64,000 bases of DNA from Candidatus Poribacteria bacterium (GTDB lineage: Bacteria > Poribacteria > WGA-4E > WGA-3G): the NCBI GenBank assembly GCA_022821965.1, contig JAJECN010000057.1, positions 1 through 64,000 on the forward strand. Direction: 5' to 3'. Both the position numbers and the translations under genes were made by a program. The notes below the pieces were generated by a model. That model was given only the letters and a program-made list of their open reading frames with translations, had not been told where the DNA came from and made no database searches. Shown here piece after piece: positions 1 through 64,000 of this stretch (position 1 is the stretch's first letter; every line of letters starts with the position of its first letter).

Positions 1-503
1 GTATCAGTCATTTTATCACACAGGTGTATCACCAAAAACGCCCGCATTCGGCGTTAGGGTATCTGACACCTCTCGAATTTCAGCGAAAAAACTTGTCTTA
101 ACTTTGCTAAATTGTGGTCTGAATAAACGTTGGCACTTCAAACCGTAGTCAACCGTTAACCTGTGGAGCGAATGTTTGATATTCGCTTCGCACTGCTCCT
201 CGCGATTCATCGCGAGGCAATTGACACACTTATTAAGTTACAATAAGTCAAATCTTATTTTTATACAAACAAAAAAATAAAAATATCTATACTTAACTAT
301 AAATTATAGGATACTTCCAGGGAAAAGCAAATTATATCCATAAAAATTACTAATTTTACGACTTGTGCTAGTTGTCTTCTTGGTGCTTTTGTGAATCAAT
401 GTTTGGGACGTTCCCAACTGAAAGTCATAGACCTCATCCCCACATAAGCAAAGTCTATAAAAGCAAAATTAACTAGCACAAGCCGTTATTTATACAAATT
501 TCC
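1..503. other. Intergenic stretch without a supportable gene
   Basis: I see no convincing coding region here. Two small hairpins lie side by side: AGCGAAT/ATTCGCT at 167-187 and CCTCGCGA-ttca-TCGCGAGG at 198-217. They may be the transcription end of a gene lying before the window. The rest is AT-rich and contains the inverted-repeat element at 358-486. Confidence 0.5.
358..486. repeat. 129-bp element with 16-bp inverted ends
   Basis: The left arm (358-373) and right arm (471-486) are inverted copies with one mismatch, built on CTTGTGCTAGTT / AACTAGCACAAG. The interior has a small palindrome GGGACGTTCCC near 412 and an internal TAGAC/GTCTA pair. No open frame lies inside. Size and structure resemble a miniature inverted-repeat element, but it could also be a large RNA stem. 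It ends 18 bp before the promoter of the cytochrome P460 gene. Confidence 0.55.
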
Positions 504-532
504 TTGAAACATTGGCTATCTTATGGTATACT
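504..532 (+). promoter_or_regulatory. Sigma-70 type promoter for the cytochrome genes
   Basis: TTGAAA at 504-509 and TATACT at 527-532 are separated by exactly 17 bases. Transcription would start near 539 and give a 5' leader of about 69 bases before the ATG at 608. Confidence 0.7.
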
Positions 533-607
533 ACGAAGTAAGGTTATGAGATATTAGAGAAGATTTTTTAATTTTTTATTTATCATCCTAAAGTTGAGGA
601 ATACATC

Positions 608-1183
608 ATGTTAAAATTAAAATACACACGAAACCTACTGACTGCATTGGCGATAATTTTACTTTTTACCGCCTGCACAGAAAAACAGTTAGATGAACTC
701 GTCCAACAGTCAGAAGAAGAAACCACGGATGTAGCGGAAACAGAACCTGTCCAACCCGAAAAACCGGCAGCGGTAGCACTCCCCGGTTTGCCAGCAGATG
801 TGGCAGGATATACACAGTGGCTTAAATTAAACGCAGCACCTATTCCTCCAGCACCGGGTGGCGATCCACACAACGGTACAAAAAACGTTTACGTTAATCA
901 AACACGTGATACCATCGCACCAAACGGTACCCAGCAGTTCCCTTACCCAGATGGAAGTATCGTTGTAAAGGATGCCACCCGCCCCGGTAAGGATTATATT
1001 GGACTCATCGCTATTATGCGGAAGAAAGACGGTGTGAATCCTGATCACAACGATTGGGAATTCATTGAATACGTCCGAAACGCGGCGGATGCCGAGTTCC
1101 GTGTCATCGCCAAAGATGGTATCTGTTGGGGATGCCACGCCCGAGTAAAAGATATCGATTACGTTTTTACAGAACTTGAATAA
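608..1183 (+). CDS. Cytochrome P460-family lipoprotein
   Basis: This is a 191-residue exported haem protein. A short hydrophobic signal ends in a lipobox (L-F-T-A-C, Cys23), so the mature protein should be lipid-anchored. The C-terminal part (about 60-190) matches the cytochrome P460 family: Y-P-D-G-S, an M-R-K-K-D-G stretch, D-W-E-F, a single haem-binding C-W-G-C-H (Cys173-His177) and the ending D-Y-V-F-T. Members of the family oxidise hydroxylamine or act as c-type electron carriers; which substrate applies here cannot be read from the sequence. The linker after the lipobox is rich in Glu, Pro and Ala, as in a flexible tether. The next gene, a cytochrome-porin, follows after 10 bases, so both are probably co-transcribed and may exchange electrons. 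Confidence 0.85.
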   Translation: MLKLKYTRNLLTALAIILLFTACTEKQLDELVQQSEEETTDVAETEPVQPEKPAAVALPGLPADVAGYTQWLKLNAAPIPPAPGGDPHNGTKNVYVNQTRDTIAPNGTQQFPYPDGSIVVKDATRPGKDYIGLIAIMRKKDGVNPDHNDWEFIEYVRNAADAEFRVIAKDGICWGCHARVKDIDYVFTELE

Positions 1184-1193
1184 GGAGAACCTT

Positions 1194-2414
1194 TTGAACC
1201 CACACAACAACCGCGTGAGGCACTTCCGTCATAACACCTCACGGCCAAAACCGTTGGGGGCATTACTGCTCTTATCACTCGTGTTCATAGCCAGTGTTGC
1301 CCTCAGCATTTTTTTCCCAACCGTGGTGGAGGCACGTCCTGAGTTTGCAACCGAACTTAATAAGGAATGCAGCTTTTGTCATCTTGACCCGGCTGGTGGT
1401 GGACCCCGAAATCGAATCGGTGAAATTTTTGAAGAGAACTATTTTGAATTCCCCGAAGATTTTGATATGGACACCGTAACTGAAGAAGCCAAGGAAATTG
1501 TCAAGCAACTCACGACTTCACTTGACTTCCAAACCGCTTTCATCAAGACGACACACGTTGACGAAGAGGAAAACGCCATCGCTGGATGCAATTCATGCCA
1601 CTCTTCAATTGACAGATTTCTGCTTATGCAAGCAGAAGTAACATTCAACGCGCAAGCCTCCGAGCATGTCCGACTTACCCTTTCCAACAACGCTGGAACA
1701 ACAATGAACGCGTTTGCAACGGTAGATGCTATCCCAAAACACCTCTATGTCAAAGTCGGGCAATTCCGCCTACCGTTTGCTATCAAACAGAAGGACCACA
1801 ACATCCTTGTCCGAGAAGGCTACGGACTCGGCTCTAACAAACGAGATGTCGGTCTTGAACTTGGTGGAAGTGCGGGGAAAATTTTTTACAACGCGGCTTT
1901 CTTTAACGCTGATAATGCAGCAGCAAAAGGTGGGCTCGGCACCCTCGGCGCGCAATTCGGACCGGTTCGGGCGGGTATCTCTGGTATATTTGAAAAACCG
2001 GGTGAAGACTGGGAACGACTTATCGGGGCATTTCTCACCGCTTCCTATGCAGGCGTGAGCATCGAAGGGGAATTCAATTTTGGAAATAGCGGAGAGGTAG
2101 CTTCCTTCGCATCGGATGCCATCGACTCAAAGGGGTACTATGTCGGTGCTAAATATCGCGTTCTGCCTCAACTCACTGTCGCGGGTCGGTACGGATTATT
2201 TGACCCAGATAGGACAATTAAAGGGGACGCAAGTCAGCGGGTGACACTCAGTGCTCAATACAATTTCATCGAAAATGGAGCAATCTCTATCTTTTATTGG
2301 GGAAATCTCGCGAATGCCGACCGTGGTGCCGATGACACGATACAGGACAAGGGGACATTACGCCAACTCCAAGGAACCGATCAGATTATTCTGATGTCGC
2401 GATTCTGGTTCTAA
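1194..2414 (+). CDS. Fused di-haem cytochrome-porin of the outer membrane
   Basis: I choose the TTG at 1194 because AAGGAG sits at 1182-1187 with normal spacing; a TTG at 1176 overlaps the previous gene. The 406-residue protein has a hydrophobic export signal ending near V-E-A-R-P, then C-S-F-C-H (59-63) followed by a P-A-G-G-G-P-R-N stretch, and a second C-N-S-C-H (132-136). The remaining 260 residues alternate as beta strands, with porin-like pieces such as V-K-V-G-Q-F-R-L-P-F, and the chain ends in F-W-F, the usual signal for beta-barrel assembly. This architecture resembles Cyc2, the fused cytochrome-porin that oxidises iron at the cell surface, and the R-P-E-F-A...C-x-x-C-H start is similar; Cyc2 however has one haem. 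Function as an outer-membrane electron conduit is inference. Confidence 0.75.
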   Translation: MNPHNNRVRHFRHNTSRPKPLGALLLLSLVFIASVALSIFFPTVVEARPEFATELNKECSFCHLDPAGGGPRNRIGEIFEENYFEFPEDFDMDTVTEEAKEIVKQLTTSLDFQTAFIKTTHVDEEENAIAGCNSCHSSIDRFLLMQAEVTFNAQASEHVRLTLSNNAGTTMNAFATVDAIPKHLYVKVGQFRLPFAIKQKDHNILVREGYGLGSNKRDVGLELGGSAGKIFYNAAFFNADNAAAKGGLGTLGAQFGPVRAGISGIFEKPGEDWERLIGAFLTASYAGVSIEGEFNFGNSGEVASFASDAIDSKGYYVGAKYRVLPQLTVAGRYGLFDPDRTIKGDASQRVTLSAQYNFIENGAISIFYWGNLANADRGADDTIQDKGTLRQLQGTDQIILMSRFWF

Positions 2415-2500
2415 AGTTCTTGTACGAATGTCAGTGTGCTTAGACTCTCTCACAGCGTAAGTAATCTCTGGCTCGAAAGCCACATTCAAAAGGCTTATTT

Positions 2501-2530
2501 ATAGGGATGGATCTTCGTATCCGTCCCTAT
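2501..2530 (+). terminator. Terminator after the cytochrome-porin gene
   Basis: ATAGGGA...TCCCTAT form the outer stem, with GGAT/ATCC inside and a CTTCGT loop. A T-rich stretch follows. The rest of the 2415-2900 gap holds no gene; a TATAAT box at 2862-2867 with a weak -35 may start the next transcript. Confidence 0.6.
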
Positions 2531-2900
2531 GTGTTTATATTTACACATAACGTCACCTAAAGACATCTTATATATCTTTCGCGAGTCTTATCAAAGTTTG
2601 AAACCTCTCCGAAATCTCACACCATTACACCTTAAACGCTTAACATGATAACAAAAGCTTGATTGGCATAAAAATTGCTTAAAGGCTATTGCCTGAAATT
2701 TTAAAATATCTTTTGTCCTCTTAATATTCGTTATATTTGGCGTAACTTGCACAAGTAATTCCAGTCTGCAACAACAGAGGTCCGCAAGCAATATAAAACA
2801 GGAGTTAAATTAGGCGATCACCTGCACAAACAACCGCTTAAATTGCTCGAAATAAAAAGCCTATAATCACAAAATCCTTAGAGCGCAGGAGACACTTCTC

Positions 2901-5900
2901 ATGACAACTGAACTTTCCAAAAATTCTCCGACGAATCCCAGGGACCGAAATTTGCTTTTAAAAAGTTTAATCGGCTTGGTTGGGCTGATGTCCATCCTTC
3001 TCGGTGTCTGTATCTTCTATATTGTGCGGGGTAACATAGGTGCAAAGACGCGATACAGTGTCAAGTCTTTCACGCCGCAAGGAGAGGTTCCACAATGGGC
3101 TGATTTTTCGATTACGTTCTCAGAAGCAATCATAGATAAATCGCGTGTTGGAACCGAAGTTCCAGCAGAGGCACTTCGGTTTACGCCAGCTGTTCAAGGC
3201 ACTGCCCGCTGGGCGGCGCGCGATAGAGTCGGCTTTTTCTTAGATGCACCTTTATCCCCCTCTACACAATACACCCTCCAACTCACACCAGAACTCAACC
3301 CAGATGGAACCTTCCTACTCACCGGAGAAAAAGAGTTTAAATTCGCCACCGAACCTTTCGGAGTACAACAAACACGTATGGAGTTTACCTCTAACAATGA
3401 GCATGTAACGGGGACTGGCACAATAGCATTCAACTATCCCGTAACTATCGTCGACTTAAAGGCACATCTCTCCATTGAACTCGACGATGGAACAGAAGTT
3501 CCATATCAAATTGAAACTAACGCAGCGACAGCACGAACAGTAAAATTCAAGACTAAACGAATAAAACGCCTCAAGGTAAATCGAGAGATAAAGATTAGGA
3601 TTGAAAAAGGATTCAAGTGTACAGGTGGAAAAATCGGTTTGGAAAAACCAAGCGTTACGCCCGTCATACTCCGAGGGAGAGGGACACTCGGCGTAACATA
3701 TTCAGATGTTTGGGAAAGTGATGGTACGCCTTATATTTCGGTTAGTTTCAGCGCACCGGTACTCAGCGACGCAATTGAACCGTATTTAGAACTGACACCG
3801 ACAGTAACAACATATAAGGTGACATCCGACTATCGGAACATAAGAATCCACGGCGATTTTAAGAGGCGGACTACTTACACACTGAAAATTCGGAAAGGCT
3901 TAACAGCACGAAACGATGCCGTCTTAAAACAGGACTACATGACACGGCTCAAGATTCCGGACATTAAACCGCAGCTCCGGTTTCTCGGTGATGGCTTCTT
4001 CCTCGCGAGAAAGGGGCAGCTGAATCTCGGTCTCGCAACGATTAACGTTGAACGTGTGGAACTCAATATTGAGAAAGTTTTTGCAAACAATCTTATCTAT
4101 GTCTCGAAATTAGAGAGATGGAGCCGTTGGAGTAGGAACTTAGGTAAATCTATTCATACAGAAGTGCTTGATGTGTCTTCTCAATTAAACGAAGAGGTGA
4201 CGACACCTATCTCTTTGGAGGCGTACCTCTCAGACGAACATGTCGGTATCTTCAAAGTTGTAGTACGAAACACACGCAATAGGTGGAACAGTACGCATCA
4301 ATGGGTGCTCATCACGGATTTGGGCATTAGTGCTAAACGCCTCGGAGATAGGCTGTATGTTTGGGTGAAATCCCTATCTACCGGTAAACCTGTACCAAGC
4401 GCGCGCGTTAAACTCATCAGCGATAACAACCAAACATTGTTCAGCGGTGCGACCAACTGGGCAGGATTTATTGAGTTCACAGATGTTGCGGAGAAGACAG
4501 AAAACTTTACACCGTTTATGATCACCGTCGAGAAACGCGATGATCTCGCTTTCATTCAATTGGACCGGCATGAAATCGCAACAGTAGATTTCAATATCGC
4601 AGGTTCCGCCTATCTGCAAAAAGGCTATGAAGCCTTTCTCTACACCAGCAGGGGCGTTTATCGTCCCGGTGAAACTGTTCAACTCGCTGGCATTGTCCGA
4701 GGACCGAAGCATAAAACGCCACAACCGCTGCCTACGCGAATTGAAGTTATCTCCCCCGATGGCAGAACCTTGCGAGAGTTAAGACAGCAAACAAACAAAA
4801 GTGGTGCCTGCGATGTGCAAATTCTCATTCCTGATTATGCCTTGACCGGCAGCTATATTGCTAAAATGCGGATCGCTGATCGGGTCGTTGGAAGTGCTCA
4901 ATTTCAGGTTGAAGAATTTATGCCCGATCGAATGAAAGTTTCTGTAACAGCGGATAAAGCCGCCTATAAACTCGGAGATGAACTTGACATTGAAGTCACT
5001 GCCATCAATCTGTTCGGTCCTCCAGCTGTAGGACGGAAGGTGCAAGTTTCATGCGATTTAGAAGGAGTCCCGTTCCTAACAGACAGCATCCTACAAGACA
5101 CAGCTGGAAAAAAATGGAGTTCGTTCGTCTTCGGAAATACCGGTTCAAATTTTGAGAAACAGAGAATTGAGTTGGGAGAAGCCAAAACCGACACAGCAGG
5201 TAAGGCGCACTACCAATTTACGATTCCGGCAACGTTGAAAGCTCCTTCTCTGCTAAATGGGATTCTGACAGCAATCGTCAGCGAAGTTGGGGGCAGAGCG
5301 GTCACCGCCTCCCACAGAGTTCTTATCCATCCATACTCGCATTATGTTGGACTCCGACAGACAACGACGGGAGATGTAAAAATTAACAAACCGCTTCGTT
5401 TCGATTACATTGCTATCAACGATGCAATGGCAGCCGCGCCGGGACGTGCTTTAAAACTCAGTTTACACAAGGTCCATTGGAACACAATACTTCGGCAGAA
5501 CACTTCGGGACGTTACAAGTACGTCTCTGAACCGCAGATGACAGAAGTGGAAACACAGATGTTAACTTCAGCGGAGGAAATGCAAACGGTGACGTTAACA
5601 CCCTCAGACTATGGCGAATACCGCGTTCGTATCGAAGACATCGCCTCAACAGCAACAGCAGAATTGAAGTTTTATGTCAGTGGATGGGGGCGTACCCCTG
5701 TCTCTATGGAGCATCCTACTCGGTTAGACCTAACGCTGGATAAACCTGCCTACCGTCCGGAGCAAACAGCGAAACTGTCCATTAAGGCACCTTTCCCTGG
5801 TACACTCTTGCTTACTGTCGAGCGAGAAAAAGTGTTAAGTCACCGGACAGTAGTAATGAAAAACAATACCGCAACTCTATCAATTCCGGTCCGGTATGCC

Positions 5901-8636
5901 TATAGACCGAATGTGTACCTTTCTGCAACGCTGACCCGTTCCATCCCAACGGAAGCAGCTGTGAATGGTGAGCAGTCCCCTCTCCCCGCGCGCGCGTTTG
6001 GCGTAATTCCATTGAAAATAGATGAAACGCGGAGACGGCTCTCTGTAGAGATGTCGCTTGAGCAAACAGATGATACCGGTAGAAAAAAGAAGATCCCGCT
6101 TTTCAATCCAAGCAGAGACACTACGTCAGCGGATGGCAGTTTGCAGGTCTCCGAGTCTGAAAATAACGAGGTAACAGTCCGACCAAACAGCGAGATAACC
6201 ATAGCGTTTCAAGTTCACGGTAGACGTTCTTGGCAAAAATACGATGTCTGTATTGCAGCTGTTGATGAAGGGATTCTCGCGCTAACGGACTTCAGAACGC
6301 CTAACCCACATGATTACTTCTATCGACAGCGCGGTCTTAAGACGCGCTCCTTTGACCTGTATAGCGGTATTCTGCCTGAAATCGCAGCTGTCACCGACAA
6401 TTCGAGTACAGGTGGAGATGAAGACGCGATGCTTCGGGCGGGACGGCGGAAACGGTTGAGTACTGGCAGTATCCGACGGGTGAAGCCGGTTTCGCTCTGG
6501 TCAGGCTTTGTGAGAACGGATGGAAACGGACGCGGCACTGTTCAATTCAAAATTCCGCAGTTTAACGGAACGTTGAGGCTAATGGCAGTCGCATTCACCG
6601 GTGGAGATTACGGGGCATCGGAAGCATATTTGACCGTCCGCGAACCTATTGTCTTAACCCCTACATTCCCCCGATTTCTCGCAGGTGGTGACAAGATTCG
6701 CATCCCCGTCACCCTTTTCAACGGCACAGGCGAAGATGGAGAATTTAAGGTACAATTACAAGCGGCAGGCGATGTGCAACTCCTTTCAGCAAGTTCAGAG
6801 TCCTCAGGCCTCATGCCTCAGTCTTCAGTTAAAGAGGATTCTCTGGCAACCACAAGAAACTCTTTAACTGAAAACCAACAACTGGAAACTGAAAACTCTC
6901 TCAGCATAGATAAGAAAGTTGAGGCGGGGGCAGAAGCACAGGTCTTTTTTGATATTCTCGTTCACGATGCCATAGGAAAAGCCGATTTTAATCTCTCCGC
7001 GCTCGGTAATACCGAGACGACACAACTGGAGGTAAAAATTCCACTGCGCTCTGTCGCCCCACCTGTTACAAAAACAGGACAGGGGGTGGTGCGCGCCGGT
7101 GAACCTGTGGATTTCATTTTGCCTGCGAATTTGATACCAGATTCGTCAGAGTTCAGTCTGACGCTATCACCGTTCCCAAATATCAGGTTTGCGGACAGCC
7201 TCCGCTACCTTGTCCGCTATCCATACGGATGTTTGGAACAGACAACCAGCAAGATTTTCCCACTACTCTACTTCAGTGACTTAGCACGAAGTGTCGAGCC
7301 GATGCTGGCTGCAGAAGATGCAGCGGACTATTATATCATGTCGGGTATCACAAAAATCGAAAGTATGTTGAAATCAAACAATCGTTTTACCTACTGGCCC
7401 GGTGGTACTTACGTCAATTCATGGAGCAGTATCTATGCGTCCCACTTCCTCGTAGAGGCACGGAAAGCCGGCTATGAGGTCGCAGATCGAGTTTACGACG
7501 CGATGCTGGAAGGTTTGAGAGCACAAGCGAAATTTTCACCAAACATGGAAAACGAAAACGAAGAAAAAAAGATAAGGAGAGAGATTTCGCTGGCGACCTA
7601 CGCAGTTTATGTCTTAGCTGCTGCCGGACACCCGGACCGAGGGACGATGCACTATTTGAAAAATAGAGGCTTGAGCGGACTCAGCGATTACAGCCACTTC
7701 CAACTCGCAGGAGCATTTGCTCTCAGCGGCGAACTGGAAACCGCCCTGTCAATGCTTCCGGTGTCGGTATCACTGCCTGTTAATGGTAATGGTAAAGGAA
7801 CAGGACAACGGGAAACAGGTGGAACGTTTGACTCACCTATTCGCGCCCAAGCCATCATGCTGGATGTGCTTGCTGAAGTCAACGCAAACCATCCATCAGT
7901 TCCGATGCTTGTCAAAAACTTGAGTGAGGCGGCATCGGCAGGCAATCGCTGGGCAACAACACAGGAGAACGCTTTCGCTTTCCTCGCATTAGGCAAGATT
8001 TTGAAGAAGCAGATGGATCGAAATTACACCGGTACCCTGAAACTTAACGGCGAACACTTCGAGGATTTTGATGCAACGGAGACGCGCTACACCGATGAAG
8101 CATGGGACGGAACGCGCATTCAGCTCTCTATTGAAGGCGAAGGCAGTTGCTACTATTACTGGAGTGCATTCGGTATTCAACGCGACTCCTTTATTGAGGA
8201 ATATGAACGCGAGTTACAGGTGAGCCGCCGCTATTTCAACAAAGATGGAGAAGGCCTCACCGGCACATTTGCACACGGCGATTTAATCGTCGCGGAGATA
8301 ACCGTCAAAGCACTAACCGCCAACCTTGAAAACGTCGTTATCGTAGATATGTTGCCCACAGGCTTTGAGATTGAGAACCCGCGGCTGGAGTCCCGGGCGG
8401 GCATTCCGTGGTTGAAAGCACAAGACTTTAAACCGGACTATCTTGATATTCGCGATGATCGGCTTATTTTCTTCGGGACGTTCCCACGGCAACGCGAACG
8501 CAAATTCTATTATGCACTACGCGCTGTTACACAAGGTGAATTTACGCTACCTCCTATTGTCGCTGAGGCGATGTACGATACAACAAAATCTGCCGTAAAA
8601 GGTAGCATGCGTATTGAAGTGGTTTCAGAAGAATAG
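2901..8636 (+). CDS. Bacterial alpha-2-macroglobulin family protein
   Basis: This 1911-residue protein is a periplasmic protease trap. Residues about 24-44 form a signal anchor. A series of macroglobulin (MG) beta-sandwich domains follows, including the R-G-V-Y-R-P-G-E motif typical of MG2 and the bait-region surroundings. The thioester motif C-L-E-Q is present (Cys1444, Gln1447) within Y-P-Y-G-C-L-E-Q-T, followed by the alpha-helical thioester domain and a receptor-binding-like C-terminal domain. Length is slightly above the usual 1,500-1,800. It is directly followed by pbpC, the classic partner; family knowledge suggests the pair protects and repairs the wall. A dispersed repeat is inserted in frame at residues about 1300-1335. 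The ATG at 2901 follows an AGGAGA ribosome site. The stop codon TAG lies in the left end of the next repeat copy. Confidence 0.93.
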   Translation: MTTELSKNSPTNPRDRNLLLKSLIGLVGLMSILLGVCIFYIVRGNIGAKTRYSVKSFTPQGEVPQWADFSITFSEAIIDKSRVGTEVPAEALRFTPAVQGTARWAARDRVGFFLDAPLSPSTQYTLQLTPELNPDGTFLLTGEKEFKFATEPFGVQQTRMEFTSNNEHVTGTGTIAFNYPVTIVDLKAHLSIELDDGTEVPYQIETNAATARTVKFKTKRIKRLKVNREIKIRIEKGFKCTGGKIGLEKPSVTPVILRGRGTLGVTYSDVWESDGTPYISVSFSAPVLSDAIEPYLELTPTVTTYKVTSDYRNIRIHGDFKRRTTYTLKIRKGLTARNDAVLKQDYMTRLKIPDIKPQLRFLGDGFFLARKGQLNLGLATINVERVELNIEKVFANNLIYVSKLERWSRWSRNLGKSIHTEVLDVSSQLNEEVTTPISLEAYLSDEHVGIFKVVVRNTRNRWNSTHQWVLITDLGISAKRLGDRLYVWVKSLSTGKPVPSARVKLISDNNQTLFSGATNWAGFIEFTDVAEKTENFTPFMITVEKRDDLAFIQLDRHEIATVDFNIAGSAYLQKGYEAFLYTSRGVYRPGETVQLAGIVRGPKHKTPQPLPTRIEVISPDGRTLRELRQQTNKSGACDVQILIPDYALTGSYIAKMRIADRVVGSAQFQVEEFMPDRMKVSVTADKAAYKLGDELDIEVTAINLFGPPAVGRKVQVSCDLEGVPFLTDSILQDTAGKKWSSFVFGNTGSNFEKQRIELGEAKTDTAGKAHYQFTIPATLKAPSLLNGILTAIVSEVGGRAVTASHRVLIHPYSHYVGLRQTTTGDVKINKPLRFDYIAINDAMAAAPGRALKLSLHKVHWNTILRQNTSGRYKYVSEPQMTEVETQMLTSAEEMQTVTLTPSDYGEYRVRIEDIASTATAELKFYVSGWGRTPVSMEHPTRLDLTLDKPAYRPEQTAKLSIKAPFPGTLLLTVEREKVLSHRTVVMKNNTATLSIPVRYAYRPNVYLSATLTRSIPTEAAVNGEQSPLPARAFGVIPLKIDETRRRLSVEMSLEQTDDTGRKKKIPLFNPSRDTTSADGSLQVSESENNEVTVRPNSEITIAFQVHGRRSWQKYDVCIAAVDEGILALTDFRTPNPHDYFYRQRGLKTRSFDLYSGILPEIAAVTDNSSTGGDEDAMLRAGRRKRLSTGSIRRVKPVSLWSGFVRTDGNGRGTVQFKIPQFNGTLRLMAVAFTGGDYGASEAYLTVREPIVLTPTFPRFLAGGDKIRIPVTLFNGTGEDGEFKVQLQAAGDVQLLSASSESSGLMPQSSVKEDSLATTRNSLTENQQLETENSLSIDKKVEAGAEAQVFFDILVHDAIGKADFNLSALGNTETTQLEVKIPLRSVAPPVTKTGQGVVRAGEPVDFILPANLIPDSSEFSLTLSPFPNIRFADSLRYLVRYPYGCLEQTTSKIFPLLYFSDLARSVEPMLAAEDAADYYIMSGITKIESMLKSNNRFTYWPGGTYVNSWSSIYASHFLVEARKAGYEVADRVYDAMLEGLRAQAKFSPNMENENEEKKIRREISLATYAVYVLAAAGHPDRGTMHYLKNRGLSGLSDYSHFQLAGAFALSGELETALSMLPVSVSLPVNGNGKGTGQRETGGTFDSPIRAQAIMLDVLAEVNANHPSVPMLVKNLSEAASAGNRWATTQENAFAFLALGKILKKQMDRNYTGTLKLNGEHFEDFDATETRYTDEAWDGTRIQLSIEGEGSCYYYWSAFGIQRDSFIEEYERELQVSRRYFNKDGEGLTGTFAHGDLIVAEITVKALTANLENVVIVDMLPTGFEIENPRLESRAGIPWLKAQDFKPDYLDIRDDRLIFFGTFPRQRERKFYYALRAVTQGEFTLPPIVAEAMYDTTKSAVKGSMRIEVVSEE
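6800..6905 (+). repeat. Heptad-type palindromic repeat, in frame inside the A2M gene
   Basis: A perfect 13-bp inverted pair (6824-6836 and 6860-6872, TTCAGTTAAAGAG and its complement) flanks 23 bases, and ACTGAAAAC-type units follow on the right. It is read without interruption as a Ser/Glu/Thr-rich linker between two beta domains. The same arms occur in intergenic copies (for example near 58765). Confidence 0.75.
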
Positions 8637-8736
8637 TTATCAGTCATCGGTCATCGGTTGTCAGTTACTCACCTGTGGCGGTAAAACGTTTTTACCTACC
8701 ACACATTTAACTGATAACCGATAACTGAAAACTGAA
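8635..8736. repeat. Heptad-type palindromic repeat between A2M and pbpC
   Basis: Left arm: degenerate 7-base units TTATCAG, TCATCGG, TCATCGG, TTGTCAG. Right arm (8709-8736): the complementary AACTGATAACCGATAACTG type. A small inner stem GGTAAAA-cg-TTTTTACC separates them. The element fills nearly the whole gap between the two genes. Confidence 0.85.
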
Positions 8737-8755
8737 AATCCTTGTAGACCGAGAA

Positions 8756-11275
8756 ATGTTAGCACACAGAATTTTATCCCCTTTAAAAAATCACGTCCGG
8801 CGACACACCAAGAAGTTATTTTGGCTGCTACCCCCACTCTTTATCATCGCCCTCTTCATGCTCGCAAACTGGTGTTTCCCGCTGCCCAAAACACGTCTGC
8901 ATCCACCACCATCTCCGATTGTATTGGACAGAAACGGACAGTGGCTCCGAGCATTTTTAGCGGACGATGGCATGTGGCGAATAGCCGTCAGCCATCAGCC
9001 ATCAGCAGTTAGTGAAACAGCCACGAACCGTTCTTCCGAAGGCTTCCGAGAGCCGAGAGCCGAGAGCCATTCCCTGTTATTGCACCAAGCAATACTAACA
9101 TCAGAAGACAGATGGTTTTACTACCATTACGGTATCAACCCAGTGTCCATTGCAACCGCCCTCTATGACAATCTCAAAGCAGGTGAGGTGGTGCGCGGCG
9201 GTTCAACCATTACCATGCAGCTCGCTCGACTGATGGAACCCAAAGCCCGAAATATTTCAAACAAACTTATCGAGGCGTTTCGCGCCCTCCAACTTGAACA
9301 TACCTATTCTAAATCTGAGATTTTAACTTTTTATTTCAACATGCTCCCCTACGGCGGGAACATCGTTGGAACGGCAGCGGCATCTCGATTTTACTTCAAC
9401 AAACCGCAACATGCGCTTAGTCTCGGCGAAGCCGCACTCCTCGCTGCTATCCCGAACGCACCAGAACGTCTGCGTCCAGATAGATTTCCAGAAAATGCAA
9501 GAAAGGCGCGTGAAAAGGTGCTGAATCGTCTCCTTGCACGTGGACAAATCTCCAAACAGCAGTGGCAAGAGGCATCACAGGAGCCGATCCCTAAAACACG
9601 TTATCCACTCCCATTTAAAGCACCTCATCTCTCACGTATGTTGGTTAAAGATGCAGCACCTACAACAGACGGTAGGATATACACGACAATAGATATGAAG
9701 GTTCAGGAAACTGCCGTACGTATTCTTCGTGAATATCTGGGGAAACCAAGCCTTCAGGGGTCTCATAGTGCTGGCACAGGTGCGATTGTTGTTATGGATA
9801 CACAAAGTCGTGAAGTTTTAGCAATGGTGGGTTCCCACGATTTTTTCGACCAGCGCGCGTCGGGACAGATAAATGGGACGCTCGCGTCTCGCTCTCCCGG
9901 TTCTGCACTCAAACCTTTTGTCTACGCGCTTGCAATGGAACAGGGTTTGATTACGCCAGAAACACTGTTATTCGATGTACCTGTCAGCTACGCCGGATAT
10001 GAACCCGTGAATTACGATGGAAAATATAACGGCTACGTTACCGCCCGTCAAGCACTGGCACGCTCTCTCAATGTCCCCGCCGTTAACCTGAATGCACGTC
10101 TGAAGAATATCACACTGCCCACCTTCCTCAAACAGGCTGGCATTTCCACGCTCGCACCCGACAGAAAGTACGGACTCTCTATGGTTCTTGGTGGATGTGA
10201 AGTGAATTTGCTTGAGTTGACAACACTCTACGCAGGGTTGGCAAATATGGGAGAATTTAAACCTTACCAAATAGTAGTCAGCGGTCAGCAGTCAGCGGTC
10301 AGCAGTCAACAGTCAGAAAACCCCCTTGCTGAAAGCCGATGGCTGAAGGCTAAAGGCTATTCACAACGTTTACTCCGGGCAGAGACAAGTTTCATCATAA
10401 CCGAGATGCTCACAACTTCACAACGACCCGCGAACGCAGTAAAAAGTTTAGAAGTTTTTGAAAGCACAATAAACCTACCAAAGATCGCATGGAAAACTGG
10501 TACTTCTTACGGGCACCGAGATGCGTGGTGTATCGGGTACTCACCGACATTAACGATTGGCGTGTGGCTTGGGAACTTTGACGGAAGAGGGGCTCCGATG
10601 CTGAGCGGGACAGACACTGCGACCCCCATTCTATTCGCGCTCTTTAGTGCGCTAACAGGACAGGACACACACCGATGGTTCATCAAACCGGAACAATTGA
10701 AAACACGGAAGGTCTGTGCGCTCAGTGGTGCACCGGTTTCACCACACTGCCCTACCCATAAGAGCGATGTATATATCCCCGGTATCTCACCTGTAGCAAC
10801 CTGTGCAATTCACAAACGTATCTATGTCGATGAAACTACAGGACATAGTCTCTGTTCTCACTGTCGAAATTTTTCGACAGATAACGCACACCCCCAAATA
10901 TTTGAAGAGTGGCCCGCTGAGGCCGCGACTTGGTTAACAAAAAATGGATTTGCCGTGCCGGTTCTGCCAGAACATAATCCGTTGTGTACCGGTCCAATCG
11001 CAGGGAATGCCCCTATTATTCTATCTCCAGCAGACAACACTACCTATTACATTCGGACAGGCGTGCCGCTGGACAATCAAAAAATTCAACTGTCGGCTTC
11101 GGTTTCCAACCGAACACAGAATTTGTTCTGGTTTCTGGATGGTGAGTTAATTTTCAAGGGGAAGGCAGGAGAAGAATACTGGCTCACACCTGTCAAAGGG
11201 CAACATATATTAACATGTGTGGATGCGGACGGACGCTCAGCAAGCCGCCCGCTCCACATCTCAATGATACGGTAG
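8756..11275 (+). CDS. pbpC: Penicillin-binding protein 1C, bifunctional
   Basis: An 839-residue inner-membrane enzyme that polymerises and cross-links peptidoglycan. A single membrane anchor lies at about 20-40. The GT51 glycosyltransferase domain has the catalytic E-D-R-W-F-Y (Glu117) and G-G-S-T-I-T-M-Q. The transpeptidase domain carries S-A-L-K (Ser383/Lys386), S-L-N and K-T-G-T (Lys580). A C-terminal domain of the BiPBP type follows (about 750-839). Two insertions, residues about 77-105 and 507-538, are low-complexity stretches encoded by the same 7-base repeat family that sits between genes; both are in frame and lie outside catalytic motifs. Starts at ATG 8756 with only a weak ribosome site, probably coupled to the A2M gene upstream. 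Confidence 0.95.
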   Translation: MLAHRILSPLKNHVRRHTKKLFWLLPPLFIIALFMLANWCFPLPKTRLHPPPSPIVLDRNGQWLRAFLADDGMWRIAVSHQPSAVSETATNRSSEGFREPRAESHSLLLHQAILTSEDRWFYYHYGINPVSIATALYDNLKAGEVVRGGSTITMQLARLMEPKARNISNKLIEAFRALQLEHTYSKSEILTFYFNMLPYGGNIVGTAAASRFYFNKPQHALSLGEAALLAAIPNAPERLRPDRFPENARKAREKVLNRLLARGQISKQQWQEASQEPIPKTRYPLPFKAPHLSRMLVKDAAPTTDGRIYTTIDMKVQETAVRILREYLGKPSLQGSHSAGTGAIVVMDTQSREVLAMVGSHDFFDQRASGQINGTLASRSPGSALKPFVYALAMEQGLITPETLLFDVPVSYAGYEPVNYDGKYNGYVTARQALARSLNVPAVNLNARLKNITLPTFLKQAGISTLAPDRKYGLSMVLGGCEVNLLELTTLYAGLANMGEFKPYQIVVSGQQSAVSSQQSENPLAESRWLKAKGYSQRLLRAETSFIITEMLTTSQRPANAVKSLEVFESTINLPKIAWKTGTSYGHRDAWCIGYSPTLTIGVWLGNFDGRGAPMLSGTDTATPILFALFSALTGQDTHRWFIKPEQLKTRKVCALSGAPVSPHCPTHKSDVYIPGISPVATCAIHKRIYVDETTGHSLCSHCRNFSTDNAHPQIFEEWPAEAATWLTKNGFAVPVLPEHNPLCTGPIAGNAPIILSPADNTTYYIRTGVPLDNQKIQLSASVSNRTQNLFWFLDGELIFKGKAGEEYWLTPVKGQHILTCVDADGRSASRPLHISMIR
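8984..9070 (+). repeat. Heptad repeats in frame inside pbpC (first)
   Basis: Units GTCAGCC, ATCAGCC, ATCAGCA, GTTAGTG run from 8987 to 9014, and three exact CCGAGAG units from 9046 to 9066. They encode a Ser/Gln/Pro- and Arg/Glu-rich loop before the glycosyltransferase motif. Confidence 0.85.
10277..10362 (+). repeat. Heptad repeats in frame inside pbpC (second)
   Basis: GTCAGCG, GTCAGCA, GTCAGCG, GTCAGCA, GTCAACA are five consecutive units (10277-10311), followed after a short gap by GCTGAAA, GCCGATG, GCTGAAG, GCTAAAG (10328-10355). They encode a Gln/Ser-rich loop in the transpeptidase domain. Confidence 0.85.
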
Positions 11276-11276
11276 A

Positions 11277-11388
11277 ATAGTTATCAGTTACAAAAGATTT
11301 TTGATAGTCCTAAAGTCCCTTTCTCTCACTGCAAGGAGAACCAACTGTAAGGTTTTTCGTAGAAAAACCTTACTAACAACTGAAAACT
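11277..11388. terminator. Repeat copy with bidirectional terminator hairpin
   Basis: Between convergent genes. The edges look like a worn heptad-type repeat (AGTTATCAGTTA on the left, AACTGAAAACTA on the right). Inside is a perfect 12-bp stem GTAAGGTTTTTC / GAAAAACCTTAC at 11347-11373 with a 3-base loop, followed by T or A runs on either strand, suited to end transcription in both directions. Confidence 0.6.
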
Positions 11389-12142
11389 ATTTTTCAGACT
11401 TAAGTTTGCCCCATGTCGTCGTTAATTTCCCACCGGCATCAACAGCGAGTGTTTTTTCCATATTGGCTTTGACCTCTTCGGCAGTTAACGCGACACTCCA
11501 CATCTTAAATTCATCAATGATACCGTTGAAGAAATTGCTGTTGCCCTGACTCGCTGCGATGCACATCCCCTCGGTCCCGAAATCCATGCGTGCATCTCCA
11601 CCGGCTTTTGCCTCGTTATCAAGTTCCCCGTCGATATACATCCACGCTATCTGTTTGCTCTGTGACCCGACGAAGTAGTACCATTCAGGTTCAAACGCGT
11701 CATAATTCGTGTGTATCGGTAATTCTACGCCTTGCGTCGCAAAGTAGAACCCGAATAACACACCGCCCCGGTTAAACGTAATGTGAGGCCGTCCGCCACC
11801 ATTTAAACGATAGAGCAGATCAATCCGGCCACCTCCCTCAATTTTCTCGTCCGGTTTGAACCAAAACTCAATCGTCATTTCCTTGGGTTGATCAATTTTG
11901 AGTGGATCGAAGTTGACACTTCCACTCTTAAAATGGAGTGCCTGACCTGAGACACCCTCCACCCATTTTGCGTTCTTTATATCACCAACGAATCCATTAG
12001 GCCCAACATCTTTCGCCTTGTTACCTTGTCCTTCATCAAACGGCAAATAGATAAGTAAATCTTTTTCTGGATCCGCTGCGTGTACGACCACACAACTCAT
12101 CAAAAATACTGCAGCTATGAAAAAATATGCTAATTGTCTCAT
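11387..12142 (-). CDS. Secreted LamG-domain protein
   Basis: A 251-residue protein with a clear signal peptide ending in V-V-H-A. Residues about 28-225 are a LamG/concanavalin-like jelly roll: L-P-F-D-E-G-Q-G near the start, E-F-W-F-K-P-D in the middle, M-Y-I-D-G-E-L-D, and F-N-G-I-I-D-E-F-K-M-W near the end, the usual signatures. Such domains bind carbohydrates or protein ligands; no catalytic residues are evident. After the domain comes a short tail G-K-L-T-T-T-W-G-K-L-K-S-E-K that recurs in three other secreted proteins of the window. A TATAAT-like -10 box (minus strand, 12224-12229) may drive it. The stop lies inside the repeat/terminator shared with pbpC. Confidence 0.88.
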   Translation of the reverse strand: MRQLAYFFIAAVFLMSCVVVHAADPEKDLLIYLPFDEGQGNKAKDVGPNGFVGDIKNAKWVEGVSGQALHFKSGSVNFDPLKIDQPKEMTIEFWFKPDEKIEGGGRIDLLYRLNGGGRPHITFNRGGVLFGFYFATQGVELPIHTNYDAFEPEWYYFVGSQSKQIAWMYIDGELDNEAKAGGDARMDFGTEGMCIAASQGNSNFFNGIIDEFKMWSVALTAEEVKANMEKTLAVDAGGKLTTTWGKLKSEK

Positions 12143-12300
12143 CTTTATTCGCCGTGAAAGTATCGTCCAGACATGCTAATCCGTGGCAACACCTCCACGC
12201 TTTCCTCCAATTTCTAATCTATGATTATAGGGAAATCAGGATCTGAATTCCCGTTTGCTTTACAGATACAGGACACTTTGTCTCGGTCCTATGCTGCTTA

Positions 12301-12358
12301 CTATGGGGATTTCAGTTTTCCCCAAGTTCTTGTTAATTTACCGGTCGGTTCAACCGAC
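12301..12358 (-). pseudogene. Remnant C-terminus of another tail-bearing secreted protein
   Basis: Read on the minus strand, this stretch encodes S-V-E-P-T-G-K-L-T-R-T-W-G-K-L-K-S-P followed by a TAG stop. It is the conserved tail of the neighbouring LamG proteins without the rest of the gene. Upstream the frame soon runs into unrelated, repeat-like sequence, so I read it as the leftover of a deleted paralogue. Confidence 0.65.
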
Positions 12359-12369
12359 TATACGTTGTA

Positions 12370-12389
12370 GGCGGGTACGTGGACCCGCC
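12370..12389. repeat. GC-rich hairpin GGCGGGT/ACCCGCC
   Basis: A 7-bp perfect stem with a 6-base loop, sitting between the gene remnant and the stop of the next gene. Related hairpins of the type GGCGAGGTT/AACCTCGCC occur at 23180 and 52146. It could act as a terminator or a dispersed repeat. Confidence 0.5.
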
Positions 12390-12395
12390 TCACCT

Positions 12396-13070
12396 TTATT
12401 TACTTTTCAATTCACCCCACAGCGTAGCTAATTTGTCAGCAGGTTCAACTGCCGTTGGCGGGATGCCTTCACCGTTAATTTCAACGTACTCGTACAGAAC
12501 GGTCGAATCTCTGCCGCCTAAGCCGGGACGTCCTTCATCGTAAGTCTTATCCTGAGTTTCAACCATTAATTTCCCATCAATGTAGGTTTTAAGGTTTTCC
12601 CCTTCCACTTCAAAGACTATAGTATACGCATCGCCACCTTTCGTGTCCTTTGAATCCGGACGTTTCGGGCGCGGACCACCGGTAATCTCATTTGCGGCTC
12701 CACCGCTAAACATGAAAACCGAAGTTGTATGCGAGTTATAACTGATTTCCATGAAATAGAAATCCTGTGTCGGTTCCTGTGTCCGAACAAACAGATGGAA
12801 ATAGGGACCGGCAGCTTTTCGGGCTTTGACCTCCATCCGGTAATCGGTCCAGTTGTCCTCACCAAAATAAATGCCTGAGTTCTGTCCACCGGCAACAGTA
12901 AGTTCAAGCATACCGTCTTTCACCTTTGCAGTTGCCTGTGGTCCGAGTTCCCAATCTGCAATCTCTTTGTCGCTATCAAACTCGTAACGAATCGCTGATG
13001 CTGGATGTATCGCTAATATGAAAACGAAACAGACGCATATACAGAGGCACTGAAGATTTAGTTTCCTCAT
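12396..13070 (-). CDS. Secreted LamG / DUF1080-like protein
   Basis: A 224-residue exported protein with a signal peptide ending in H-P-A-S-A. The mature part resembles the 3-keto-disaccharide hydrolase (DUF1080) and LamG group: W-E-L-G-P near the start, N-S-G-I-Y-F-G-E, D-Y-R-M-E-V-K-A-R, then T-Y-I-D-G-K-L-M-V-E and a G-x-G-G-R-D-S strand. In this group such folds bind or act on sugars; I cannot assign a reaction. It ends in D-K-L-A-T-L-W-G-E-L-K-S-K, the shared tail. AAGGAG precedes the ATG and a TTGACA-17-TAAAAT promoter lies 107 bases upstream. Confidence 0.8.
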   Translation of the reverse strand: MRKLNLQCLCICVCFVFILAIHPASAIRYEFDSDKEIADWELGPQATAKVKDGMLELTVAGGQNSGIYFGEDNWTDYRMEVKARKAAGPYFHLFVRTQEPTQDFYFMEISYNSHTTSVFMFSGGAANEITGGPRPKRPDSKDTKGGDAYTIVFEVEGENLKTYIDGKLMVETQDKTYDEGRPGLGGRDSTVLYEYVEINGEGIPPTAVEPADKLATLWGELKSK

Positions 13071-13176
13071 GAGATTTTCTCCTTATAGGTGTTCTAAACA
13101 CGAAATTTTTCGATCGGTTTTCTTACGAGTTTCACAGTAAATTTTGGAAACCCATCAACTGCTCTAAAGTCTAATT

Positions 13177-13205
13177 ATTTTACACAACAGTGTGTAATCT
13201 GTCAA
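13177..13205 (-). promoter_or_regulatory. Promoter of the DUF1080-like gene
   Basis: On the minus strand TTGACA (13205-13200) and TAAAAT (13182-13177) are separated by 17 bases. A leader of about 100 bases would precede the start at 13070. Confidence 0.65.
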
Positions 13206-13289
13206 CCCTCTCCTCAATTTAGTTCAAAAGCATACAGTTCTCCGGCAGGGACAATTTACTGAATAGCTCCGCCCAAATGCCCTATCAAG

Positions 13290-13318
13290 TTGACCTCTAA
13301 GTAGAAACAAAGTATAAT
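13290..13318 (+). promoter_or_regulatory. Promoter of the YWTD propeller gene
   Basis: TTGACC (13290-13295) and TATAAT (13313-13318) with a 17-base spacer. It points away from the promoter at 13177-13205; the 13071-13451 gap otherwise holds nothing I recognise. Confidence 0.7.
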
Positions 13319-13451
13319 TCGACCACAGTAACACATAATATATAGAATTAAATATACTGATTCTATGTCCGTTTATGCGGTTTTTGATTTGATCCGTATT
13401 TTATCGCGGTGCTAACTTAAGACATAGTAATTATCAAAAGAGTAACGAATT

Positions 13452-14420
13452 ATGGGAAAAAAAGCAATACTTGCTATCGTTTTAATTGGAATTGGATATG
13501 TCATTTTTTTCGTCGGTTACAAAGAAGCCCAGAAAATGTCCCAAGACATATTATCTGCAGAACCATCTATTGAGCAGGAAGTCGAAACCGAAGATGTCCT
13601 AATCTATTGGACAAACAGATCAGGTAGAATTCGGCGCATTCGCTCCGACAGCTCAGACGTTGAAAACCTCTTTACTGACGTATGTTCTCCGATTGGTATA
13701 GCGTTAGACATTTCTGGCGGTCAGATGTACTGGACGAGCGGCTGTAAGATTCAACATGCCAATTTGGACGGCTCAAACGTTGAGGAACTTGTTCCGTCCA
13801 GTAAAGGAATAAAGGAAGGCATTGCACTGGATGTTGATGGAAATAAGATGTACTGGACCGTCTGGAATGCTCCGACGAATAAGATTCAACGCGCCAACCT
13901 TGACGGTTCAGACGTTGAAGACATCATCACTGGTTTGAAAAGTCCACGTGGCATCACCTTGGACATTCACAGTGGGAAAATGTACTGGGCAGACCTTGGT
14001 GCCGGTAAGATTCAACGTGCGAATCTCAATGGTTCAGAGGTTGAAGACATTATCACGGGTTTGCTGGGTCCAAACGGTATCGCTCTGGACTTGGATGGAA
14101 ATAAAATTTATTGGGCAGATGAGTTCAGTGGTAAAATTCAATGTGCAAATCTTGATGGTTCAAATCGAAAGACTCTCTTTGTTAGATATGGTAAACTTAT
14201 CGGTACTGCCATAAATATTCCGTTAGATATCTTAGGTCTGAAAATATATTATGCGAATAGTCCGATCAGTATTGCCTTAGACATTTCGGGTGGAAAAATA
14301 TATTGGACAACTCCACATAGATATAAGGTTCAGCGTGCCAATCTCGATGGTTCAAATATTGAAGATGTTGTCACCGACAGTATACTTACTATCGGCATTG
14401 CGTTGTCTACCCCACCATAG
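13452..14420 (+). CDS. Membrane-anchored YWTD (LDL-receptor class B) beta-propeller
   Basis: A 322-residue protein. A signal anchor spans about residues 4-24 (A-I-L-A-I-V-L-I-G-I-G-Y), placing the rest outside the cytoplasm. From about residue 50 to the end there are six to seven blades of roughly 42 residues, each with the pattern G-K-I-Q-R-A-N-L-D-G-S, then G-I-A-L-D and Y-W-T/A-D. This is the signature of the LDL-receptor class B (LY) repeat, which forms a six-bladed propeller that binds proteins. The blade count suggests one complete ring. One blade has a longer, less regular spacer (residues about 250-275). No catalytic residues are expected. The ligand is unknown. Confidence 0.85.
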   Translation: MGKKAILAIVLIGIGYVIFFVGYKEAQKMSQDILSAEPSIEQEVETEDVLIYWTNRSGRIRRIRSDSSDVENLFTDVCSPIGIALDISGGQMYWTSGCKIQHANLDGSNVEELVPSSKGIKEGIALDVDGNKMYWTVWNAPTNKIQRANLDGSDVEDIITGLKSPRGITLDIHSGKMYWADLGAGKIQRANLNGSEVEDIITGLLGPNGIALDLDGNKIYWADEFSGKIQCANLDGSNRKTLFVRYGKLIGTAINIPLDILGLKIYYANSPISIALDISGGKIYWTTPHRYKVQRANLDGSNIEDVVTDSILTIGIALSTPP

Positions 14421-14528
14421 CAGCGGAAAACGTGGCTGTCTATCCCATGGATGGACTTTGCCATTCGACATCACCCATCAGCATCAGAAAAAGAAGATAC
14501 CAATCCAGAAGGCAGCATAAATATTTTC

Positions 14529-14557
14529 TTGACATTTTTGTTTCAAGGTGTTAGGAT
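14529..14557 (+). promoter_or_regulatory. Promoter of the EF-G paralogue
   Basis: TTGACA (14529-14534) and TAGGAT (14552-14557), spacer 17. It overlaps the in-frame GTG at 14548 and therefore argues that translation starts later, at 14626. Confidence 0.6.
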
Positions 14558-14625
14558 TTAATTTCAAACGGCATAGTTCGCTCTATTCCGTGTGGTTAAT
14601 AGTAAAAGGAGAAATTTTAGGACGT

Positions 14626-16698
14626 ATGAAACAATACAGGACAGACCAGATCCGTAACATTGCAATTATAGCGCATTCAGGAGCAGGTAAGACATCACTC
14701 GTTGAAGCGATGCTTTATAATGGTGGTGCCATTGAGCGCATGGGGGCTGTTGATAGCGGAAATTCTGTAGCCGACTATGCCGCTGACGAAATAGAACGTA
14801 AAACGACCCTCAACTGTTCAGTCTGTATCGCAGAATGGGAAGGACACAAACTAAATCTGATTGATACCCCGGGCGCAGAAGACTTCTACGGAGACCTCCA
14901 CAGCGTCCTCCGAGTCGTTGACGCTGTTGTTGTCGTCGTCGATGCGACAACTGGTGTCGAAGGCGGCACTGAAAAAGTATGGGAGGTCGCGGACAAATAT
15001 GAACTGCCACGCCTCATCTTTATCAATAAAATGGATAAAGAGAACGCAAGCTTTGAAAACGCACTTACGAGCGTTGAAGATATCTTAGAGACACGGGCTG
15101 TCCCTATTCAACTCCCGATCGGAAAAGAAGATCAGTTTTCCGGTATTGTCGATGTTATACAAATGGCGGCTTATCTGCAACCGGATGGCAGCAAACGCGC
15201 CGCGAAAGCCGAAATACCAGCAGACTTAGAGACACAGGTTGAAGAAACCCGTGAGGCACTCGTTGAAGTCGCTGCAGAAAGTGATGATGAACTTATTGAG
15301 AAATTTTTTGAAGGCGAACTATCCGACGAAGAGATTCAGAATGGATTGCAACTCGGAATTTTCGAGAATCAGTTTACCCCTGTGCTTTGCGGTGCTGCCC
15401 TGAATAATATTGGCGTGCAACAACTGATGGATACACTGCTGACTGGATGCCCATCTCCCGTCGATGTCGGGCCAGTTATAGCAGCGGAGAACGAAGAGGA
15501 AAGCCGGAAACCGTCAACAGATGCATCGATGTCCGCCGTTGTATTCAAAACGATTGCTGACCCGTTCGCGGGGCAATTGAGCTTCTTCCGCGTTTATTCC
15601 GGTATTTTGGAAGGGGATTCCCAAGTCAGCAATTCAACACGGGGACAGATTGAACGCCTCGGAAAAACGGCGTTCATGAACGGTAAGGACGCAATTAGTA
15701 CACCACAAGTAGAAGCAGGAGACATTGGCGCGCTCACGAAACTTGCAGCAACCCAGACAGGAGATACGCTTTGTGATCGGGATACGCCTATTCAGCTCCC
15801 AGGCATTGAGTTCCCGAATTCTGTCATCTCTTATGCGATTAGCCCGACGCGTGAAGGTGATGATGAAAAGTTGATGACATCGCTCACACGCATGTCCGAA
15901 GAAGATCCTGTATTTAGGATTGAACGGAACGAAGTCACGAAGCAATTACTCGTTTCTGGACTTGGAGATCTGCACATCACCGTCAATCGGGAACGGATGT
16001 CAGACAAATTTGGTGTAGAAACAGATACTTCACCGCCGAAGGTGCCGTATCGGGAAACGATTCGTCGAAGTGTTCGGGATATCCAAGGCAGACACAAACG
16101 CCAATCCGGTGGAAGAGGACAATTCGGTGATGTCACGATTAATCTCGCCCCCTTGCAACGCGGTGAAGGATTTGAGTTTGTCAATAACATCGTCGGTGGC
16201 GCGATTCCGCGCAACTATATCCCAGCGGTGGAAAAAGGCATCCGTGAGAGAATGGACAGGGGTTTACTTGCCGGTTTCCCTGTTGTTGATATCCAAATCG
16301 ACCTCCATGACGGTAAATACCACCCTGTCGATTCTTCGGATATGGCGTTCCAAATCGCAGGTTCTATCGCTTTTGCCGCCGCTGCTGAACAAGCCGATGC
16401 CTGTCTACTTGAACCGATCATGAACGTTGCGATCACAGTTCCAGAACAGTTTATGGGGAATATTATCGGGGACTTGAACGGACGACGCGGACAAGTGATG
16501 GGTGTCGAACAAATAGGGAGAAAGCAGGTAATCCAGGCAAATATCCCACTTTCGGAGATGCTCCGGTATTCTATCGATCTCAAGTCGATGACGAGTGCTC
16601 GTGGCAACTTCACGATGGAATTCTCGCACTACGACATCACACCTGACGATGTTGCCCAGAAAGTCATCGCTGAGTCGAAACAGGAAGAGGAAGAATAA
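14626..16698 (+). CDS. Elongation factor G-like GTPase (EF-G2 type)
   Basis: A 690-residue translational GTPase. I start it at the ATG at 14626 because the earlier GTG lies in the promoter and the chain from M-K-Q-Y aligns with the normal EF-G start. The G1 loop reads A-H-S-G-A-G-K-T-S instead of the canonical A-H-I-D-A-G-K-T-T, followed by D-T-P-G (G3) and N-K-M-D (G4). Domains II to V of EF-G follow, with G-G-R-G-Q-F-G-D in domain IV and G-R-R-G-Q-V in domain V. The altered G1 is typical of the secondary EF-G group (fusA2) rather than the housekeeping factor, whose operon (rpsL-rpsG-tuf) is not here. Its exact role, translocation or ribosome recycling, cannot be told. It faces the aldehyde dehydrogenase gene across a shared terminator. 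Confidence 0.9.
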   Translation: MKQYRTDQIRNIAIIAHSGAGKTSLVEAMLYNGGAIERMGAVDSGNSVADYAADEIERKTTLNCSVCIAEWEGHKLNLIDTPGAEDFYGDLHSVLRVVDAVVVVVDATTGVEGGTEKVWEVADKYELPRLIFINKMDKENASFENALTSVEDILETRAVPIQLPIGKEDQFSGIVDVIQMAAYLQPDGSKRAAKAEIPADLETQVEETREALVEVAAESDDELIEKFFEGELSDEEIQNGLQLGIFENQFTPVLCGAALNNIGVQQLMDTLLTGCPSPVDVGPVIAAENEEESRKPSTDASMSAVVFKTIADPFAGQLSFFRVYSGILEGDSQVSNSTRGQIERLGKTAFMNGKDAISTPQVEAGDIGALTKLAATQTGDTLCDRDTPIQLPGIEFPNSVISYAISPTREGDDEKLMTSLTRMSEEDPVFRIERNEVTKQLLVSGLGDLHITVNRERMSDKFGVETDTSPPKVPYRETIRRSVRDIQGRHKRQSGGRGQFGDVTINLAPLQRGEGFEFVNNIVGGAIPRNYIPAVEKGIRERMDRGLLAGFPVVDIQIDLHDGKYHPVDSSDMAFQIAGSIAFAAAAEQADACLLEPIMNVAITVPEQFMGNIIGDLNGRRGQVMGVEQIGRKQVIQANIPLSEMLRYSIDLKSMTSARGNFTMEFSHYDITPDDVAQKVIAESKQEEEE

Positions 16699-16741
16699 GT
16701 TTCGGATACAAACTGGTAATTTGTGCTACAAGAAAACTAAA

Positions 16742-16775
16742 AAACCCGCTGCTGATTCATGTCAACAGCGGGTTT
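16742..16775. terminator. Bidirectional terminator between EF-G and aldehyde dehydrogenase
   Basis: Perfect 10-bp stem AAACCCGCTG / CAGCGGGTTT with a 14-base loop, A-rich before and T-rich after, lying between two convergent genes. Confidence 0.75.
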
Positions 16776-16796
16776 ATATTTATCCAATGTTCGTGA

Positions 16797-18215
16797 TTAG
16801 CTATCCAAATGGAAGATTGCCATCTTCAATTCGGTCATCTCTTCAATAGCGTATTTTGGACCTTCTTTTCCCATACCGCTCTCTTTGACACCGCCGTACG
16901 GCATCAGATCCGCACGCCACTGTGTACCCCAGTTCACCATCAGATTGCCAGATTCAACTTCTCGGACGAACTTCATCGCCCAATCGACGTTCTGTGTGAA
17001 GATTGCGGCACTTAGTCCATAGTTCGTATCGTTGGCAAGAGTGATCGCCTCGTCGATGTCGTTGACTCGCGTTACACCGACAGCCGGTCCGAAGACCTCG
17101 TCGCAGGAAATTTTCATCTCTGGCTTGACGTTGGCAAGGATGGCAGGCGTAACGAACTGATCCTGCTTATCTCCACCGGTGAGGAGTTCCGCGCCATCCG
17201 AAACGGCTTCTTGGATCCATTCGGCAACACGGGTCGCATCACCCTCTCGGATCATCGGTCCCATGCGTGTTCCTTCTACGAGTGGATCGCCGGTGCTGAT
17301 TTCGGCGACTTCGGCTTGGAACGCATCCAAGAAATCTCCATAGATTTTCTCGTGTGCGATGACGCGCTGCGTTGAGATACAGACCTGTCCGGCATTGGAA
17401 TAACCGGACGCTGCCGCTGCACGCGCGACCTTTTCAGGGTCGGCATCAGGCATCACGATAAGCGGCGAATTCGAGCCGAGTTCCATTGTGACACGCTTCA
17501 ATCCTGCTACCTTACAGATGTGTTCGCCGACATCACGGCTGCCAGTAAAGGTAATTTTCCGGACGCGTCGATCCGCACAGAGTGTATCACCGATTTCGCC
17601 GCCGGGTCCTGTCACACACTGAATCGCTTCGGGGGGTGTGCCAGCCTCCAAAAAGAGTTCAACGAGTTTTAACGCCGAGAGCGGTGTGTCCGTCGCGGGT
17701 TTGATGATAATAGCGTTTCCACCTGCGATTGCAGGACCGGCTTTGTGGCAGACAAGGTGTAACGGAAAGTTGAAGGGACTAATACCAGCAACAATGCCAC
17801 ACGGCACACGAACGGTAAAGCCGAGTTTATCTTTGACCCCGGGCGCGCCTTCAAGGGGAATCGTTTCGCCGGTTACCCGTTTTGCTTCCTCTGCGGAGAG
17901 TGCGATAATTTCCGAAGCGCGAGTCGCTTCAATGGTCGCCTCGGCGAGGATTTTCCCCTCTTCGCGGGTGATAACCTCGGCGAGTTCATCAGCCTTCTCC
18001 ACCATCAAGTCCGCAACTTTGCGTAGGATTTCATAGCGTTCATAGCCGGTCAACCCTGTCATAATTTTCGCGCCGCGTTCTGCGGTCTGAATAGCAGTTT
18101 CAACGTCGTTTGCGTCTCCTCTGGGGACGGTATCAACAACCGAACCATCAAAGGGACTCAGTACGTCAATTTTATTGGATTTATCAATCCATTCTCCACC
18201 CACGTGCATTTGCAT
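16797..18215 (-). CDS. NAD(P)-dependent aldehyde dehydrogenase
   Basis: A 472-residue cytosolic enzyme of the ALDH superfamily that oxidises an aldehyde to the acid. I use the ATG at 18215 (M-Q-M-H-V-G-G-E-W), preceded by GGAGAAAG; an earlier in-frame Met gives an implausible Cys/Lys-rich leader. Visible motifs are the cofactor-site P-F-N-F-P-L, G-S-R-D-V-G for the Rossmann turn, the glutamate in E-L-G-S-N-S-P and the catalytic Cys in N-A-G-Q-V-C-I. The pattern fits the lactaldehyde or glyceraldehyde-3-phosphate dehydrogenase side of the family, but the substrate is not certain. It follows the LamG and enolase-superfamily genes on the same strand and may belong to a sugar-acid pathway with them. 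Confidence 0.88.
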   Translation of the reverse strand: MQMHVGGEWIDKSNKIDVLSPFDGSVVDTVPRGDANDVETAIQTAERGAKIMTGLTGYERYEILRKVADLMVEKADELAEVITREEGKILAEATIEATRASEIIALSAEEAKRVTGETIPLEGAPGVKDKLGFTVRVPCGIVAGISPFNFPLHLVCHKAGPAIAGGNAIIIKPATDTPLSALKLVELFLEAGTPPEAIQCVTGPGGEIGDTLCADRRVRKITFTGSRDVGEHICKVAGLKRVTMELGSNSPLIVMPDADPEKVARAAAASGYSNAGQVCISTQRVIAHEKIYGDFLDAFQAEVAEISTGDPLVEGTRMGPMIREGDATRVAEWIQEAVSDGAELLTGGDKQDQFVTPAILANVKPEMKISCDEVFGPAVGVTRVNDIDEAITLANDTNYGLSAAIFTQNVDWAMKFVREVESGNLMVNWGTQWRADLMPYGGVKESGMGKEGPKYAIEEMTELKMAIFHLDS

Positions 18216-18270
18216 GATACACTTTCTCCATTTCTCGTTTTTATGTGGACAAGCACAAGACATAGGGGAA

Positions 18271-18288
18271 ACACCCAAGCAAAACCCC
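18271..18288. repeat. Dispersed motif ACACCCAAGCAAAACCCC
   Basis: This 18-base string sits between the LamG and aldehyde dehydrogenase genes and recurs three times in slightly changed form at 34502-34575, where it is arranged in tandem. It is not part of any gene. Confidence 0.55.
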
Positions 18289-18305
18289 TACAAATGGTGT
18301 GCCTG

Positions 18306-19091
18306 CTATTTTTGAGTTTTTAGCAAAGCCCAAGTTGTTGTCGCTTTTCCAGCTGCATCCACAGCTGCATAGCCAGCTAATCCGCTATCCATGACATCAT
18401 TGAGTTCATCTTTAGAGAGTGCTTCCGTGAAGAAGCCGACTTCGTCAAAAAGTCCAGTTGCAGCAACATTGCCGGGGCGTGCCCCTATCCAGATAGGGGA
18501 TTTACTCGTATCCAGCGTCCCACCGCTCGGTTTTTCGCCATCTACTTTTCCATCAACGTACATCTGAACATTTTTGCCATCATAGATTTTGGCAATGTGG
18601 TGCCATTTACCATCAGCAATGATGGTTTTACCGTCAATCCGCCCGACGTTTCCCTTGACGTGCCACATAAAGACCGGATAGTCGTCAGTGTGAATCCATA
18701 TATCAAGATGGCGGACATTTTCGGGTTCGGGCCAGACATCCCCGTTCCGCCAGACAACATATTGCCACGAGGCGTTTTCCAACTTCACCCATGCGACAAA
18801 GGAATAAGGATCAGAATTGAAAACGTCGTCGTGATCAACACGGACGTAACTATCACCCTTACCGGGGAATTTCAATGCACCGCCGAACTTGCCGTCCTTT
18901 ACCCATTCAAGGGAACCTTTAATCTCACCGTCGTGCCCGCTGACGACATCTTTGACGACCTTTCCGCCACCATCCTCAAAGAGCCAAGCACTCGCCAATC
19001 CGAGTTTTGCAGCGTGTGCGGGAACACCGAATCCGATCGTAAGAATCAGTCCTGTAAAAACCAGCATTCGGCAGATGGTAAATACCTTCAT
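18306..19091 (-). CDS. Secreted LamG-domain protein
   Basis: A 261-residue exported protein; the signal peptide ends in P-A-H-A. The LamG_3 jelly roll spans about 30-240, with A-W-L-F-E-D-G-G-G-K at the start, Y-S-F-V-A-W-V-K-L in the middle, a M-Y-V-D-G-K-V-D strand and G-L-F-D-E-V-G-F-F near the end. It ends in G-K-A-T-T-T-W-A-L-L-K-T-Q-K, the most divergent form of the shared C-terminal tail. The gene starts only 12 bases after the enolase-superfamily gene, so they are co-transcribed. The role is probably glycan binding at the cell surface; the ligand is unknown. Confidence 0.88.
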   Translation of the reverse strand: MKVFTICRMLVFTGLILTIGFGVPAHAAKLGLASAWLFEDGGGKVVKDVVSGHDGEIKGSLEWVKDGKFGGALKFPGKGDSYVRVDHDDVFNSDPYSFVAWVKLENASWQYVVWRNGDVWPEPENVRHLDIWIHTDDYPVFMWHVKGNVGRIDGKTIIADGKWHHIAKIYDGKNVQMYVDGKVDGEKPSGGTLDTSKSPIWIGARPGNVAATGLFDEVGFFTEALSKDELNDVMDSGLAGYAAVDAAGKATTTWALLKTQK

Positions 19092-19103
19092 CGTATTCCT
19101 CCT

Positions 19104-20108
19104 TTAGACACGACAATTGTCAAGCGCGTTCTCATCTAATTCAACCCCTAACCCCGGTTTATCTGGAATAGTTGCACATCCGTCAACAAGCGGAATCGTG
19201 GAAGGCGCGACAAGATCAAAAGCACGCAATGCATTAAGCGTAATCGCAGGCATGGTCGCATTTGGCATCACTGCAGCAAGATGCATGACATAGGCAGTCG
19301 TAATACCAAGTCCGACAATCTGTATCCAGACAGGAAGATGTGCAGCGTTTGAGATAGTCGCTTCCCGTATAGCGTTTGCAGCGCGTGAGTCAGGGTAAGC
19401 AATAATAAAAGAATCGTTCATTTTTGCCCGAATTGCCTCAATCGGATCTGGGTTACCGAAGTGAATTGTTATAGGGGCATCAGTGTGCTGCTTGATTTCT
19501 TGGTATCCAGCAATATCCGCCTGCGGAATCGGTGTTTCAAACGATTCTATATTGTGATCTTGAAGTTGACGTATAACTTCAAGCGTCCGTTCGGGGGTCT
19601 CAAATGAGTCATTTGCATCGACACGGAGCTGATAATCATCCGGGACAACAGAAGCAATCGCCTCCACCTGTTCAAAGACTTCAAACCACGGACGGGCTTT
19701 GATTTTGTGGAGCCGATAACCGAGGGCATAAGCGTGTTGTGCTTCTGCCGCCCACTCCTCCGGTGTCATATCAATAGACCAGTAGCCGAACGATGTTTTG
19801 TCGTGAACTTTCTCACCTAAAAGTTGATGTACCGGCACGCCGAGTGCCTTACCCATGATGTCGTAAAAAGCCTGTTGTAGCGGTGTCGGTGCCCAACCGT
19901 TCATAAACTCAAAGGGGTTTCTACCGATGTACCGTTGCGTGACATCATCCGCTTGAAACGCACCATCACCAATTCCAACGAGTCCGACATCGGTGTGAAC
20001 CTTGTAAACGTAGTCGATTTGGTAAAGATTGCGGCGTGTCATGAGTTCATAAATGCCTTCATGATACGGCACTCTCACCTTTATAACGTCAATTTGGGTA
20101 ATTTTCAT
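19104..20108 (-). CDS. Enolase-superfamily enzyme (mandelate racemase/muconate lactonising type)
   Basis: A 334-residue enzyme. The N-terminal capping domain (1-115) is followed by the modified TIM barrel. The K-I-K pair (H-K-I-K-A-R-P), the first metal ligand in R-V-D-A-N-D and the second in E-S-F-E-T-P are present. The third metal ligand, usually Glu or Asp in a G-E-like strand, is not obvious: the equivalent strand reads T-I-H-F-G-N-P-D-P. The His-Asp dyad of mandelate racemase is not seen either. This suggests a divergent member or one using other ligands; substrate unknown, commonly a sugar acid. It lies in the same direction as the LamG and aldehyde dehydrogenase genes. A GGAGG site precedes the ATG. 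Confidence 0.82.
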   Translation of the reverse strand: MKITQIDVIKVRVPYHEGIYELMTRRNLYQIDYVYKVHTDVGLVGIGDGAFQADDVTQRYIGRNPFEFMNGWAPTPLQQAFYDIMGKALGVPVHQLLGEKVHDKTSFGYWSIDMTPEEWAAEAQHAYALGYRLHKIKARPWFEVFEQVEAIASVVPDDYQLRVDANDSFETPERTLEVIRQLQDHNIESFETPIPQADIAGYQEIKQHTDAPITIHFGNPDPIEAIRAKMNDSFIIAYPDSRAANAIREATISNAAHLPVWIQIVGLGITTAYVMHLAAVMPNATMPAITLNALRAFDLVAPSTIPLVDGCATIPDKPGLGVELDENALDNCRV

Positions 20109-20125
20109 TAAGTGCCTCCGCGGAA

Positions 20126-20214
20126 TAGTTTTCAGTCATCGGTTATCAGTCTTCAACTAAGAGATTTTCGTTTAGCAAAGTCCTTTCTTGACTGACGACT
20201 GCTAACTATCATTC
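20126..20214. repeat. Heptad-type palindromic repeat
   Basis: Left arm AATAGTTTTCAGTCATCGGTT... (20124-20159) and right arm TTGACTGACGACTGCTAACTA (20189-20210) are roughly complementary. It fills the gap between the pseudopilin stop and the enolase-superfamily gene start; that start keeps its own GGAGG between repeat and ATG. Confidence 0.8.
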
Positions 20215-20221
20215 TTCTGAA

Positions 20222-20674
20222 TTATTCATCACGCCGAATCCAACTAACGACATCTTCTGCTTCACCCGTTCCGCCTTCAACGCCATCACTGCCGAAAGAG
20301 ATGAGATCGTACCCGTATCGGTCGTGGGTCCCGGGGCGGACATAGACGTAAGGATTCCCCCACGGGTCCTCCGTAACCGGGATTTGAATGTAGGGTCCAA
20401 GCCAGTATATAGGACTTGGCGGTGCTTCAGGTTTTTCCCAGAGTGCTTTCAAGCCTTGTTCAGTTGATGGATAATCGCCATTATCCTTGGCGTATCTATC
20501 GAGAGCAATGCCGAGCGTTTCAATATCTTCAGCGGCTTGCGCTTGTAAAGCGCGCCCTGCTTGTCCAAGCAATCGAGGTGCCAAAAGCACCGCCGCAATA
20601 ATTCCGAGGACAATAACGACAACTAAGACCTGTATTGATGTTAATCCTGCCTGTTTAGAATGAATTGATTTCAC
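20222..20674 (-). CDS. GspG-like type II secretion pseudopilin
   Basis: A 150-residue prepilin. I choose GTG 20674, which follows GGAGG at normal distance and leaves a 10-residue basic leader (V-K-S-I-H-S-K-Q-A-G); an ATG at 20698 would also fit. Cleavage would fall after Gly in Q-A-G/L-T-S-I-Q-V. A 20-residue hydrophobic helix follows and then the GspG core: D-R-Y-A-K-D-N-G-D-Y-P-S-T-E-Q-G, W-L-G-P-Y-I, D-P-W-G-N-P-Y and F-G-S-D-G. Unusually, the Glu at position +5, nearly always present in GspG, is Gln. No other secretion genes are next to it, so it stands alone, as do several poribacterial-type pseudopilin genes. First gene of a run that continues with the enolase-superfamily and LamG genes. 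Confidence 0.85.
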   Translation of the reverse strand: MKSIHSKQAGLTSIQVLVVVIVLGIIAAVLLAPRLLGQAGRALQAQAAEDIETLGIALDRYAKDNGDYPSTEQGLKALWEKPEAPPSPIYWLGPYIQIPVTEDPWGNPYVYVRPGTHDRYGYDLISFGSDGVEGGTGEAEDVVSWIRRDE

Positions 20675-20760
20675 ACATTTCCTCCGCAATCCGCGCATAC
20701 ACGCCTAACCTGATATAGCAAGGAATTTTGTCCATATCACTCGTGTCGGATGTTTTTTTA

Positions 20761-20789
20761 AGTGTATCACAACCTCCGAATTGTGTCAA
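20761..20789 (-). promoter_or_regulatory. Promoter of the pseudopilin run
   Basis: On the minus strand TTGACA (20789-20784) and TACACT (20766-20761) are 17 bases apart. It is back to back with the promoter at 20809. Confidence 0.55.
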
Positions 20790-20808
20790 CCGTTTAAGCA
20801 AAATTCTC

Positions 20809-20837
20809 TTGACAGACTTTACGGTGCGCCATATAAT
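20809..20837 (+). promoter_or_regulatory. Near-consensus promoter of the Tm-1-like gene
   Basis: TTGACA (20809-20814) and TATAAT (20832-20837), spacer 17: both boxes are perfect. The predicted leader (about 20844-21053) contains the whole inverted-repeat element at 20880-20998. Confidence 0.8.
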
Positions 20838-20879
20838 AACGTGAAACCTGAGTCAAGGCAAGATCAGAAACCTCATCTA

Positions 20880-20998
20880 ATACCATTTCTAAAAGTTTAT
20901 ATCGCATTAACCGCACCTGAGTGCTCAGACTAACAGTCTATGCTACAACGGAAACACAAACTAAAAGTTTATGCTACAATTTCAATCAGAAATGGTAT
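20880..20998. mobile_element. 119-bp MITE-like element in a 5' leader
   Basis: Perfect 11-bp ends ATACCATTTCT (20880-20890) and AGAAATGGTAT (20988-20998). Inside are two copies of the unit ACTAAnAGTnTATGCTACAA (20927-20948 and 20955-20979). A third copy of that unit lies at 29075-29099 beside another repeat. No gene inside. As RNA the ends could pair and form a long hairpin before the Tm-1-like start codon. Confidence 0.65.
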
Positions 20999-21053
20999 AA
21001 CAGAAAATTAATTAGAACAAGTCCTAAATTATGAGATAGTGGAGGAATTGGGG

Positions 21054-22262
21054 ATGGCGAAAACAGTTTGTATTGTTGGAACAATGGATACGAAAGGCGT
21101 GGAATTCTCGTTCATCAAAGCGCAGATAGAATCAGCAGACGTCTCAACGTGTGTTATCAATACAGGCATATTAGGCGAATCACAATTAACGCCGGATGTC
21201 TCTGCAGATGAAGTCGCACAGGCAGGAGGTTCATCTCTACAGGCTTTGAGAGATGAAGGTGACCGGGGCAACAGCGTCGCTGTGATGGCAGAGGGTGCTG
21301 CAGCACTCGTTGCGGAGAAACACGCAGCAGGCGAGATTGATGGGATAATTTCACTCGGCGGCTCCGCTGGCACGACCATCGGCACAACAGCGATGCAGGC
21401 AGTACCAGTGGGTGTTCCGAAAATTATGGTGTCAACCTTGGCATCAGGCGATACAAGCCCGTATGTTCAATCGAAAGACATAAGCATGATGTATTCTGTC
21501 GTGGACATCGCCGGTATCAACCGCCTATCACGACAAATTCTTGCTAACGCAGCGGGTGCTATTGTCGGGATGGTGAATGCGGAAGTACCAGCAGCGACAG
21601 CGGATAAGCCTTTAATCGCGGCGACGATGTTCGGCGTGACGACCCCATGTGTCACAAAAGCACGGGAAATCCTTGAAGCTGCTGGCTATGAAGTACTCGT
21701 GTTTCACGCAACTGGTACAGGCGGGCAAGCGATGGAGGATCTGGTTAAAGGTGGTTTTCTCGCTGGGGTATTAGACGTGACGACAACGGAGCTTGCTGAT
21801 GAATTGGTCGGTGGAATTCTAAGTGCTGGTCCCGACCGATTGGAAGCCGCAGGAAAATCTGGGTTACCGCAAGTTGTCGCTCCAGGCGCATTGGACATGG
21901 TGAATTTCGGGCCTCCCGACACAGTACCAGAGCAATTCAGTGACCGATTGTTCTATCAGCACAATCCGACTGTGACATTGATGCGGACAACTGCTGAAGA
22001 AACCGCTGAACTCGGACGCATCATAGCGCGTAAACTCAACGAAGCACAGGGACCCACTACGGTCATCATTCCGACACAAGGTGTATCGGCGATCGATAAG
22101 ACAGGGCAGCCCTTTGACTCTCCCGAAGCACGAACCGCATGGATCGAAAATCTGAAGGGACACATCGAGGATAATGTCACGGTTATTGAGATGGACGCTC
22201 ACATTAACGACGACGAATTCGCGACAAAACTTGCAGAAACATTATTGGAAAGCGTACAGTAA
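21054..22262 (+). CDS. Tm-1-like ATP-binding protein (UPF0261)
   Basis: A 402-residue cytosolic protein of the UPF0261/Tm-1 family. The start M-A-K-T-V at 21054 is set by GGAGG at 21041-21045. Typical motifs are G-T-M-D-T-K-G near the start, the glycine-rich G-G-S-A-G-T-T-I-G, the M-V-S-T-L-A-S-G-D motif and, in the C-terminal half, F-H-A-T-G-T-G-G. The N-terminal half binds ATP in the plant resistance protein Tm-1; the bacterial enzyme role is not established, although these genes usually sit beside TIM-barrel signal-transduction or catabolic genes. Here it is followed after 11 bases by a PhyH oxygenase, with which it is certainly co-transcribed. Confidence 0.9.
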   Translation: MAKTVCIVGTMDTKGVEFSFIKAQIESADVSTCVINTGILGESQLTPDVSADEVAQAGGSSLQALRDEGDRGNSVAVMAEGAAALVAEKHAAGEIDGIISLGGSAGTTIGTTAMQAVPVGVPKIMVSTLASGDTSPYVQSKDISMMYSVVDIAGINRLSRQILANAAGAIVGMVNAEVPAATADKPLIAATMFGVTTPCVTKAREILEAAGYEVLVFHATGTGGQAMEDLVKGGFLAGVLDVTTTELADELVGGILSAGPDRLEAAGKSGLPQVVAPGALDMVNFGPPDTVPEQFSDRLFYQHNPTVTLMRTTAEETAELGRIIARKLNEAQGPTTVIIPTQGVSAIDKTGQPFDSPEARTAWIENLKGHIEDNVTVIEMDAHINDDEFATKLAETLLESVQ

Positions 22263-22273
22263 AGAGGAAACAA

Positions 22274-23179
22274 ATGGCGAAAATCTACAAAACATTGACT
22301 GAATCAGATGTTAACCATTTTATTGAAAAAGGGCACATTATCCTGAAAGATTGCTTTCCACGAGAATTGGCAGAAGAGTGGCGATCATTCGCCTTCAAGC
22401 GACTTGGTTATGATCCAGATGATCCGACAACTTGGAAGGAACCACGCATTCACTTGCCTTCTATGAATCGGGTGCTGATTGAGGATGTTGCACCAAGGGC
22501 GTGGGATGCTATCTGTGATCTGCTCGGCGGTGAAGACAGGATTATCAATCTGTGGGGTACCAATTCAAAACCGGGTTGGAGTGATGGCTTTATTATTAAC
22601 TTTGCGTTAGGCGCGGACACACCTTGGCAACCGCCTTCTCCAGAAGTCAGCGGTTGGCACAAAGATGGCGATTTCTTCCGACACTTTCTGGACAGTCCAG
22701 AACAGGGATTGCTTTCTATTGTCGTCTGGTCAGACATCTATCCTAAGAGTGGTGGCACGTTCGTGGCGTGCGATTCGGTCCAGCATGTCGCACAACGGTT
22801 GTATGAACACCCAGAAGGGTTGCCGCCCGGAGGGTTTGGTCAGTTGATTGGGAAGTGTAAGGACTTTGTAGAAATCACAGGGAACGCAGGCGATGTTGTG
22901 CTGCTGCATCCGTTTATCTTGCACGCCGCATCACAGAACCCTTCCGGTCGCGCTCGCTTTATCACAAACCCACCTGTCGGTCTCGCGGAGCCGATGAATT
23001 TTAATCGTGAGAATCCTGATGACTTTTCACCAGTGGAATTAAGTGTGCTGCACGGGTTAGGGAAAGACCGATTGGACTTCAAACCGACAGCACCGAGAGA
23101 ACGTTTAGTCCCAGAGCGCGTCAAGCGTCAGAAGAAGATGCTTGAGGAGCAGAAGAAGCGACTTGAAATAGGGAAGTAG
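22274..23179 (+). CDS. Phytanoyl-CoA dioxygenase (PhyH) family protein
   Basis: A 301-residue Fe(II)/2-oxoglutarate-dependent oxygenase. The metal-binding triad is visible as H-K-D (in S-G-W-H-K-D-G-D) and the distal His in L-L-H-P-F-I-L-H, followed by the Arg of S-G-R-A-R-F that would hold 2-oxoglutarate. The N-terminus (F-I-E-K-G-H-I-I-L-K-D) is the usual PhyH start. Family members hydroxylate varied small molecules; the substrate here is unknown. The C-terminal 30 residues are a Lys/Glu-rich helix. AGAGGAAA precedes the ATG. Partner in an operon with the Tm-1-like gene. Confidence 0.88.
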   Translation: MAKIYKTLTESDVNHFIEKGHIILKDCFPRELAEEWRSFAFKRLGYDPDDPTTWKEPRIHLPSMNRVLIEDVAPRAWDAICDLLGGEDRIINLWGTNSKPGWSDGFIINFALGADTPWQPPSPEVSGWHKDGDFFRHFLDSPEQGLLSIVVWSDIYPKSGGTFVACDSVQHVAQRLYEHPEGLPPGGFGQLIGKCKDFVEITGNAGDVVLLHPFILHAASQNPSGRARFITNPPVGLAEPMNFNRENPDDFSPVELSVLHGLGKDRLDFKPTAPRERLVPERVKRQKKMLEEQKKRLEIGK

Positions 23180-23200
23180 GGCGAGGTTGAAAACCTCGCC
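23180..23200. repeat. Hairpin GGCGAGGTT/AACCTCGCC
   Basis: A 9-bp perfect stem with a 3-base loop followed by AGC. A nearly identical copy lies at 52146-52167. It starts one base after the PhyH stop codon and could end transcription between convergent genes. Confidence 0.65.
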
Positions 23201-23231
23201 AGCAAAGCAGGTGAACCCGGTGCGATGGAAT

Positions 23232-24440
23232 TTATTCAAATTGGGTTCGGCTTTGATTGCACGCCTTCCCTTTGCCCCGACTTAGATCGGTCCGTTGCCA
23301 TGTATCAATCGCGTGACAGACAGTGTCACTTCCACCGAGACGTTTTTGCAGCTCGGATTTCGTAAACCAGTCGCAGCCTTTGCCAGCGAGTGTATCAAGA
23401 TCAAGGTTGTCGTCCGAAAAGCCGTAGATGCGACAGATACCATCTCCTTCTTCAATATCCTCAATATAGGACATCCAAGAAACCTCTAAACCGAGTTGGG
23501 TTTGGGTGAGTTCTTGTAGTGAACCGATCCGTGCGCCGACATCCCAACCAACGAGCTTCTCCTCTTCCCAACCTTCGCCTCCGGGTAACTCCCAAGACGT
23601 TTTTTCAGGGTCGTGGCGCAGAAGGAATTTTGATTCCTGCCCAGATGGATGCTCAATGAGTAGGCGTGTTGTCGTAATCGGCTTGTCGAAACAGGCTGGT
23701 ATGAGACGTTTGCCTTCATCGCTTAATGCATCCAATGCAGCCGGATTGTAAGGATAATACCCCGCTGCGGGGGGTGCATCCACCGCACAATATTTATTGA
23801 AAATACCGCATCGGTCTTCAGTTGTGGTGCCAGCAGGTGCTTTATGCCAGACATGCTCGTTAACAACGAGTAAGTCCCCAGCCTTGAGTTCTGGGTCAAT
23901 GAAGGACGGCAGCTGCTCAGCATTCGGACGGGTGAGGTCCAAGATATGTGCGTCTGGATCGATGACCTGCGTCAGCCTATGCGATTTGGGCGACACGAGA
24001 AAAGGACCGTACGCCGCATCGAAATCGGTTAGTGGAATAATGGCAAACACCCAATTCATTGATGAACCGACGGGTCGCCACCGTTTGTAGTCGCAATGTG
24101 CCCCGGCACCCTTATCACCGGGCGTGCGTAGATAGGCGACGTAAGCCGTCAGATGCGCGGGTTGACCGAGCGCGGATTCCACGGCACCAACAACCGTCGG
24201 ATGTTCGGCAATAGCAGTGAGTCCCGGTGCAGCGAGACGGTTGCCACTCACTGTGTATTTCGCTGGCTCAGGATACGTCAACGATGACGGATAGGCATCG
24301 CGTTTTACCTCTTTTTGGACGACGCGCCGGAGTTCGTCTGCTTCCTTAGACGACAAAACGTTTCGCACAATGAGATAACCGTCCTCATGGTAATCGGCGA
24401 TCTGCTGTTCACTGAGAGTTGGGGTTATTGTTGTAGTCAT
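23232..24440 (-). CDS. PhyH oxygenase fused to a Nudix-like domain
   Basis: A 402-residue protein. AAGGAG precedes the ATG at 24440. Residues about 5-255 form a phytanoyl-CoA dioxygenase domain with H-C-D (in G-A-H-C-D-Y-K) and a distal His in V-W-H-K-A-P. Residues about 260-385 look like a Nudix hydrolase: L-L-I-E-H-P, W-E-L-P-G-G-E-G-W-E-E-E, and a helix where L-Q-E-L-T-Q-T-Q-L-G-L takes the place of the R-E-L-x-E-E-x-G-L box. The two Glu that hold the metal are replaced by Gln and Thr, so hydrolysis is doubtful and the domain may bind a nucleotide or regulate. I know of no standard protein with this pairing. It converges on the other PhyH gene. Confidence 0.75.
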   Translation of the reverse strand: MTTTITPTLSEQQIADYHEDGYLIVRNVLSSKEADELRRVVQKEVKRDAYPSSLTYPEPAKYTVSGNRLAAPGLTAIAEHPTVVGAVESALGQPAHLTAYVAYLRTPGDKGAGAHCDYKRWRPVGSSMNWVFAIIPLTDFDAAYGPFLVSPKSHRLTQVIDPDAHILDLTRPNAEQLPSFIDPELKAGDLLVVNEHVWHKAPAGTTTEDRCGIFNKYCAVDAPPAAGYYPYNPAALDALSDEGKRLIPACFDKPITTTRLLIEHPSGQESKFLLRHDPEKTSWELPGGEGWEEEKLVGWDVGARIGSLQELTQTQLGLEVSWMSYIEDIEEGDGICRIYGFSDDNLDLDTLAGKGCDWFTKSELQKRLGGSDTVCHAIDTWQRTDLSRGKGKACNQSRTQFE

Positions 24441-24520
24441 AACAAAAAGCTCCTTCTCATTAAAAGTCCTCACAGAAAAAATAGTAGCGTGTTTGACAGG
24501 TAACGAAACGTCCTATAAGC

Positions 24521-26605
24521 CTACTTCACCTTCATTACAACAAGTGTCACATCGTCCGCCTGCGGTTCTCCATCTGCCCATGACATGCCAGCGTTGAAGA
24601 GATGGTCAATAATCGCTTGCGGGGATTGACTCGCTACCTCCGCAAAGAGTTCCGTCGTTTTTGGATAGTCCAACATTTCGTTTTCAGGGTTTAACATCTC
24701 TGGTAGACCGTCACTCATGAGCAGGACCGTATCGCCCGGCTGGAGCTCAAATGATGCTTCTTCTCGTTCAGCTCCGATAAACCCGCCCAACGGCATGCCT
24801 TCAAGCAATATTTCCTCAACGAGGTTTTCGTTCGCTCGGTAGATGAGTGCTGGCGGCATTCCTGCGCCCGCAAGCTCCAGTCTATTGTGGTTGAATGAGA
24901 TGAGTGTCATCGCCATGTACAACCGTTTTAGATTCATACTCTTGATGCCTTGTGAAATACGGTCAAGTGTTTCTAAGTTGTCGGCATCTGGTGCCGATGT
25001 CTTGAAGAGGCTTTTAACAGCGGAAACGACGAGTCCAGCGTTTGTACCGTGCCCCGTGGCATCTCCGATTGCAAGTGTAAGCCGTTCGTTCTCGGTAAGA
25101 TTGTAGTCATAATAGTCGCCACCGACTTCCGTTGCGGGTTGCATTTTGAACGCGATATCAAGGTTAGGCAATTGTGGTGGGTCTTGCGGTAGCATCGACA
25201 TCTGGAGTTTACGTGCCTCTTCCAACTCCTCCGTTTTGCGGGTGTTCTCAACCTCTAAAAGTTGCCGCTCAAGCTCCTCTGTCTCAAGTTTTCGTTTCGT
25301 TCGAGAGAAATTGCGAGCAAGGTAAACCGACATCGAAAAAAGCGGAGCGAGGGTTATAGCGAGCGCACTAAATTGCCAACTTATGTTTCCATCATATCTT
25401 GTATATGAGACGAAAAAAGCAAATATGAACGGAAGGATAATAGGCATGAGCGAACCAAGCCCAAAAATCCACGCGCCATCTTTTTTCTTGAAGATAGCGA
25501 CGATAATCACACGCGCCATCTCTAAAAACGTGAGAACGGTTAATAGAGATAGGAGTAAAGACCCAGCGAGTGTTATCTCGAATGGAATTCGGGTACCAGA
25601 CACTGCTATTTCCCCTATAGTCGCTCCGAGCATTGGGGCAGTATCAACACCAAGGAAGAGCAAGCAGATAGGTATAACCCAACCCATAAGAAAGCACCAA
25701 AACAGCTTTGGTAGCTTCGGATAAAAGAGTGTGTAGAGAAATAGCATTCCTGCCAAAAACATCAGGACATAAACACACGCAAGTAACTGAAGCAGAAATA
25801 GCATTTGTGTTACACTTGTTGCTAAAAAGACAAGTTGGAAGACAAGGAAAACAAAAGCACCGATGCTCCCTATCGAGATCGCAAAATAAAAGTTTTCGCG
25901 TGCCCGCGGATAAAAGATAAACAACAACAGGTGCTGCAGCATCATGAATATCGAAATTGCCGTCCACACCATCTGAAAAGTGGTGATTCCGCGAGCCTGA
26001 GAGATATGTCTTTTAATGTCCCGGTTCAGTTCTGTCAATCTAAGTCCAAAGCCCAATATTGGTATCGACTGGGGAGAAGATAAATTGGAATACCGGACTG
26101 CGATGACATGATCGGTTCTGCCGGAGAACGAAATCACTTGCGGGTTGCGCGCCCAATACGGTTTTTCTTCTTCTCTCGGCGTTCCGACTGTGCCGAATTT
26201 ATAAATCAGTTCCCCATCAAGATAGATTTCAGACGCACCGGCTTGATACGTTACATAGAGTGCCAACGGCAGATGCCAGAGTTGTTCATCAGGAACGGAC
26301 AGATGAAGTCTGAACCAACCGATGCCCTCCCATCCACTTTTCGGTAGCTCTGCTTTAAACAACATTGTATTAGCAGATTCCCACGCGGTATCGTCAAAAG
26401 CTGGATTCGCCCATTCCGTATTATCACCCGGATGATACTTCCAAGGGGCAGCGTACAAAGCTACCCTGTCCGAATTCACAGCCTCTAACGTCAACACGCG
26501 TATACCAGTGACCGGCACAAAGTCGCTCTCTTGCGCAGCTCCTTGCGATACGAATCCAAACGCCGCTAAAATGAGATAGGAAGTTAGAATCAATCCTTGC
26601 CTCAT
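24521..26605 (-). CDS. 7TM-DISM receptor with PP2C (SpoIIE/RsbU) phosphatase domain
   Basis: A 694-residue membrane signalling protein. After a signal peptide (ending near G-A-A-Q) comes an extracellular jelly-roll of the 7TMR-DISM type (about 30-190, with G-W-E-G-I-G-W-F-R and G-E-L-I-Y-K-F-G), then seven membrane helices (about 205-415), a coiled coil rich in Glu/Arg/Leu (about 425-465) and a PP2C-type Ser/Thr phosphatase (about 470-694) with G-G-D-Y-Y-D, D-A-T-G-H-G and M-S-D-G-L-P-E. Such phosphatases act on anti-sigma antagonists in partner-switching pathways. No anti-sigma kinase or antagonist is visible nearby. Its start follows the stop of the GNAT gene by one base. Confidence 0.9.
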   Translation of the reverse strand: MRQGLILTSYLILAAFGFVSQGAAQESDFVPVTGIRVLTLEAVNSDRVALYAAPWKYHPGDNTEWANPAFDDTAWESANTMLFKAELPKSGWEGIGWFRLHLSVPDEQLWHLPLALYVTYQAGASEIYLDGELIYKFGTVGTPREEEKPYWARNPQVISFSGRTDHVIAVRYSNLSSPQSIPILGFGLRLTELNRDIKRHISQARGITTFQMVWTAISIFMMLQHLLLFIFYPRARENFYFAISIGSIGAFVFLVFQLVFLATSVTQMLFLLQLLACVYVLMFLAGMLFLYTLFYPKLPKLFWCFLMGWVIPICLLFLGVDTAPMLGATIGEIAVSGTRIPFEITLAGSLLLSLLTVLTFLEMARVIIVAIFKKKDGAWIFGLGSLMPIILPFIFAFFVSYTRYDGNISWQFSALAITLAPLFSMSVYLARNFSRTKRKLETEELERQLLEVENTRKTEELEEARKLQMSMLPQDPPQLPNLDIAFKMQPATEVGGDYYDYNLTENERLTLAIGDATGHGTNAGLVVSAVKSLFKTSAPDADNLETLDRISQGIKSMNLKRLYMAMTLISFNHNRLELAGAGMPPALIYRANENLVEEILLEGMPLGGFIGAEREEASFELQPGDTVLLMSDGLPEMLNPENEMLDYPKTTELFAEVASQSPQAIIDHLFNAGMSWADGEPQADDVTLVVMKVK

Positions 26606-26606
26606 A

Positions 26607-27161
26607 CTAAAAATTCAATTCCTTTAAAATTGGGTGTTCCAAAATGGATGCGACTTCTGTCCAAGCCTGTTGGCTATTTTCAAGCGAAAGGTCTGGGATG
26701 AACCCGAAATCGAGATAGAGTTTGACCGCAGGAATTCGTCCAGTTGACGTGCCGAGAAAACAGCGTTCATGGGATTGTTTCAAGCGTGTCATCGCTACAG
26801 ACATCATCGGCTTGGAAAGCCCGTGTCCTTGGTAATCGGGATGAATCGCGACCCAGTGAATCTGTCCCCACACTTTTCCATTTATATCCGGCTGCCACCA
26901 TGCCGTGATTGTGCCGATTTCCTCGCCTGCGTCCGTCGTTAGGTAGAAACTTCTATCCTCCATCGCTGAAAGGTCGCGTTCAAACTCGCGATCAAAAAGT
27001 CCGTCGTCAATGTCAATGTAGGGTTCCGCCGCTTTCTGAATCCGCGTCCAGATATGCCCTTCATTCCGACGATAATTTCGGATCGCAAACCCCTCTGGAA
27101 TAGGGAATTGTGGGATATTTTCCATGTTCTCACGAATCATTCTGACGCTGTAGTTTTTCAT
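26607..27161 (-). CDS. GNAT-family N-acetyltransferase
   Basis: A 184-residue acetyltransferase. The acetyl-CoA loop is H-P-D-Y-Q-G-H-G-L-S-K, preceded by the beta-4 strand W-G-Q-I-H-W-V-A-I and followed by A-V-K-L-Y-L-D-F-G-F, all typical GNAT elements. The substrate cannot be predicted. The stop codon is one base before the start of the phosphatase-receptor gene, so translation is likely coupled and the two may work together, for instance by adjusting a target of the receptor. The conserved E-E-I-G-T-I-T-A-W piece sits in the substrate side. Confidence 0.85.
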   Translation of the reverse strand: MKNYSVRMIRENMENIPQFPIPEGFAIRNYRRNEGHIWTRIQKAAEPYIDIDDGLFDREFERDLSAMEDRSFYLTTDAGEEIGTITAWWQPDINGKVWGQIHWVAIHPDYQGHGLSKPMMSVAMTRLKQSHERCFLGTSTGRIPAVKLYLDFGFIPDLSLENSQQAWTEVASILEHPILKELNF

Positions 27162-27244
27162 TATTGGTTGAAAAATATGCCGATGACTTTTTGCCGATTA
27201 TCTGTGCGTACTGCGAAGAACATGGCATTGATTGAAGTCTCTTT

Positions 27245-28885
27245 TTACTCCATCTCAGAAGTATTTTGAACTTTTGAAGGCAGCTCCTGCATCACAGGAA
27301 TGACATAACTCCGAATTGTCAATCCTTCTATTGTTTCCGTCTCTACTCGTGGTTTCGGCTCTTCCCGATGATCAAAGACGATGTAGTATCCTTTCGTTAC
27401 GCCTTCAGATCTGAGATATGTTACAAGCTGCTTTTTACCTGCCTGATAACGGTTGTCGCCTCTCCATATTTTTGTTTCGATGATGTACTTCTGTTGGTTG
27501 TGGGTGATAATGATGTCCATCCTGCCTCTACCGGTTTGCACCTCAATATGCATAAAACCCCCGATGAGTTTTACAAACTGGTCAAGATAAGCGAGCAGCA
27601 GATGCCTGCCAACCGATTCCTGTGGCGTATCAGGGACCTGCAGAATTTTGAACCCTGCACGAGCAATGAAATCTCGGAAATTATCAAGTAAAGCCTTCAT
27701 TTCAATATATCCAGCAGGTGTGATATAATTGAGAAATCCCTTCTCGCCGCCTCCGAGAAGGTATTGATCTTCTAAACCATTCACTACCGGTTTAAAGGTT
27801 CTCATGATGCGATAGAGATAAATCGGATTTAGAATCTCACACATCCGATCAGTAGATTTTTTGATAACCCCATAAGTAGCCAGTTCATTAACAATGTCAT
27901 CGTCCATGTTGAAGTCCACACCTTCATCACGTTCCATAATTCGCATAAGAACACTTTCAAAACGGGGATTCTTACGGATATTGGTTGTTAGATGCTCAAT
28001 GTTGGTGTTCCGTTCATGTAGCAGTTGTGCGTGTGCTTTTGAAAAGTGCACCATGGTAATAGGTTCTGTTTTTGGAACGTTTAATTCCTCTGTAAGAATC
28101 TGCGCAAACCGGTTGACGAGGACAGGTTGCCCAGCAGTCTGTTTATGGATAGATGCTATAACTTCTGGGACGAAAACTTGTCCGACTTCGTCCGTATATT
28201 GCCCAAGCAGTTCCTGCACCTGTTCGAGGGTAAAGTTGGGTAGATGGAACTCATCTTGGATATTGAAGGGAGAGATAGATCGGTCATAGTTGAGCTGGGC
28301 AATACTTTTAACACCAATGATGCCAACACTGTGTGGACATCGAGGCTTACCGGAAATATAGATGTGCCGGAGCGTATGAAGAAAATCACTCAACGCAACC
28401 TGCGGGATACCATCAAATTCATCAATAATTAAGACGAATTTCTGCGGGGTTAGCAACCGATCAAGGTTTCTGAAAAACCTTCTCATTGCATGTGGGTTCG
28501 TTAGTTGGGTATCCGCCAAAAATTGGCTTAAAGCCTCAGAAGGTGTACCGCCACGTCGCTGGAACAAGTTCTCAATTTCTTCGCAAATATCGTGGTAAAG
28601 GTTATCGTAAAAATCGGCAACATCCGTATTTTTATACACATCGAAATTCAGTGGAATTGGGAAGTAGGCTGCTACTGAACCGGGAGCTGCTTCGATGTCA
28701 GAATCCACTGTTAGGACATCCAGGGCACGTTGAAAGAAGGTAGTCTTGCCTGTTTGGCGCGGTGCGAAGATAACAACATAACGTCCCTCTTCAACACGTT
28801 TGATGTAATCGGCGATCTCGTCGGAACGTGAAACGACATAGTGCTCTTGAGGATTGACAGGACCTTGTGTCCAAAAACGTCTCAT
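27245..28885 (-). CDS. AAA-family ATPase with C-terminal PD-(D/E)XK-like domain
   Basis: A 546-residue protein. The N-terminal P-loop is A-P-R-Q-T-G-K-T-T (about 41-49) and Walker B is F-V-L-I-I-D-E-F-D (about 148). The arrangement (short leader Y-V-V-S-R-S-D-E, ATPase, winged-helix region about 290-370) fits the archaeal-ATPase/AAA_35 type. The last 130 residues carry G-R-M-D-I-I-I...Y-I-I-E-T-K-I-W, a D...E-x-K core as in restriction-like nucleases. Such proteins are often called predicted ATPases of mobile or defence islands; their role is unproven. AAAGGAG precedes the ATG and a promoter TTGATT-17-TACAAT lies just upstream. Confidence 0.8.
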   Translation of the reverse strand: MRRFWTQGPVNPQEHYVVSRSDEIADYIKRVEEGRYVVIFAPRQTGKTTFFQRALDVLTVDSDIEAAPGSVAAYFPIPLNFDVYKNTDVADFYDNLYHDICEEIENLFQRRGGTPSEALSQFLADTQLTNPHAMRRFFRNLDRLLTPQKFVLIIDEFDGIPQVALSDFLHTLRHIYISGKPRCPHSVGIIGVKSIAQLNYDRSISPFNIQDEFHLPNFTLEQVQELLGQYTDEVGQVFVPEVIASIHKQTAGQPVLVNRFAQILTEELNVPKTEPITMVHFSKAHAQLLHERNTNIEHLTTNIRKNPRFESVLMRIMERDEGVDFNMDDDIVNELATYGVIKKSTDRMCEILNPIYLYRIMRTFKPVVNGLEDQYLLGGGEKGFLNYITPAGYIEMKALLDNFRDFIARAGFKILQVPDTPQESVGRHLLLAYLDQFVKLIGGFMHIEVQTGRGRMDIIITHNQQKYIIETKIWRGDNRYQAGKKQLVTYLRSEGVTKGYYIVFDHREEPKPRVETETIEGLTIRSYVIPVMQELPSKVQNTSEME

Positions 28886-28920
28886 TTTCCGCTCCTTTCC
28901 GCGAAGTGTATCAACAAAAT

Positions 28921-28949
28921 ATTGTATTATATCTGGTCGAGGAAATCAA
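28921..28949 (-). promoter_or_regulatory. Promoter of the AAA ATPase gene
   Basis: Minus-strand TTGATT (28949-28944) and TACAAT (28926-28921), 17 bases apart. The leader is only about 30 bases and includes AAAGGAG. Confidence 0.55.
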
Positions 28950-28974
28950 CAGAGAATTCAGTTTTCAGAAGAAG

Positions 28975-29099
28975 TGGTTATCAGTTATCAGTTAAGAGAC
29001 CTCTTGTAGCAAGCACAAACTTTGTTACTGCCACAAGAGCATAACCGACAACTGAAGACTGACGACTTCTCTGGCACAAACTAACAGTTTATGCTACAA
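28975..29099. repeat. Heptad-type palindromic repeat plus CACAAACTAACAG unit
   Basis: Left arm GGTTATCAGTTATCAGTTAAG (28976-28996), right arm CAAGAGCATAACCGACAACTGAAGACTGACG (29034-29064). A central CTCTTG/CAAGAG pair closes the stem. Directly after it (29075-29099) stands a copy of the 25-base unit also found twice in the element at 20880-20998, so two repeat families adjoin here. Confidence 0.75.
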
Positions 29100-29134
29100 G
29101 TTTCACACTGAAAGGTATTCAATTAGAAACGATA

Positions 29135-30055
29135 TTACATAGCGTTAATTTTCTTTAATAAGTGCGTAACAACATCAGGCGTTGATTCGCGATCTATCCA
29201 TTCAACGCGGGTATCCTTACGGAACCATGTTAGTTGCCGTTTGGCAAAACGACGGGTGTTCTGCTTCAACTGCTGGGCTGCTTCCAAATATGTACATTTT
29301 CCGTCCAGATACGCGATTAGCTCTCTGTAACCAAAACTTTGGAGTGCGACTGTCTCACGCGCATATCCCACTGCTAACAACGATTCTACCTCTGCTATCA
29401 ATCCGTTCGCAAGCATCACATCTACACGTTGTTCAATACGGCGGTATAGCAGCGCACGCGGCATTGTCAACCCGAAGGCTATAAATGGGTACCGCTGTTT
29501 TTCTGGGCACCACTGCTGCTGGAGTTCGGACATAGGAATCCGTGTCAACTCATAGACTTCCAAGGCACGGATGACGCGGACGATGTTGTTCGGGTGAATC
29601 CGATCAGCAGACACTGGATCGCAGGCGCGGAGCCTTTCGTGGAGGACATCGACCCCACGTTGTGCCGCTTCCTGTTCGAGCCGTTCCCGGAGTGAAGGAT
29701 CTGCTCCTGGTCCCTCAAATAATCCATCCACAATCGCTCGAAAGTAGAGACCTGCCCCTCCGACAAGCAGCACCTGCTTGCTTCTGTCTTGGATGTCGGT
29801 GATCGCCGCGTCTGCAAGCGATTGATAGTCAGCAACGGAGAAGGGTTGGGAAATGTCCACGCAGTCTATGAGATGATGCCGTGCTGCTTGCTGTTCTTCG
29901 GCGGTAGGCTTGGCGGTACCGATGTCCATCTGCCGATAGATTTGCCGAGAATCGACAGAAACGATTTCAGCATCAAGCCGTTGTGCAAGTTGAATGGCTA
30001 TCTCTGTTTTGCCGACTGCTGTGGGACCGAGAAGGCAGAGGAGTCTTGCTTCCAT
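29135..30055 (-). CDS. miaA: tRNA dimethylallyltransferase MiaA
   Basis: A 306-residue enzyme that adds a dimethylallyl group to A37 of tRNAs reading codons that begin with U. The P-loop G-P-T-A-V-G-K-T (10-17), the D-S-R-Q-I-Y motif with the catalytic Asp, G-T-A-K-P-T and the V-G-G-A-G-L-Y-F-R-A strand are all present, and A-K-R-Q-L-T-W-F-R near the end is the tRNA-contact motif. Length is normal. It is the last gene of a run with mnmA and a small membrane protein gene; the gap to the latter is 3 bases. Confidence 0.97.
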   Translation of the reverse strand: MEARLLCLLGPTAVGKTEIAIQLAQRLDAEIVSVDSRQIYRQMDIGTAKPTAEEQQAARHHLIDCVDISQPFSVADYQSLADAAITDIQDRSKQVLLVGGAGLYFRAIVDGLFEGPGADPSLRERLEQEAAQRGVDVLHERLRACDPVSADRIHPNNIVRVIRALEVYELTRIPMSELQQQWCPEKQRYPFIAFGLTMPRALLYRRIEQRVDVMLANGLIAEVESLLAVGYARETVALQSFGYRELIAYLDGKCTYLEAAQQLKQNTRRFAKRQLTWFRKDTRVEWIDRESTPDVVTHLLKKINAM

Positions 30056-30058
30056 TTA

Positions 30059-30595
30059 TTAAATATTATCGCTTTTATTCTCAAAACCAGATTCAACCAA
30101 TCTTGGAAACCACCGTATAAAGAAGGCAACCGCTTTAGTATCTTGCCGGTGCGGTGCGAACAAGTATTTGCCTCTGCTTATCTGTGAATAAGAGAGGGCA
30201 TAAATACCAAAAGCATTGTAACCAACAGCAAGAACGCCAAAGGCATTTCCGCCAATAGCGATAATACCAACCGCGTTTCCACCGATGGCAACAATCCCAC
30301 AAGCATTTATACCGAAAGCAAACACTCCAATTACATTTATACCTACGACAATAATGCCGAAGAGGAGTATGCCCATGGCGAACACACCATAACTTATTGT
30401 TCTACCATCAAACATCGCGCCTGTGTCCATAAACAGGGAAACAAGCCACTGTGAAAATCCCCAATTGGGTATGATAATGCAGACAGTAGTAATGATAGTT
30501 ACGAGGCTGATTAAAATTGTGTAAACAACACCCCACCTTACCAAATACGGTTTGAACGCCTTTTTGAAGTTTTCGGGTGTAAATGTAGTTTGCAT
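30059..30595 (-). CDS. Membrane protein with 10-residue glycine-rich repeats
   Basis: A 178-residue protein of unknown function; start taken at M-Q-T-T-F (30595), 10 bases after mnmA. One membrane helix (about 25-47) is followed by a central region (about 75-135) of five to six tandem decapeptides of the type G-I-V-A-I-G-G-N-A-V, G-I-I-A-I-G-G-N-A-F, G-V-L-A-V-G-Y-N-A-F. The period of 10 with Gly-x-Asn-Ala at fixed places is regular enough to form a beta-solenoid-like sheet or a small-residue-packed membrane structure. The tail is basic. I do not recognise the family from the sequence. It lies between mnmA and miaA in a likely operon, which does not by itself imply a tRNA role. Confidence 0.75.
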   Translation of the reverse strand: MQTTFTPENFKKAFKPYLVRWGVVYTILISLVTIITTVCIIIPNWGFSQWLVSLFMDTGAMFDGRTISYGVFAMGILLFGIIVVGINVIGVFAFGINACGIVAIGGNAVGIIAIGGNAFGVLAVGYNAFGIYALSYSQISRGKYLFAPHRQDTKAVAFFIRWFPRLVESGFENKSDNI

Positions 30596-30605
30596 TTTGG
30601 GAATT

Positions 30606-31721
30606 CTATTCGGGGTTACAAACCGCTTCCACAGTGGCATCGCGAGGGTCTATAATCCAACCGCCGCCGAGGACATATTCACCATCATAAAAGACAGTGG
30701 CTTGCCCGGGGGTAATCGCACGGCGCGGTTCGTCAAATTTCACAACTGCCTTGGTGTCGCTGATAGGAGAGATTGTCGCGGGACCGCCATCATCATGGGA
30801 TCGGATTTTGACGTGTGCACGGATCGGTTCTGTTAACTTCTCAATAGCGATGAGGTTGATACGTTCAACATGCATCGTATCCTCAAGGAGGGCATCGGAG
30901 TCGCCGACAACGACGGTATTTTCTGCTGCGTTGAGTTGTGTCACATAGAGCGGTTTGCCGACAGCAATACCCAACCCGCGTCGCTGTCCGACGGTATAAA
31001 ATGGCACTCCCTCATGCTTACCGAGGATATTGCCTCCTGTATCAACAATATCGCCGCCCTCAATTTTCTCAGGGACCCTGTCTTGGAGGAAGCGTCTATA
31101 ATTGGTGTCGGCAACGAAGCAGAGTTCTTGGCTCTCAATCTTTTCAGCAGTGCGCAACTCATACTTTCGGGCAAGGTCACGGACCTCGGCTTTCGTATAT
31201 TCACCAAGGGGCATCATGGCACAGCGCAACTGCTCCTGTGTGAGCGCAGCGAGGAAATAGGATTGGTCTTTGCTGACATCGCGTGCTTTGCGTAAGAGAT
31301 AGCGTCCGGTTTCTGGGTCCTGCTCAACGCGAGCATAGTGCCCCGTGGCGATGGCATCGCACTCCAATGTTTTGGCAAGGTCAAGAAGTCTACCAAACTT
31401 GAGTTCTCGGTTGCATACCATACAAGGACTCGGTGTTCTGCCGACGAGATATTCTTCTACAAAATAGTCGATGATCTGATCGCGGAAAGCGTCCTCGTAA
31501 TTCACGCCATAGAAAGGGATACCGAGTTGTGTGGCGACGCGGCGCGCGTCCTCAATGCCCTCAAGCGAGCAGCAGTTGGGACGTTCTGGCTCCACCTCAA
31601 TCGTATCGGGCGCGCCGAGGCGCATGGTGATGCCAGTGACATTATAGCCTGCGTCAACCATCATGGCAGCGGTGACGGAACTGTCCACGCCTCCGCTCAT
31701 TGCAACGAGAATTTTTTTCAT
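30606..31721 (-). CDS. mnmA: tRNA-specific 2-thiouridylase MnmA
   Basis: A 371-residue enzyme that puts sulfur on U34 of tRNA-Lys, -Glu and -Gln. The PP-loop S-G-G-V-D-S-S (9-15) for ATP, the catalytic Cys in P-C-M-V-C-N (with the conserved K-F-G following), the second catalytic Cys in E-L-C-F-V-A-D and the G-Q-R-R-G-L-G motif are all in place. The N-C-C-S-L-E-G insertion near residue 50 adds Cys residues. First gene of a run with the decapeptide-repeat protein and miaA, preceded by a promoter at 31779-31807. Confidence 0.97.
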   Translation of the reverse strand: MKKILVAMSGGVDSSVTAAMMVDAGYNVTGITMRLGAPDTIEVEPERPNCCSLEGIEDARRVATQLGIPFYGVNYEDAFRDQIIDYFVEEYLVGRTPSPCMVCNRELKFGRLLDLAKTLECDAIATGHYARVEQDPETGRYLLRKARDVSKDQSYFLAALTQEQLRCAMMPLGEYTKAEVRDLARKYELRTAEKIESQELCFVADTNYRRFLQDRVPEKIEGGDIVDTGGNILGKHEGVPFYTVGQRRGLGIAVGKPLYVTQLNAAENTVVVGDSDALLEDTMHVERINLIAIEKLTEPIRAHVKIRSHDDGGPATISPISDTKAVVKFDEPRRAITPGQATVFYDGEYVLGGGWIIDPRDATVEAVCNPE

Positions 31722-31778
31722 AGGACTACCCAGTTAAGTTAGAAATCTGGCGTAAAGCACGCTTATCAATTTGTATTA

Positions 31779-31807
31779 ATTATACCACATCATAGCCGAT
31801 TTGTCAG
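31779..31807 (-). promoter_or_regulatory. Promoter of the mnmA run
   Basis: Minus-strand CTGACA (31807-31802) and a perfect TATAAT (31784-31779) with 17 bases between. The leader is about 50 bases. Confidence 0.65.
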
Positions 31808-31932
31808 ACAAAATTTGGGGCACCTCAAATTCTTGTGTAAGAGTGGAAGTCCTGTAACCAAAGCCCATTGATGAATAACAACACATCAAGGCGACATTAA
31901 CGCCGATAATTGGCTAAGCGTTTCCTGTCTGC

Positions 31933-32736
31933 TTACATCTTTGGAAATTCTTTTCCGAGTTGTGCTTGAAGTTCTGCCAGTATTTTTTCCTTAATATCAC
32001 CCATCATCTTTTCCAACACTTGTTCGAGCATTTGTGTATCGGGAATACTTTTTCCGAGTTGCCCTTGAAGTTCGGCGTGAATTTTTGTCTCTATGGTGCC
32101 GAGCATCTTAGGGACAAATTCTTTTAGAATTAATTCTTCAGTTGATTGACCCAGTTTCTCTTGTGTCATGTGAAATTCTTCTCCTTGTAAGTGTTCGCGT
32201 AAGCGTTCACGTGCCCGATAGAGCCAGCTATGAATTGTGTTCACCGGTACCCCCAAAAAGTTGCCAATCTCTTTAGTCGTCATTTCATCAAGGTAGTGGA
32301 GCGTGACGACGGTGCGTTCCTTTTCCGGAAGTTTTTCGAGGAGTTGTTTAACAATTTCATAATAATGCTCAGCAGTTTCTGTTTCCCGCTGTTCCGACAT
32401 ATACCGCGTATAAGAGAGTTTCTCTACAATATTTTCTATACGTGGGTCCTCCAAGGATTGCATCTCAGGTTTTTGCTTTCGCAGCCAATCAATGCAAAGC
32501 CGATTGGCGATCACATAGAGCCATCCAGCAAAAAGATTAGGATTCCTGAGTGTAGAAAGGTTCTGATATGCTTGGAGGAAGGTGTCTTGTGTGATCTCTT
32601 GAGCATGATGAAAATCACCGATCTTCTGCCATGCCAAGGCGTGAACGCTTTTTTGGTATTTTTCAACCAATGTAGTGAATGCGGTGTGATCACCCGCTAA
32701 AATATCGTGAATAAGTTGAACGTCATCTTTTTGCAT
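31933..32736 (-). CDS. ECF sigma factor with C-terminal extension
   Basis: A 267-residue RNA polymerase sigma factor. Sigma-70 region 2 (about 22-92: D-F-H-H-A-Q-E-I-T-Q-D-T-F and N-P-N-L-F-A-G-W-L-Y) and region 4 (about 130-185: L-P-E-K-E-R-T-V-V-T-L-H-Y and T-K-E-I-G-N-F-L-G-V) are clear. An 80-residue extension follows, with the motif A-E-L-Q-x-Q-L-G-K-x-x-P occurring twice (about 220 and 255); it is helical and charged. Such tails can take over the role of a separate anti-sigma factor, and none is visible next to it. The gene starts 13 bases after the ABC-2 permease, in the same direction, which may be its target or sensor. Confidence 0.9.
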   Translation of the reverse strand: MQKDDVQLIHDILAGDHTAFTTLVEKYQKSVHALAWQKIGDFHHAQEITQDTFLQAYQNLSTLRNPNLFAGWLYVIANRLCIDWLRKQKPEMQSLEDPRIENIVEKLSYTRYMSEQRETETAEHYYEIVKQLLEKLPEKERTVVTLHYLDEMTTKEIGNFLGVPVNTIHSWLYRARERLREHLQGEEFHMTQEKLGQSTEELILKEFVPKMLGTIETKIHAELQGQLGKSIPDTQMLEQVLEKMMGDIKEKILAELQAQLGKEFPKM

Positions 32737-32749
32737 CAGGATATTCCTC

Positions 32750-34186
32750 TCAAATGTCCGACCTGAAGAATTTCAGGAAGGCAATGGTTGCTAACCCACC
32801 TGCAAAGAAGCAGAGTAATAACAAATCGATGGCGGCATGCTGGAGCGTTTCTTGCAGGGTTAGTTCCGTGATCGGGGGCGGTGGCATCGGGGACGGGATT
32901 TCTTCAGTTTCAATGAGAGCCCCGTCTGACATTTTGCTGAACATTTCCACATCAAGCATCTTATAATAGCGAGTTCCGGTTTGAAAGTAGGTATTCCTTT
33001 TCACCTGACCGGTTTGCGTGGCATCCGTTGCCAGAAAAATGAAGGAAGACATAGGCGTGATTCGGGAAAAGTTTATGCCGATTTCATCTTGGCGTTTTCT
33101 TTCTTGCAGATAACGTCTGTCAAGCTTCGCCGCGAGGTTTCGGTATTTTAACCGAGCCGTCTCGTCAAGAGGTGTCAGTTCCTTATTCATTTTGTCGAGG
33201 AATACTTGATCTAATTGAAAGACACCCGTTGTATTCTTTTCTGGTGTAATTTCAGATTCACGCATGAGTTTAAACATGATTTTGTTTCTCATAGCTTCGA
33301 GATCTGCCCGCAATTCTGCTCGCTTTTCTGCTTTTTCTCTGTAGATGCTCTCTGCTGTTGAAGTCGGCGCGATAATTTGTCCCGCGAGAAACCCAACACG
33401 CGGTAAAATCAGGACAGCAAACACCCAAACCGTAAAGGCAACGATGAGTGCCGTCTTGGAACTGTCGAAATAAATCGAAATCATAGCACCGATTGCAAAA
33501 AAGACAGCAATGTAGAGCAGCGAGATGCCCATGAGGTAGAGAACACGCGGAAAGATGTCCGGTTCAGCCAATGGAAACCCTTGCCAGACCAACACAAGTA
33601 AGCCGATGATTAATGAAACTAAGAACGGGACGATGAATACAAGGTATCCGCCGATGAGTTTGCTCCACAAAAAAATATCACGTGGCAGCGCGTTGGCGAG
33701 GGTTATCCGAAGTGTGCCTGCTTCCCTTTCCCCCGCGACGGTATCAAAAGTAAACAGGAGCGCGAGCAGGCTAAAGACAGTGCTGACGACGAAAACAAAA
33801 TCAAGGTGTCCCAGAAGGAAGGCGAGCGGCGCGGTAGATAGTGCCGCTTCCCCTCGCTGTATTCCATTGCGAGTCATTCCGAGATAACTCGGGAGGACGG
33901 ATTCTAAACCGGTCGCAAACACACTTAAAGGTGTGGGTTTGAGAATCAGTTTAGAAACTTCAAGATTCGGATCCGTAGTTTGTCTACGGGTCCAAGGTTG
34001 CTCCGCTGGGTCCTTACTCCCCGCCTTTTTGACGGTTTCTTGATAGTCAACTTGGCGCTGGAGATAACGATGGTAATTAATATGAAAGTTGAGTGGAATG
34101 AGCAATACACACATCAGAAGCAATGCTATAAACCGGACATTTAGTATATGATGCATCATCTCTTTCTGAATTAGGGTTATTAACAT
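32750..34186 (-). CDS. ABC-2 type membrane permease
   Basis: A 478-residue integral membrane protein of the ABC-2 permease group (DUF3526-like). One helix at about 15-35, a long external part, five helices between about 130 and 290, a second periplasmic region (about 290-440) rich in charged helices, and a final helix at about 445-470. The cytoplasmic coupling stretch F-D-T-V-A-G-E-R-E-A-G-T-L-R is typical of ABC-2 permeases such as NatB-like exporters. No ABC ATPase gene adjoins, so its partner must be elsewhere. It is co-directional with the ECF sigma gene. GGAGG precedes the ATG; the leader encodes a short acidic frame of no clear meaning. Confidence 0.85.
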   Translation of the reverse strand: MLITLIQKEMMHHILNVRFIALLLMCVLLIPLNFHINYHRYLQRQVDYQETVKKAGSKDPAEQPWTRRQTTDPNLEVSKLILKPTPLSVFATGLESVLPSYLGMTRNGIQRGEAALSTAPLAFLLGHLDFVFVVSTVFSLLALLFTFDTVAGEREAGTLRITLANALPRDIFLWSKLIGGYLVFIVPFLVSLIIGLLVLVWQGFPLAEPDIFPRVLYLMGISLLYIAVFFAIGAMISIYFDSSKTALIVAFTVWVFAVLILPRVGFLAGQIIAPTSTAESIYREKAEKRAELRADLEAMRNKIMFKLMRESEITPEKNTTGVFQLDQVFLDKMNKELTPLDETARLKYRNLAAKLDRRYLQERKRQDEIGINFSRITPMSSFIFLATDATQTGQVKRNTYFQTGTRYYKMLDVEMFSKMSDGALIETEEIPSPMPPPPITELTLQETLQHAAIDLLLLCFFAGGLATIAFLKFFRSDI

Positions 34187-34863
34187 AACAGTGCCTCCAT
34201 TCCGATGGGGTCGTCCGCAATAACAACCTCGTCGTCAATATCCTCAGGAAAACGTTGTTCATGTCCCGCATTTCAAATCGTAACACATAACAAAGATTAT
34301 ATCCATTTGAGCTGGCATGATACCCTTAGACGTTAAAGACGAATTTTTGAGCGGAATGCTTGCATGACATGAAAAAAATTTAAATTTTTATCCAACAGCT
34401 GAGAAGGTTTCCCTCCTACGAAAAAGATAATACGCTAAATTGACAGCATTTTAGCACTATAGATATAAACATGCTGAAGAAATACGCAGAAACACGCAGA
34501 AACACCCAAGCAAAAACCCCAAGCAATACGCAGAAATGCCCAAGCAAAAACACACTAAGCAAAAACCCCTTACAGGGAACCTGGGTTTTGGTTGAACACG
34601 CTGCTATAAACATTGCGTCCTTACGGGATTGAGGAGGGTTTTTGGACATACACGATTTGCGTGTAAGATCCGGGGCGGTTGGGAATGCAGATCGCAAATG
34701 TAAAGCAAAGACAAATTTTGCCGCGTGTGGGCAAAATTTGGGTGAGTACACCGCAAAACCGCACCTACCGGACCTGGGGATGCGACGGTTGTTTTTTCTA
34801 AAATTGACCCTTATGGTGCGGTTGGGAAATCACACCTATCTTAATTGGGAACAGGATAAAAAA
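34187..34863. repeat. 677-bp gene-free region of composite repeats
   Basis: No gene is supportable here. From 34480 to 34575 there are tandem pieces of ACGCAGAAA and ACACCCAAGCAAAAACCCC, the latter also found at 18271. A perfect 11-bp stem CAAATTTTGCC / GGCAAAATTTG lies at 34712-34740. Three fragments of a GTGCGGTTGGGAA...ACCGCACCTACC hairpin family appear at about 34672, 34755 and 34815. The region reads as a pile-up of repeat insertions. Confidence 0.6.
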
Positions 34864-36030
34864 TCAGGAGATCTGCCAATCTTCTTTTCCGGCGTATCGG
34901 TCATCGTAAACATCTTCATTGAGTTCCAGTCCGAGTCCAGGAGTATCCGGGACTGTGAACGTGCCCCCGGTAAAGGTGTAGCCAGAGGTATCAATGACAT
35001 CGCTGGTGAGGGTTGCGACTTCGCCGTAGAGGAAATGAGGAATTGTTTTTGCGAATTGGAGGCTGAGAAAGAAACCGAGTAGGGAACCCCAGTTATGCGG
35101 TGCGCATTGGACATTGTGTGCGGCAGCCATATCAGCGAGTCGTCGCCAGCCGGTAACGCCGAGTCCTTTCATATCGTGTTGGATGACATCAATGACTCCC
35201 GCCTCAAAGAAGGGATCGTAGAATTCAAGCGGTTCGCGCGTTCGAGTTTCGCCATCGGCAATGAAGGTTTTCAAACCTTTGTCTTGGATAAAGGCTTTTA
35301 GATTCCGATATAATTCAACATCCTCATCAAACATCTCTTCGATCCAAAAGACATCACAGTCGCTCGTCTCGTTTAGGAAGGTGATGACTTCATCGTAGGT
35401 GTATGCGTTGTTTGCATCGACGAGAATATTGAACCCTTCTCCGGCAGTGCTGCGGGCAAGTTGGACAAGCTCTATGTCCCGTTGCAGTCCCGCTTTCCGT
35501 TCCATGAGATGATTACCGCGTCCGATTTTCATTTTGCATGCGGTAAATCCGTTAGCGAGACTGCTTTTGACATCATCTTCGATACGTTTGAGCCCTTCGG
35601 CTTTCGTTTCATACAGGAGATCGTTGAAATAGATAGTGCTGTCGTAAGCGGGTAACCCGTTTGAAAAAACATCGCCACCGATGAGCTGATAGGCGGGCTT
35701 ACCGAGGATTTTACCGATTGTGTCCCAGAGGGCGTTTTCAAGTCCTCGGAATTCTTCAACAACGCCATCCTCAGGATTTAAGAGATCAAACAGGTTTTGA
35801 TTGAGGACACCCGCTGCATTCTCAGCGGTTGTTGTTCCCCAACTGCCAGCCCCCCAACCGAGTGTGCCATCGCTGGTATGGATACGGATAATGCGTTCAT
35901 TCCATTTACCGTTCGGATCAGGTTGTTTTATTTCCTTCGCGCCGGAGTTACAACCGATGGCAGGTTGGTCAACCTCAACTGTAACCTGCTCAATTTTGGT
36001 AATCTTGATACCGGTCGGATAGTTCTGCAT
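34864..36030 (-). CDS. Enolase-superfamily enzyme, mandelate racemase subgroup
   Basis: A 388-residue enzyme; ATG 36030 follows AGGAG, while an earlier in-frame TTG lacks spacing. The N-terminal capping domain is followed by a barrel with K-M-K (A-C-K-M-K-I-G), metal ligands in V-D-A-N-N, W-I-E-E and D-G-E, and the His of C-A-P-H-N-W-G, the pattern of mandelate racemase-like dehydratases and epimerases of sugar acids. In contrast to the enolase-superfamily gene at 19.1 kb, the catalytic set is complete. Substrate cannot be read from sequence. It stands alone, downstream of the HEAT lipoprotein genes. Confidence 0.88.
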   Translation of the reverse strand: MQNYPTGIKITKIEQVTVEVDQPAIGCNSGAKEIKQPDPNGKWNERIIRIHTSDGTLGWGAGSWGTTTAENAAGVLNQNLFDLLNPEDGVVEEFRGLENALWDTIGKILGKPAYQLIGGDVFSNGLPAYDSTIYFNDLLYETKAEGLKRIEDDVKSSLANGFTACKMKIGRGNHLMERKAGLQRDIELVQLARSTAGEGFNILVDANNAYTYDEVITFLNETSDCDVFWIEEMFDEDVELYRNLKAFIQDKGLKTFIADGETRTREPLEFYDPFFEAGVIDVIQHDMKGLGVTGWRRLADMAAAHNVQCAPHNWGSLLGFFLSLQFAKTIPHFLYGEVATLTSDVIDTSGYTFTGGTFTVPDTPGLGLELNEDVYDDRYAGKEDWQIS

Positions 36031-36178
36031 AGTTGTCAATCTCCTGCCGTTGTCCGGTAGCGAAGTTTCAGCATTTCATCTAACCAAAAATTTGCCGAAA
36101 GGTGTCGGGTAACAAACGCACACATCCACTATAAACGTGGGGAACCTTGGAAAGCAAAGGCACCGTTTCTCAATTTTT

Positions 36179-37369
36179 CTACTCAAGGACAAGGAGCAGT
36201 TCATTGAGCGCGTCTTTCACCATGTCATTGGTTTCCTTCTCTCTGAAGAAAACGTCAAGCTTATGGGGCAGATTATCGTACTGGTCAGCCTCCTGAATCT
36301 GCTTTACTAAAGCAGGTTTCTTGAGAAGCTGAACGATACGGAGTCTATCTTCATGGTCAACGACTTCAGGGTTTGCTAACAAAACGATCAAACGTCCGGC
36401 TAATCCATCAGCGAGTCCGTTTTCGGCGTAATGGTTCAGAGTATCAATAGCGGCTTGTTTGGTATTGAGACTGGAGCCGTTTGTGAGGATTGCCACGAGA
36501 CCGTCAACAGCACCTGCATCAGGATATTTCAGCAATGCTTTAGCAATGTCCCTACGCACGGTGTCATCGGAATCGTCAAGCGCATCGATCAACATATCTG
36601 TCGGGTGTTCTTTGAGGAACATCATAGATTTCGCGGCGGCTCGTCGGACAACGGCGTTGCCATCGGTCAAACCGGCGACGATTTTTGCTTCGGAGGCTTC
36701 GTTTCCGAGCAGATAGAGTGCGGTGTTAATTTCCATCTTCAACCCTTCATCAGTGGTTGTATTATGGAGTGTCTCTAACCCTGCGGTGGCGGATGTGTCC
36801 CCTATATCCCCTACGATACGGACAAGCTGAATCTTCACATCAGATGGCGTCTTGCTGTCGCCAGCTGCCTTTAGAATGTCGTTAATCGCTGGACCGCCGA
36901 TTTCCTGCAAGATTTGAATGAAGTCACCATGGACATTGCGGTAGCGGTTCTTAACGAGGTCCTCCAACAGGAAAGGCACGGCTGGTGCGCCTTTGTCAAC
37001 GAGGATCTGCATGGCATCCTTCTGTACCCTATGGCGTTCGCCGAGGATTTGCAGGATCTTCTTCATCTCATATTCGCCCAATTCACCAACGCGGCGGTCA
37101 CGTTCGGTTTTGTATCTGGCTTCCACATCATGCGTCCGTGCCGCGCCTGTTGAAATGGCGTTACTATAAGCAATAACCAGAAGTGCCCGAGGTTCAACCT
37201 TATTCTGCTCTTCCTGTTCAGCGCGCTCAAGATGTTGGGCAGCTTCAAGCGAGAGTCCCGCATCTAACAACTTACTCCTGCCAACTTCCAGTTGGGTGAT
37301 GACCTGTTCCTGCTGGCACCCGAAACTCACCACTCCTATAAGTAGTAATATCGTCAAAACTTTTTTCAT
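36179..37369 (-). CDS. HEAT-repeat lipoprotein (copy 1)
   Basis: A 396-residue lipoprotein: the signal peptide ends with V-S-F-G-C (Cys18). Residues about 20-110 carry the short motif A-Q-H-L-E-R-A-E-Q-E-E and a Glu/Arg-rich helix; from about 110 on come HEAT-like helical pairs, for instance V-V-R-R-A-A-A-K-S-M and T-V-R-R-D-I-A-K-A-L-L, each containing the conserved Arg/Asp pair. It is paralogous over its whole length to the gene at 37.8 kb, in the same order of motifs. HEAT proteins are scaffolds; the partner is unknown. GGAGG is found 17 bases before the ATG. Confidence 0.82.
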   Translation of the reverse strand: MKKVLTILLLIGVVSFGCQQEQVITQLEVGRSKLLDAGLSLEAAQHLERAEQEEQNKVEPRALLVIAYSNAISTGAARTHDVEARYKTERDRRVGELGEYEMKKILQILGERHRVQKDAMQILVDKGAPAVPFLLEDLVKNRYRNVHGDFIQILQEIGGPAINDILKAAGDSKTPSDVKIQLVRIVGDIGDTSATAGLETLHNTTTDEGLKMEINTALYLLGNEASEAKIVAGLTDGNAVVRRAAAKSMMFLKEHPTDMLIDALDDSDDTVRRDIAKALLKYPDAGAVDGLVAILTNGSSLNTKQAAIDTLNHYAENGLADGLAGRLIVLLANPEVVDHEDRLRIVQLLKKPALVKQIQEADQYDNLPHKLDVFFREKETNDMVKDALNELLLVLE

Positions 37370-37804
37370 GTTCCGTTTATCTTTTCCTCCTGGAATCTCG
37401 ATTAGACCTGCCCGTCTGTGTCGCTCATCGCGTGCCTACTCCATGAAGATAGTGCCCCATTTAACAGGGCGCAACTTGCACGCAAATAAAAAAGAACCAA
37501 TTTAACATCTTCCCAGTATGATTTGGTAACGTTGATATAGGGCAAAACTGGCAGGTTTCTTATATAGCAAAGACATCTGAGGTCTTTGGCATTTGTACAC
37601 CTACCGAACAAGGGCTACCAATCCGGACAAGTACTGATGTAACAAATATTGTAAAATAAATACATTTTTCTGTCAACAATTTTAAGGTGCAGTTTACAAA
37701 TTTCCCGTCTTGGCAACAGAGAATTTTCAGGACTCAGACAAAAACCGCTCTTAAAACGCGCGCTCGAAAATCAGACCAGTGAAAAACGTTGTCCACACAA
37801 AACC
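37370..37804. other. Gap between the two HEAT lipoprotein genes
   Basis: 435 bases with no gene and no heptad-type repeat. It separates tandem paralogues and is likely the leftover of the duplication. I see no terminator or clear promoter. Confidence 0.4.
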
Positions 37805-39001
37805 TTATTGGAGCGCATCAAGGAGTTGTTTAAGCGACGTTTTGACAAGCTCGCTCGGCTCTTTTTCTTTGTGATATTGATAGAGTTTGAACTCAAGATT
37901 GTCGTATAACTCGGTTGCTCGAATTTGCTTCAGGAAGGGTTCTCTCTTCAGAAGCTGAACAAGATGGAGCCGATTGTCCGCGTCGCTAACGGTTCCGTCA
38001 ATCAGTAGCGTTGTGATCTGTTTTGCTAAGCCTCTGGTAAGTTTGTTTTGTCCGTAAACGTCAAGCGTATTAATAGCTGCCTGCTTCGGATCTTTGCTCA
38101 ATTCACCTGTGAGAATGTTTACGAGTGGGTCAACAGCGGCGGCATCCTTGTGTACTGCGAGTGCTTCTACAAGTGATGCAACGACTTCAGAGTCGGTATC
38201 CTTTAACCCTGCAATGAGTGTCTTCGATGGGACATCACTGAGATTGACCATGGCTTTCGCCGCGGCACGACGGACAGCGACATCACTATGACTTAGCCCG
38301 GCGATGATGTCCCTTTGATACGATTTTTCACCGAGTTGATAGAGCGTTGTATTAATCTCCATCATCAGTCCCGGTTCCATTGTTCCGGTTTGAAGGGATT
38401 TCAATGCGTCTATGGCTTTTGCATCGCCGATTTCAGCCAAGACTTGCACAAGTTTCCCCTTGACTGCGGGTGGGGTCGTTTCATCCGTGAGCCTCGCGAG
38501 AACTAAATCAAGCCCTTGGGCATCCATCTGCACAAGCATCTCGGTAAAATTGGAGTGAAGGGTTGGATATCTGCCTTTGATGAGACTATCAAGGATTAAG
38601 ACAGCCGCTTCGGGTCCCTTATCGACAAGCACCTGTAAGCCGTCTTTCTGTATGCGGGAAGGTTTACTGAGAATTTGCAGAATTTGCTTCATCTCAGCCT
38701 CATTGAGTTCTTGTATGCGTTGCTCTCGCTGATTTTTGAATTTGGCTTCAACACCGAGACTACTCGCACTTCCGGTAGAAAGCCCATGTGAATAAGCGAT
38801 GACGAGTAGGGCACGTGGCTCAAGTTTATTAACTTCTTCCTGTTCCGCTTTTTCGAGATGATCAACAGCTTCCAGCGCGTTGCCGCTGTCAATCAATTTA
38901 CTCCTGCCCACGGATAGGTTACTCGGTCCCTTTTGTTTCGTTTCACAACCGAAACTCATGAGCAATAGGACAACCAATGGAATAACGATGACCTTTTTCA
39001 T
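37805..39001 (-). CDS. HEAT-repeat lipoprotein (copy 2)
   Basis: A 398-residue paralogue of the preceding protein. I use the ATG at 39001 (M-K-K-V-I-V-I-P), which gives a signal peptide ending in M-S-F-G-C; earlier in-frame starts would place basic residues before it. Shared blocks with copy 1 include G-R-S-K-L, H-L-E-K-A-E-Q-E-E, E-P-R-A-L-L-V-I-A-Y-S, V-R-R-A-A-A-K-A-M and K-Q-A-A-I-N-T-L. The two share roughly half their residues, so the duplication is old. Both belong to one conserved family, to judge by the retained helical repeats; role unknown, probably periplasmic scaffold. Confidence 0.82.
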   Translation of the reverse strand: MKKVIVIPLVVLLLMSFGCETKQKGPSNLSVGRSKLIDSGNALEAVDHLEKAEQEEVNKLEPRALLVIAYSHGLSTGSASSLGVEAKFKNQREQRIQELNEAEMKQILQILSKPSRIQKDGLQVLVDKGPEAAVLILDSLIKGRYPTLHSNFTEMLVQMDAQGLDLVLARLTDETTPPAVKGKLVQVLAEIGDAKAIDALKSLQTGTMEPGLMMEINTTLYQLGEKSYQRDIIAGLSHSDVAVRRAAAKAMVNLSDVPSKTLIAGLKDTDSEVVASLVEALAVHKDAAAVDPLVNILTGELSKDPKQAAINTLDVYGQNKLTRGLAKQITTLLIDGTVSDADNRLHLVQLLKREPFLKQIRATELYDNLEFKLYQYHKEKEPSELVKTSLKQLLDALQ

Positions 39002-39247
39002 TACCTTCTGCTTGCCTCCTGAAAATCGTTTTTTTGGAATGACTGCCTGATGCAACTGCACGCTACAACACGGTGCGATTTTGAAATACTCCGATTATAA
39101 CAATATCACAAAATTAGCAAAATGTCAAGTGCAGATTTTGCGGAGCAGTTCAGTTCTCGGTTTTCTGTCGATTTTAAAAATCCTTGAATCACTACTACCG
39201 TAGTTATTGCTAAATCCAGAGATTACCTCTACAAGAAAACTAATGAC

Positions 39248-39276
39248 TTGACATGCGCATCCGTTTTGACTATACT
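39248..39276 (+). promoter_or_regulatory. Promoter of the M14 peptidase gene
   Basis: TTGACA (39248-39253) and TATACT (39271-39276) with a 17-base spacer; leader about 95 bases. The 39002-39247 stretch before it holds nothing I recognise. Confidence 0.75.
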
Positions 39277-39377
39277 TGTTGGTATGTATCAAAAACAGAA
39301 TTCACCGAAGATAGTGTGTCTGTAATGGAAGAAGGACGAAAATTAACCCGAACGCGTCTATAGAAAGGGAATCTTTT

Positions 39378-42092
39378 ATGAAAATTTCTGGCTCTTTTTA
39401 CGCCACCTGCGTATCCTTATTTCATCAACGAAAAACAGACTCTCAGCGAAACGAGGCAACAATACTACGACGCACATTCAGTGTGTTGTTAGTGTGCGCG
39501 ATGTTATTGCAAGGATTCGCAGACGCGCAGCTTATGTCTCCAGAAGAGGTTCTCGGATTTCAAGTCGGCGCAGATTATCAGGTAGCAGCATGGCAGAGGG
39601 TCTCTGATTACATGCGGCACGTCGCAGCGAACTCGGATCGGGTTCTGTTAGACGTACTTGGGAAAACAACAGAGGACAACGATTTCGTGATACTGCTAAT
39701 TTCTGCGCCAGAAAACTTGGAAAATTTGGGACGCTATCAGCAAATTCAAAGACAACTTGCGTTGCCCAATAAATCTACAACAGAGGACAGCAGGGCAGAA
39801 TTGGACGCGCTTGCAGAAGAGGGGAAAGCGGTCGTCCTGATTAATTGCAATCTACATTCCACGGAGATCGCCTCTTCACAGATGGCGATGGAGTTTGCAT
39901 ATCAATTTGCAACATCTGAAACACCGCAAATCAAAGAGATTCTTGAAAATGTGATAATTCTGCTCGTCCCTTCTGCAAATCCCGACGGATTAGACATCGT
40001 AGTGGACTGGTATAACCGCACCGTCGGTACCCCTTATGAAGGGTCAGAAATTCCATGGTTGTATCATAAATACACAGGACACGATAACAATCGTGACTGG
40101 TTTATGTTAACACAGATAGAGACGCACCTCCTGACGCGAGTGCTTTATGAGGAGTGGTTTCCTGAAGTCGTCTATGATGTACATGAGATGAGTTATCGCG
40201 GTCCTCGGTTTGTGATACCGCCCTATTTCGAGCCGGTCAACCCGAATATTCCACCGCTCTTACAGCGGACACTGTCGCTAATCGGGGCGCAACTCGCCTT
40301 CGATTTGACGAGCGAAGGGTTTACAGGTGTGCTTTCAAGTGCTGTCTACGACACATGGTGGCACGGCGGATTTCGGACGGTGCCGTATCGTCACAACATG
40401 GTAGGCATTTTGACGGAAGCGGCACGCGTCGAAATTGCAACGCCAATTTTCCAACCACATCACACTTTAAAAGGTTATCGGCGCGGGCTTGATAAATATA
40501 CACTTCGCACGAACTTCCCGGAACCGTGGCCCGGGGGCTGGTGGCGATTGCGAGACATCGTAGACTATGAGAAAGCGGCTGCACTCTCAATCCTTGCCTT
40601 CGCCGCGGAGCATCGGGTAACACTCAAAACGAACTTTTACAAGATGGGACTCAACGCGATCGCAAAAGGACAGGATGAACCGCCGCGTGCGTTCCTTATC
40701 CCAACGCAACAACGCGACATTCACACAACGCTCAAAATGCTGGATATTCTGAAACGTGGCGGCGTACAGATTCATCAGGCAAACGCGCCGTTTACCGCTG
40801 ATGGTGTAGAATATCCGGCGGATACCTACGTCGTTTCGATGTCGCAGCCCTTTCGGGCACATGCCAAGGACCTGCTTGAGGTTCAACGTTACCCGGAACG
40901 CCGTCCGTCGCCTGAATCACCCCCTGAACGTCCTTACGACATCGCGGGCTGGACACTGCCGTTACAGATGGGTGTCAGAACAATCACAGTTGTGCAGCCG
41001 TTTGAGGCAGATTTAAGGCAGCTTCCCGTGCTACCAGAGGTGCAAGGCGCGCTGGTGGGTGTCTCTGAACCGACCAGTTACCTGTTTGAGAATCGGACGA
41101 ACATGGAAGCGATTGTCCTGAATCGTCTGTTTAATGAGAGACTGACGGATAACAGTCCGAAATATAATCTTTACTGGGCACGACGGGACGTAGAACTTGC
41201 CGGTAAAACATTATCACGCGGGACGATCCTCATAAAGACAGTGGAGCCACCACTGCAAAAGGTTGAGGAGATGCGGACACTCGCATCCGAATACGGTATT
41301 CACATCCATGCCGATGCATCTATTGATGAAAAAACGCTGAGTCGCACATTCTCAAAAGTGACTGGACCGCGCCTCGGTCTCTATAAACCTTGGACAGCGA
41401 ACATGGACGAAGGATGGACGCGCTGGGTTTTGGACACACACGCATTCAATTATAATAGCCTCACGAACGCGGAGATTCGCGCGGGGGATTTGGCAGCGCG
41501 TTATGACGCGATAATTTTACCAGATTTCGGTGCTTCCGGTATTCTCAACGGACACGCAACAGGGAAATTGCCTCCGGAATATGTCGGCGGGATCGGCACA
41601 GAGGGGTTGGCGAATTTGCGAGCGTTTGTGGAAGATGGTGGCACACTTATCTGTTTAAATCGTGCCACAGAACTTCCCTTGAAGTATTTCGGGCTCGGTG
41701 AAAAAGGCATTGTAAATGTAGTAGAAAAAGCAAACCAATCGAAAGAGAACGAGTTCTTCTGTCCCGGGTCATTATTACGGGTTCGGATAGATACACGGCA
41801 TCCCATTGGACGTGGACTGGATAAAGAGATGGCAATCCTTTTTAAGTTTGGACCCGTTTTTGAAGCCGGACGTGGTGGTGCAAATATTATAGCAACATAT
41901 CCGGAGTTTAATCCATTGATGAGCGGTTGGCTTGAAGGCGAAAAACGGATTCGACAGAAAGCGGCACTTTTGGAAACAAACTTAGGCGATGGACGTGTGA
42001 TCCTGTTCGGTTTTAAACCGCAGCATCGAGGACAATCCCAGGGAACCTTTAAGTTGCTCTTCAATTCCATTTTTTACAGCACGGTAGAATAG
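39378..42092 (+). CDS. Large secreted M14-family metallocarboxypeptidase
   Basis: A 904-residue exported peptidase. An N-terminal extension of about 30 residues precedes the signal peptide (S-V-L-L-V-C-A-M-L-L-Q-G-F-A-D-A); a shorter start inside is possible. The M14 zinc domain (about 55-400) has the zinc-binding H-S-T-E (N-L-H-S-T-E-I-A) and a later His in Y-D-V-H-E-M; N-P-D-G and H-D-N-N-R-D-W are also typical of M14. The C-terminal half (about 400-904) carries no second peptidase motif; it looks like the DUF-rich accessory part of long M14 proteins, with a glutamine-amidotransferase-like stretch (D-A-I-I-L-P-D-F, about 710-800). Length is far above the 300-400 of classical carboxypeptidases. 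Likely cleaves peptides in the periplasm or outside. Confidence 0.87.
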   Translation: MKISGSFYATCVSLFHQRKTDSQRNEATILRRTFSVLLVCAMLLQGFADAQLMSPEEVLGFQVGADYQVAAWQRVSDYMRHVAANSDRVLLDVLGKTTEDNDFVILLISAPENLENLGRYQQIQRQLALPNKSTTEDSRAELDALAEEGKAVVLINCNLHSTEIASSQMAMEFAYQFATSETPQIKEILENVIILLVPSANPDGLDIVVDWYNRTVGTPYEGSEIPWLYHKYTGHDNNRDWFMLTQIETHLLTRVLYEEWFPEVVYDVHEMSYRGPRFVIPPYFEPVNPNIPPLLQRTLSLIGAQLAFDLTSEGFTGVLSSAVYDTWWHGGFRTVPYRHNMVGILTEAARVEIATPIFQPHHTLKGYRRGLDKYTLRTNFPEPWPGGWWRLRDIVDYEKAAALSILAFAAEHRVTLKTNFYKMGLNAIAKGQDEPPRAFLIPTQQRDIHTTLKMLDILKRGGVQIHQANAPFTADGVEYPADTYVVSMSQPFRAHAKDLLEVQRYPERRPSPESPPERPYDIAGWTLPLQMGVRTITVVQPFEADLRQLPVLPEVQGALVGVSEPTSYLFENRTNMEAIVLNRLFNERLTDNSPKYNLYWARRDVELAGKTLSRGTILIKTVEPPLQKVEEMRTLASEYGIHIHADASIDEKTLSRTFSKVTGPRLGLYKPWTANMDEGWTRWVLDTHAFNYNSLTNAEIRAGDLAARYDAIILPDFGASGILNGHATGKLPPEYVGGIGTEGLANLRAFVEDGGTLICLNRATELPLKYFGLGEKGIVNVVEKANQSKENEFFCPGSLLRVRIDTRHPIGRGLDKEMAILFKFGPVFEAGRGGANIIATYPEFNPLMSGWLEGEKRIRQKAALLETNLGDGRVILFGFKPQHRGQSQGTFKLLFNSIFYSTVE

Positions 42093-42151
42093 GAGATGCA
42101 AGTTGGTACTTTAGCAGATTTCAATACACGGAGCGGACTGCTGGATTTTCT

Positions 42152-42180
42152 TTGGAAAAAAAGATCAAATGGATTAAAAT
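42152..42180 (+). promoter_or_regulatory. Promoter of the GH32-like gene
   Basis: TTGGAA (42152-42157) and TAAAAT (42175-42180), 17 bases apart, leader about 60 bases. Confidence 0.5.
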
Positions 42181-42247
42181 TAATCTGATATAAAACCAGC
42201 AATACCAACCGCTGTTGCTTTCAGACAAGCAAAACAAGGAACACAAA

Positions 42248-44314
42248 ATGACGGACAAAACACTCGTAAGCTGGTTCTGCTTTGATGAGGAAGCCCCAAA
42301 GCACTGCAGCGTGATTACCGTGCAGGCGGTCGACACGTACGACGCACTCGCTTTTGGACAGGATGCTCCGGGTAAATGGTCCACTGCCAGTGAAGATAAT
42401 ACCCGCACGCAAAATCCTGAACAACTCGCGCAAAATCCAGCACAGGAAATTGTACTCGGACAGTTCATGATGATGGCAGCCGTTTACAAGGACAACTCGG
42501 TCACCATTTATCGCAATGGGGAAGTGTACGCCAACTATACCATCGAAAAGCCGTTTGATTTTCTGAACAGCCCCTATCTACAACTCGTAATTGGCTCGGT
42601 CAATCTAAATCCTAACTACACTACATCGTTCAAGGGAAAAGTCAAGGATGTCCGGATTTATGCACAGGCATTGACGCAAGCGCAGATTAAGGAACTGAGA
42701 CCGAACACGCCTTCAACAATTCAACCCTTCAGCTGGTTTGATTTCTCAATAGATGGTTGGTGGGTAGATCGCGCCGGTAAATTTCCTGAGTTTAAAAACA
42801 TCGCGGCGATAAAAGAGAACGATAAAGACGCGTATATTATTTTCGATCGAGACGATAGACACATGTTCACCATGGACAACGAAGGTGTCCGTATTGCACG
42901 TGATTTTCGTCAACGATTGATGCATGATCCGAGTCGCCCGACGTATCATTTGGTTAATTCCGAAGGTGATAACGAAAGGAACTATTCGACCGATCCCAAT
43001 TTCATGATTTACTGGAAAGGTCAGTACCATTTCGGTTATATGTGCAAAGGCGACGAGCACGCTTTTGGGCACTTTACGAGTACCGATCTCGTTCACTGGC
43101 GGCGGCGTGGGGACTGCGCCTTGGGCAGCGGCGGTTGTGGCACAGGCGGTACGATTATCACTAAAGATGGCAAGAAAGTTATCTTTGTCGGCATATTTGG
43201 CGGTCATGCGACTTATGTCGAGGCTTCGGATGAGCATCTGGAGGATTGGTCTGAACCGATTGAGATTGAGGTGCCTCAAGCGGCGCGAGATGCCGATTAT
43301 TGGGTATTCTGGGATCCGACGGCTTGGGTTGACGGAGATTACTATTACATATTTTCCGGGGACCACCCTATGGAGGATACACGACCAGGGTTAGGTAACT
43401 GGTATAAACGCACGACACTGATGCGCTCCAAAGACTTTAAGAAGTGGGAGTTTCTCGGTGAATTTATGACGAAAGAGTTGCCCGGACTTGAAAAACACGA
43501 TCATTCCTGCACTGATTTCTTCAAACTCGGAAGCCACAAGTATATGATGCTACTTATCAGTCATAGCTGGGGTGCGCGGTACTATCTGGGTGAATGGAAG
43601 GATAACAAGTTCACACCCGAATTTCATACCAAGATGAGTTGGACCAACAATTATCGCGGCATACCCATCTATTGGGCACCCAAAACCTTCCTCACACCAG
43701 ACGGACGCAGAGTTGTCATTACCAATATACAGGTTAACCTCGGCAACACTTTATGGAGCTGCATATTTTCATTGCCTTGGGAGTTGAGTCTGCCTGATGA
43801 TGGAATTGTGCGTATTAAACCGGTGCGTGAGCTTGAGTGTCTCCGCTATAACGAAACGGTTGAGAAGGATATTACGGTCAAAAACGGCGAGGATTATAGA
43901 CTGAAGAAAATCTCAGGCGATACGGTTGAATTGAATGTCACAATCAAGCCTACCGAAGCGAAGGATTATGGCGTAAAAGTGTTCTGCGACAAAGACAACA
44001 AGAATGGGATGGAGATCTTCTACTCAGCCGGCGAGAAGACGATTTCGATAGGTGATGGCAATGAAGCGGCAAAACCGTATGGTAGCTCACAACCTTATGG
44101 TGTCGCACCGTTCGAGTTGAAAGCCGGAGAAGACTTGAATTTACGGATATTTATCGACAGGGCACTCGTGGAAGTTTTCATCAATGAACGCCAGGCAGTC
44201 GTACAGAGTCAACTGCATAAACCAGAAGACGTTGGTATAAGCCTTTACAGCATCGGCGGGGATATCAAGGCAGATGTAACGGGTTGGAAGATGGCAGCGG
44301 CGAACCAATGGTAA
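42248..44314 (+). CDS. GH32-like glycoside hydrolase with LamG domain, catalytic residue altered
   Basis: A 688-residue protein, started at ATG 42248 behind AAGGAA. It has no signal peptide. Residues 1-150 form a LamG-like jelly roll; about 190-560 is a five-bladed propeller of the GH32/J-clan, and 560-688 the trailing beta-sandwich typical of GH32. The nucleophile Asp is in S-T-D-P-N (Asp249) and the transition-state Asp in W-D-P-T-A (Asp356, Arg of R-D-P replaced). The acid/base Glu of the E-C motif is Ser: the sequence reads H-D-H-S-C-T-D-F-F (Ser420). Unless Asp423 or another residue takes over, hydrolysis of fructans is doubtful. GH32 normally attacks beta-fructosides; here binding or another reaction is possible. 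Confidence 0.8.
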   Translation: MTDKTLVSWFCFDEEAPKHCSVITVQAVDTYDALAFGQDAPGKWSTASEDNTRTQNPEQLAQNPAQEIVLGQFMMMAAVYKDNSVTIYRNGEVYANYTIEKPFDFLNSPYLQLVIGSVNLNPNYTTSFKGKVKDVRIYAQALTQAQIKELRPNTPSTIQPFSWFDFSIDGWWVDRAGKFPEFKNIAAIKENDKDAYIIFDRDDRHMFTMDNEGVRIARDFRQRLMHDPSRPTYHLVNSEGDNERNYSTDPNFMIYWKGQYHFGYMCKGDEHAFGHFTSTDLVHWRRRGDCALGSGGCGTGGTIITKDGKKVIFVGIFGGHATYVEASDEHLEDWSEPIEIEVPQAARDADYWVFWDPTAWVDGDYYYIFSGDHPMEDTRPGLGNWYKRTTLMRSKDFKKWEFLGEFMTKELPGLEKHDHSCTDFFKLGSHKYMMLLISHSWGARYYLGEWKDNKFTPEFHTKMSWTNNYRGIPIYWAPKTFLTPDGRRVVITNIQVNLGNTLWSCIFSLPWELSLPDDGIVRIKPVRELECLRYNETVEKDITVKNGEDYRLKKISGDTVELNVTIKPTEAKDYGVKVFCDKDNKNGMEIFYSAGEKTISIGDGNEAAKPYGSSQPYGVAPFELKAGEDLNLRIFIDRALVEVFINERQAVVQSQLHKPEDVGISLYSIGGDIKADVTGWKMAAANQW

Positions 44315-44385
44315 GTCTTGTTTCAGGGCATTATTATTTTCAGGAATGTGCTATACTCTCTGAAAACCATTTTTGGAGAGATACA

Positions 44386-44904
44386 ATGAAACTTTTCACT
44401 TTTTCACTACTTATTATCGCTGTTGTTTTCACACTCGGTTGCGCTGAAAATAGATTAGATGTTGTTCTTAACCAGTTGGACCGACCCACTTACGAAGTTG
44501 TGGACGATGCCGCACTTTGTTACGATCGTTTACTGGGTGACCTAACATACTACTACATCGCCTTAGATAAGGTCTGTGTGGATTTACTGGTAACCGGGAA
44601 AACACTTGAAGAGCTGGCTGTTAATACAACGGTCTCTGAAATTCTATCGGATACCAATACATATCACGCTGAATATGTAGAACTTGAGGCTTTTGTGATT
44701 GCCCTCAACAATGAAGGTATGGTGATTGCAGATGTGAACAATGACCTCACCAATGATATCCTTGTTATCATTGAGGATGGCACAGAATATATTGACAGTC
44801 TCACGCGGGGCAGTAAATATAAATTCATAATCCAAGTTCTTATCACTGATACTGTCAACGGCGGTCGACTTTTGGATGAACCGGTAGCAATTGAAGACGA
44901 GTGA
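44386..44904 (+). CDS. Small lipoprotein of unknown function
   Basis: 172 residues, beginning at ATG 44386 behind GGAGAG; a longer frame overlaps the GH32-like gene but lacks a signal. The signal peptide ends in F-T-L-G-C (Cys20). The mature part is Asp/Glu-rich with no domain I recognise; mildly helical, with D-D-A-A-L-C-Y-D-R-L-L near residue 45. It has its own extended -10 box TGCTATACT (44349-44357) inside the gap. Fast-evolving surface lipoprotein is the most that can be said. Confidence 0.7.
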   Translation: MKLFTFSLLIIAVVFTLGCAENRLDVVLNQLDRPTYEVVDDAALCYDRLLGDLTYYYIALDKVCVDLLVTGKTLEELAVNTTVSEILSDTNTYHAEYVELEAFVIALNNEGMVIADVNNDLTNDILVIIEDGTEYIDSLTRGSKYKFIIQVLITDTVNGGRLLDEPVAIEDE

Positions 44905-44986
44905 TTTCTGCAGAAGTGAATGATTCTATATGAATTAGTGAAAGGGGTAATATAGGGTTTCAGTATAGGGTTAGGAACTGATTTGT

Positions 44987-45385
44987 TTGACATCCTCTCC
45001 GCGCTAAAGCGCGGAGATTTCTTACTGAAGTGCCATTTTTCGTTATCCTCCTATAGGCGGTGTCTTCGGTGTAAATTTGCTAATTATGTGATTTATATTT
45101 ATCCAAATTTCGTTATTTAAAGACTCGAGCTACATGAACACTTCCTTATTAGAAATGAGTTCATTGTTTTTTATTTAAAAGATTAGACGTGGAATATGCT
45201 CAAAGTGAATAGTCATTCTATGAATCTGACACAGGGCTTCGCTTTGGCAAATTGACTATGCATTGACATATTCAGGTAGGTTCTACTACTTGAGGTGTAT
45301 CGAGAAGCGTTATAGGATAAATATAGGCGTTTTTCTGCCCGGGGGATAACGTCTCGCCCCTTCGGGAATGGCGTTTGGCGTGTTG
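44987..45385. mobile_element. Remnant of an IS200/IS605-type element
   Basis: At 44987-45027 stands TTGACATCCTCTCC followed by a perfect 8-bp stem CTCCGCGC-taaa-GCGCGGAG (44997-45016) and ATTTCTTACTG. This is the familiar end hairpin of IS605/TnpB elements (read as the minus-strand right end). At about 45336-45385 a second structured stretch (CCCGGGGG...CCCCTTCGGG...GGCGTTTGGCG) may be the other end or the guide-RNA region. No transposase or TnpB gene remains between them; only fragments. The 44905-45425 gap is otherwise empty. Confidence 0.6.
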
Positions 45386-45390
45386 GACTA

Positions 45391-45419
45391 TTGACAAATG
45401 GTTTGGAATCTGTTATACT
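45391..45419 (+). promoter_or_regulatory. Promoter giving a leaderless transcript
   Basis: TTGACA (45391-45396), 17-base spacer, TATACT (45414-45419). The start codon ATG begins at 45426, exactly seven bases after the -10 box, where transcription would begin. No ribosome-binding site is present. Confidence 0.75.
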
Positions 45420-45425
45420 TAAAAT

Positions 45426-45899
45426 ATGGCAGAACATACCCCTGAAGATTCCATCGCAAAAATTGATTATGACACACGCTATAGACTTTACGAAAAGTCA
45501 TACGATAACGATTCCAATTTAATTGCCCTCAATAGCACAGAATTTAATAAAGCGATCCGGTATTTCGGAGGAATGTTATTAGGGGCTTTATTAGCTGGCT
45601 TCAACTATCAGAATTCAGATCCTACTTTCTTCAATGCGGTTTGGATACTTAGTGGATTAGCAGTTATTATGAATATATCTGCCTATCCTTTTTCACAACT
45701 ATCTCTCAAAATACATAGAGACAACTACGCTGAACGTTACTATCTTCAATGTGATCATCAATATAGACACGAAAAACACTGGGCATACTATGTCTCATTT
45801 GGATTGGAGTGTGTATCAATGGCGTGTTTCATTGGTGCTATGTTAATTTTTGGTCACGGTTTTCTCACAAGCAATATCATTATCAAAGGTGGTGCATAA
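45426..45899 (+). CDS. Four-helix membrane protein of unknown function
   Basis: 157 residues. Hydrophobic segments lie at about 43-60, 67-88 and 125-150, with the last long enough for one or two passes; N- and middle loops are basic and Tyr-rich (Y-R-L-Y-E-K-S-Y, H-D-Q-Y-R-H). The N-terminal helix before the first segment resembles small effector-like 2-4TM proteins of the SLATT type, but the similarity is weak and I do not assign it. It is expressed from a perfectly spaced promoter as a leaderless message and its stop overlaps the start of the next gene (TAATG). Confidence 0.6.
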   Translation: MAEHTPEDSIAKIDYDTRYRLYEKSYDNDSNLIALNSTEFNKAIRYFGGMLLGALLAGFNYQNSDPTFFNAVWILSGLAVIMNISAYPFSQLSLKIHRDNYAERYYLQCDHQYRHEKHWAYYVSFGLECVSMACFIGAMLIFGHGFLTSNIIIKGGA

Positions 45900-46162
45900 T
45901 GGCAGATTCTAAGAATGATTCTAAAAAAATTCATACAACAGAGGACTCGTCAAAGACCCGCACAACAGAGGATTTGGCTAACATTGAAAAGGCGCATAGA
46001 CCGCAATCTTTTCAAAGATTGCCTTCCCTATCCGAATCTGATACTGGACAACAAGAGTCCGATAGCTCTACAAGCAAACCTGATTCCACGCCCAATGATA
46101 GCTCTACAAGCAAACCTGATTCCACGTCCAATGATAGCTCTACAGATACTGATAAGAAGTAA
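45899..46162 (+). CDS. Small disordered Ser/Thr/Asp-rich protein with tandem repeat
   Basis: 87 residues, hydrophilic and without predicted structure. The ATG overlaps the previous stop (TAATG), so translation is coupled to the membrane protein. The C-terminal half has two tandem 36-base repeats encoding S-S-T-S-K-P-D-S-T-x-N-D (46063-46134), followed by a partial third. It ends in D-T-D-K-K. Function unknown; perhaps a soluble tail or partner of the membrane protein. Confidence 0.6.
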   Translation: MADSKNDSKKIHTTEDSSKTRTTEDLANIEKAHRPQSFQRLPSLSESDTGQQESDSSTSKPDSTPNDSSTSKPDSTSNDSSTDTDKK

Positions 46163-46171
46163 TTATTTGCC

Positions 46172-46197
46172 AAGAGCGGGCTTTCACACCCGCTCTT
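46172..46197 (+). terminator. Terminator after the leaderless gene pair
   Basis: Perfect 9-bp stem AAGAGCGGG / CCCGCTCTT with an 8-base loop, ten bases after the stop codon. Confidence 0.7.
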
Positions 46198-46934
46198 AGT
46201 GTATAGAATACTCTTAAACGATTTGAGCTGCTCAATCTTTTCTCCGATCCCGCAGACACTTTCACTTACCCTGAGACACCGCTGTTAATTTCTGCGATAA
46301 GTCGTCTGTATCGAATGTCTTTTGTTTTTAGTTGTCTGTGTGCGGGCAATGCGATACGTTACTCATAAGGTTAGACCTCTAACTATCCGCAAAGGTTCGC
46401 CCTGTGACCCGCTTTTATTTAACCTAATTTACCGTCCAGATAGTGCGAATTTCGACTATTCTTCATTCTATACCTCAGAATGATATTGCTTACATGACCG
46501 GATGGTGTTTAGGATGGATCGTACCGAGCCAGGCGGAAGCGTCGGATCCTGATGACTGACGCACCTGCCCCGACAGATGGACCTGTCTCTGGGAGACACT
46601 GACAATTCCACACGCAATGCAGGGAACCATTCTTTTTCAAGACGCTCTGCTGAGAAGGATAGCGGTCAATCCCGCGGCAGTGCGAAAAACGCTTCAAATG
46701 CCCGTCTAACGCCCTGTTCTGCATTCTCCGCTATCCGTCTTCCTACCGTGCGAAACACAATGTCTACCTGCGAAAATGTCAGAAAAAACAGCGTTATTAT
46801 AGGACTTGCTGTATACTATTGCTATGAAAAACAACTTCAAGGACGCTTTCAAGGCGTTCACGGACGGATTTAAATTGTTGTTGGCATGTGTGTCGGCGTT
46901 GCATCTATGTACCTCCATTTCTTTGTGAAAGGCT
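46198..46934. other. 737-bp stretch without an intact long gene
   Basis: I see no intact gene of normal size. An inverted repeat TTCATTCTATACCTCAGAATGA lies at 46462-46483. The minus strand between 46500 and 46760 has several open but mutually shifted frames, so decayed mobile DNA or a structured RNA are both possible; none can be shown. A short frame at 46824 is listed separately. Confidence 0.35.
46824..46928 (+). CDS. Possible 34-residue leaderless peptide
   Basis: ATG 46824 lies exactly seven bases after a TATACT box (46812-46817), repeating the leaderless arrangement at 45426. The peptide starts with a Lys/Phe-rich amphipathic stretch (M-K-N-N-F-K-D-A-F-K-A-F) followed by a short hydrophobic run, as in small membrane toxins or holins. 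No -35 box and no ribosome site are visible, so this is a guess. Confidence 0.25.
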   Translation: MKNNFKDAFKAFTDGFKLLLACVSALHLCTSISL

Positions 46935-47297
46935 CTACCAAAGGCAGCCCCACCTCTTGTGCCATTTTGCAAACGTCTGCCCTTGTTGCTGACAGAATTC
47001 AGATAACTCTTCGCGCGGCATCCGAAAGACCCCCCAATCCACTTGGTCTATGGTCATATCTGTGCTATCAGAAGTCGGGTTTATAACATGCCTGTTCCAA
47101 TTGTATTTCACTTCAATTTCAATAAATGCGTCCGCTTGTAAAACTGCGGTAAATCGTAGCAAGTAATCCCAACTGTCATCTCTAACAACATCGACAGACC
47201 CCACAGAACGCAGCGCATTGTGTGTAGTCTTTTCGATACAAGACTGGATATCCTGATTTTCACACGTGACGAAAACAGCAACCTTAAGATGTGTCAT
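46935..47297 (-). CDS. Unknown 120-residue protein, last of the mini-gene cluster
   Basis: The protein begins M-T-H-L-K-V-A-V-F-V-T-C-E and alternates predicted beta strands with short loops; no family recognised. A central stretch F-I-E-I-E-V-K-Y-N-W is strongly beta. The ATG overlaps the preceding 30-residue frame's stop (TAATG), which together with the strand order supports translation. It ends with a Trp-rich C-terminus. Confidence 0.6.
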   Translation of the reverse strand: MTHLKVAVFVTCENQDIQSCIEKTTHNALRSVGSVDVVRDDSWDYLLRFTAVLQADAFIEIEVKYNWNRHVINPTSDSTDMTIDQVDWGVFRMPREELSEFCQQQGQTFAKWHKRWGCLW

Positions 47298-47389
47298 TAC
47301 AGAATTCTCCTTCTTTCGGGTATCTTGCGATTTCGCAACACCTCAATCATATTCAAACTTCCGCTCTTGGTTCTGATATGCATCATCAT
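47297..47389 (-). CDS. 30-residue peptide overlapping both neighbours
   Basis: A short basic peptide, M-M-M-H-I-R-T-K-S at the start and R-R-R-I-L at the end. Its ATG overlaps the stop of the upstream 62-residue gene (ATGA) and its TAA overlaps the ATG of the next gene (TAATG). AGGAG stands 4 bases before it. Double overlap plus a good ribosome site argue that it is translated, if only as a coupling leader. Confidence 0.55.
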   Translation of the reverse strand: MMMHIRTKSGSLNMIEVLRNRKIPERRRIL

Positions 47390-47574
47390 TCTCCTTTTTT
47401 TGAGATGTCTAACAAGATAACAATTCCAGTGATAAATAAAAGGATACCTATTATTCGGAACGCTCCCATTAGAAAGTTTTTTATTACGTTCCAGTCCAAT
47501 TCAATCCAACCAATAATTGTCAATACGATACCGAATAGTATCAGAATGACTGCCGCCCATTTTTGAGATGACAT
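47386..47574 (-). CDS. 62-residue two-helix membrane protein
   Basis: Two hydrophobic helices (about 6-24 and 34-54) separated by a W-I-E-L-D-W-N-V-I-K loop and ending in K-K-G-E. AAGGTGA lies just before the ATG. Small hydrophobic proteins of this kind often modulate a larger membrane protein; none adjoins. The stop overlaps the next start. Confidence 0.6.
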   Translation of the reverse strand: MSSQKWAAVILILFGIVLTIIGWIELDWNVIKNFLMGAFRIIGILLFITGIVILLDISKKGE

Positions 47575-47662
47575 TCGGATTCACCTTTCTATTTTCAATT
47601 CCAAACTCGGACGATGACACGAAGACCAAATAAAAGTGTGACGACCTCGTCTCAAAAGCATT

Positions 47663-47981
47663 CTAACAGGGACCGACGTTAGAATAGTGGAATGTCTGCG
47701 TGCTGTCTGCCCAAGTGAGTGTAATGGAGAGTGGACCGGGAGCAAAGGGACCCGAGATTATCGCTGTTTTGCCTACGACTTTGACTGTCCCCACATTTAC
47801 CTTGACATGACGGGGTGGGTTATCGAAGGTCCCCGTAATCGTACCATTCAGAGCAACACATCCCCAGGTGGGGTCGCACTTACGAAATCCGCAACTGGTA
47901 GTGCTTCTTCAAAGATGTCATCGTCTCCGCCACAACTCAAAAATAGGACACAGCATAGGACGAGCCACGAAAAAAGATCAT
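47663..47981 (-). pseudogene. Frameshifted lipoprotein with an Ig-like domain
   Basis: The ATG (47981-47979) overlaps the stop of the 81-residue gene (TAATG). After a run of six T a missing base shifts the frame; restored, it gives a signal peptide ending in L-F-L-S-C-G-G-D-D-D and then V-S-A-T-P-P-G-D-V-L. Near 47855 a second shift is needed to continue with N-G-T-I-T-G-T-F-D-N-P-P, T-V-K-V-V-G-K-T and T-L-T-W-A-D-S-T-Q-T-F, a small beta-sandwich, before the TAG at 47663-47665. Two frameshifts mean a broken gene, or assembly errors in a homopolymer-prone stretch. Confidence 0.7.
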
Positions 47982-48226
47982 TAGATCATCCCCTCGCTTA
48001 AGTAATCTATCTTGTACAGAGCAATGAGTGTCGCTTTAACAACGCCCAATTCTGCCAAATCTCTCATAGATGTGGCGATAATATCATCAGAACTGTCGTA
48101 AATGGCAGTAACCGTGTTGTTGTGCGATATGTCGCACCGGCATTTCATGAGGGGGCGATTGCCTTTGAATTCGAGTTCGATCTCGTATTCGTCAGGTATC
48201 TCAAAAAATACGATCGGTTTCAACAT
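47981..48226 (-). CDS. Unknown 81-residue protein
   Basis: M-L-K-P-I-V-F-F-E-I-P-D-E-Y-E at the start is followed by alternating strands and one helix (L-A-E-L-G-V-V-K-A-T-L). No family recognised. It begins 4 bases after the 72-residue gene and its stop overlaps the start of the broken lipoprotein gene, so it is part of the same transcript. Confidence 0.55.
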   Translation of the reverse strand: MLKPIVFFEIPDEYEIELEFKGNRPLMKCRCDISHNNTVTAIYDSSDDIIATSMRDLAELGVVKATLIALYKIDYLSEGMI

Positions 48227-48230
48227 AACA

Positions 48231-48449
48231 TTACCTTCGCTGACGTTCTACCTCAAGAGCTCTTGTATCAAAAGTAGCAACAATATCCTTACACATATTA
48301 GATAAATCGTCGGTCTCATTTCTATAGATTAATAAACTATTTATATAGTGTCGATAAACGATAGGGAGCGCGTTCCTGTTCCCCCATTTGGCAAATATTT
48401 CATCACGATTGATTGCTAAAGCAAAAGGAACATATTCGATCCGATCCAT
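48231..48449 (-). CDS. Unknown 72-residue protein
   Basis: Soluble, mixed helix and strand, begins M-D-R-I-E-Y-V-P-F-A-L-A and ends basic (R-A-L-E-V-E-R-Q-R-R). Starts 2 bases after the stop of the lipocalin-like lipoprotein gene and is followed by a 4-base gap. No family recognised; the packing of stops and starts supports a real gene. Confidence 0.55.
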   Translation of the reverse strand: MDRIEYVPFALAINRDEIFAKWGNRNALPIVYRHYINSLLIYRNETDDLSNMCKDIVATFDTRALEVERQRR

Positions 48450-48451
48450 TT

Positions 48452-49120
48452 TTATAGCGCCCTACTATAGACGCTCGCGCGTCCATTCTTTGAAAACGTG
48501 AGGCGATCCCCTTCCAAATGCCACGTATTTGTTTTCATTCCTAATCCAAAATCAACATTTTCTTGGAACCCTTCCTTGAATCCGATCTCAAATCCTTGCC
48601 GCAATTGTTGCATGTCTGCATCCTCCACCAATTGCCATTTGAGTTCTGGATTTCCCGGTGTCTCCCAAGAACTCTGTACCACAATGTTCGGATTCTCCAA
48701 AGTGACGAATTCAACGGTTGAACCTGAAACAACATAACGTCCTGTAGTTGTGTAACGCAGCCGCACTTTGAGGAAGATTTGCAGCGGATCTGCTGCAATG
48801 AGTTCTCGTATCGTAACCGAAAACTCCTTAAACCATAAACCATCGGTAGTAAAGACCACCTTTATCCCTACGTCGAGTAGTTCCGTCTTCTCATCGTCTA
48901 TCTGTTGAAGCTCTGCTTTTAGCGTTTTACCATCAATGGTTAGCAGTTCCCATGACCCTACGAAAACTTCAGCAGCGTTTATAACATCTTCAGGGGTGTT
49001 TACAATATCTTCAGGGGTGTCTTCCTCATCACTACCACACCCTAATATACCCAGTGGAATTAGAAAAAGGCAGAAAATATAAGAATAGCAGTTCGGTACC
49101 CAAATACGGTAATACTTCAT
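48452..49120 (-). CDS. Lipocalin-like lipoprotein
   Basis: 222 residues; ATG 49120 follows GGAGGTG. The signal peptide ends with L-G-I-L-G-C (Cys26), then an acidic tether with a T-P-E-D-I-V-N / T-P-E-D-V-I-N repeat. The core (about 50-222) has the lipocalin-like pattern: V-G-S-W-E-L-L-T-I-D-G-K, F-T-T-D-G-L-W, T-G-R-Y-V-V-S-G-S-T-V-E and L-E-G-D-R-L-T-F-S. Such domains bind small hydrophobic molecules. In the genomic sequence the frame is open far upstream into a membrane-protein frame, see the entry at 49121. Confidence 0.75.
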   Translation of the reverse strand: MKYYRIWVPNCYSYIFCLFLIPLGILGCGSDEEDTPEDIVNTPEDVINAAEVFVGSWELLTIDGKTLKAELQQIDDEKTELLDVGIKVVFTTDGLWFKEFSVTIRELIAADPLQIFLKVRLRYTTTGRYVVSGSTVEFVTLENPNIVVQSSWETPGNPELKWQLVEDADMQQLRQGFEIGFKEGFQENVDFGLGMKTNTWHLEGDRLTFSKNGRASVYSRAL

Positions 49121-49620
49121 AAAAACACCTCCGTTGAAACTGAGATTATACGTAGAGCGGTTATTCTTTTTGGGTGTTTCGTATGTGAAATATTGTAGCA
49201 CGCGGTTAAGTCTTTCGGTAGGGAAAAGGTTAATCGTCTTTGTCGGAGGTGTCGACTTGGATGATAGCACCCACAACAACTGCACACAAAAATTCCGAAA
49301 AAAAGATAGACGTTCAACCAGAAAAACACGGCAACAGTAAAACATGGCGATAAGCAGTCCTGTATGATAAAGAACATTGAGAATATCTAACGAGATGACG
49401 AAGCCTAAAAAGAGAACGTCAGAGATTACGGCAAAGTCAAACAGGTCTCGGATTTTCGCATCTTCTTTGACTTTCGCCCATATCCGCGGCAGTATCATTC
49501 GGAGGAAGTAAATCGTACCGAAAACAAGTCCTACGTGTTCGTGATACCACTCAACCGCCAGAGTCAAACGGCAAGCATAACGGCAAGGTCGAAAAGAAAA
49601 AGGGCGATCTGCTTTCTCAT
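49121..49620 (-). pseudogene. Possible frameshifted membrane protein running into the lipoprotein
   Basis: From 49567 (TTG) the frame encodes a membrane protein (W-Y-H-E-H-V-G-L-V-F-G, then two or three hydrophobic segments up to about residue 100) and continues without a stop into the lipoprotein gene at 49120. A short upstream frame from ATG 49620 (M-R-K-Q-I-A-L-F-L-F) would be its natural N-terminus but ends in TGA, one base out of frame. So either the gene is frameshifted, or a 371-residue fusion is made. Real coding is likely up to about 49250; the linker before the lipoprotein looks non-conserved. Confidence 0.4.
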
Positions 49621-49729
49621 TCTAAGTCCAGTGGCTCATTGAGAACCTGAATTATCTCTTGAAGTTTCTCCTTTCTTCTCTTCAAAGATTCAACAGGATG
49701 CATATATCATAATTGGTTCGTTGGGTTTC

Positions 49730-49816
49730 GCTATATCTATTTCTTGAACGGTTCATAGAGAATCACAATTCTTTGTATCACTGAACGGTTTTTGGTCTAT
49801 TACCGCTCTACCCAAC
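49730..49816. repeat. Interrupted GTTGGGT/ACCCAAC hairpin
   Basis: Left GTTGGGTTTCGCT (49730-49742) and right CGCTCTACCCAACCTAC (49803-49820) look like the two halves of a well-known dispersed hairpin normally only 30 bases long. Here 60 bases intervene, including a 9-base direct repeat TGAACGGTT (49745-49753 and 49782-49790). It lies between the mini-gene cluster and the sigma-54 activator gene. Confidence 0.5.
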
Positions 49817-49876
49817 CTACATTACCATTTGGGTTTTATTATCGAACCCACGTTAATTATAATTCTACAATAAACA

Positions 49877-51307
49877 CTACTTTTGACTTATACTATCATT
49901 TGAATCGCCGGATTCCTGTTTGTAAGCGTCCAACTTGCGGTGTAGTGTTCGGACCCCAATATCAAGGATTTTCGCTGCCTCTGTTTTATTGCCACCCGCC
50001 TCGACGAGGGTCTTTTGGATCGCTGCCCGTTCAATTTCTGTCATCGTCATACCGACCCGACCTATGACCTTTTCTTCATCAAGCACTGGCAGATATTCAC
50101 CCTGTGAACCACCCTGCTGTCCCACCGGTGCAGCAATGGGCAAAACTCCGTCTTGTGCTCGATTCTCAAGCACCTTGGCTATCGTTGAAAGCACTTCTAA
50201 CGCTTTTTTGAGGACACCCGCCGCATCATCCGCTTCACTAATTTGCATCCAACTGGTATCCTCATCTGGAATAAGGAACGGCATCTCCTCATCAGTTGCA
50301 GCAGCGGGTTCAAGCAGACGGATTGCGGAGAGGATAAGCCCCAGGATCGTTTTGTAAATGGCGATGTTTTCTGTCGCGATTGCACTACCGGGAGTATCGA
50401 CGACTTGTAACGCTTCCCCGGTTACATCAAGAAGTTCAGGGGCATCGTCGGTTGTGTTAACCACCCGTGTAGGTGCGAGTTGTGTGCCAGGGGCTTCCAC
50501 AGGAAGCAAGGAAACCTGTTCAGGTTCCGGATCCATCGGAAAATCTTTAAGTTGCAGTTCCTCGGTGGAGGCTAAGATAGTAGCGGTTTCTATGGCGTTT
50601 CTAAGTTCACGCACGTTGCCGTACCAGTTAGCATTCTGAAGATAATTAAGTGCTTCTGAGGTTATACCGGTAATGGGTTTACCGTGTTCTGCGCTTAATT
50701 CGGAGATGAAGGCAGAAACGAAGGACGGAATATCTTCGCGACGATCGCGCAGCGGTGGAATCTGGATACGAAAAAGATTGAGGCGGTAATAGAGATCTTG
50801 CCTGAACTTTCTTTGTTTAACCGATGCGGCAAGATTAACATTTGTCGCTGCGATAATTCGGACATCAACCTTAATATTTCTTTCACCACCGAGCCGTGTG
50901 AACTCTTGGGTCTCAAGGACACGCAGAAATTTCACCTGTACTTCCGGGGACATTTCGGCGACCTCATCTAAGAAGAGGGTGCCGCCATCCGCCTGTTCAA
51001 ATACGCCACGTCGTTGGGTTGTTGCACCGGTAAAAGATCCTTTTTCATGCCCAAAGAGTTCACTCTGAAGGAGATCCTTGTAGAAGGCACCGCAGTTGAC
51101 GGCTTTGAAAGGTTTACCCTTACGTGGACTACTTTCGTGGATCGCTTGCGCGATGACATCTTTACCAACACCTGTTTCACCTGTGATCAGGACAGTCGCT
51201 TTCGTCGGCGCGACCTGTGCCACTTGACGCAAAACGACCTGCATCGGTGCGGATTCACCGATAATGCGTCGTGAATTATCACTGATAACAGGCGTTGGAA
51301 GATTCAT
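49877..51307 (-). CDS. Sigma-54 activator: AAA+ ATPase with Fis-type DNA-binding end
   Basis: 476 residues. No receiver or sensor domain at the front: the AAA+ domain starts at about residue 14. Walker A G-E-T-G-V-G-K-D (43-50), the sigma-54 contact loop G-S-F-T-G-A (90-95, Ser for the usual Ala), F-L-D-E (Walker B) and the R-finger region L-R-D-R-R-E-D are complete, so it should open sigma-54 promoters. A long Ala/Glu-rich linker (about 260-420) separates it from a Fis-type helix-turn-helix (about 430-470, N-K-T-E-A-A-K-I-L-D-I). Activators without sensor are controlled in trans, for instance by a partner protein; the co-transcribed gene before it is a candidate. Confidence 0.92.
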   Translation of the reverse strand: MNLPTPVISDNSRRIIGESAPMQVVLRQVAQVAPTKATVLITGETGVGKDVIAQAIHESSPRKGKPFKAVNCGAFYKDLLQSELFGHEKGSFTGATTQRRGVFEQADGGTLFLDEVAEMSPEVQVKFLRVLETQEFTRLGGERNIKVDVRIIAATNVNLAASVKQRKFRQDLYYRLNLFRIQIPPLRDRREDIPSFVSAFISELSAEHGKPITGITSEALNYLQNANWYGNVRELRNAIETATILASTEELQLKDFPMDPEPEQVSLLPVEAPGTQLAPTRVVNTTDDAPELLDVTGEALQVVDTPGSAIATENIAIYKTILGLILSAIRLLEPAAATDEEMPFLIPDEDTSWMQISEADDAAGVLKKALEVLSTIAKVLENRAQDGVLPIAAPVGQQGGSQGEYLPVLDEEKVIGRVGMTMTEIERAAIQKTLVEAGGNKTEAAKILDIGVRTLHRKLDAYKQESGDSNDSISQK

Positions 51308-51345
51308 CTTTTCTCATCCATTATCCTCACGGAACGAAGCACCTA

Positions 51346-52089
51346 CTACTGACCGTGGGCAATTTCAAGGAGTTGTTGAGGATCCTGCTTGACTTGTTCA
51401 AATACGTGGAAGCCATCACGACAAGCGGCTTCACACAGTCGTCTCAGGACAACTCCTTTTAAAGCCCAATTTGTGGTGCGAAGGCTTTTCTGCAAAGCAC
51501 TTCCAGTCTCAACAACGTGGAGATTCGGTAAGTTTTCATTAACGACATGCTTGTGACTCTTCGCAAGTAGGAAAATCAGGGTTACCGCTCGTTCCACTTC
51601 AAAAACGCGTTGCAGTGATAGAATGTCGTCCTGTCTCAACAGCGAGAAAACGAGGTCGTAACCTTCGATTAAGGCGACCATCCGTTCAGGAATGCCACTC
51701 TCGCCGAATTCTAAAACTTCCAGCTCGTGGAGTGGGGCAGTATCAAAAGGAACAATAATATCGTTCTCGTTAACAAGGTTGTCTTTTCCGTCAACACGAC
51801 AAAAATACCACGGAAAATACAGATCAAGCGTTGTCTCACCGTATTGATCGTGTTCCCGAATTTGCTTCAACCCCTCTCGCAATTGTGTGTTCAAGGGTCC
51901 CGTAAACATCTCTCCGGCAGGTGCGGTATAATCCCTGCTCTCATGATACCAACCCTCTGTATTGTAGCCACTCAATTCCTTTATCCGCGCCTTAAGTTTC
52001 TTAGGTGAATTGCAATCTTCACCCCGAAGGAGATTTTCGGGTTTATATTTTTGACCCGTTGTGTAAGGGCTTAAGACTAATATCTTCAT
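51346..52089 (-). CDS. Unknown 247-residue protein co-transcribed with the activator
   Basis: Soluble protein starting M-K-I-L-V-L-S-P-Y-T-T-G; the early strand plus R-E-H-D-Q-Y-G and N-E-N-D-I-I-V-P-F-D are reminiscent of DUF6884/YaaA-type proteins but the match is weak. A central Leu-rich helical stretch (F-S-L-L-R-Q-D-D-I-L-S) and the C-terminal L-L-E-I-A-H-G-Q follow. It ends 38 bases before the sigma-54 activator start, same strand, so a role in controlling that activator is possible; nothing in the sequence proves it. Confidence 0.6.
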   Translation of the reverse strand: MKILVLSPYTTGQKYKPENLLRGEDCNSPKKLKARIKELSGYNTEGWYHESRDYTAPAGEMFTGPLNTQLREGLKQIREHDQYGETTLDLYFPWYFCRVDGKDNLVNENDIIVPFDTAPLHELEVLEFGESGIPERMVALIEGYDLVFSLLRQDDILSLQRVFEVERAVTLIFLLAKSHKHVVNENLPNLHVVETGSALQKSLRTTNWALKGVVLRRLCEAACRDGFHVFEQVKQDPQQLLEIAHGQ

Positions 52090-52145
52090 TCAAACCCCTA
52101 ATTGACCACAGATGAATTACAGAACGAAAACATAGGATTACCTAA

Positions 52146-52167
52146 GGCGAGGTTGGGAAACCTCGCC
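52146..52167. repeat. Hairpin GGCGAGGTT/AACCTCGCC (copy 2)
   Basis: A 9-bp stem with loop GGGA, followed by AGC as at 23180. Lies between secF and the unknown 247-residue gene. Confidence 0.65.
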
Positions 52168-52191
52168 AGCGATAGTTGAACAGTACTGGCG

Positions 52192-53358
52192 TTAAGCCTC
52201 TGCTGGTGGTTGTCTACGACTCCAGAGATACAGAATCGGACTCGCGATGAACACCGAAGAGTATGTGCCTACCAACACACCTGCGATAAGTGCTAAAGCA
52301 AATGTGTTAATTTCCTCCCCGGCACCGGTGACGACGAAGATAACCACAACAACAAAGAGCGTTGTTAAGGAGGTGATAACCGTCCGGCTGAGGGATTGAT
52401 TGATGCTTCTGTTCAAAACCGTAACGTAGTCCGTACCGCGTAAGGTTTGCGAGTTTTCCCGAATCCGGTCAAATACGACGATTGTATCATTGAGCGAATA
52501 CCCAATAATTGTGAGGAACGCCGCCACTGTAGGCAGGTTAATCTCTTTTGATAACACCGCAAAGAGGCCTAACGTGATGAGTACATCGTGAACGAGAGCG
52601 GCGATCGCACCGATGGCAAAACGGAATTCAAACCGCCAAGAGATATACAGCAATAAGATAGCGATTGCCCCGATCACTGACCAAAGCGCTGCCCATTTGA
52701 GATCCTGTCCAACGCTCGGTCCGACTTCAGAGACATTGACCCCGCCAGCGAGTGCTTGCCAGCCGCTTCCACCTTCAAGGAGAACATCTGTGAGAATTCT
52801 ACCGACACTCGCTTGGACTTGGACAGTGGCGTTTCCGCTCAAGTCAATTCCGAAAGGTTTTGCGAACGTCAACTGAATCGTGCCATCTTCGGCGGCATCA
52901 TCACGCGCGACAATCTCATTGCGTTGCTGCATACTACCATCAATGAGTTGAACGGTTTCACCGACCTCCAACAGGTGCGCTTTCTGGGCAGTGCTGCTTA
53001 CTTGAAGATTGGTAGCGGTTGCATTCCCCGGATCCGCCATAATAGGGATATTAATCAACTGCTGCTGAAATTCAGGTCGATGCCCCATAGAGATGAACGC
53101 CTCGTTTTTGCTGGCATCTACCTGGATCTTGGTGCGTTCATAGCCGACTTCGGTGAGTTTGGTTTGTAATTCGGCTTCAGTGACTGCTCTGTTGAACTTC
53201 GCTTGGATCTTAACGCCACCACGGAAGTCGATCCCGAAATTCGGACCTTGATGAATTCCAAGGAAAACCAAACCGATAACGATGATTATCGCCGAAATGA
53301 CGAATCCAGTGCGATGTTTACTGATAAAATCAAAGTTTGTATCTCTAAGTAATTCCAA
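52192..53358 (-). CDS. secF: Protein-export membrane protein SecF
   Basis: 388 residues, six membrane helices. N-terminal helix I-I-I-V-I-G-L-V-F-L-G, then the SecF signature F-G-I-D-F-R-G-G, a periplasmic part enlarged by about 90 residues compared with short SecF proteins, and the conserved V-G-P-S-V-G-Q-D-L, Y-S-L-N-D-T-I-V-V-F-D-R-I-R-E and S-L-S-R-T segments. With SecD it uses the proton gradient to pull exported proteins through SecYEG. The only in-frame start is a TTG (53358) with no ribosome site; a dispersed repeat ends 7 bases before it and probably replaced the original leader. Confidence 0.95.
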   Translation of the reverse strand: MELLRDTNFDFISKHRTGFVISAIIIVIGLVFLGIHQGPNFGIDFRGGVKIQAKFNRAVTEAELQTKLTEVGYERTKIQVDASKNEAFISMGHRPEFQQQLINIPIMADPGNATATNLQVSSTAQKAHLLEVGETVQLIDGSMQQRNEIVARDDAAEDGTIQLTFAKPFGIDLSGNATVQVQASVGRILTDVLLEGGSGWQALAGGVNVSEVGPSVGQDLKWAALWSVIGAIAILLLYISWRFEFRFAIGAIAALVHDVLITLGLFAVLSKEINLPTVAAFLTIIGYSLNDTIVVFDRIRENSQTLRGTDYVTVLNRSINQSLSRTVITSLTTLFVVVVIFVVTGAGEEINTFALALIAGVLVGTYSSVFIASPILYLWSRRQPPAEA

Positions 53359-53365
53359 ATTTTTT

Positions 53366-53485
53366 AATAGTTGTCAGCAGTCAGTCGGATTTTTACTTCG
53401 TAAAAAATCCTTTCAGTTTTCAGTAAAGAGGCATTAGGATTATTGTAATCCGCTTCGCTTGTAACCAACAACTGCAAACTGACTA
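53366..53485. repeat. Heptad-type palindromic repeat before secF
   Basis: Left end AATAGTTGTCAGCAGTCAGTC (53366-53386), right end ACCAACAACTGCAAACTGAC (53464-53483). It borders the secF start codon at 7 bases distance. Interior is A/T-rich with a TTTTTAC/GTAAAAA stem. Confidence 0.8.
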
Positions 53486-53514
53486 CTACTCTTTCGACAA
53501 CCACTCCTTTACTA

Positions 53515-53650
53515 AATAGTCGTCAATTATCGGTCATCGGTTAAGAGGTTGGTTTGTAACAATTTGCCGACCCTTGGCGGACCTCAGGGTGAGGTGATTT
53601 GTTACACGGACGCTTCTTAACTGACGACTGATAACTGACAACCGATAACT
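53515..53650. repeat. Heptad-type palindromic repeat between secD and secF
   Basis: Left AATAGTCGTCAATTATCGGTCA (53515-53536), right (53616-53650) TTAACTGACGACTGATAACTGAC and more. The interior holds a second stem GTTTGTAACAA / TTTGTTACA. Its right end directly borders the secD stop codon; with the previous copy it fills nearly the entire gap. Confidence 0.85.
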
Positions 53651-53651
53651 C

Positions 53652-55601
53652 TTAAATGCTAAGTTTTTCCACGTCCCTATTTCCGATTGTCAAACCGTAT
53701 ATCTCGCGCGTGACGACGATCGCTGTGAACATACTCGCGAGGATACCAATACCGAGCGTTACTGCAAACCCTTTAATCGGACCTGTCCCGAAATGATAGA
53801 GGACAAGTGCCGTAAAGAATGTCGTAAGATTGGCATCTAAAATCGTTATAAACGCCCGTTGATAGCCGCTCTCGATAGCCGACCAGACAGTTTTACCGGT
53901 TCGCAACTCCTCGCGAATACGCTCAAAAATTAGCACATTCGCGTCAACAGCCATCCCAATCGTCAGCACAAGCCCGGCGATACCCGGAAGCGTCAACGCT
54001 GCACCGAATCCCGCCAACGCACCGAGAATGATGAACATATTAAAAACGAGCGCGATAATGGCAACTATTCCAGATAAACGGTAGTAAATCAACATGAAAA
54101 CCAGAACGCCGCCCAAACCGATGAGCGCAGCGAGAACACCATCCTCAATGGATTCTTGACCGAGGGTAGGACCGACAGTGCGCTCCTCAGCGATCTGGAC
54201 ACCTACCGGAAAAGCACCGGCTTTCAGAATATTGGAAAGGTAACTCGCTTCCTCATACGTGAAGTTTCCCTGAATAATAGCGTTTCCGATAATTTGGTCT
54301 TGGATGACTGGAGCAGACTGGACTTTTTCATCAAGGAGAATCGCTAAGTGTTCACCGACATGATCCCCCGTAACCTGGGCAAACTTGCGTCTGCCAATGC
54401 TGTCAAAGCTCATCGAAACGACGATATCAAAACTGGTTCTCCCTGCAGAGGGTCCAGCATCGGTAATACGGTCACCGCTCAACAGAACAGGACTTTGTAA
54501 CACATACCAGTTGCCGGTCTCATAGTGATAGCGGATTTCATTCCCTTCTGGGATATTATCCGGTATAGGTATATCGGCAGTCCCGCTCCAGAAATTTCCA
54601 CCGGTAGGAGACTTCTCAACAAGTTTAAACTCAAGTCTACCCATCGTTTTAACGATTTGTAGCGGCTTTGAGGAATCCTTGGCACCCGGTAGTTCAACAA
54701 TAATTCTCGGACGATTTGCCTCTCGTCGGATAGAGGGTTCAGAAACGCCGAACGCGTCAACGCGGTTTCGTAAGACAATCAGCACCTGTTGAATCGCCTG
54801 CTCGCTATACTTCTGAATGCCTCGATCACTGAGTATCAATTGGTATGTGGACTGCATCTCCGATTCGGCACTAACTTGTGCATCTTCAAAAAATTCGATC
54901 TCGTTGAGGAGACGTTGGGCTTTCTCCAGATACTTCGCTTTTTCGCCCGAATCTGACCGGAGTCTGGAAGGGATGCCGACAAATACGTCCAATGTATCTT
55001 GTCCATCTATCTGTTTTACTTCTCGACACAAAACGTCCTCAGTGCGAAGCCGTTCGGGAATCGAGATTACATGTTCGCGGAGCAGCTCCGTTTTGGATGT
55101 TTCTAAGTCTACCTCAAGAACGAGATGAACACCACCTTTGAGGTCCAACCCTAATTTCAATCGGTTATCGGGTATAAGCCGCCGGAGGACCGTTGGGAGG
55201 CTGCCATATAGGTGCAAATTGTCAAGTGTTGCGCGTGGGTTCTGACGCGCTTTCTCTGAGATGAGTCGGACATAAAATTCGCGTGCTTCAGTGGTATCAA
55301 ATTCGTAATCACGCGTCTCTTGAAGTTCAAGTTTCGTTAAATGGACTCGGAAGACATCTTGAAGTTCAAAAGTTGCATCCTGGAAGTTGATTCCTTCGGG
55401 GTATTCGACATCTGCCAGGTTCACCTTCAAAGCGTTGTCTTCGGTTACTTCAAAAGGCGGGAGTTTTTCCTGCATCCAAAGCGGTAAGTTTCCATACAAT
55501 GGATTGTAAAAGCGATCCGGGGTAGGGATGAGGTATAGCACAGAAAACAGCAAAACCCCGACGATTAAAACAATTTTCCAGATACTAAATCTGTACATCA
55601 A
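53652..55601 (-). CDS. secD: Protein-export membrane protein SecD
   Basis: 649 residues. N-terminal helix (about 8-25), a long periplasmic part with the D-L-K-G-G-V-H-L-V-L-E motif (about 175) and P1 domain, and five further helices from about 490 with G-L-V-L-T-I-G-M-A-V-D-A-N-V-L-I-F-E-R-I-R-E and the G-T-G-P-I-K-G-F-A-V-T-L-G-I-G segment. Works with SecF as an accessory motor of SecYEG. The periplasmic part is longer than in E. coli by about 40 residues. Starts at ATG 55601. Confidence 0.96.
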   Translation of the reverse strand: MMYRFSIWKIVLIVGVLLFSVLYLIPTPDRFYNPLYGNLPLWMQEKLPPFEVTEDNALKVNLADVEYPEGINFQDATFELQDVFRVHLTKLELQETRDYEFDTTEAREFYVRLISEKARQNPRATLDNLHLYGSLPTVLRRLIPDNRLKLGLDLKGGVHLVLEVDLETSKTELLREHVISIPERLRTEDVLCREVKQIDGQDTLDVFVGIPSRLRSDSGEKAKYLEKAQRLLNEIEFFEDAQVSAESEMQSTYQLILSDRGIQKYSEQAIQQVLIVLRNRVDAFGVSEPSIRREANRPRIIVELPGAKDSSKPLQIVKTMGRLEFKLVEKSPTGGNFWSGTADIPIPDNIPEGNEIRYHYETGNWYVLQSPVLLSGDRITDAGPSAGRTSFDIVVSMSFDSIGRRKFAQVTGDHVGEHLAILLDEKVQSAPVIQDQIIGNAIIQGNFTYEEASYLSNILKAGAFPVGVQIAEERTVGPTLGQESIEDGVLAALIGLGGVLVFMLIYYRLSGIVAIIALVFNMFIILGALAGFGAALTLPGIAGLVLTIGMAVDANVLIFERIREELRTGKTVWSAIESGYQRAFITILDANLTTFFTALVLYHFGTGPIKGFAVTLGIGILASMFTAIVVTREIYGLTIGNRDVEKLSI

Positions 55602-55927
55602 TCACTGTTCCTTTAAATCTACATATTTAGGGACAAATCTATAGACTTGAAATTCCTGTTTTATCTACCCTCGCCTCCGATTTGAGGTCTTACAGGGTAT
55701 CTATCAGGCGTTTAAGTTCTCCGCCGAACCGACGGGGATGTCCGTTAATGTTTGTTAAATTGACAGTAACATTACATCACGGTTTTCGACGAAACCGCTA
55801 CTTACGTAGTGGTACTGCCTATATATCAACGATAGTGTTTCTTTTTTATGGCTATCGAATATTCGGACTGTAGTTCAGGTGCTCAATATCTGTTTCACAT
55901 GTCCGCATCGAGGGTCAAAATTTCAAA
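55602..55927. other. Gap between secD and tRNA-Arg
   Basis: Nothing coding. A small stem CGGTTT-tcgacg-AAACCG lies near 55780-55799. No promoter stands out on the minus strand before secD. Confidence 0.4.
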
Positions 55928-56000
55928 CGCGCCTGGGAGGAATCGAACCCCCGACACGAGGCTTAGGAAGCCCCTGCTCTATCCCCTGAGCTACAGGCGC
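55928..56000 (-). tRNA. tRNA-Arg, anticodon CCT
   Basis: A 73-base cloverleaf on the minus strand: 7-bp acceptor stem GCGCCTG/CAGGCGC, D-arm with AGCTCAGGGGATAGAGC, anticodon loop TTCCTAA (anticodon CCT, reading AGG), and the T-arm GGGGGTTCGATTCCTCC. The discriminator is G and CCA is not encoded. Only tRNA in the window. Confidence 0.95.
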
Positions 56001-56012
56001 AAGTGTCATAGT

Positions 56013-56528
56013 CTAATATTTAATGAGCGAAAAAATATCGTAGTTTTGAACCTTTTCCCTCCCTTTAAGTTCCAGTAATTCAATTAAGACAGCAATACCA
56101 ACGATTTGTCCTTCCAGTTTTTCAATGAGTTCAACTGATGCAGCAAGCGTTCCTCCAGTTGCTAAGAGATCATCACATAACAGGATCTTGCTGTGCTTCG
56201 GAAACGCGTCCCGATGAATTTCAAGCGTATCACTCCCGTACTCAAGACTATAAGTGGTTTCATGCGTATCGTAAGGCAATTTGCCTTTTTTTCGGATAGG
56301 GACAAAACCGGCACCAAATCGATACGCGAGCGCAGTACCGAAAATGAAACCACGTGCCTCAGTTCCAGCAACAACATCAATCGTCTCAGATTTATAACGG
56401 AGGGCGAACTCATCAAGTACCCTATGAAATGCATTTGCATTTCCTATAAGTGGGGTGATGTCTTTGAAGAGAATGTCCGGTTTCGGAAAATCGGGTACTT
56501 CTCGAATAAATCTCGAAAAATCGTGCAT
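56013..56528 (-). CDS. apt: Adenine phosphoribosyltransferase
   Basis: 171 residues; salvages adenine to AMP with PRPP. The substrate loop (G-T-E-A-R-G-F-I-F-G), the flexible loop and the PRPP-binding motif L-L-C-D-D-L-L-A-T-G-G-T are complete, and F-P-K-P-D-I-L-F-K-D near the start is the family signature. Its start codon overlaps the stop of the zinc dehydrogenase gene (TAATG), so the two are coupled. Confidence 0.96.
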   Translation of the reverse strand: MHDFSRFIREVPDFPKPDILFKDITPLIGNANAFHRVLDEFALRYKSETIDVVAGTEARGFIFGTALAYRFGAGFVPIRKKGKLPYDTHETTYSLEYGSDTLEIHRDAFPKHSKILLCDDLLATGGTLAASVELIEKLEGQIVGIAVLIELLELKGREKVQNYDIFSLIKY

Positions 56529-57586
56529 TACGTGCTTTTCTCCTCCTGATGTGGATGAATCATAATTTTCATTCCTTGTCGGGATTCCATTGCCTCAAAC
56601 GCTTCACCGATCTCAACAAGCGGAAAATGATGTGTAATAAGTGGTTTCACACGCACCAACCCCTTCTCAAGGAGTCGGACTGCCAATTCATGGTGTCGTG
56701 GCACACACCCGTGTGAACCTGTGACGAAACATTCTTTATAGTGGATCACATTGGAGAGAACACTCATCGGACGCATGGTTTTCGGTAATCCACCAAACAA
56801 ATTGACATACCCGCGATGTGCTACCATTTCAACGGCTTGTTCATGTGCTTCAACGGACGCACATGTGGTAACGACGATATCGGGTCCTTCGCCTCCCGTT
56901 TCCTCTTTGCACCTCTCAATCACGTCTTCCTCTTCGGAGGCGATGTAAGCATCCGCTTCATAGAACTTTGCGATTTCCATCCGGAGTTTGCTCCGTTGTA
57001 CACCGATAACTTTCGTTGCCCCCATAATCCGTGCAAGGTCAATCATCATACATCCAATCGGTCCAAGACCGATGATGACGACAGTTTTTCCGAGGGACAT
57101 ATTGACGAGTTCAAGACCATTGATAGCACAGGCGAGAGGTTCGGCGAGGGCGGCTTCATCAAAACTGAGTGTTGCATCAAATGGCGTAACCGGTCCCTCC
57201 TCCAAAACGAGGCGAGGCAGTTTCATATATTGCGCGAAAGCACCCGGAATTTGATAGCCGATGGCGTAATTGATGGCGCAGTTGTTTCCGAGTCCATCTC
57301 GACACCAATGACACTGCCCGCAAGGGACATCGGCACCGATCGAAACTCGGTCACCCTCCTTGACGCGTGTTACATTTTTGCCTGTTTTAACGATGACACC
57401 GGAATTTTCATGCCCAATAATGGTGGGGGGTTTGACTCTTGGATTACCGTGATGGAGAATACGGACATCAGAGCCACATATACTGACGGCTTCAATGCGC
57501 ATTAAAGCGGCATCATCGTCAATTTCGGGTTCAGGCACTTCTCTCACACTCAAATTTTCAAGACTTTCAAGTATAGCCGCTTTCAT
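56528..57586 (-). CDS. Zinc-dependent medium-chain dehydrogenase (sorbitol/threonine type)
   Basis: 352 residues, MDR family. Catalytic zinc ligands Cys in S-I-C-G-S-D and His in G-H-E-N; structural zinc site C-G-Q-C-H-W-C-R...C; Rossmann turn G-L-G-P-I-G-C. This is the shape of L-threonine, sorbitol or erythronate-type dehydrogenases oxidising a secondary alcohol with NAD. The start ATG 57586 has no ribosome site: it lies 5 bases after the end of a heptad-type repeat. It is followed by apt through a TAATG overlap and follows another dehydrogenase in the same direction. Confidence 0.88.
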   Translation of the reverse strand: MKAAILESLENLSVREVPEPEIDDDAALMRIEAVSICGSDVRILHHGNPRVKPPTIIGHENSGVIVKTGKNVTRVKEGDRVSIGADVPCGQCHWCRDGLGNNCAINYAIGYQIPGAFAQYMKLPRLVLEEGPVTPFDATLSFDEAALAEPLACAINGLELVNMSLGKTVVIIGLGPIGCMMIDLARIMGATKVIGVQRSKLRMEIAKFYEADAYIASEEEDVIERCKEETGGEGPDIVVTTCASVEAHEQAVEMVAHRGYVNLFGGLPKTMRPMSVLSNVIHYKECFVTGSHGCVPRHHELAVRLLEKGLVRVKPLITHHFPLVEIGEAFEAMESRQGMKIMIHPHQEEKST

Positions 57587-57591
57587 TTTTT

Positions 57592-57677
57592 ATAGTTATC
57601 AGTCGTCAGTCCAGAGATGTTTGTGGCAGGTAAATAGAATGCAACCGCCACAAAAACTCACTGAAAACCGACGACTA
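57592..57677. repeat. Heptad-type palindromic repeat between the two dehydrogenase genes
   Basis: Left ATAGTTATCAGTCGTCAGTC (57592-57611), right ACTGAAAACCGACGACTATTT (57661-57680). On the minus strand its terminal TAG forms the stop of the upstream dehydrogenase, and its other edge is 5 bases from the start of the next gene. Confidence 0.85.
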
Positions 57678-58730
57678 TTTCTCCGATGGATGAATTAAGA
57701 CTTTTGCGTAAAATTCACTTTTGTCTCGCATCTTATGTAACATGTCAGAACTATCTGCCAGCGGAACTTTATGCGTTATCAGAGGCATAAGTGTTAACAC
57801 ACCAGATGCCATCGCTTGAAGCACAGTCCGCCAATCATCGTCGTTGCCCGCCGCGCTATAATCGGAATTCCACGTTCCAAAGATGGATACCTCCCGCCGC
57901 ATTACTTGTGATATAAGCGCAGCAGGTAGCGTCACATCCGCAGCAGGATTGCCGAGCAAAACGACACTTCCGGCACGTCCAGCACTGCCGAGGGCATTGC
58001 GATAGGTAGCAGGCACCCCGGCCGCCTCAATACAGACATGCGCGCCTTTATCAGCAGTCCGTGCATTTACAACTTCAATCGGTTCTTCAGTCGCGCTATT
58101 AAAAACGTTATCAAAGCCGAGATGTCTCGCCAATTCCAGCTTTTCTGCAACGATATCGAAGAGCAAGACCTCTGCCGCGCCCATTATTCTCGCCCACTGT
58201 GCTGCCATTAATCCGATCGGTCCGACACCGAAGATAGCAACAACCTTCCCAACAAGTGATGTTTGTGCTCGACGGAGGGCGTGTAGAGCAACTGCAGCAG
58301 GCTCAGTCATCGATGCTTCTTCCAATGTCACGCCTTGCGGTAAAGGTATCAAGTTTGCCACCGGTGCGACGACATATTCAGCAAAAGCACCGTCGCTTCG
58401 CGAGCCGAGATAATCATAATCGTGGCATTGAACATATTGTCCCTGTTCACACGCCGGACATGTGCCGCACCAGAGCAACGGGAAAACAGCAACCGGATCA
58501 CCCGATGCAAAACCCTCAACGCCGGGACCGCACGCCTCAACAATACCAGCAAACTCGTGCCCACAAACCGTTGGAAAACTATAAGTGCCCTTGACAAAAA
58601 TCCTCGGAATATCAGAACCGCAGACACCACAAAACCCGATTCGGACGCGGACCTCTCCCTCAGAGAGATGCGGTACTGGAATCTGTTCCAATCGTAAATC
58701 TCCAATGCCGTGAAGGACAAGTGCTTCCAT
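57675..58730 (-). CDS. Zinc-dependent dehydrogenase (galactitol-phosphate dehydrogenase-like)
   Basis: 351 residues of the MDR family. Catalytic zinc site C-G-V-C-G-S-D and G-H-E-F; structural zinc C-G-T-C-P-A-C...C; coenzyme turn G-V-G-P-I-G-L. Overall it resembles galactitol-1-phosphate 5-dehydrogenase or related polyol dehydrogenases. The stop codon is provided by the repeat edge (A-A-A codon then TAG). Start ATG 58730 without ribosome site, 4 bases after another repeat. Lies between rpe and the second dehydrogenase, suggesting a polyol or pentitol pathway leading to the pentose phosphates. Confidence 0.86.
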   Translation of the reverse strand: MEALVLHGIGDLRLEQIPVPHLSEGEVRVRIGFCGVCGSDIPRIFVKGTYSFPTVCGHEFAGIVEACGPGVEGFASGDPVAVFPLLWCGTCPACEQGQYVQCHDYDYLGSRSDGAFAEYVVAPVANLIPLPQGVTLEEASMTEPAAVALHALRRAQTSLVGKVVAIFGVGPIGLMAAQWARIMGAAEVLLFDIVAEKLELARHLGFDNVFNSATEEPIEVVNARTADKGAHVCIEAAGVPATYRNALGSAGRAGSVVLLGNPAADVTLPAALISQVMRREVSIFGTWNSDYSAAGNDDDWRTVLQAMASGVLTLMPLITHKVPLADSSDMLHKMRDKSEFYAKVLIHPSEK

Positions 58731-58732
58731 TT

Positions 58733-58833
58733 TTAATAGTCGTCAGTCGTCAGTTATCAGTTGTCAGTTTAAAGAGGGGTTTTGATGCATCAGTGTCCTC
58801 TTTTAGCCAACATCCGAGAACTGATAACTATCA
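58733..58833. repeat. Heptad-type palindromic repeat overlapping the rpe 3' end
   Basis: Left AATAGTCGTCAGTCGTCAGTTATC (58735-58758) with four 7-base units; right GAGAACTGATAACTATCATT (58817-58836); TTTAAAGAGG / CCTCTTTTA arms inside, the same as in the A2M copy. It supplies the last about 10 codons and the stop of rpe and borders the next gene's start. Confidence 0.85.
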
Positions 58834-59546
58834 TTCTTTCTCGTTGCGAGTCCGAGCGTAATAGCCTGCTGAATCCGCTGAACGTTCTCAGCGCGTGAAC
58901 TGGATTTTTGGAAAACACTACTCGTGCCACCGACTAAAATATCCGCACCAACAGACACCATCTTCGGGATATTTTCAAAACTCACGTTACCATCAACTTC
59001 AATCGGTAGACTCACACCGTGTTCGTCCAAAAAAGCACGACACTCCGCAATTTTCTGGAGGGTCGCCGGTACCACTTTCTGTCCAGCAAATCCCGGGTTT
59101 ACCGTCATAATGAGCACAAAATCAAGCCTCTCCAAGACATAATGTAATACAGAAAGAGGCGTTGCTGGATTGAGTGCTGCACCAGCTTTAATGCCGTGTG
59201 CCTGAATAAGAGACAACGTTCTATCGAGATGCGTCGCCGATTCAACATGGACCGCTATCTGTTGAACATCTATCTCTGCGACCGCATCAACAAAGAAATC
59301 GTTATTTTCGACCATGAGGTGAATGTCAAAAGCGCAGTCCGTCTTTGCGCGCAATTGCTGGATAAGTGCAAGCCCAATCGGCATATTCGGAACGAAATGC
59401 GCGTCCATCAAATCAAAATGGAGCATATTAATGCCAGCGGCTTCTAATTCCCGAATATCGGCTTCCAAGTTGCATAAATCCGCGCACATCACCGATGGCG
59501 CGATATGGACGTACGACTCCGAAGATGCTGTATTTACAACAGACAA
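58803..59546 (-). CDS. rpe: Ribulose-phosphate 3-epimerase
   Basis: 247 residues, TIM barrel that interconverts ribulose 5-phosphate and xylulose 5-phosphate. A-P-S-V-M-C-A-D, H-F-D-L-M-D-A-H-F-V-P-N (metal His and Asp), H-L-M-V-E, M-T-V-N-P-G-F-A-G-Q, and I-E-V-D-G-N-V are all present. Start TTG 59546 behind GGGAAG. The normal end is near K-N-D-S; the last about ten residues (Y-Q-F-S-D-V-G) are encoded by the adjacent repeat. First gene of a probable run with the two dehydrogenases and apt. Confidence 0.95.
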   Translation of the reverse strand: MSVVNTASSESYVHIAPSVMCADLCNLEADIRELEAAGINMLHFDLMDAHFVPNMPIGLALIQQLRAKTDCAFDIHLMVENNDFFVDAVAEIDVQQIAVHVESATHLDRTLSLIQAHGIKAGAALNPATPLSVLHYVLERLDFVLIMTVNPGFAGQKVVPATLQKIAECRAFLDEHGVSLPIEVDGNVSFENIPKMVSVGADILVGGTSSVFQKSSSRAENVQRIQQAITLGLATRKNDSYQFSDVG

Positions 59547-59639
59547 AATAACACTTCCCAGCGTCGAAATTTCTATATTTTTCCAAGACAGATTTGCGTC
59601 ATGAAACTCTTAATAGTATAGCATAAAACGAAGAATTTG

Positions 59640-60701
59640 TCAAATTTTTGGATGGTGCGCGCTGTTAGAACGCGACAAAACTTCGCGAAGTTGTGAATCA
59701 AGGTCTATAGGAGGATCAAAAGGGATATCAATGGGTTTGCAAGAGATCGCACTCGCATAGATACCCAAAATAGCATTGAACTGATGCAACGCCAGCTTCA
59801 GATTTGTACCGACTGGGCAGTCATCATCCTCAATCCAGTCGAACATGGCATCCGTCAGACGTGCTTGCGAGAGGTCGTTGTTTTCACGCCATTCATCAGG
59901 AGACGTTCGATGGTTTTCCATTTTTTCTTTGGAAAAGATTTCCCACCCACCGAATTCTTCAAAGAGAACATGACCTTTTTCACCATAAGCGGCAACACGA
60001 CAGTGTTTGTAGATCGCTTCGTCGTCCATGATGCGAGGGGACGTAAAACCGGTGTTCCAGAACCCATAGACACCATTTTCAAACAAGACCTGGCACGAAG
60101 ACGCATCCGGGGCTGGATAGGTGCTGGCAAGCGACTCAACACCACTCACAGTTCCGAAGACTCTGACGATAGGAGAATCGTTATTCAGAGACATCGCCCA
60201 ATCGATGATGTGCGTGCCTTGGGCGGAGAGGTTCATCCCACACGAAAAGTCTAAAAGGTGAATGTTTCCTAATTCACCACTCTGCACTATCTTTTGGCAA
60301 CTGATCAGTCCGGGGTGCCAGCGGTATTGTTTTCCTACGCCAAATTTCGTAGCGGTTCGCTTCTCCAATTCGCCCAGTAAACGCCAATCTTCAACACCAC
60401 AAGCGATCGGTTTTTCAACAATGCATGCCGGTACGCCAAGTTCCGATACCATCGGCATGAGTTCTCGCCACTGATCGGGCATCGCAACGAGATGAACCAG
60501 ATCAGGTTGCTCCGTGCGGAGCATCTGTTCGGCATCCGCGTAGCCGGTGATACCGAAGGTTTCGGAGAATTTTTCGCGTCGGGCGACATCGGATCGATTT
60601 GCACACGCAACCAATTCACCGCGCGAAATCTGCTGATAGGCATTTGCGTGCCCGTAGGCTCTACCACCACACCCGATGATCACACTCCGATATTTTGGCA
60701 T
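59640..60701 (-). CDS. Gfo/Idh/MocA-family oxidoreductase
   Basis: 353 residues. N-terminal Rossmann domain with V-I-I-G-C-G-G-R-A-Y-G-H and the E-K-P-I-A motif whose Lys is catalytic; C-terminal alpha/beta domain follows from about 120. Such NAD(P) enzymes act on sugars, sugar acids or inositols. AAGGA precedes ATG 60701. It is separate from rpe by 93 bases on the same strand. Substrate not predictable. Confidence 0.88.
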   Translation of the reverse strand: MPKYRSVIIGCGGRAYGHANAYQQISRGELVACANRSDVARREKFSETFGITGYADAEQMLRTEQPDLVHLVAMPDQWRELMPMVSELGVPACIVEKPIACGVEDWRLLGELEKRTATKFGVGKQYRWHPGLISCQKIVQSGELGNIHLLDFSCGMNLSAQGTHIIDWAMSLNNDSPIVRVFGTVSGVESLASTYPAPDASSCQVLFENGVYGFWNTGFTSPRIMDDEAIYKHCRVAAYGEKGHVLFEEFGGWEIFSKEKMENHRTSPDEWRENNDLSQARLTDAMFDWIEDDDCPVGTNLKLALHQFNAILGIYASAISCKPIDIPFDPPIDLDSQLREVLSRSNSAHHPKI

Positions 60702-60854
60702 TTTCTAATTTTCCTTGCGGTTCGTTCAGGCATTCAAAATATACACTATCTTACTTTAAGGTGCCGGAGATGTCAAGATAAAAAATACGTGCAGTTTCGC
60801 ATTAAATCTGATAAAATGATAACAACAAACAATTAGGATAGGAGGCAAGCGAAG

Positions 60855-61625
60855 ATGAAAAAGCTAACTGTTTTGATGCTCCTCGTGAGCATTTTTTTCT
60901 ATTTTGGTGTTGCTGGCGAACTTCAAAACACGATTGCCGAAGCGATCGGCGTATGGCTCTTTGACGAAGGCAATGGCAACAAGGTTAAAGACGCATCAGG
61001 TAACGGACACGACGGTGAAATCGTTGGTGAGGTCGCATGGGCTGATGGGAAATTTGAGAAAGCACTCAAATTTGACGGTGGACATGTGCTTGTACCGCAC
61101 GAAGATGTCATGAACCTTAGACAGTGGACAATGACTGCATGGATAAAAGTGCCCAAGATTGTTGACCCATACCAAGTGATCGTCGGTAAAGAGGCGTGGC
61201 CAGATCGAAATTATACGATGTGGATCCGCCCAGGTGTGATGACATTCGGGTTCACACTCCCCGGCGGTGCACAAGACTTGCAAGTAGGCAGCAAAGAGGT
61301 AACCGACAACCAATGGCACTTCGTTGCGGGCGTATATGATGAGAAAAACCTCATTCCTTATGTCGATGGCGAGCAATTTAACCCACGGGGTGCAGCCGGT
61401 AAACCTGCGACAAGCAATGCACCTTTGATCATCGGTGCACAAGGACCCAACGGAAGAAACGGCCCCTTGAAAGGTATCATTGATGAGGTCGCGGTTTATA
61501 ACACCGCCTTAGATGAAGACGAGATCGCTGAGGTAATGGAAGGACTCACGAAGCAATTTCAGGCAGTAGAAGCGGTAGGAAAATTAGCCGTAACATGGGG
61601 ACATATTAAAGAGAGTAGCAAATAG
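60855..61625 (+). CDS. Secreted LamG-domain protein
   Basis: 256 residues with a signal peptide (about 1-28) and a LamG jelly roll (about 33-230): G-V-W-L-F-D-E-G-N-G-N at the start, M-T-A-W-I-K-V-P, P-Y-V-D-G-E-Q-F-N and G-I-I-D-E-V-A-V-Y-N near the end. It ends with G-K-L-A-V-T-W-G-H-I-K-E-S-S-K, the shared tail. AGGAGG is well placed before ATG 60855. Likely glycan or glycoprotein binding outside the cell. It lies just before the SprA-like gene. Confidence 0.9.
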   Translation: MKKLTVLMLLVSIFFYFGVAGELQNTIAEAIGVWLFDEGNGNKVKDASGNGHDGEIVGEVAWADGKFEKALKFDGGHVLVPHEDVMNLRQWTMTAWIKVPKIVDPYQVIVGKEAWPDRNYTMWIRPGVMTFGFTLPGGAQDLQVGSKEVTDNQWHFVAGVYDEKNLIPYVDGEQFNPRGAAGKPATSNAPLIIGAQGPNGRNGPLKGIIDEVAVYNTALDEDEIAEVMEGLTKQFQAVEAVGKLAVTWGHIKESSK

Positions 61626-61643
61626 TCCTACGGTTGAGAATCG

Positions 61644-61670
61644 CGCCACAATTTTATAAAAATTGTGGCG
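61644..61670 (+). terminator. Terminator after the LamG gene
   Basis: Perfect 12-bp stem CGCCACAATTTT / AAAATTGTGGCG with a 3-base loop, 18 bases after the stop. Confidence 0.8.
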
Positions 61671-61785
61671 TTACAAAAATATATGTAAACATAAAATCGC
61701 AATTCTTCGTTTTTATCGTGAAGACTTCAGGGTGGTGTCAGGTTTCACTTGTACGCAATCCAACTTGTAGAACCCCGCAGCTGCA

Positions 61786-61815
61786 TTGGAATTTCTAAAA
61801 CGTTCGCTTTATACT
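61786..61815 (+). promoter_or_regulatory. Promoter of the SprA-like gene
   Basis: TTGGAA (61786-61791) and TATACT (61810-61815), spacer 18, leader about 90 bases. Confidence 0.5.
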
Positions 61816-61912
61816 GAAATCACGTCACAAAATTTATATCTACTAAATTACCCAAATTTTACGTACATCTGCAGAAATGCGGTAAATACGAAAACAATCG
61901 AGAACAAACGTT

Positions 61913-64000
61913 TTGAAAAAATATTCGTCGAAATTTGCAGTTTGCCAAAATCTGCTTTTTAAAATTGGACTTATCCTCATCATTGTAATTTCCTTAACGT
62001 CTGACGTTGCCGTAAGTCGTATTGCTGAAGAAGAGACAGAAACTAAAGACGAAACGCAAAAAGACCCCACAGTCCCTCGCCAACGCGCTACCGTGCCTTC
62101 CGACGAACCCGAAATCCCCTCGGAAGATCAGAACATCACCGAGTTCGGATTGTTCAATCAAAACCTTTTCAACAGAGGTAGCGAATCAAAACATTTCATT
62201 TGGCAGGATGAAAAGGAACAAGTTGAGGTCCGCGATGAAACCGAAACGGAAAAAAATCTCCTTATACAACCCTACTTAGATAGTCTGCGGAGATGGCGGA
62301 ACCCTCCTGAATTAACCGATCTCAGTAAACTTTACAATTGGAAACCGAAGGCAAAACGCGATGAAAAAGGCATTGCCCTCCCAATGGATTCTAACCTGCA
62401 AATAACCGTCTTACAATCTGTAACTATAGAGGCAAACAAAACACACTATTTCGGTGAAGGCGATCTGAATCGATACGGTGGGTATGGTTACGGCGGTGGA
62501 TACGGTGGTTACTCATCGGGACTTGATTTAGGGCTTACTTCATCTTACGGTTATGAAGATTTTGGTTACGGCAGCAGCTTTGGTGGCGGTGGATACGGTT
62601 CAGGATATGGGAGTGGCTACAGCAGCTACGGTTCAAGCTACGGTGGTTATAGCGGATACCGCAGTGGTGGTGTCCCGCGCGCAACGGGCTTCAATCTACG
62701 ACAGATCCAGCAACTCGGTCTTCACGGACGCGTCGGACAACGGACACATATCGCAGTAGATTATAGTGCTGGCGGCAGTAGCTTCGGCAGCGGCGGGTAT
62801 GGTGGTGGATACGGCGGATACGGTGGTGGCTATGGTGGTGGCTATGGTCTCGGCGGCGCGAAGGAACAGAAAATTAAAATCTGGTACGAAGGTAAACCGG
62901 AGGACATTATAAAAACCATCTCGTTCGGTGACATCACGCTCAGTTTGCCGAACACGCGTTTCTTAAATATCAACCGAAATTTGTTCGGACTTGAGGGTGT
63001 TTTTGAATGGAAAAACACGCGTCTCACCGCCTTTGGTTCCCGAAGTAAAGGAATACGTGAAGTGCGCACCTTCCGCGGGCAGTCTCGGCGTGCTGGCGGC
63101 TACGGTTATGGACCGCCCGGGACTCAGATCCCAGATACCAACTATGTCAAAAATCGATACTATCTGATCCACAAAGGTGAAGACGGCTTACTACAAGCTG
63201 CATATCTCCCCATCAAACCGAGAAGTGAGCAAATCTACATTGACGATGGCGTTGTAGGAAACAACCAAGGCGGTCAACGAACAAGTCGAGGATACTTCAA
63301 CCTGCAATTTGCTGGTCAGGACTACAATATCGATTACGAGACGGGTGAAATAGAATTCCTTTCTCCGATCTCCGCAAATTATACGATCGTCGTTGCGTAT
63401 GAATATGTAGGTAGCGGCGGCGATACTGGCGGTACTGTCGGTAATCCGGAGGGGGTCTTCATCGATGAAAACGGAGACGGAACGATTGACGAAGAAGGCG
63501 AGGAGGTCGGCTACATCGTACTAAAAGAGAAAGGGTTTCGTGGCACGGAGGCAACGCACGTCTACTTTCTCGGCAATCGCAATATTAATCCTCGCGATTT
63601 CCAACTCTTACTCCTTAGAGAAGGACAAAGTGAAACTTTCGAGACGAACACCGGTTCCGTCCCCTACATCGAAATCTTCGGTTTGGATCAAAACGGCGAT
63701 GGCGATGTCGATGCCCAGTTTATAGACTACGACAAGGGATTACTCCGTTTCCCCACGACACACGGGAGACATCCATTTCAAATCACAGAGGAAAGCCATC
63801 CATATTACGCCTACCGGGACGCGATCAACAACAATGCTATCTATCTTGAAGGCGGTACACGTACGGATGCTCAAATCTACACGATTATAGCCGACTACGC
63901 ATATCAATCGGAAACGTACAATGTCGGTTTGTTTGTAATTCCAAACAGTGAAGAGGTCAGATTGAACGGTCAACTTCTGACGCGCGACACCGACTATATG
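61913..64000 (+). CDS. SprA-like large envelope protein (5' part, runs off the window)
   Basis: 696 residues visible, no stop before the edge. Start taken as TTG 61913 (L-K-K-Y then a hydrophobic signal L-I-L-I-I-V-I-S-L); the ribosome site is weak. An acidic stretch (35-150) is followed by a Gly/Tyr-rich region (188-310) and by G-K-P-E-D-I-I-K-T-I-S-F-G-D-I (327 onward) with L-S-L-P-N-T-R-F and L-F-G-L-E-G, the wording typical of SprA/Sov, the giant outer-membrane translocon part of type IX secretion in Bacteroidota. Two calcium-type loops D-E-N-G-D-G-T-I-D (518) and D-Q-N-G-D-G-D-V-D (592) follow. Family assignment is by recognition of short motifs and is not proven; the missing C-terminus would decide. 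Confidence 0.65.
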   Translation, partial: MKKYSSKFAVCQNLLFKIGLILIIVISLTSDVAVSRIAEEETETKDETQKDPTVPRQRATVPSDEPEIPSEDQNITEFGLFNQNLFNRGSESKHFIWQDEKEQVEVRDETETEKNLLIQPYLDSLRRWRNPPELTDLSKLYNWKPKAKRDEKGIALPMDSNLQITVLQSVTIEANKTHYFGEGDLNRYGGYGYGGGYGGYSSGLDLGLTSSYGYEDFGYGSSFGGGGYGSGYGSGYSSYGSSYGGYSGYRSGGVPRATGFNLRQIQQLGLHGRVGQRTHIAVDYSAGGSSFGSGGYGGGYGGYGGGYGGGYGLGGAKEQKIKIWYEGKPEDIIKTISFGDITLSLPNTRFLNINRNLFGLEGVFEWKNTRLTAFGSRSKGIREVRTFRGQSRRAGGYGYGPPGTQIPDTNYVKNRYYLIHKGEDGLLQAAYLPIKPRSEQIYIDDGVVGNNQGGQRTSRGYFNLQFAGQDYNIDYETGEIEFLSPISANYTIVVAYEYVGSGGDTGGTVGNPEGVFIDENGDGTIDEEGEEVGYIVLKEKGFRGTEATHVYFLGNRNINPRDFQLLLLREGQSETFETNTGSVPYIEIFGLDQNGDGDVDAQFIDYDKGLLRFPTTHGRHPFQITEESHPYYAYRDAINNNAIYLEGGTRTDAQIYTIIADYAYQSETYNVGLFVIPNSEEVRLNGQLLTRDTDYM
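62474..62860 (+). repeat. Gly/Tyr-rich low-complexity blocks in the SprA-like gene
   Basis: Two blocks (about 62474-62660 and 62767-62860) of G-G-Y-G and G-S-G-Y type units, encoded by variations of GGATACGGTGGT. They are in frame and split by a normal-looking stretch (T-G-F-N-L-R-Q-I-Q-Q-L-G). Glycine-tyrosine blocks of this sort are unusual in SprA proteins. Confidence 0.8.

Follow-up and report, generated by a model that had tools for sequence, protein, structure and literature searches.

How does a repeat with a unit of seven nucleotides come to lie in frame, without a stop, inside two unrelated protein genes? The 64,000 nucleotides of DNA analysed here (the window) belong to G000, a Candidatus Poribacteria MAG; Poribacteria are sponge-symbiont bacteria. 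The repeat is found in the genes for two envelope proteins, A2M and pbpC (Table 1). We consider it highly probable that the three repeat blocks in these genes are copies of a genus-specific, dispersed and non-autonomous palindromic element, whose landings are filtered by selection and whose transposition-like origin is inferred.

Table 1. Genes, repeat elements and hairpin arms in the window, and location of cassettes in three further host proteins
Feature	Window position (nt)	Strand	Protein position (aa)	Description
A2M	2901..8636	+		Bacterial alpha-2-macroglobulin (YfhM-like; related to E. coli YfhM); host, one copy
A2M cassette	6791..6900	+	about 1298-1333	Full-length copy of the dispersed family; read as SSESSGLMPQSSVKEDSLATTRNSLTENQQLETENS
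A2M left perfect hairpin arm	6824..6836	+		TTCAGTTAAAGAG, 13 nt
A2M right perfect hairpin arm	6860..6872	+		CTCTTTAACTGAA, exact reverse complement of the left arm
Intergenic copy, A2M-pbpC gap	8632..8742	+		Same family; A2M terminates at the TAG within its AATAG end
pbpC	8756..11275	+		Penicillin-binding protein 1C (TIGR02073, 694.7 bits); host, two copies
pbpC site 1 cassette	8980..9071	+	about 75-105	Just N-terminal of the transglycosylase domain
pbpC site 2 cassette	10270..10361	+	about 505-536	Within the transpeptidase domain, SLN-to-KTG interval
pbpC site 3	10858..10899	+	about 702-714	Empty in G000
NadB cassette			462-497	Between FAD_binding_2 (66-443) and Succ_DH_flav_C (503-600)
CarA cassette			209-244	Between CPSase_sm_chain (45-170) and GATase (247-422)
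DAG-kinase cassette			129-163	Between domains that end at 126 and start at 168

A sequence-only reading of this DNA had noticed a copy with a perfect hairpin arm in A2M and two blocks of GTCAGCN and CCGAGAG units in pbpC, all three being read through. The A2M arms are indeed exact reverse complements, and both open reading frames continue through the blocks without a stop. These arms are the sole two matches of the 13-mer in the whole window, even if two mismatches are allowed, and by itself the 13-mer is within chance at this level (1.7 expected); the hairpin folds better than codon-shuffled versions of the sequence (z -3.4). For pbpC the description has to be corrected, since the repeats exist but do not form two uniform arrays. 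Instead, each site is a whole two-armed element spanning AATAG to ATT, with a left arm of AATAG and RGYYRTC or RGTCAGC units and a right arm of CCGAGAG at site 1 and of GCTGAAAGCCGATGGCTGAAGGC...CTATT at site 2. The hairpin of site 2 is also supported against codon shuffles (z -3.1); the hairpin of site 1 is no better than shuffles (z -0.5) and has decayed. The copy between the two genes is conserved in G017, and G001 has a tandem GGAAGATT-type repeat instead. Elsewhere in the window, a 36-nt tandem repeat is present at 46061-46144 (2.3 copies, 97% matches).

The complete element is about 105 nt long (median 104.5-105 nt) and consists of AATAG, a left arm of RGYYRTC heptads, a short core, a right arm of heptads such as TAACTGA, GATAACC or GAAAACT, and CTATT. 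It thus has terminal inverted repeats, AATAG...CTATT plus the heptad arms, and its left and right arms pair, unlike those of unpaired direct-repeat sets. Across the genic cassettes the median hairpin z was -2.6, with 46 of 79 below -2, and RNAalifold did not return a consensus structure for the cassette alignment. The peptide encoded by the element, roughly 35 residues, is close to NSxQSSVISxQLxEGSVxxxxSLTDNRKLKTDNYS and matched no NCBIfam family; whether that library holds models of the Rickettsia palindromic elements (RPE) is unconfirmed.

Strict heptad arrays were counted in 774 kb of G000 and 480 kb from two relatives, not in the whole genome. In the 774 kb of G000 only about 10% of them are genic although 88% of the DNA is ORF. 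A weight-matrix search of 632 kb of coding DNA from the same genome yielded 8 arrays, versus 0-0.3 in codon shuffles, and these 8 represent 6 elements in 5 ORFs. Half of these elements (3/6) are located in the A2M-pbpC operon, which explains why the repeats were noticed here; the clustering is significant (binomial p 4e-5), with the caveat that the operon was picked because of its arrays. Further in-frame heptad arrays are present downstream in two large ORFs (G000 C42:96674-102904 and 61913-68638), which encode a C25 peptidase-like protein and a 2241-aa protein.

Copies inside and outside genes differ in their reading frames. In 1.25 Mb of three genomes we found 56 intergenic hairpin copies with a median length of 104.5 nt, whose lengths are distributed over the three residues modulo 3 as 22/16/18; in 40 of them all six frames are closed. 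Their heptads are mostly AGTTATC, AGTTGTC and GGTTATC, that is, TAACTGA-type units on the other strand. In the genic cassettes the same frame of the element is open in 79 of 79 cases, being the sole open frame in 69, and the stop-avoiding ACCGA replaces ACTGA more often (111/224 genic versus 40/139 intergenic, p 1e-4). From the intergenic copies it can be estimated that about 2% of random landings would be tolerable (20 of 336 frames open, multiplied by one third for the length). Since intergenic lengths are random modulo 3 and about 2% of copies pass, no frame-keeping mechanism is needed; of the earlier proposal that selection or a mechanism must keep the length divisible by three, selection remains and the special mechanism can be dropped.

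The family is found throughout the genus of G000. With the A2M cassette as DNA query, matches were obtained in 24 of 24 congeneric genomes (5-26 places each) versus 1 of 16 others. A peptide profile had matches in all 38 congeners searched, and at E<=1e-6 it detected 29 of 38 congeners versus 2 of 35 other genomes of the order. By this measure the family hardly occurs in its order outside this genus. The profile search is biased to coding copies because the profile was built from coding copies, and the sensitivity of blastn between ORFs and intergenic DNA was too low for heptads.

To follow the loops in A2M and pbpC, orthologues were taken from 34 genomes of the same genus and from 6 genomes of other families of the order; all pbpC orthologues found among public genomes are from Poribacteria. 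Orthologues from 35 congeneric genomes revealed four hypervariable loops, three in pbpC and one in A2M, with lengths within the genus of 8-62 aa (site 1), 12-61 aa (site 2), 15-75 aa (site 3) and 25-44 aa (A2M). As anticipated by the sequence-only reading, the loops in congeners are missing, shorter, longer or made of other repeats, and they are in frame every time. The heptad score exceeded the threshold at site 1 in 19 of 34 genomes, at site 2 in 15 of 35, at site 3 in 4 of 35 and in A2M in 4 of 33, compared with a background of 11 in 2765 random windows of the same genes (0.4%). In the other families of the order site 1 has a constant 10 aa, site 3 has 13 aa and the A2M site 8 aa, all without heptads; site 2 is variable there too, but without heptads. 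The sequence-only reading had named the same loops in distant phyla as a refutation; nothing of the kind was seen, the element being absent from these places in the genomes of other families. Site 3, empty in G000, is filled with heptads or other repeats in G009, G012, G030, G034, G010, G015, G017, G018 and G025. In G027 pbpC is split after about residue 723, outside the repeat loops, and it is undecided whether this is a real frameshift or an assembly error.

In a tree of the A2M and pbpC proteins, G000 is sister to G001 plus G008, followed by G017. The A2M cassette is present in G000 and G008 and absent from G017, and in G001 the core of the element has been swapped for a different palindrome, GTAGGGGCGAGG...CCCCTAC. 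It is also present in G018, which is distant on the tree: the DNA search with the A2M cassette gave 88% identity over 82 nt, and the loops of G000 and G018 are 84% identical, with flanking windows at 73-78%. Other repeats use the same positions. The palindrome GTAGGGGCGAGGTTACCTCGCCCCTAC, or close variants of it, lies in frame in A2M of G001, in pbpC site 3 of G003 and in CarA of G019. A further family with the core AACGAAGTGGAAAGCGGGTCTACGG and a peptide like RSLERSGKRVYGNG is found in frame in several genes and also between genes; its sites include the G001 and G017 orthologues of G000 C42:109714-110970, pbpC site 3 of G010, G015, G018 and G025, and pbpC site 2 of G019.

The earlier suggestion that protein loops can originate from the repeat holds well beyond A2M and pbpC. 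Among the profile matches listed, about 70 lie outside these two genes in open frames of at least 300 aa without a stop, and the sequences fetched contain 79 cassettes in 71 ORFs of 23 gene groups. The host groups include NadB, CarA, an S4/FtsJ TlyA-like methyltransferase, a DAGK_cat/YegS kinase, PilM, a BatA/VWA protein, a C25 peptidase, an AsmA-like protein, a Reg_prop sensor and PdxA. Outside A2M, the best full-length relatives of the A2M cassette are those in NadB (G017, G006), CarA (G017) and pbpC. Genic copies occupy interdomain linkers, termini and turns. Judged by domain limits from Pfam matches (Table 1), the C25 peptidase cassette begins where the propeptide ends, and in the TlyA-like, PilM and MFS-type proteins the cassette lies within a domain match. 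Alignment to the solved E. coli NadB and CarA places both inserts in the interdomain link. A surface position of the cassettes is inferred from these boundaries and alignments, without a structure model. Likewise, that the cassettes are translated within their hosts is predicted from open frames, and there are no protein-level data on their retention in the mature protein.

The sequence-only reading had taken the loops to be new. This is true only in part, since the element often substitutes for a native linker rather than adding to it. In NadB the cassette is carried by G000, G001, G008, G017, G006, G014, G020 and G029, whereas the remaining congeners have at this place a native linker similar in length. 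The nadB genes of G029 and its sister G005 are about 95% identical outside the linker, where G005 has the native stretch of about 96 nt and G029 a 108-nt cassette of the type found in G014 and G020; the diagnostic sites of the G029 gene switch at the cassette edges, and on the 3' side the switch reaches no more than a few nucleotides further. Alleles at one site are thus exchanged between lineages, with limits close to the cassette ends. Some 15 congeners have heptad cassettes of several subtypes in CarA; in the others the linker is about 10 aa long. Compared with those of G017 and G001, the CarA cassette of G008 is short of precisely three heptads, or 21 nt. This was the only clean contraction observed, and its length also fits the absence of a special frame mechanism. 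In two congeners, G025 and G029, another hairpin is nested in frame inside the CarA heptad cassette; it resembles AAGGTTTTTCGTAGAAAAACC, and a hairpin of this kind also occurs between genes after pbpC (window 11347-11375).

Traces of movement were sought as well. In G030, the cassettes of two separate genes share 87% identity, and when the BatA cassette is compared at DNA level, its nearest relatives are for the most part located in other genes as cassettes. This hints at a coding-adapted lineage of cassettes, but intact copies might also simply score best. Three-way alignments covering all strict arrays of a 194-kb contig revealed no clean target-site duplication, the sites having turned over at 4-15% divergence. 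Nor was a clean empty site found; several events are replacements, and the element ends are compatible with TA. Mobilisation by Y1/IS200-like transposases is not supported: four Y1 transposase matches were detected in G000, and a heptad array was located within the fetched 3 kb of only one of them (L353:2579-2614). Only Y1 enzymes, and only those of the own genome, were considered.

The repeats could have arisen in other ways. Heptads might have grown in place from short seeds by slipped-strand expansion and merely resemble the intergenic repeat, as is suggested by arms made of degenerate tandem heptads and by the CarA allele that differs by exactly 21 nt. Against this, genic copies have the non-repetitive core as well as the two arms in common with copies elsewhere, be it in other genes or between genes (about 80-105 nt at 79-91%), the arms pair as a hairpin, and the intact pbpC and A2M loops of congeners are all in frame with no off-phase state. 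Local slippage was rejected on the shared cores and is very improbable. The uniformly open frames of these loops also speak against a phase-variable contingency repeat that turns the frame on and off by copy number, with the reservation that MAG consensus sequences could conceal minor repeat-length states. We see next to no chance that the loops are an ancestral, conserved part of the proteins with repetitive codon composition. The A2M loop and the NadB linker are of similar length in many congeners without heptads, as such a view would have it, but at the corresponding position the orthologues of sister species are unrelated in sequence, and the outgroups, on which the idea was rejected, have turns of 8-13 aa at the A2M site and at pbpC sites 1 and 3.

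It is harder to decide how the copies were distributed. Possibly, ordinary homologous recombination among related species accounts for most of the spread of alleles; the original insertions would then be rare and old, and the element need not be mobile now. The mosaic nadB of G029 and the A2M allele shared with G018 would fit. We remain doubtful of this, since the exchange tracts barely exceed the cassette, and since two things are left unaccounted for: the 87% identity between copies in separate genes of the same genome, for which homologous flanks are no explanation, and the 23 host gene groups. A bolder proposal, offered only tentatively, is that a coding-adapted palindromic lineage copies itself from gene to gene and, through near-exact exchange of cassettes, actively rewrites the linkers between the domains of essential proteins; mobile hairpins would then generate a genus-wide loop repertoire. 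Cassettes could also owe their presence to selection for a role in the protein, for instance in host interaction or in tuning flexible linkers, and not be tolerated selfish DNA. The same loops are refilled in envelope proteins (A2M, PBP1C, C25 peptidase, AsmA-like protein) of a sponge symbiont, but cassettes are likewise found in the cytoplasmic enzymes NadB, CarA and TlyA-like protein, sister genomes differ strongly in these loops, and several repeat families do equally well in them; this explanation appears improbable.

We thus favour a dispersed palindromic element whose landings are filtered by selection. Copies would spread by transposition-like insertion or by short-patch recombination between repeat-bearing loops, and the majority of genic landings would be lethal or frame-breaking. 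Survivors would be those that are in frame, free of stops and placed in a tolerant loop; they may then drift, contract by 21 nt or be overwritten by further copies or other repeat families. A2M and pbpC would be sites of repeated landing. The transposition-like origin, the tolerance by selection and any present mobility are inferred.

Several known systems share traits with this element. Bacterial MITEs are short, non-autonomous and palindromic, exist in many dispersed copies and occasionally form in-frame fusions (PMC10969869). The Poribacteria element is likewise short, non-autonomous and palindromic, with AATAG/CTATT ends and many dispersed copies; a target-site duplication and a parent transposase have yet to be demonstrated for it. 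Direct repeats of the heptamer TAACTGA are known from Beggiatoaceae, Cyanobacteria and Bacteroidetes, where they are mostly intergenic (MacGregor 2015, PMC4679880). One strand of these repeats has stops in every frame, which explains their distribution, and copies within ORFs are mostly found at protein ends (PMC4679880). The Poribacteria element contains the same heptamer, TAACTGA/TCAGTTA, and is mostly intergenic too, but its heptads are the two arms of a core-bearing hairpin and it sits mid-protein in conserved enzymes. That paper makes no mention of Poribacteria (PMC4679880), and our literature search found no description of RPE-like or TAACTGA repeats in Poribacteria. The short tandemly repeated heptamers of cyanobacteria form degenerate heptad hairpins in P6b of the Nostoc trnL intron and in rnpB; they reside in RNA genes, whereas the Poribacteria cassettes are predicted to be translated.

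Translated mobile palindromes have, to our knowledge, so far been treated as a peculiarity of the Rickettsiales. The Poribacteria would add another large example from a phylum unrelated to theirs, in which about 40 species have been sequenced, closed genomes exist and essential enzymes are among the hosts. Sister species that differ only by a linker make it possible to test how selfish DNA becomes protein sequence, how frequently it is tolerated and whether linkers are entry points for new protein segments. Since repeats drive the variability of the loops in these MAG proteins, caution is called for in alignment, phylogeny and structure prediction. The Rickettsia elements are palindromes of about 100-150 bp, located between genes and in frame in unrelated genes as inserts compatible with the host protein (PMC10969869; their traits are used here as given in this review for Ogata 2000, 2002). 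The Poribacteria element, with its median of 104.5-105 nt, is palindromic as well and folds, is found in frame in 23 gene groups in a single reading frame, and has copies outside genes (56 intergenic ones). It differs in belonging to another phylum, in arms made of degenerate heptads, and in linker replacement with repeated overwriting of one site by several repeat families. By analogy, it appears to work like an RPE without being filed as one, and the RPE is its closest known parallel.
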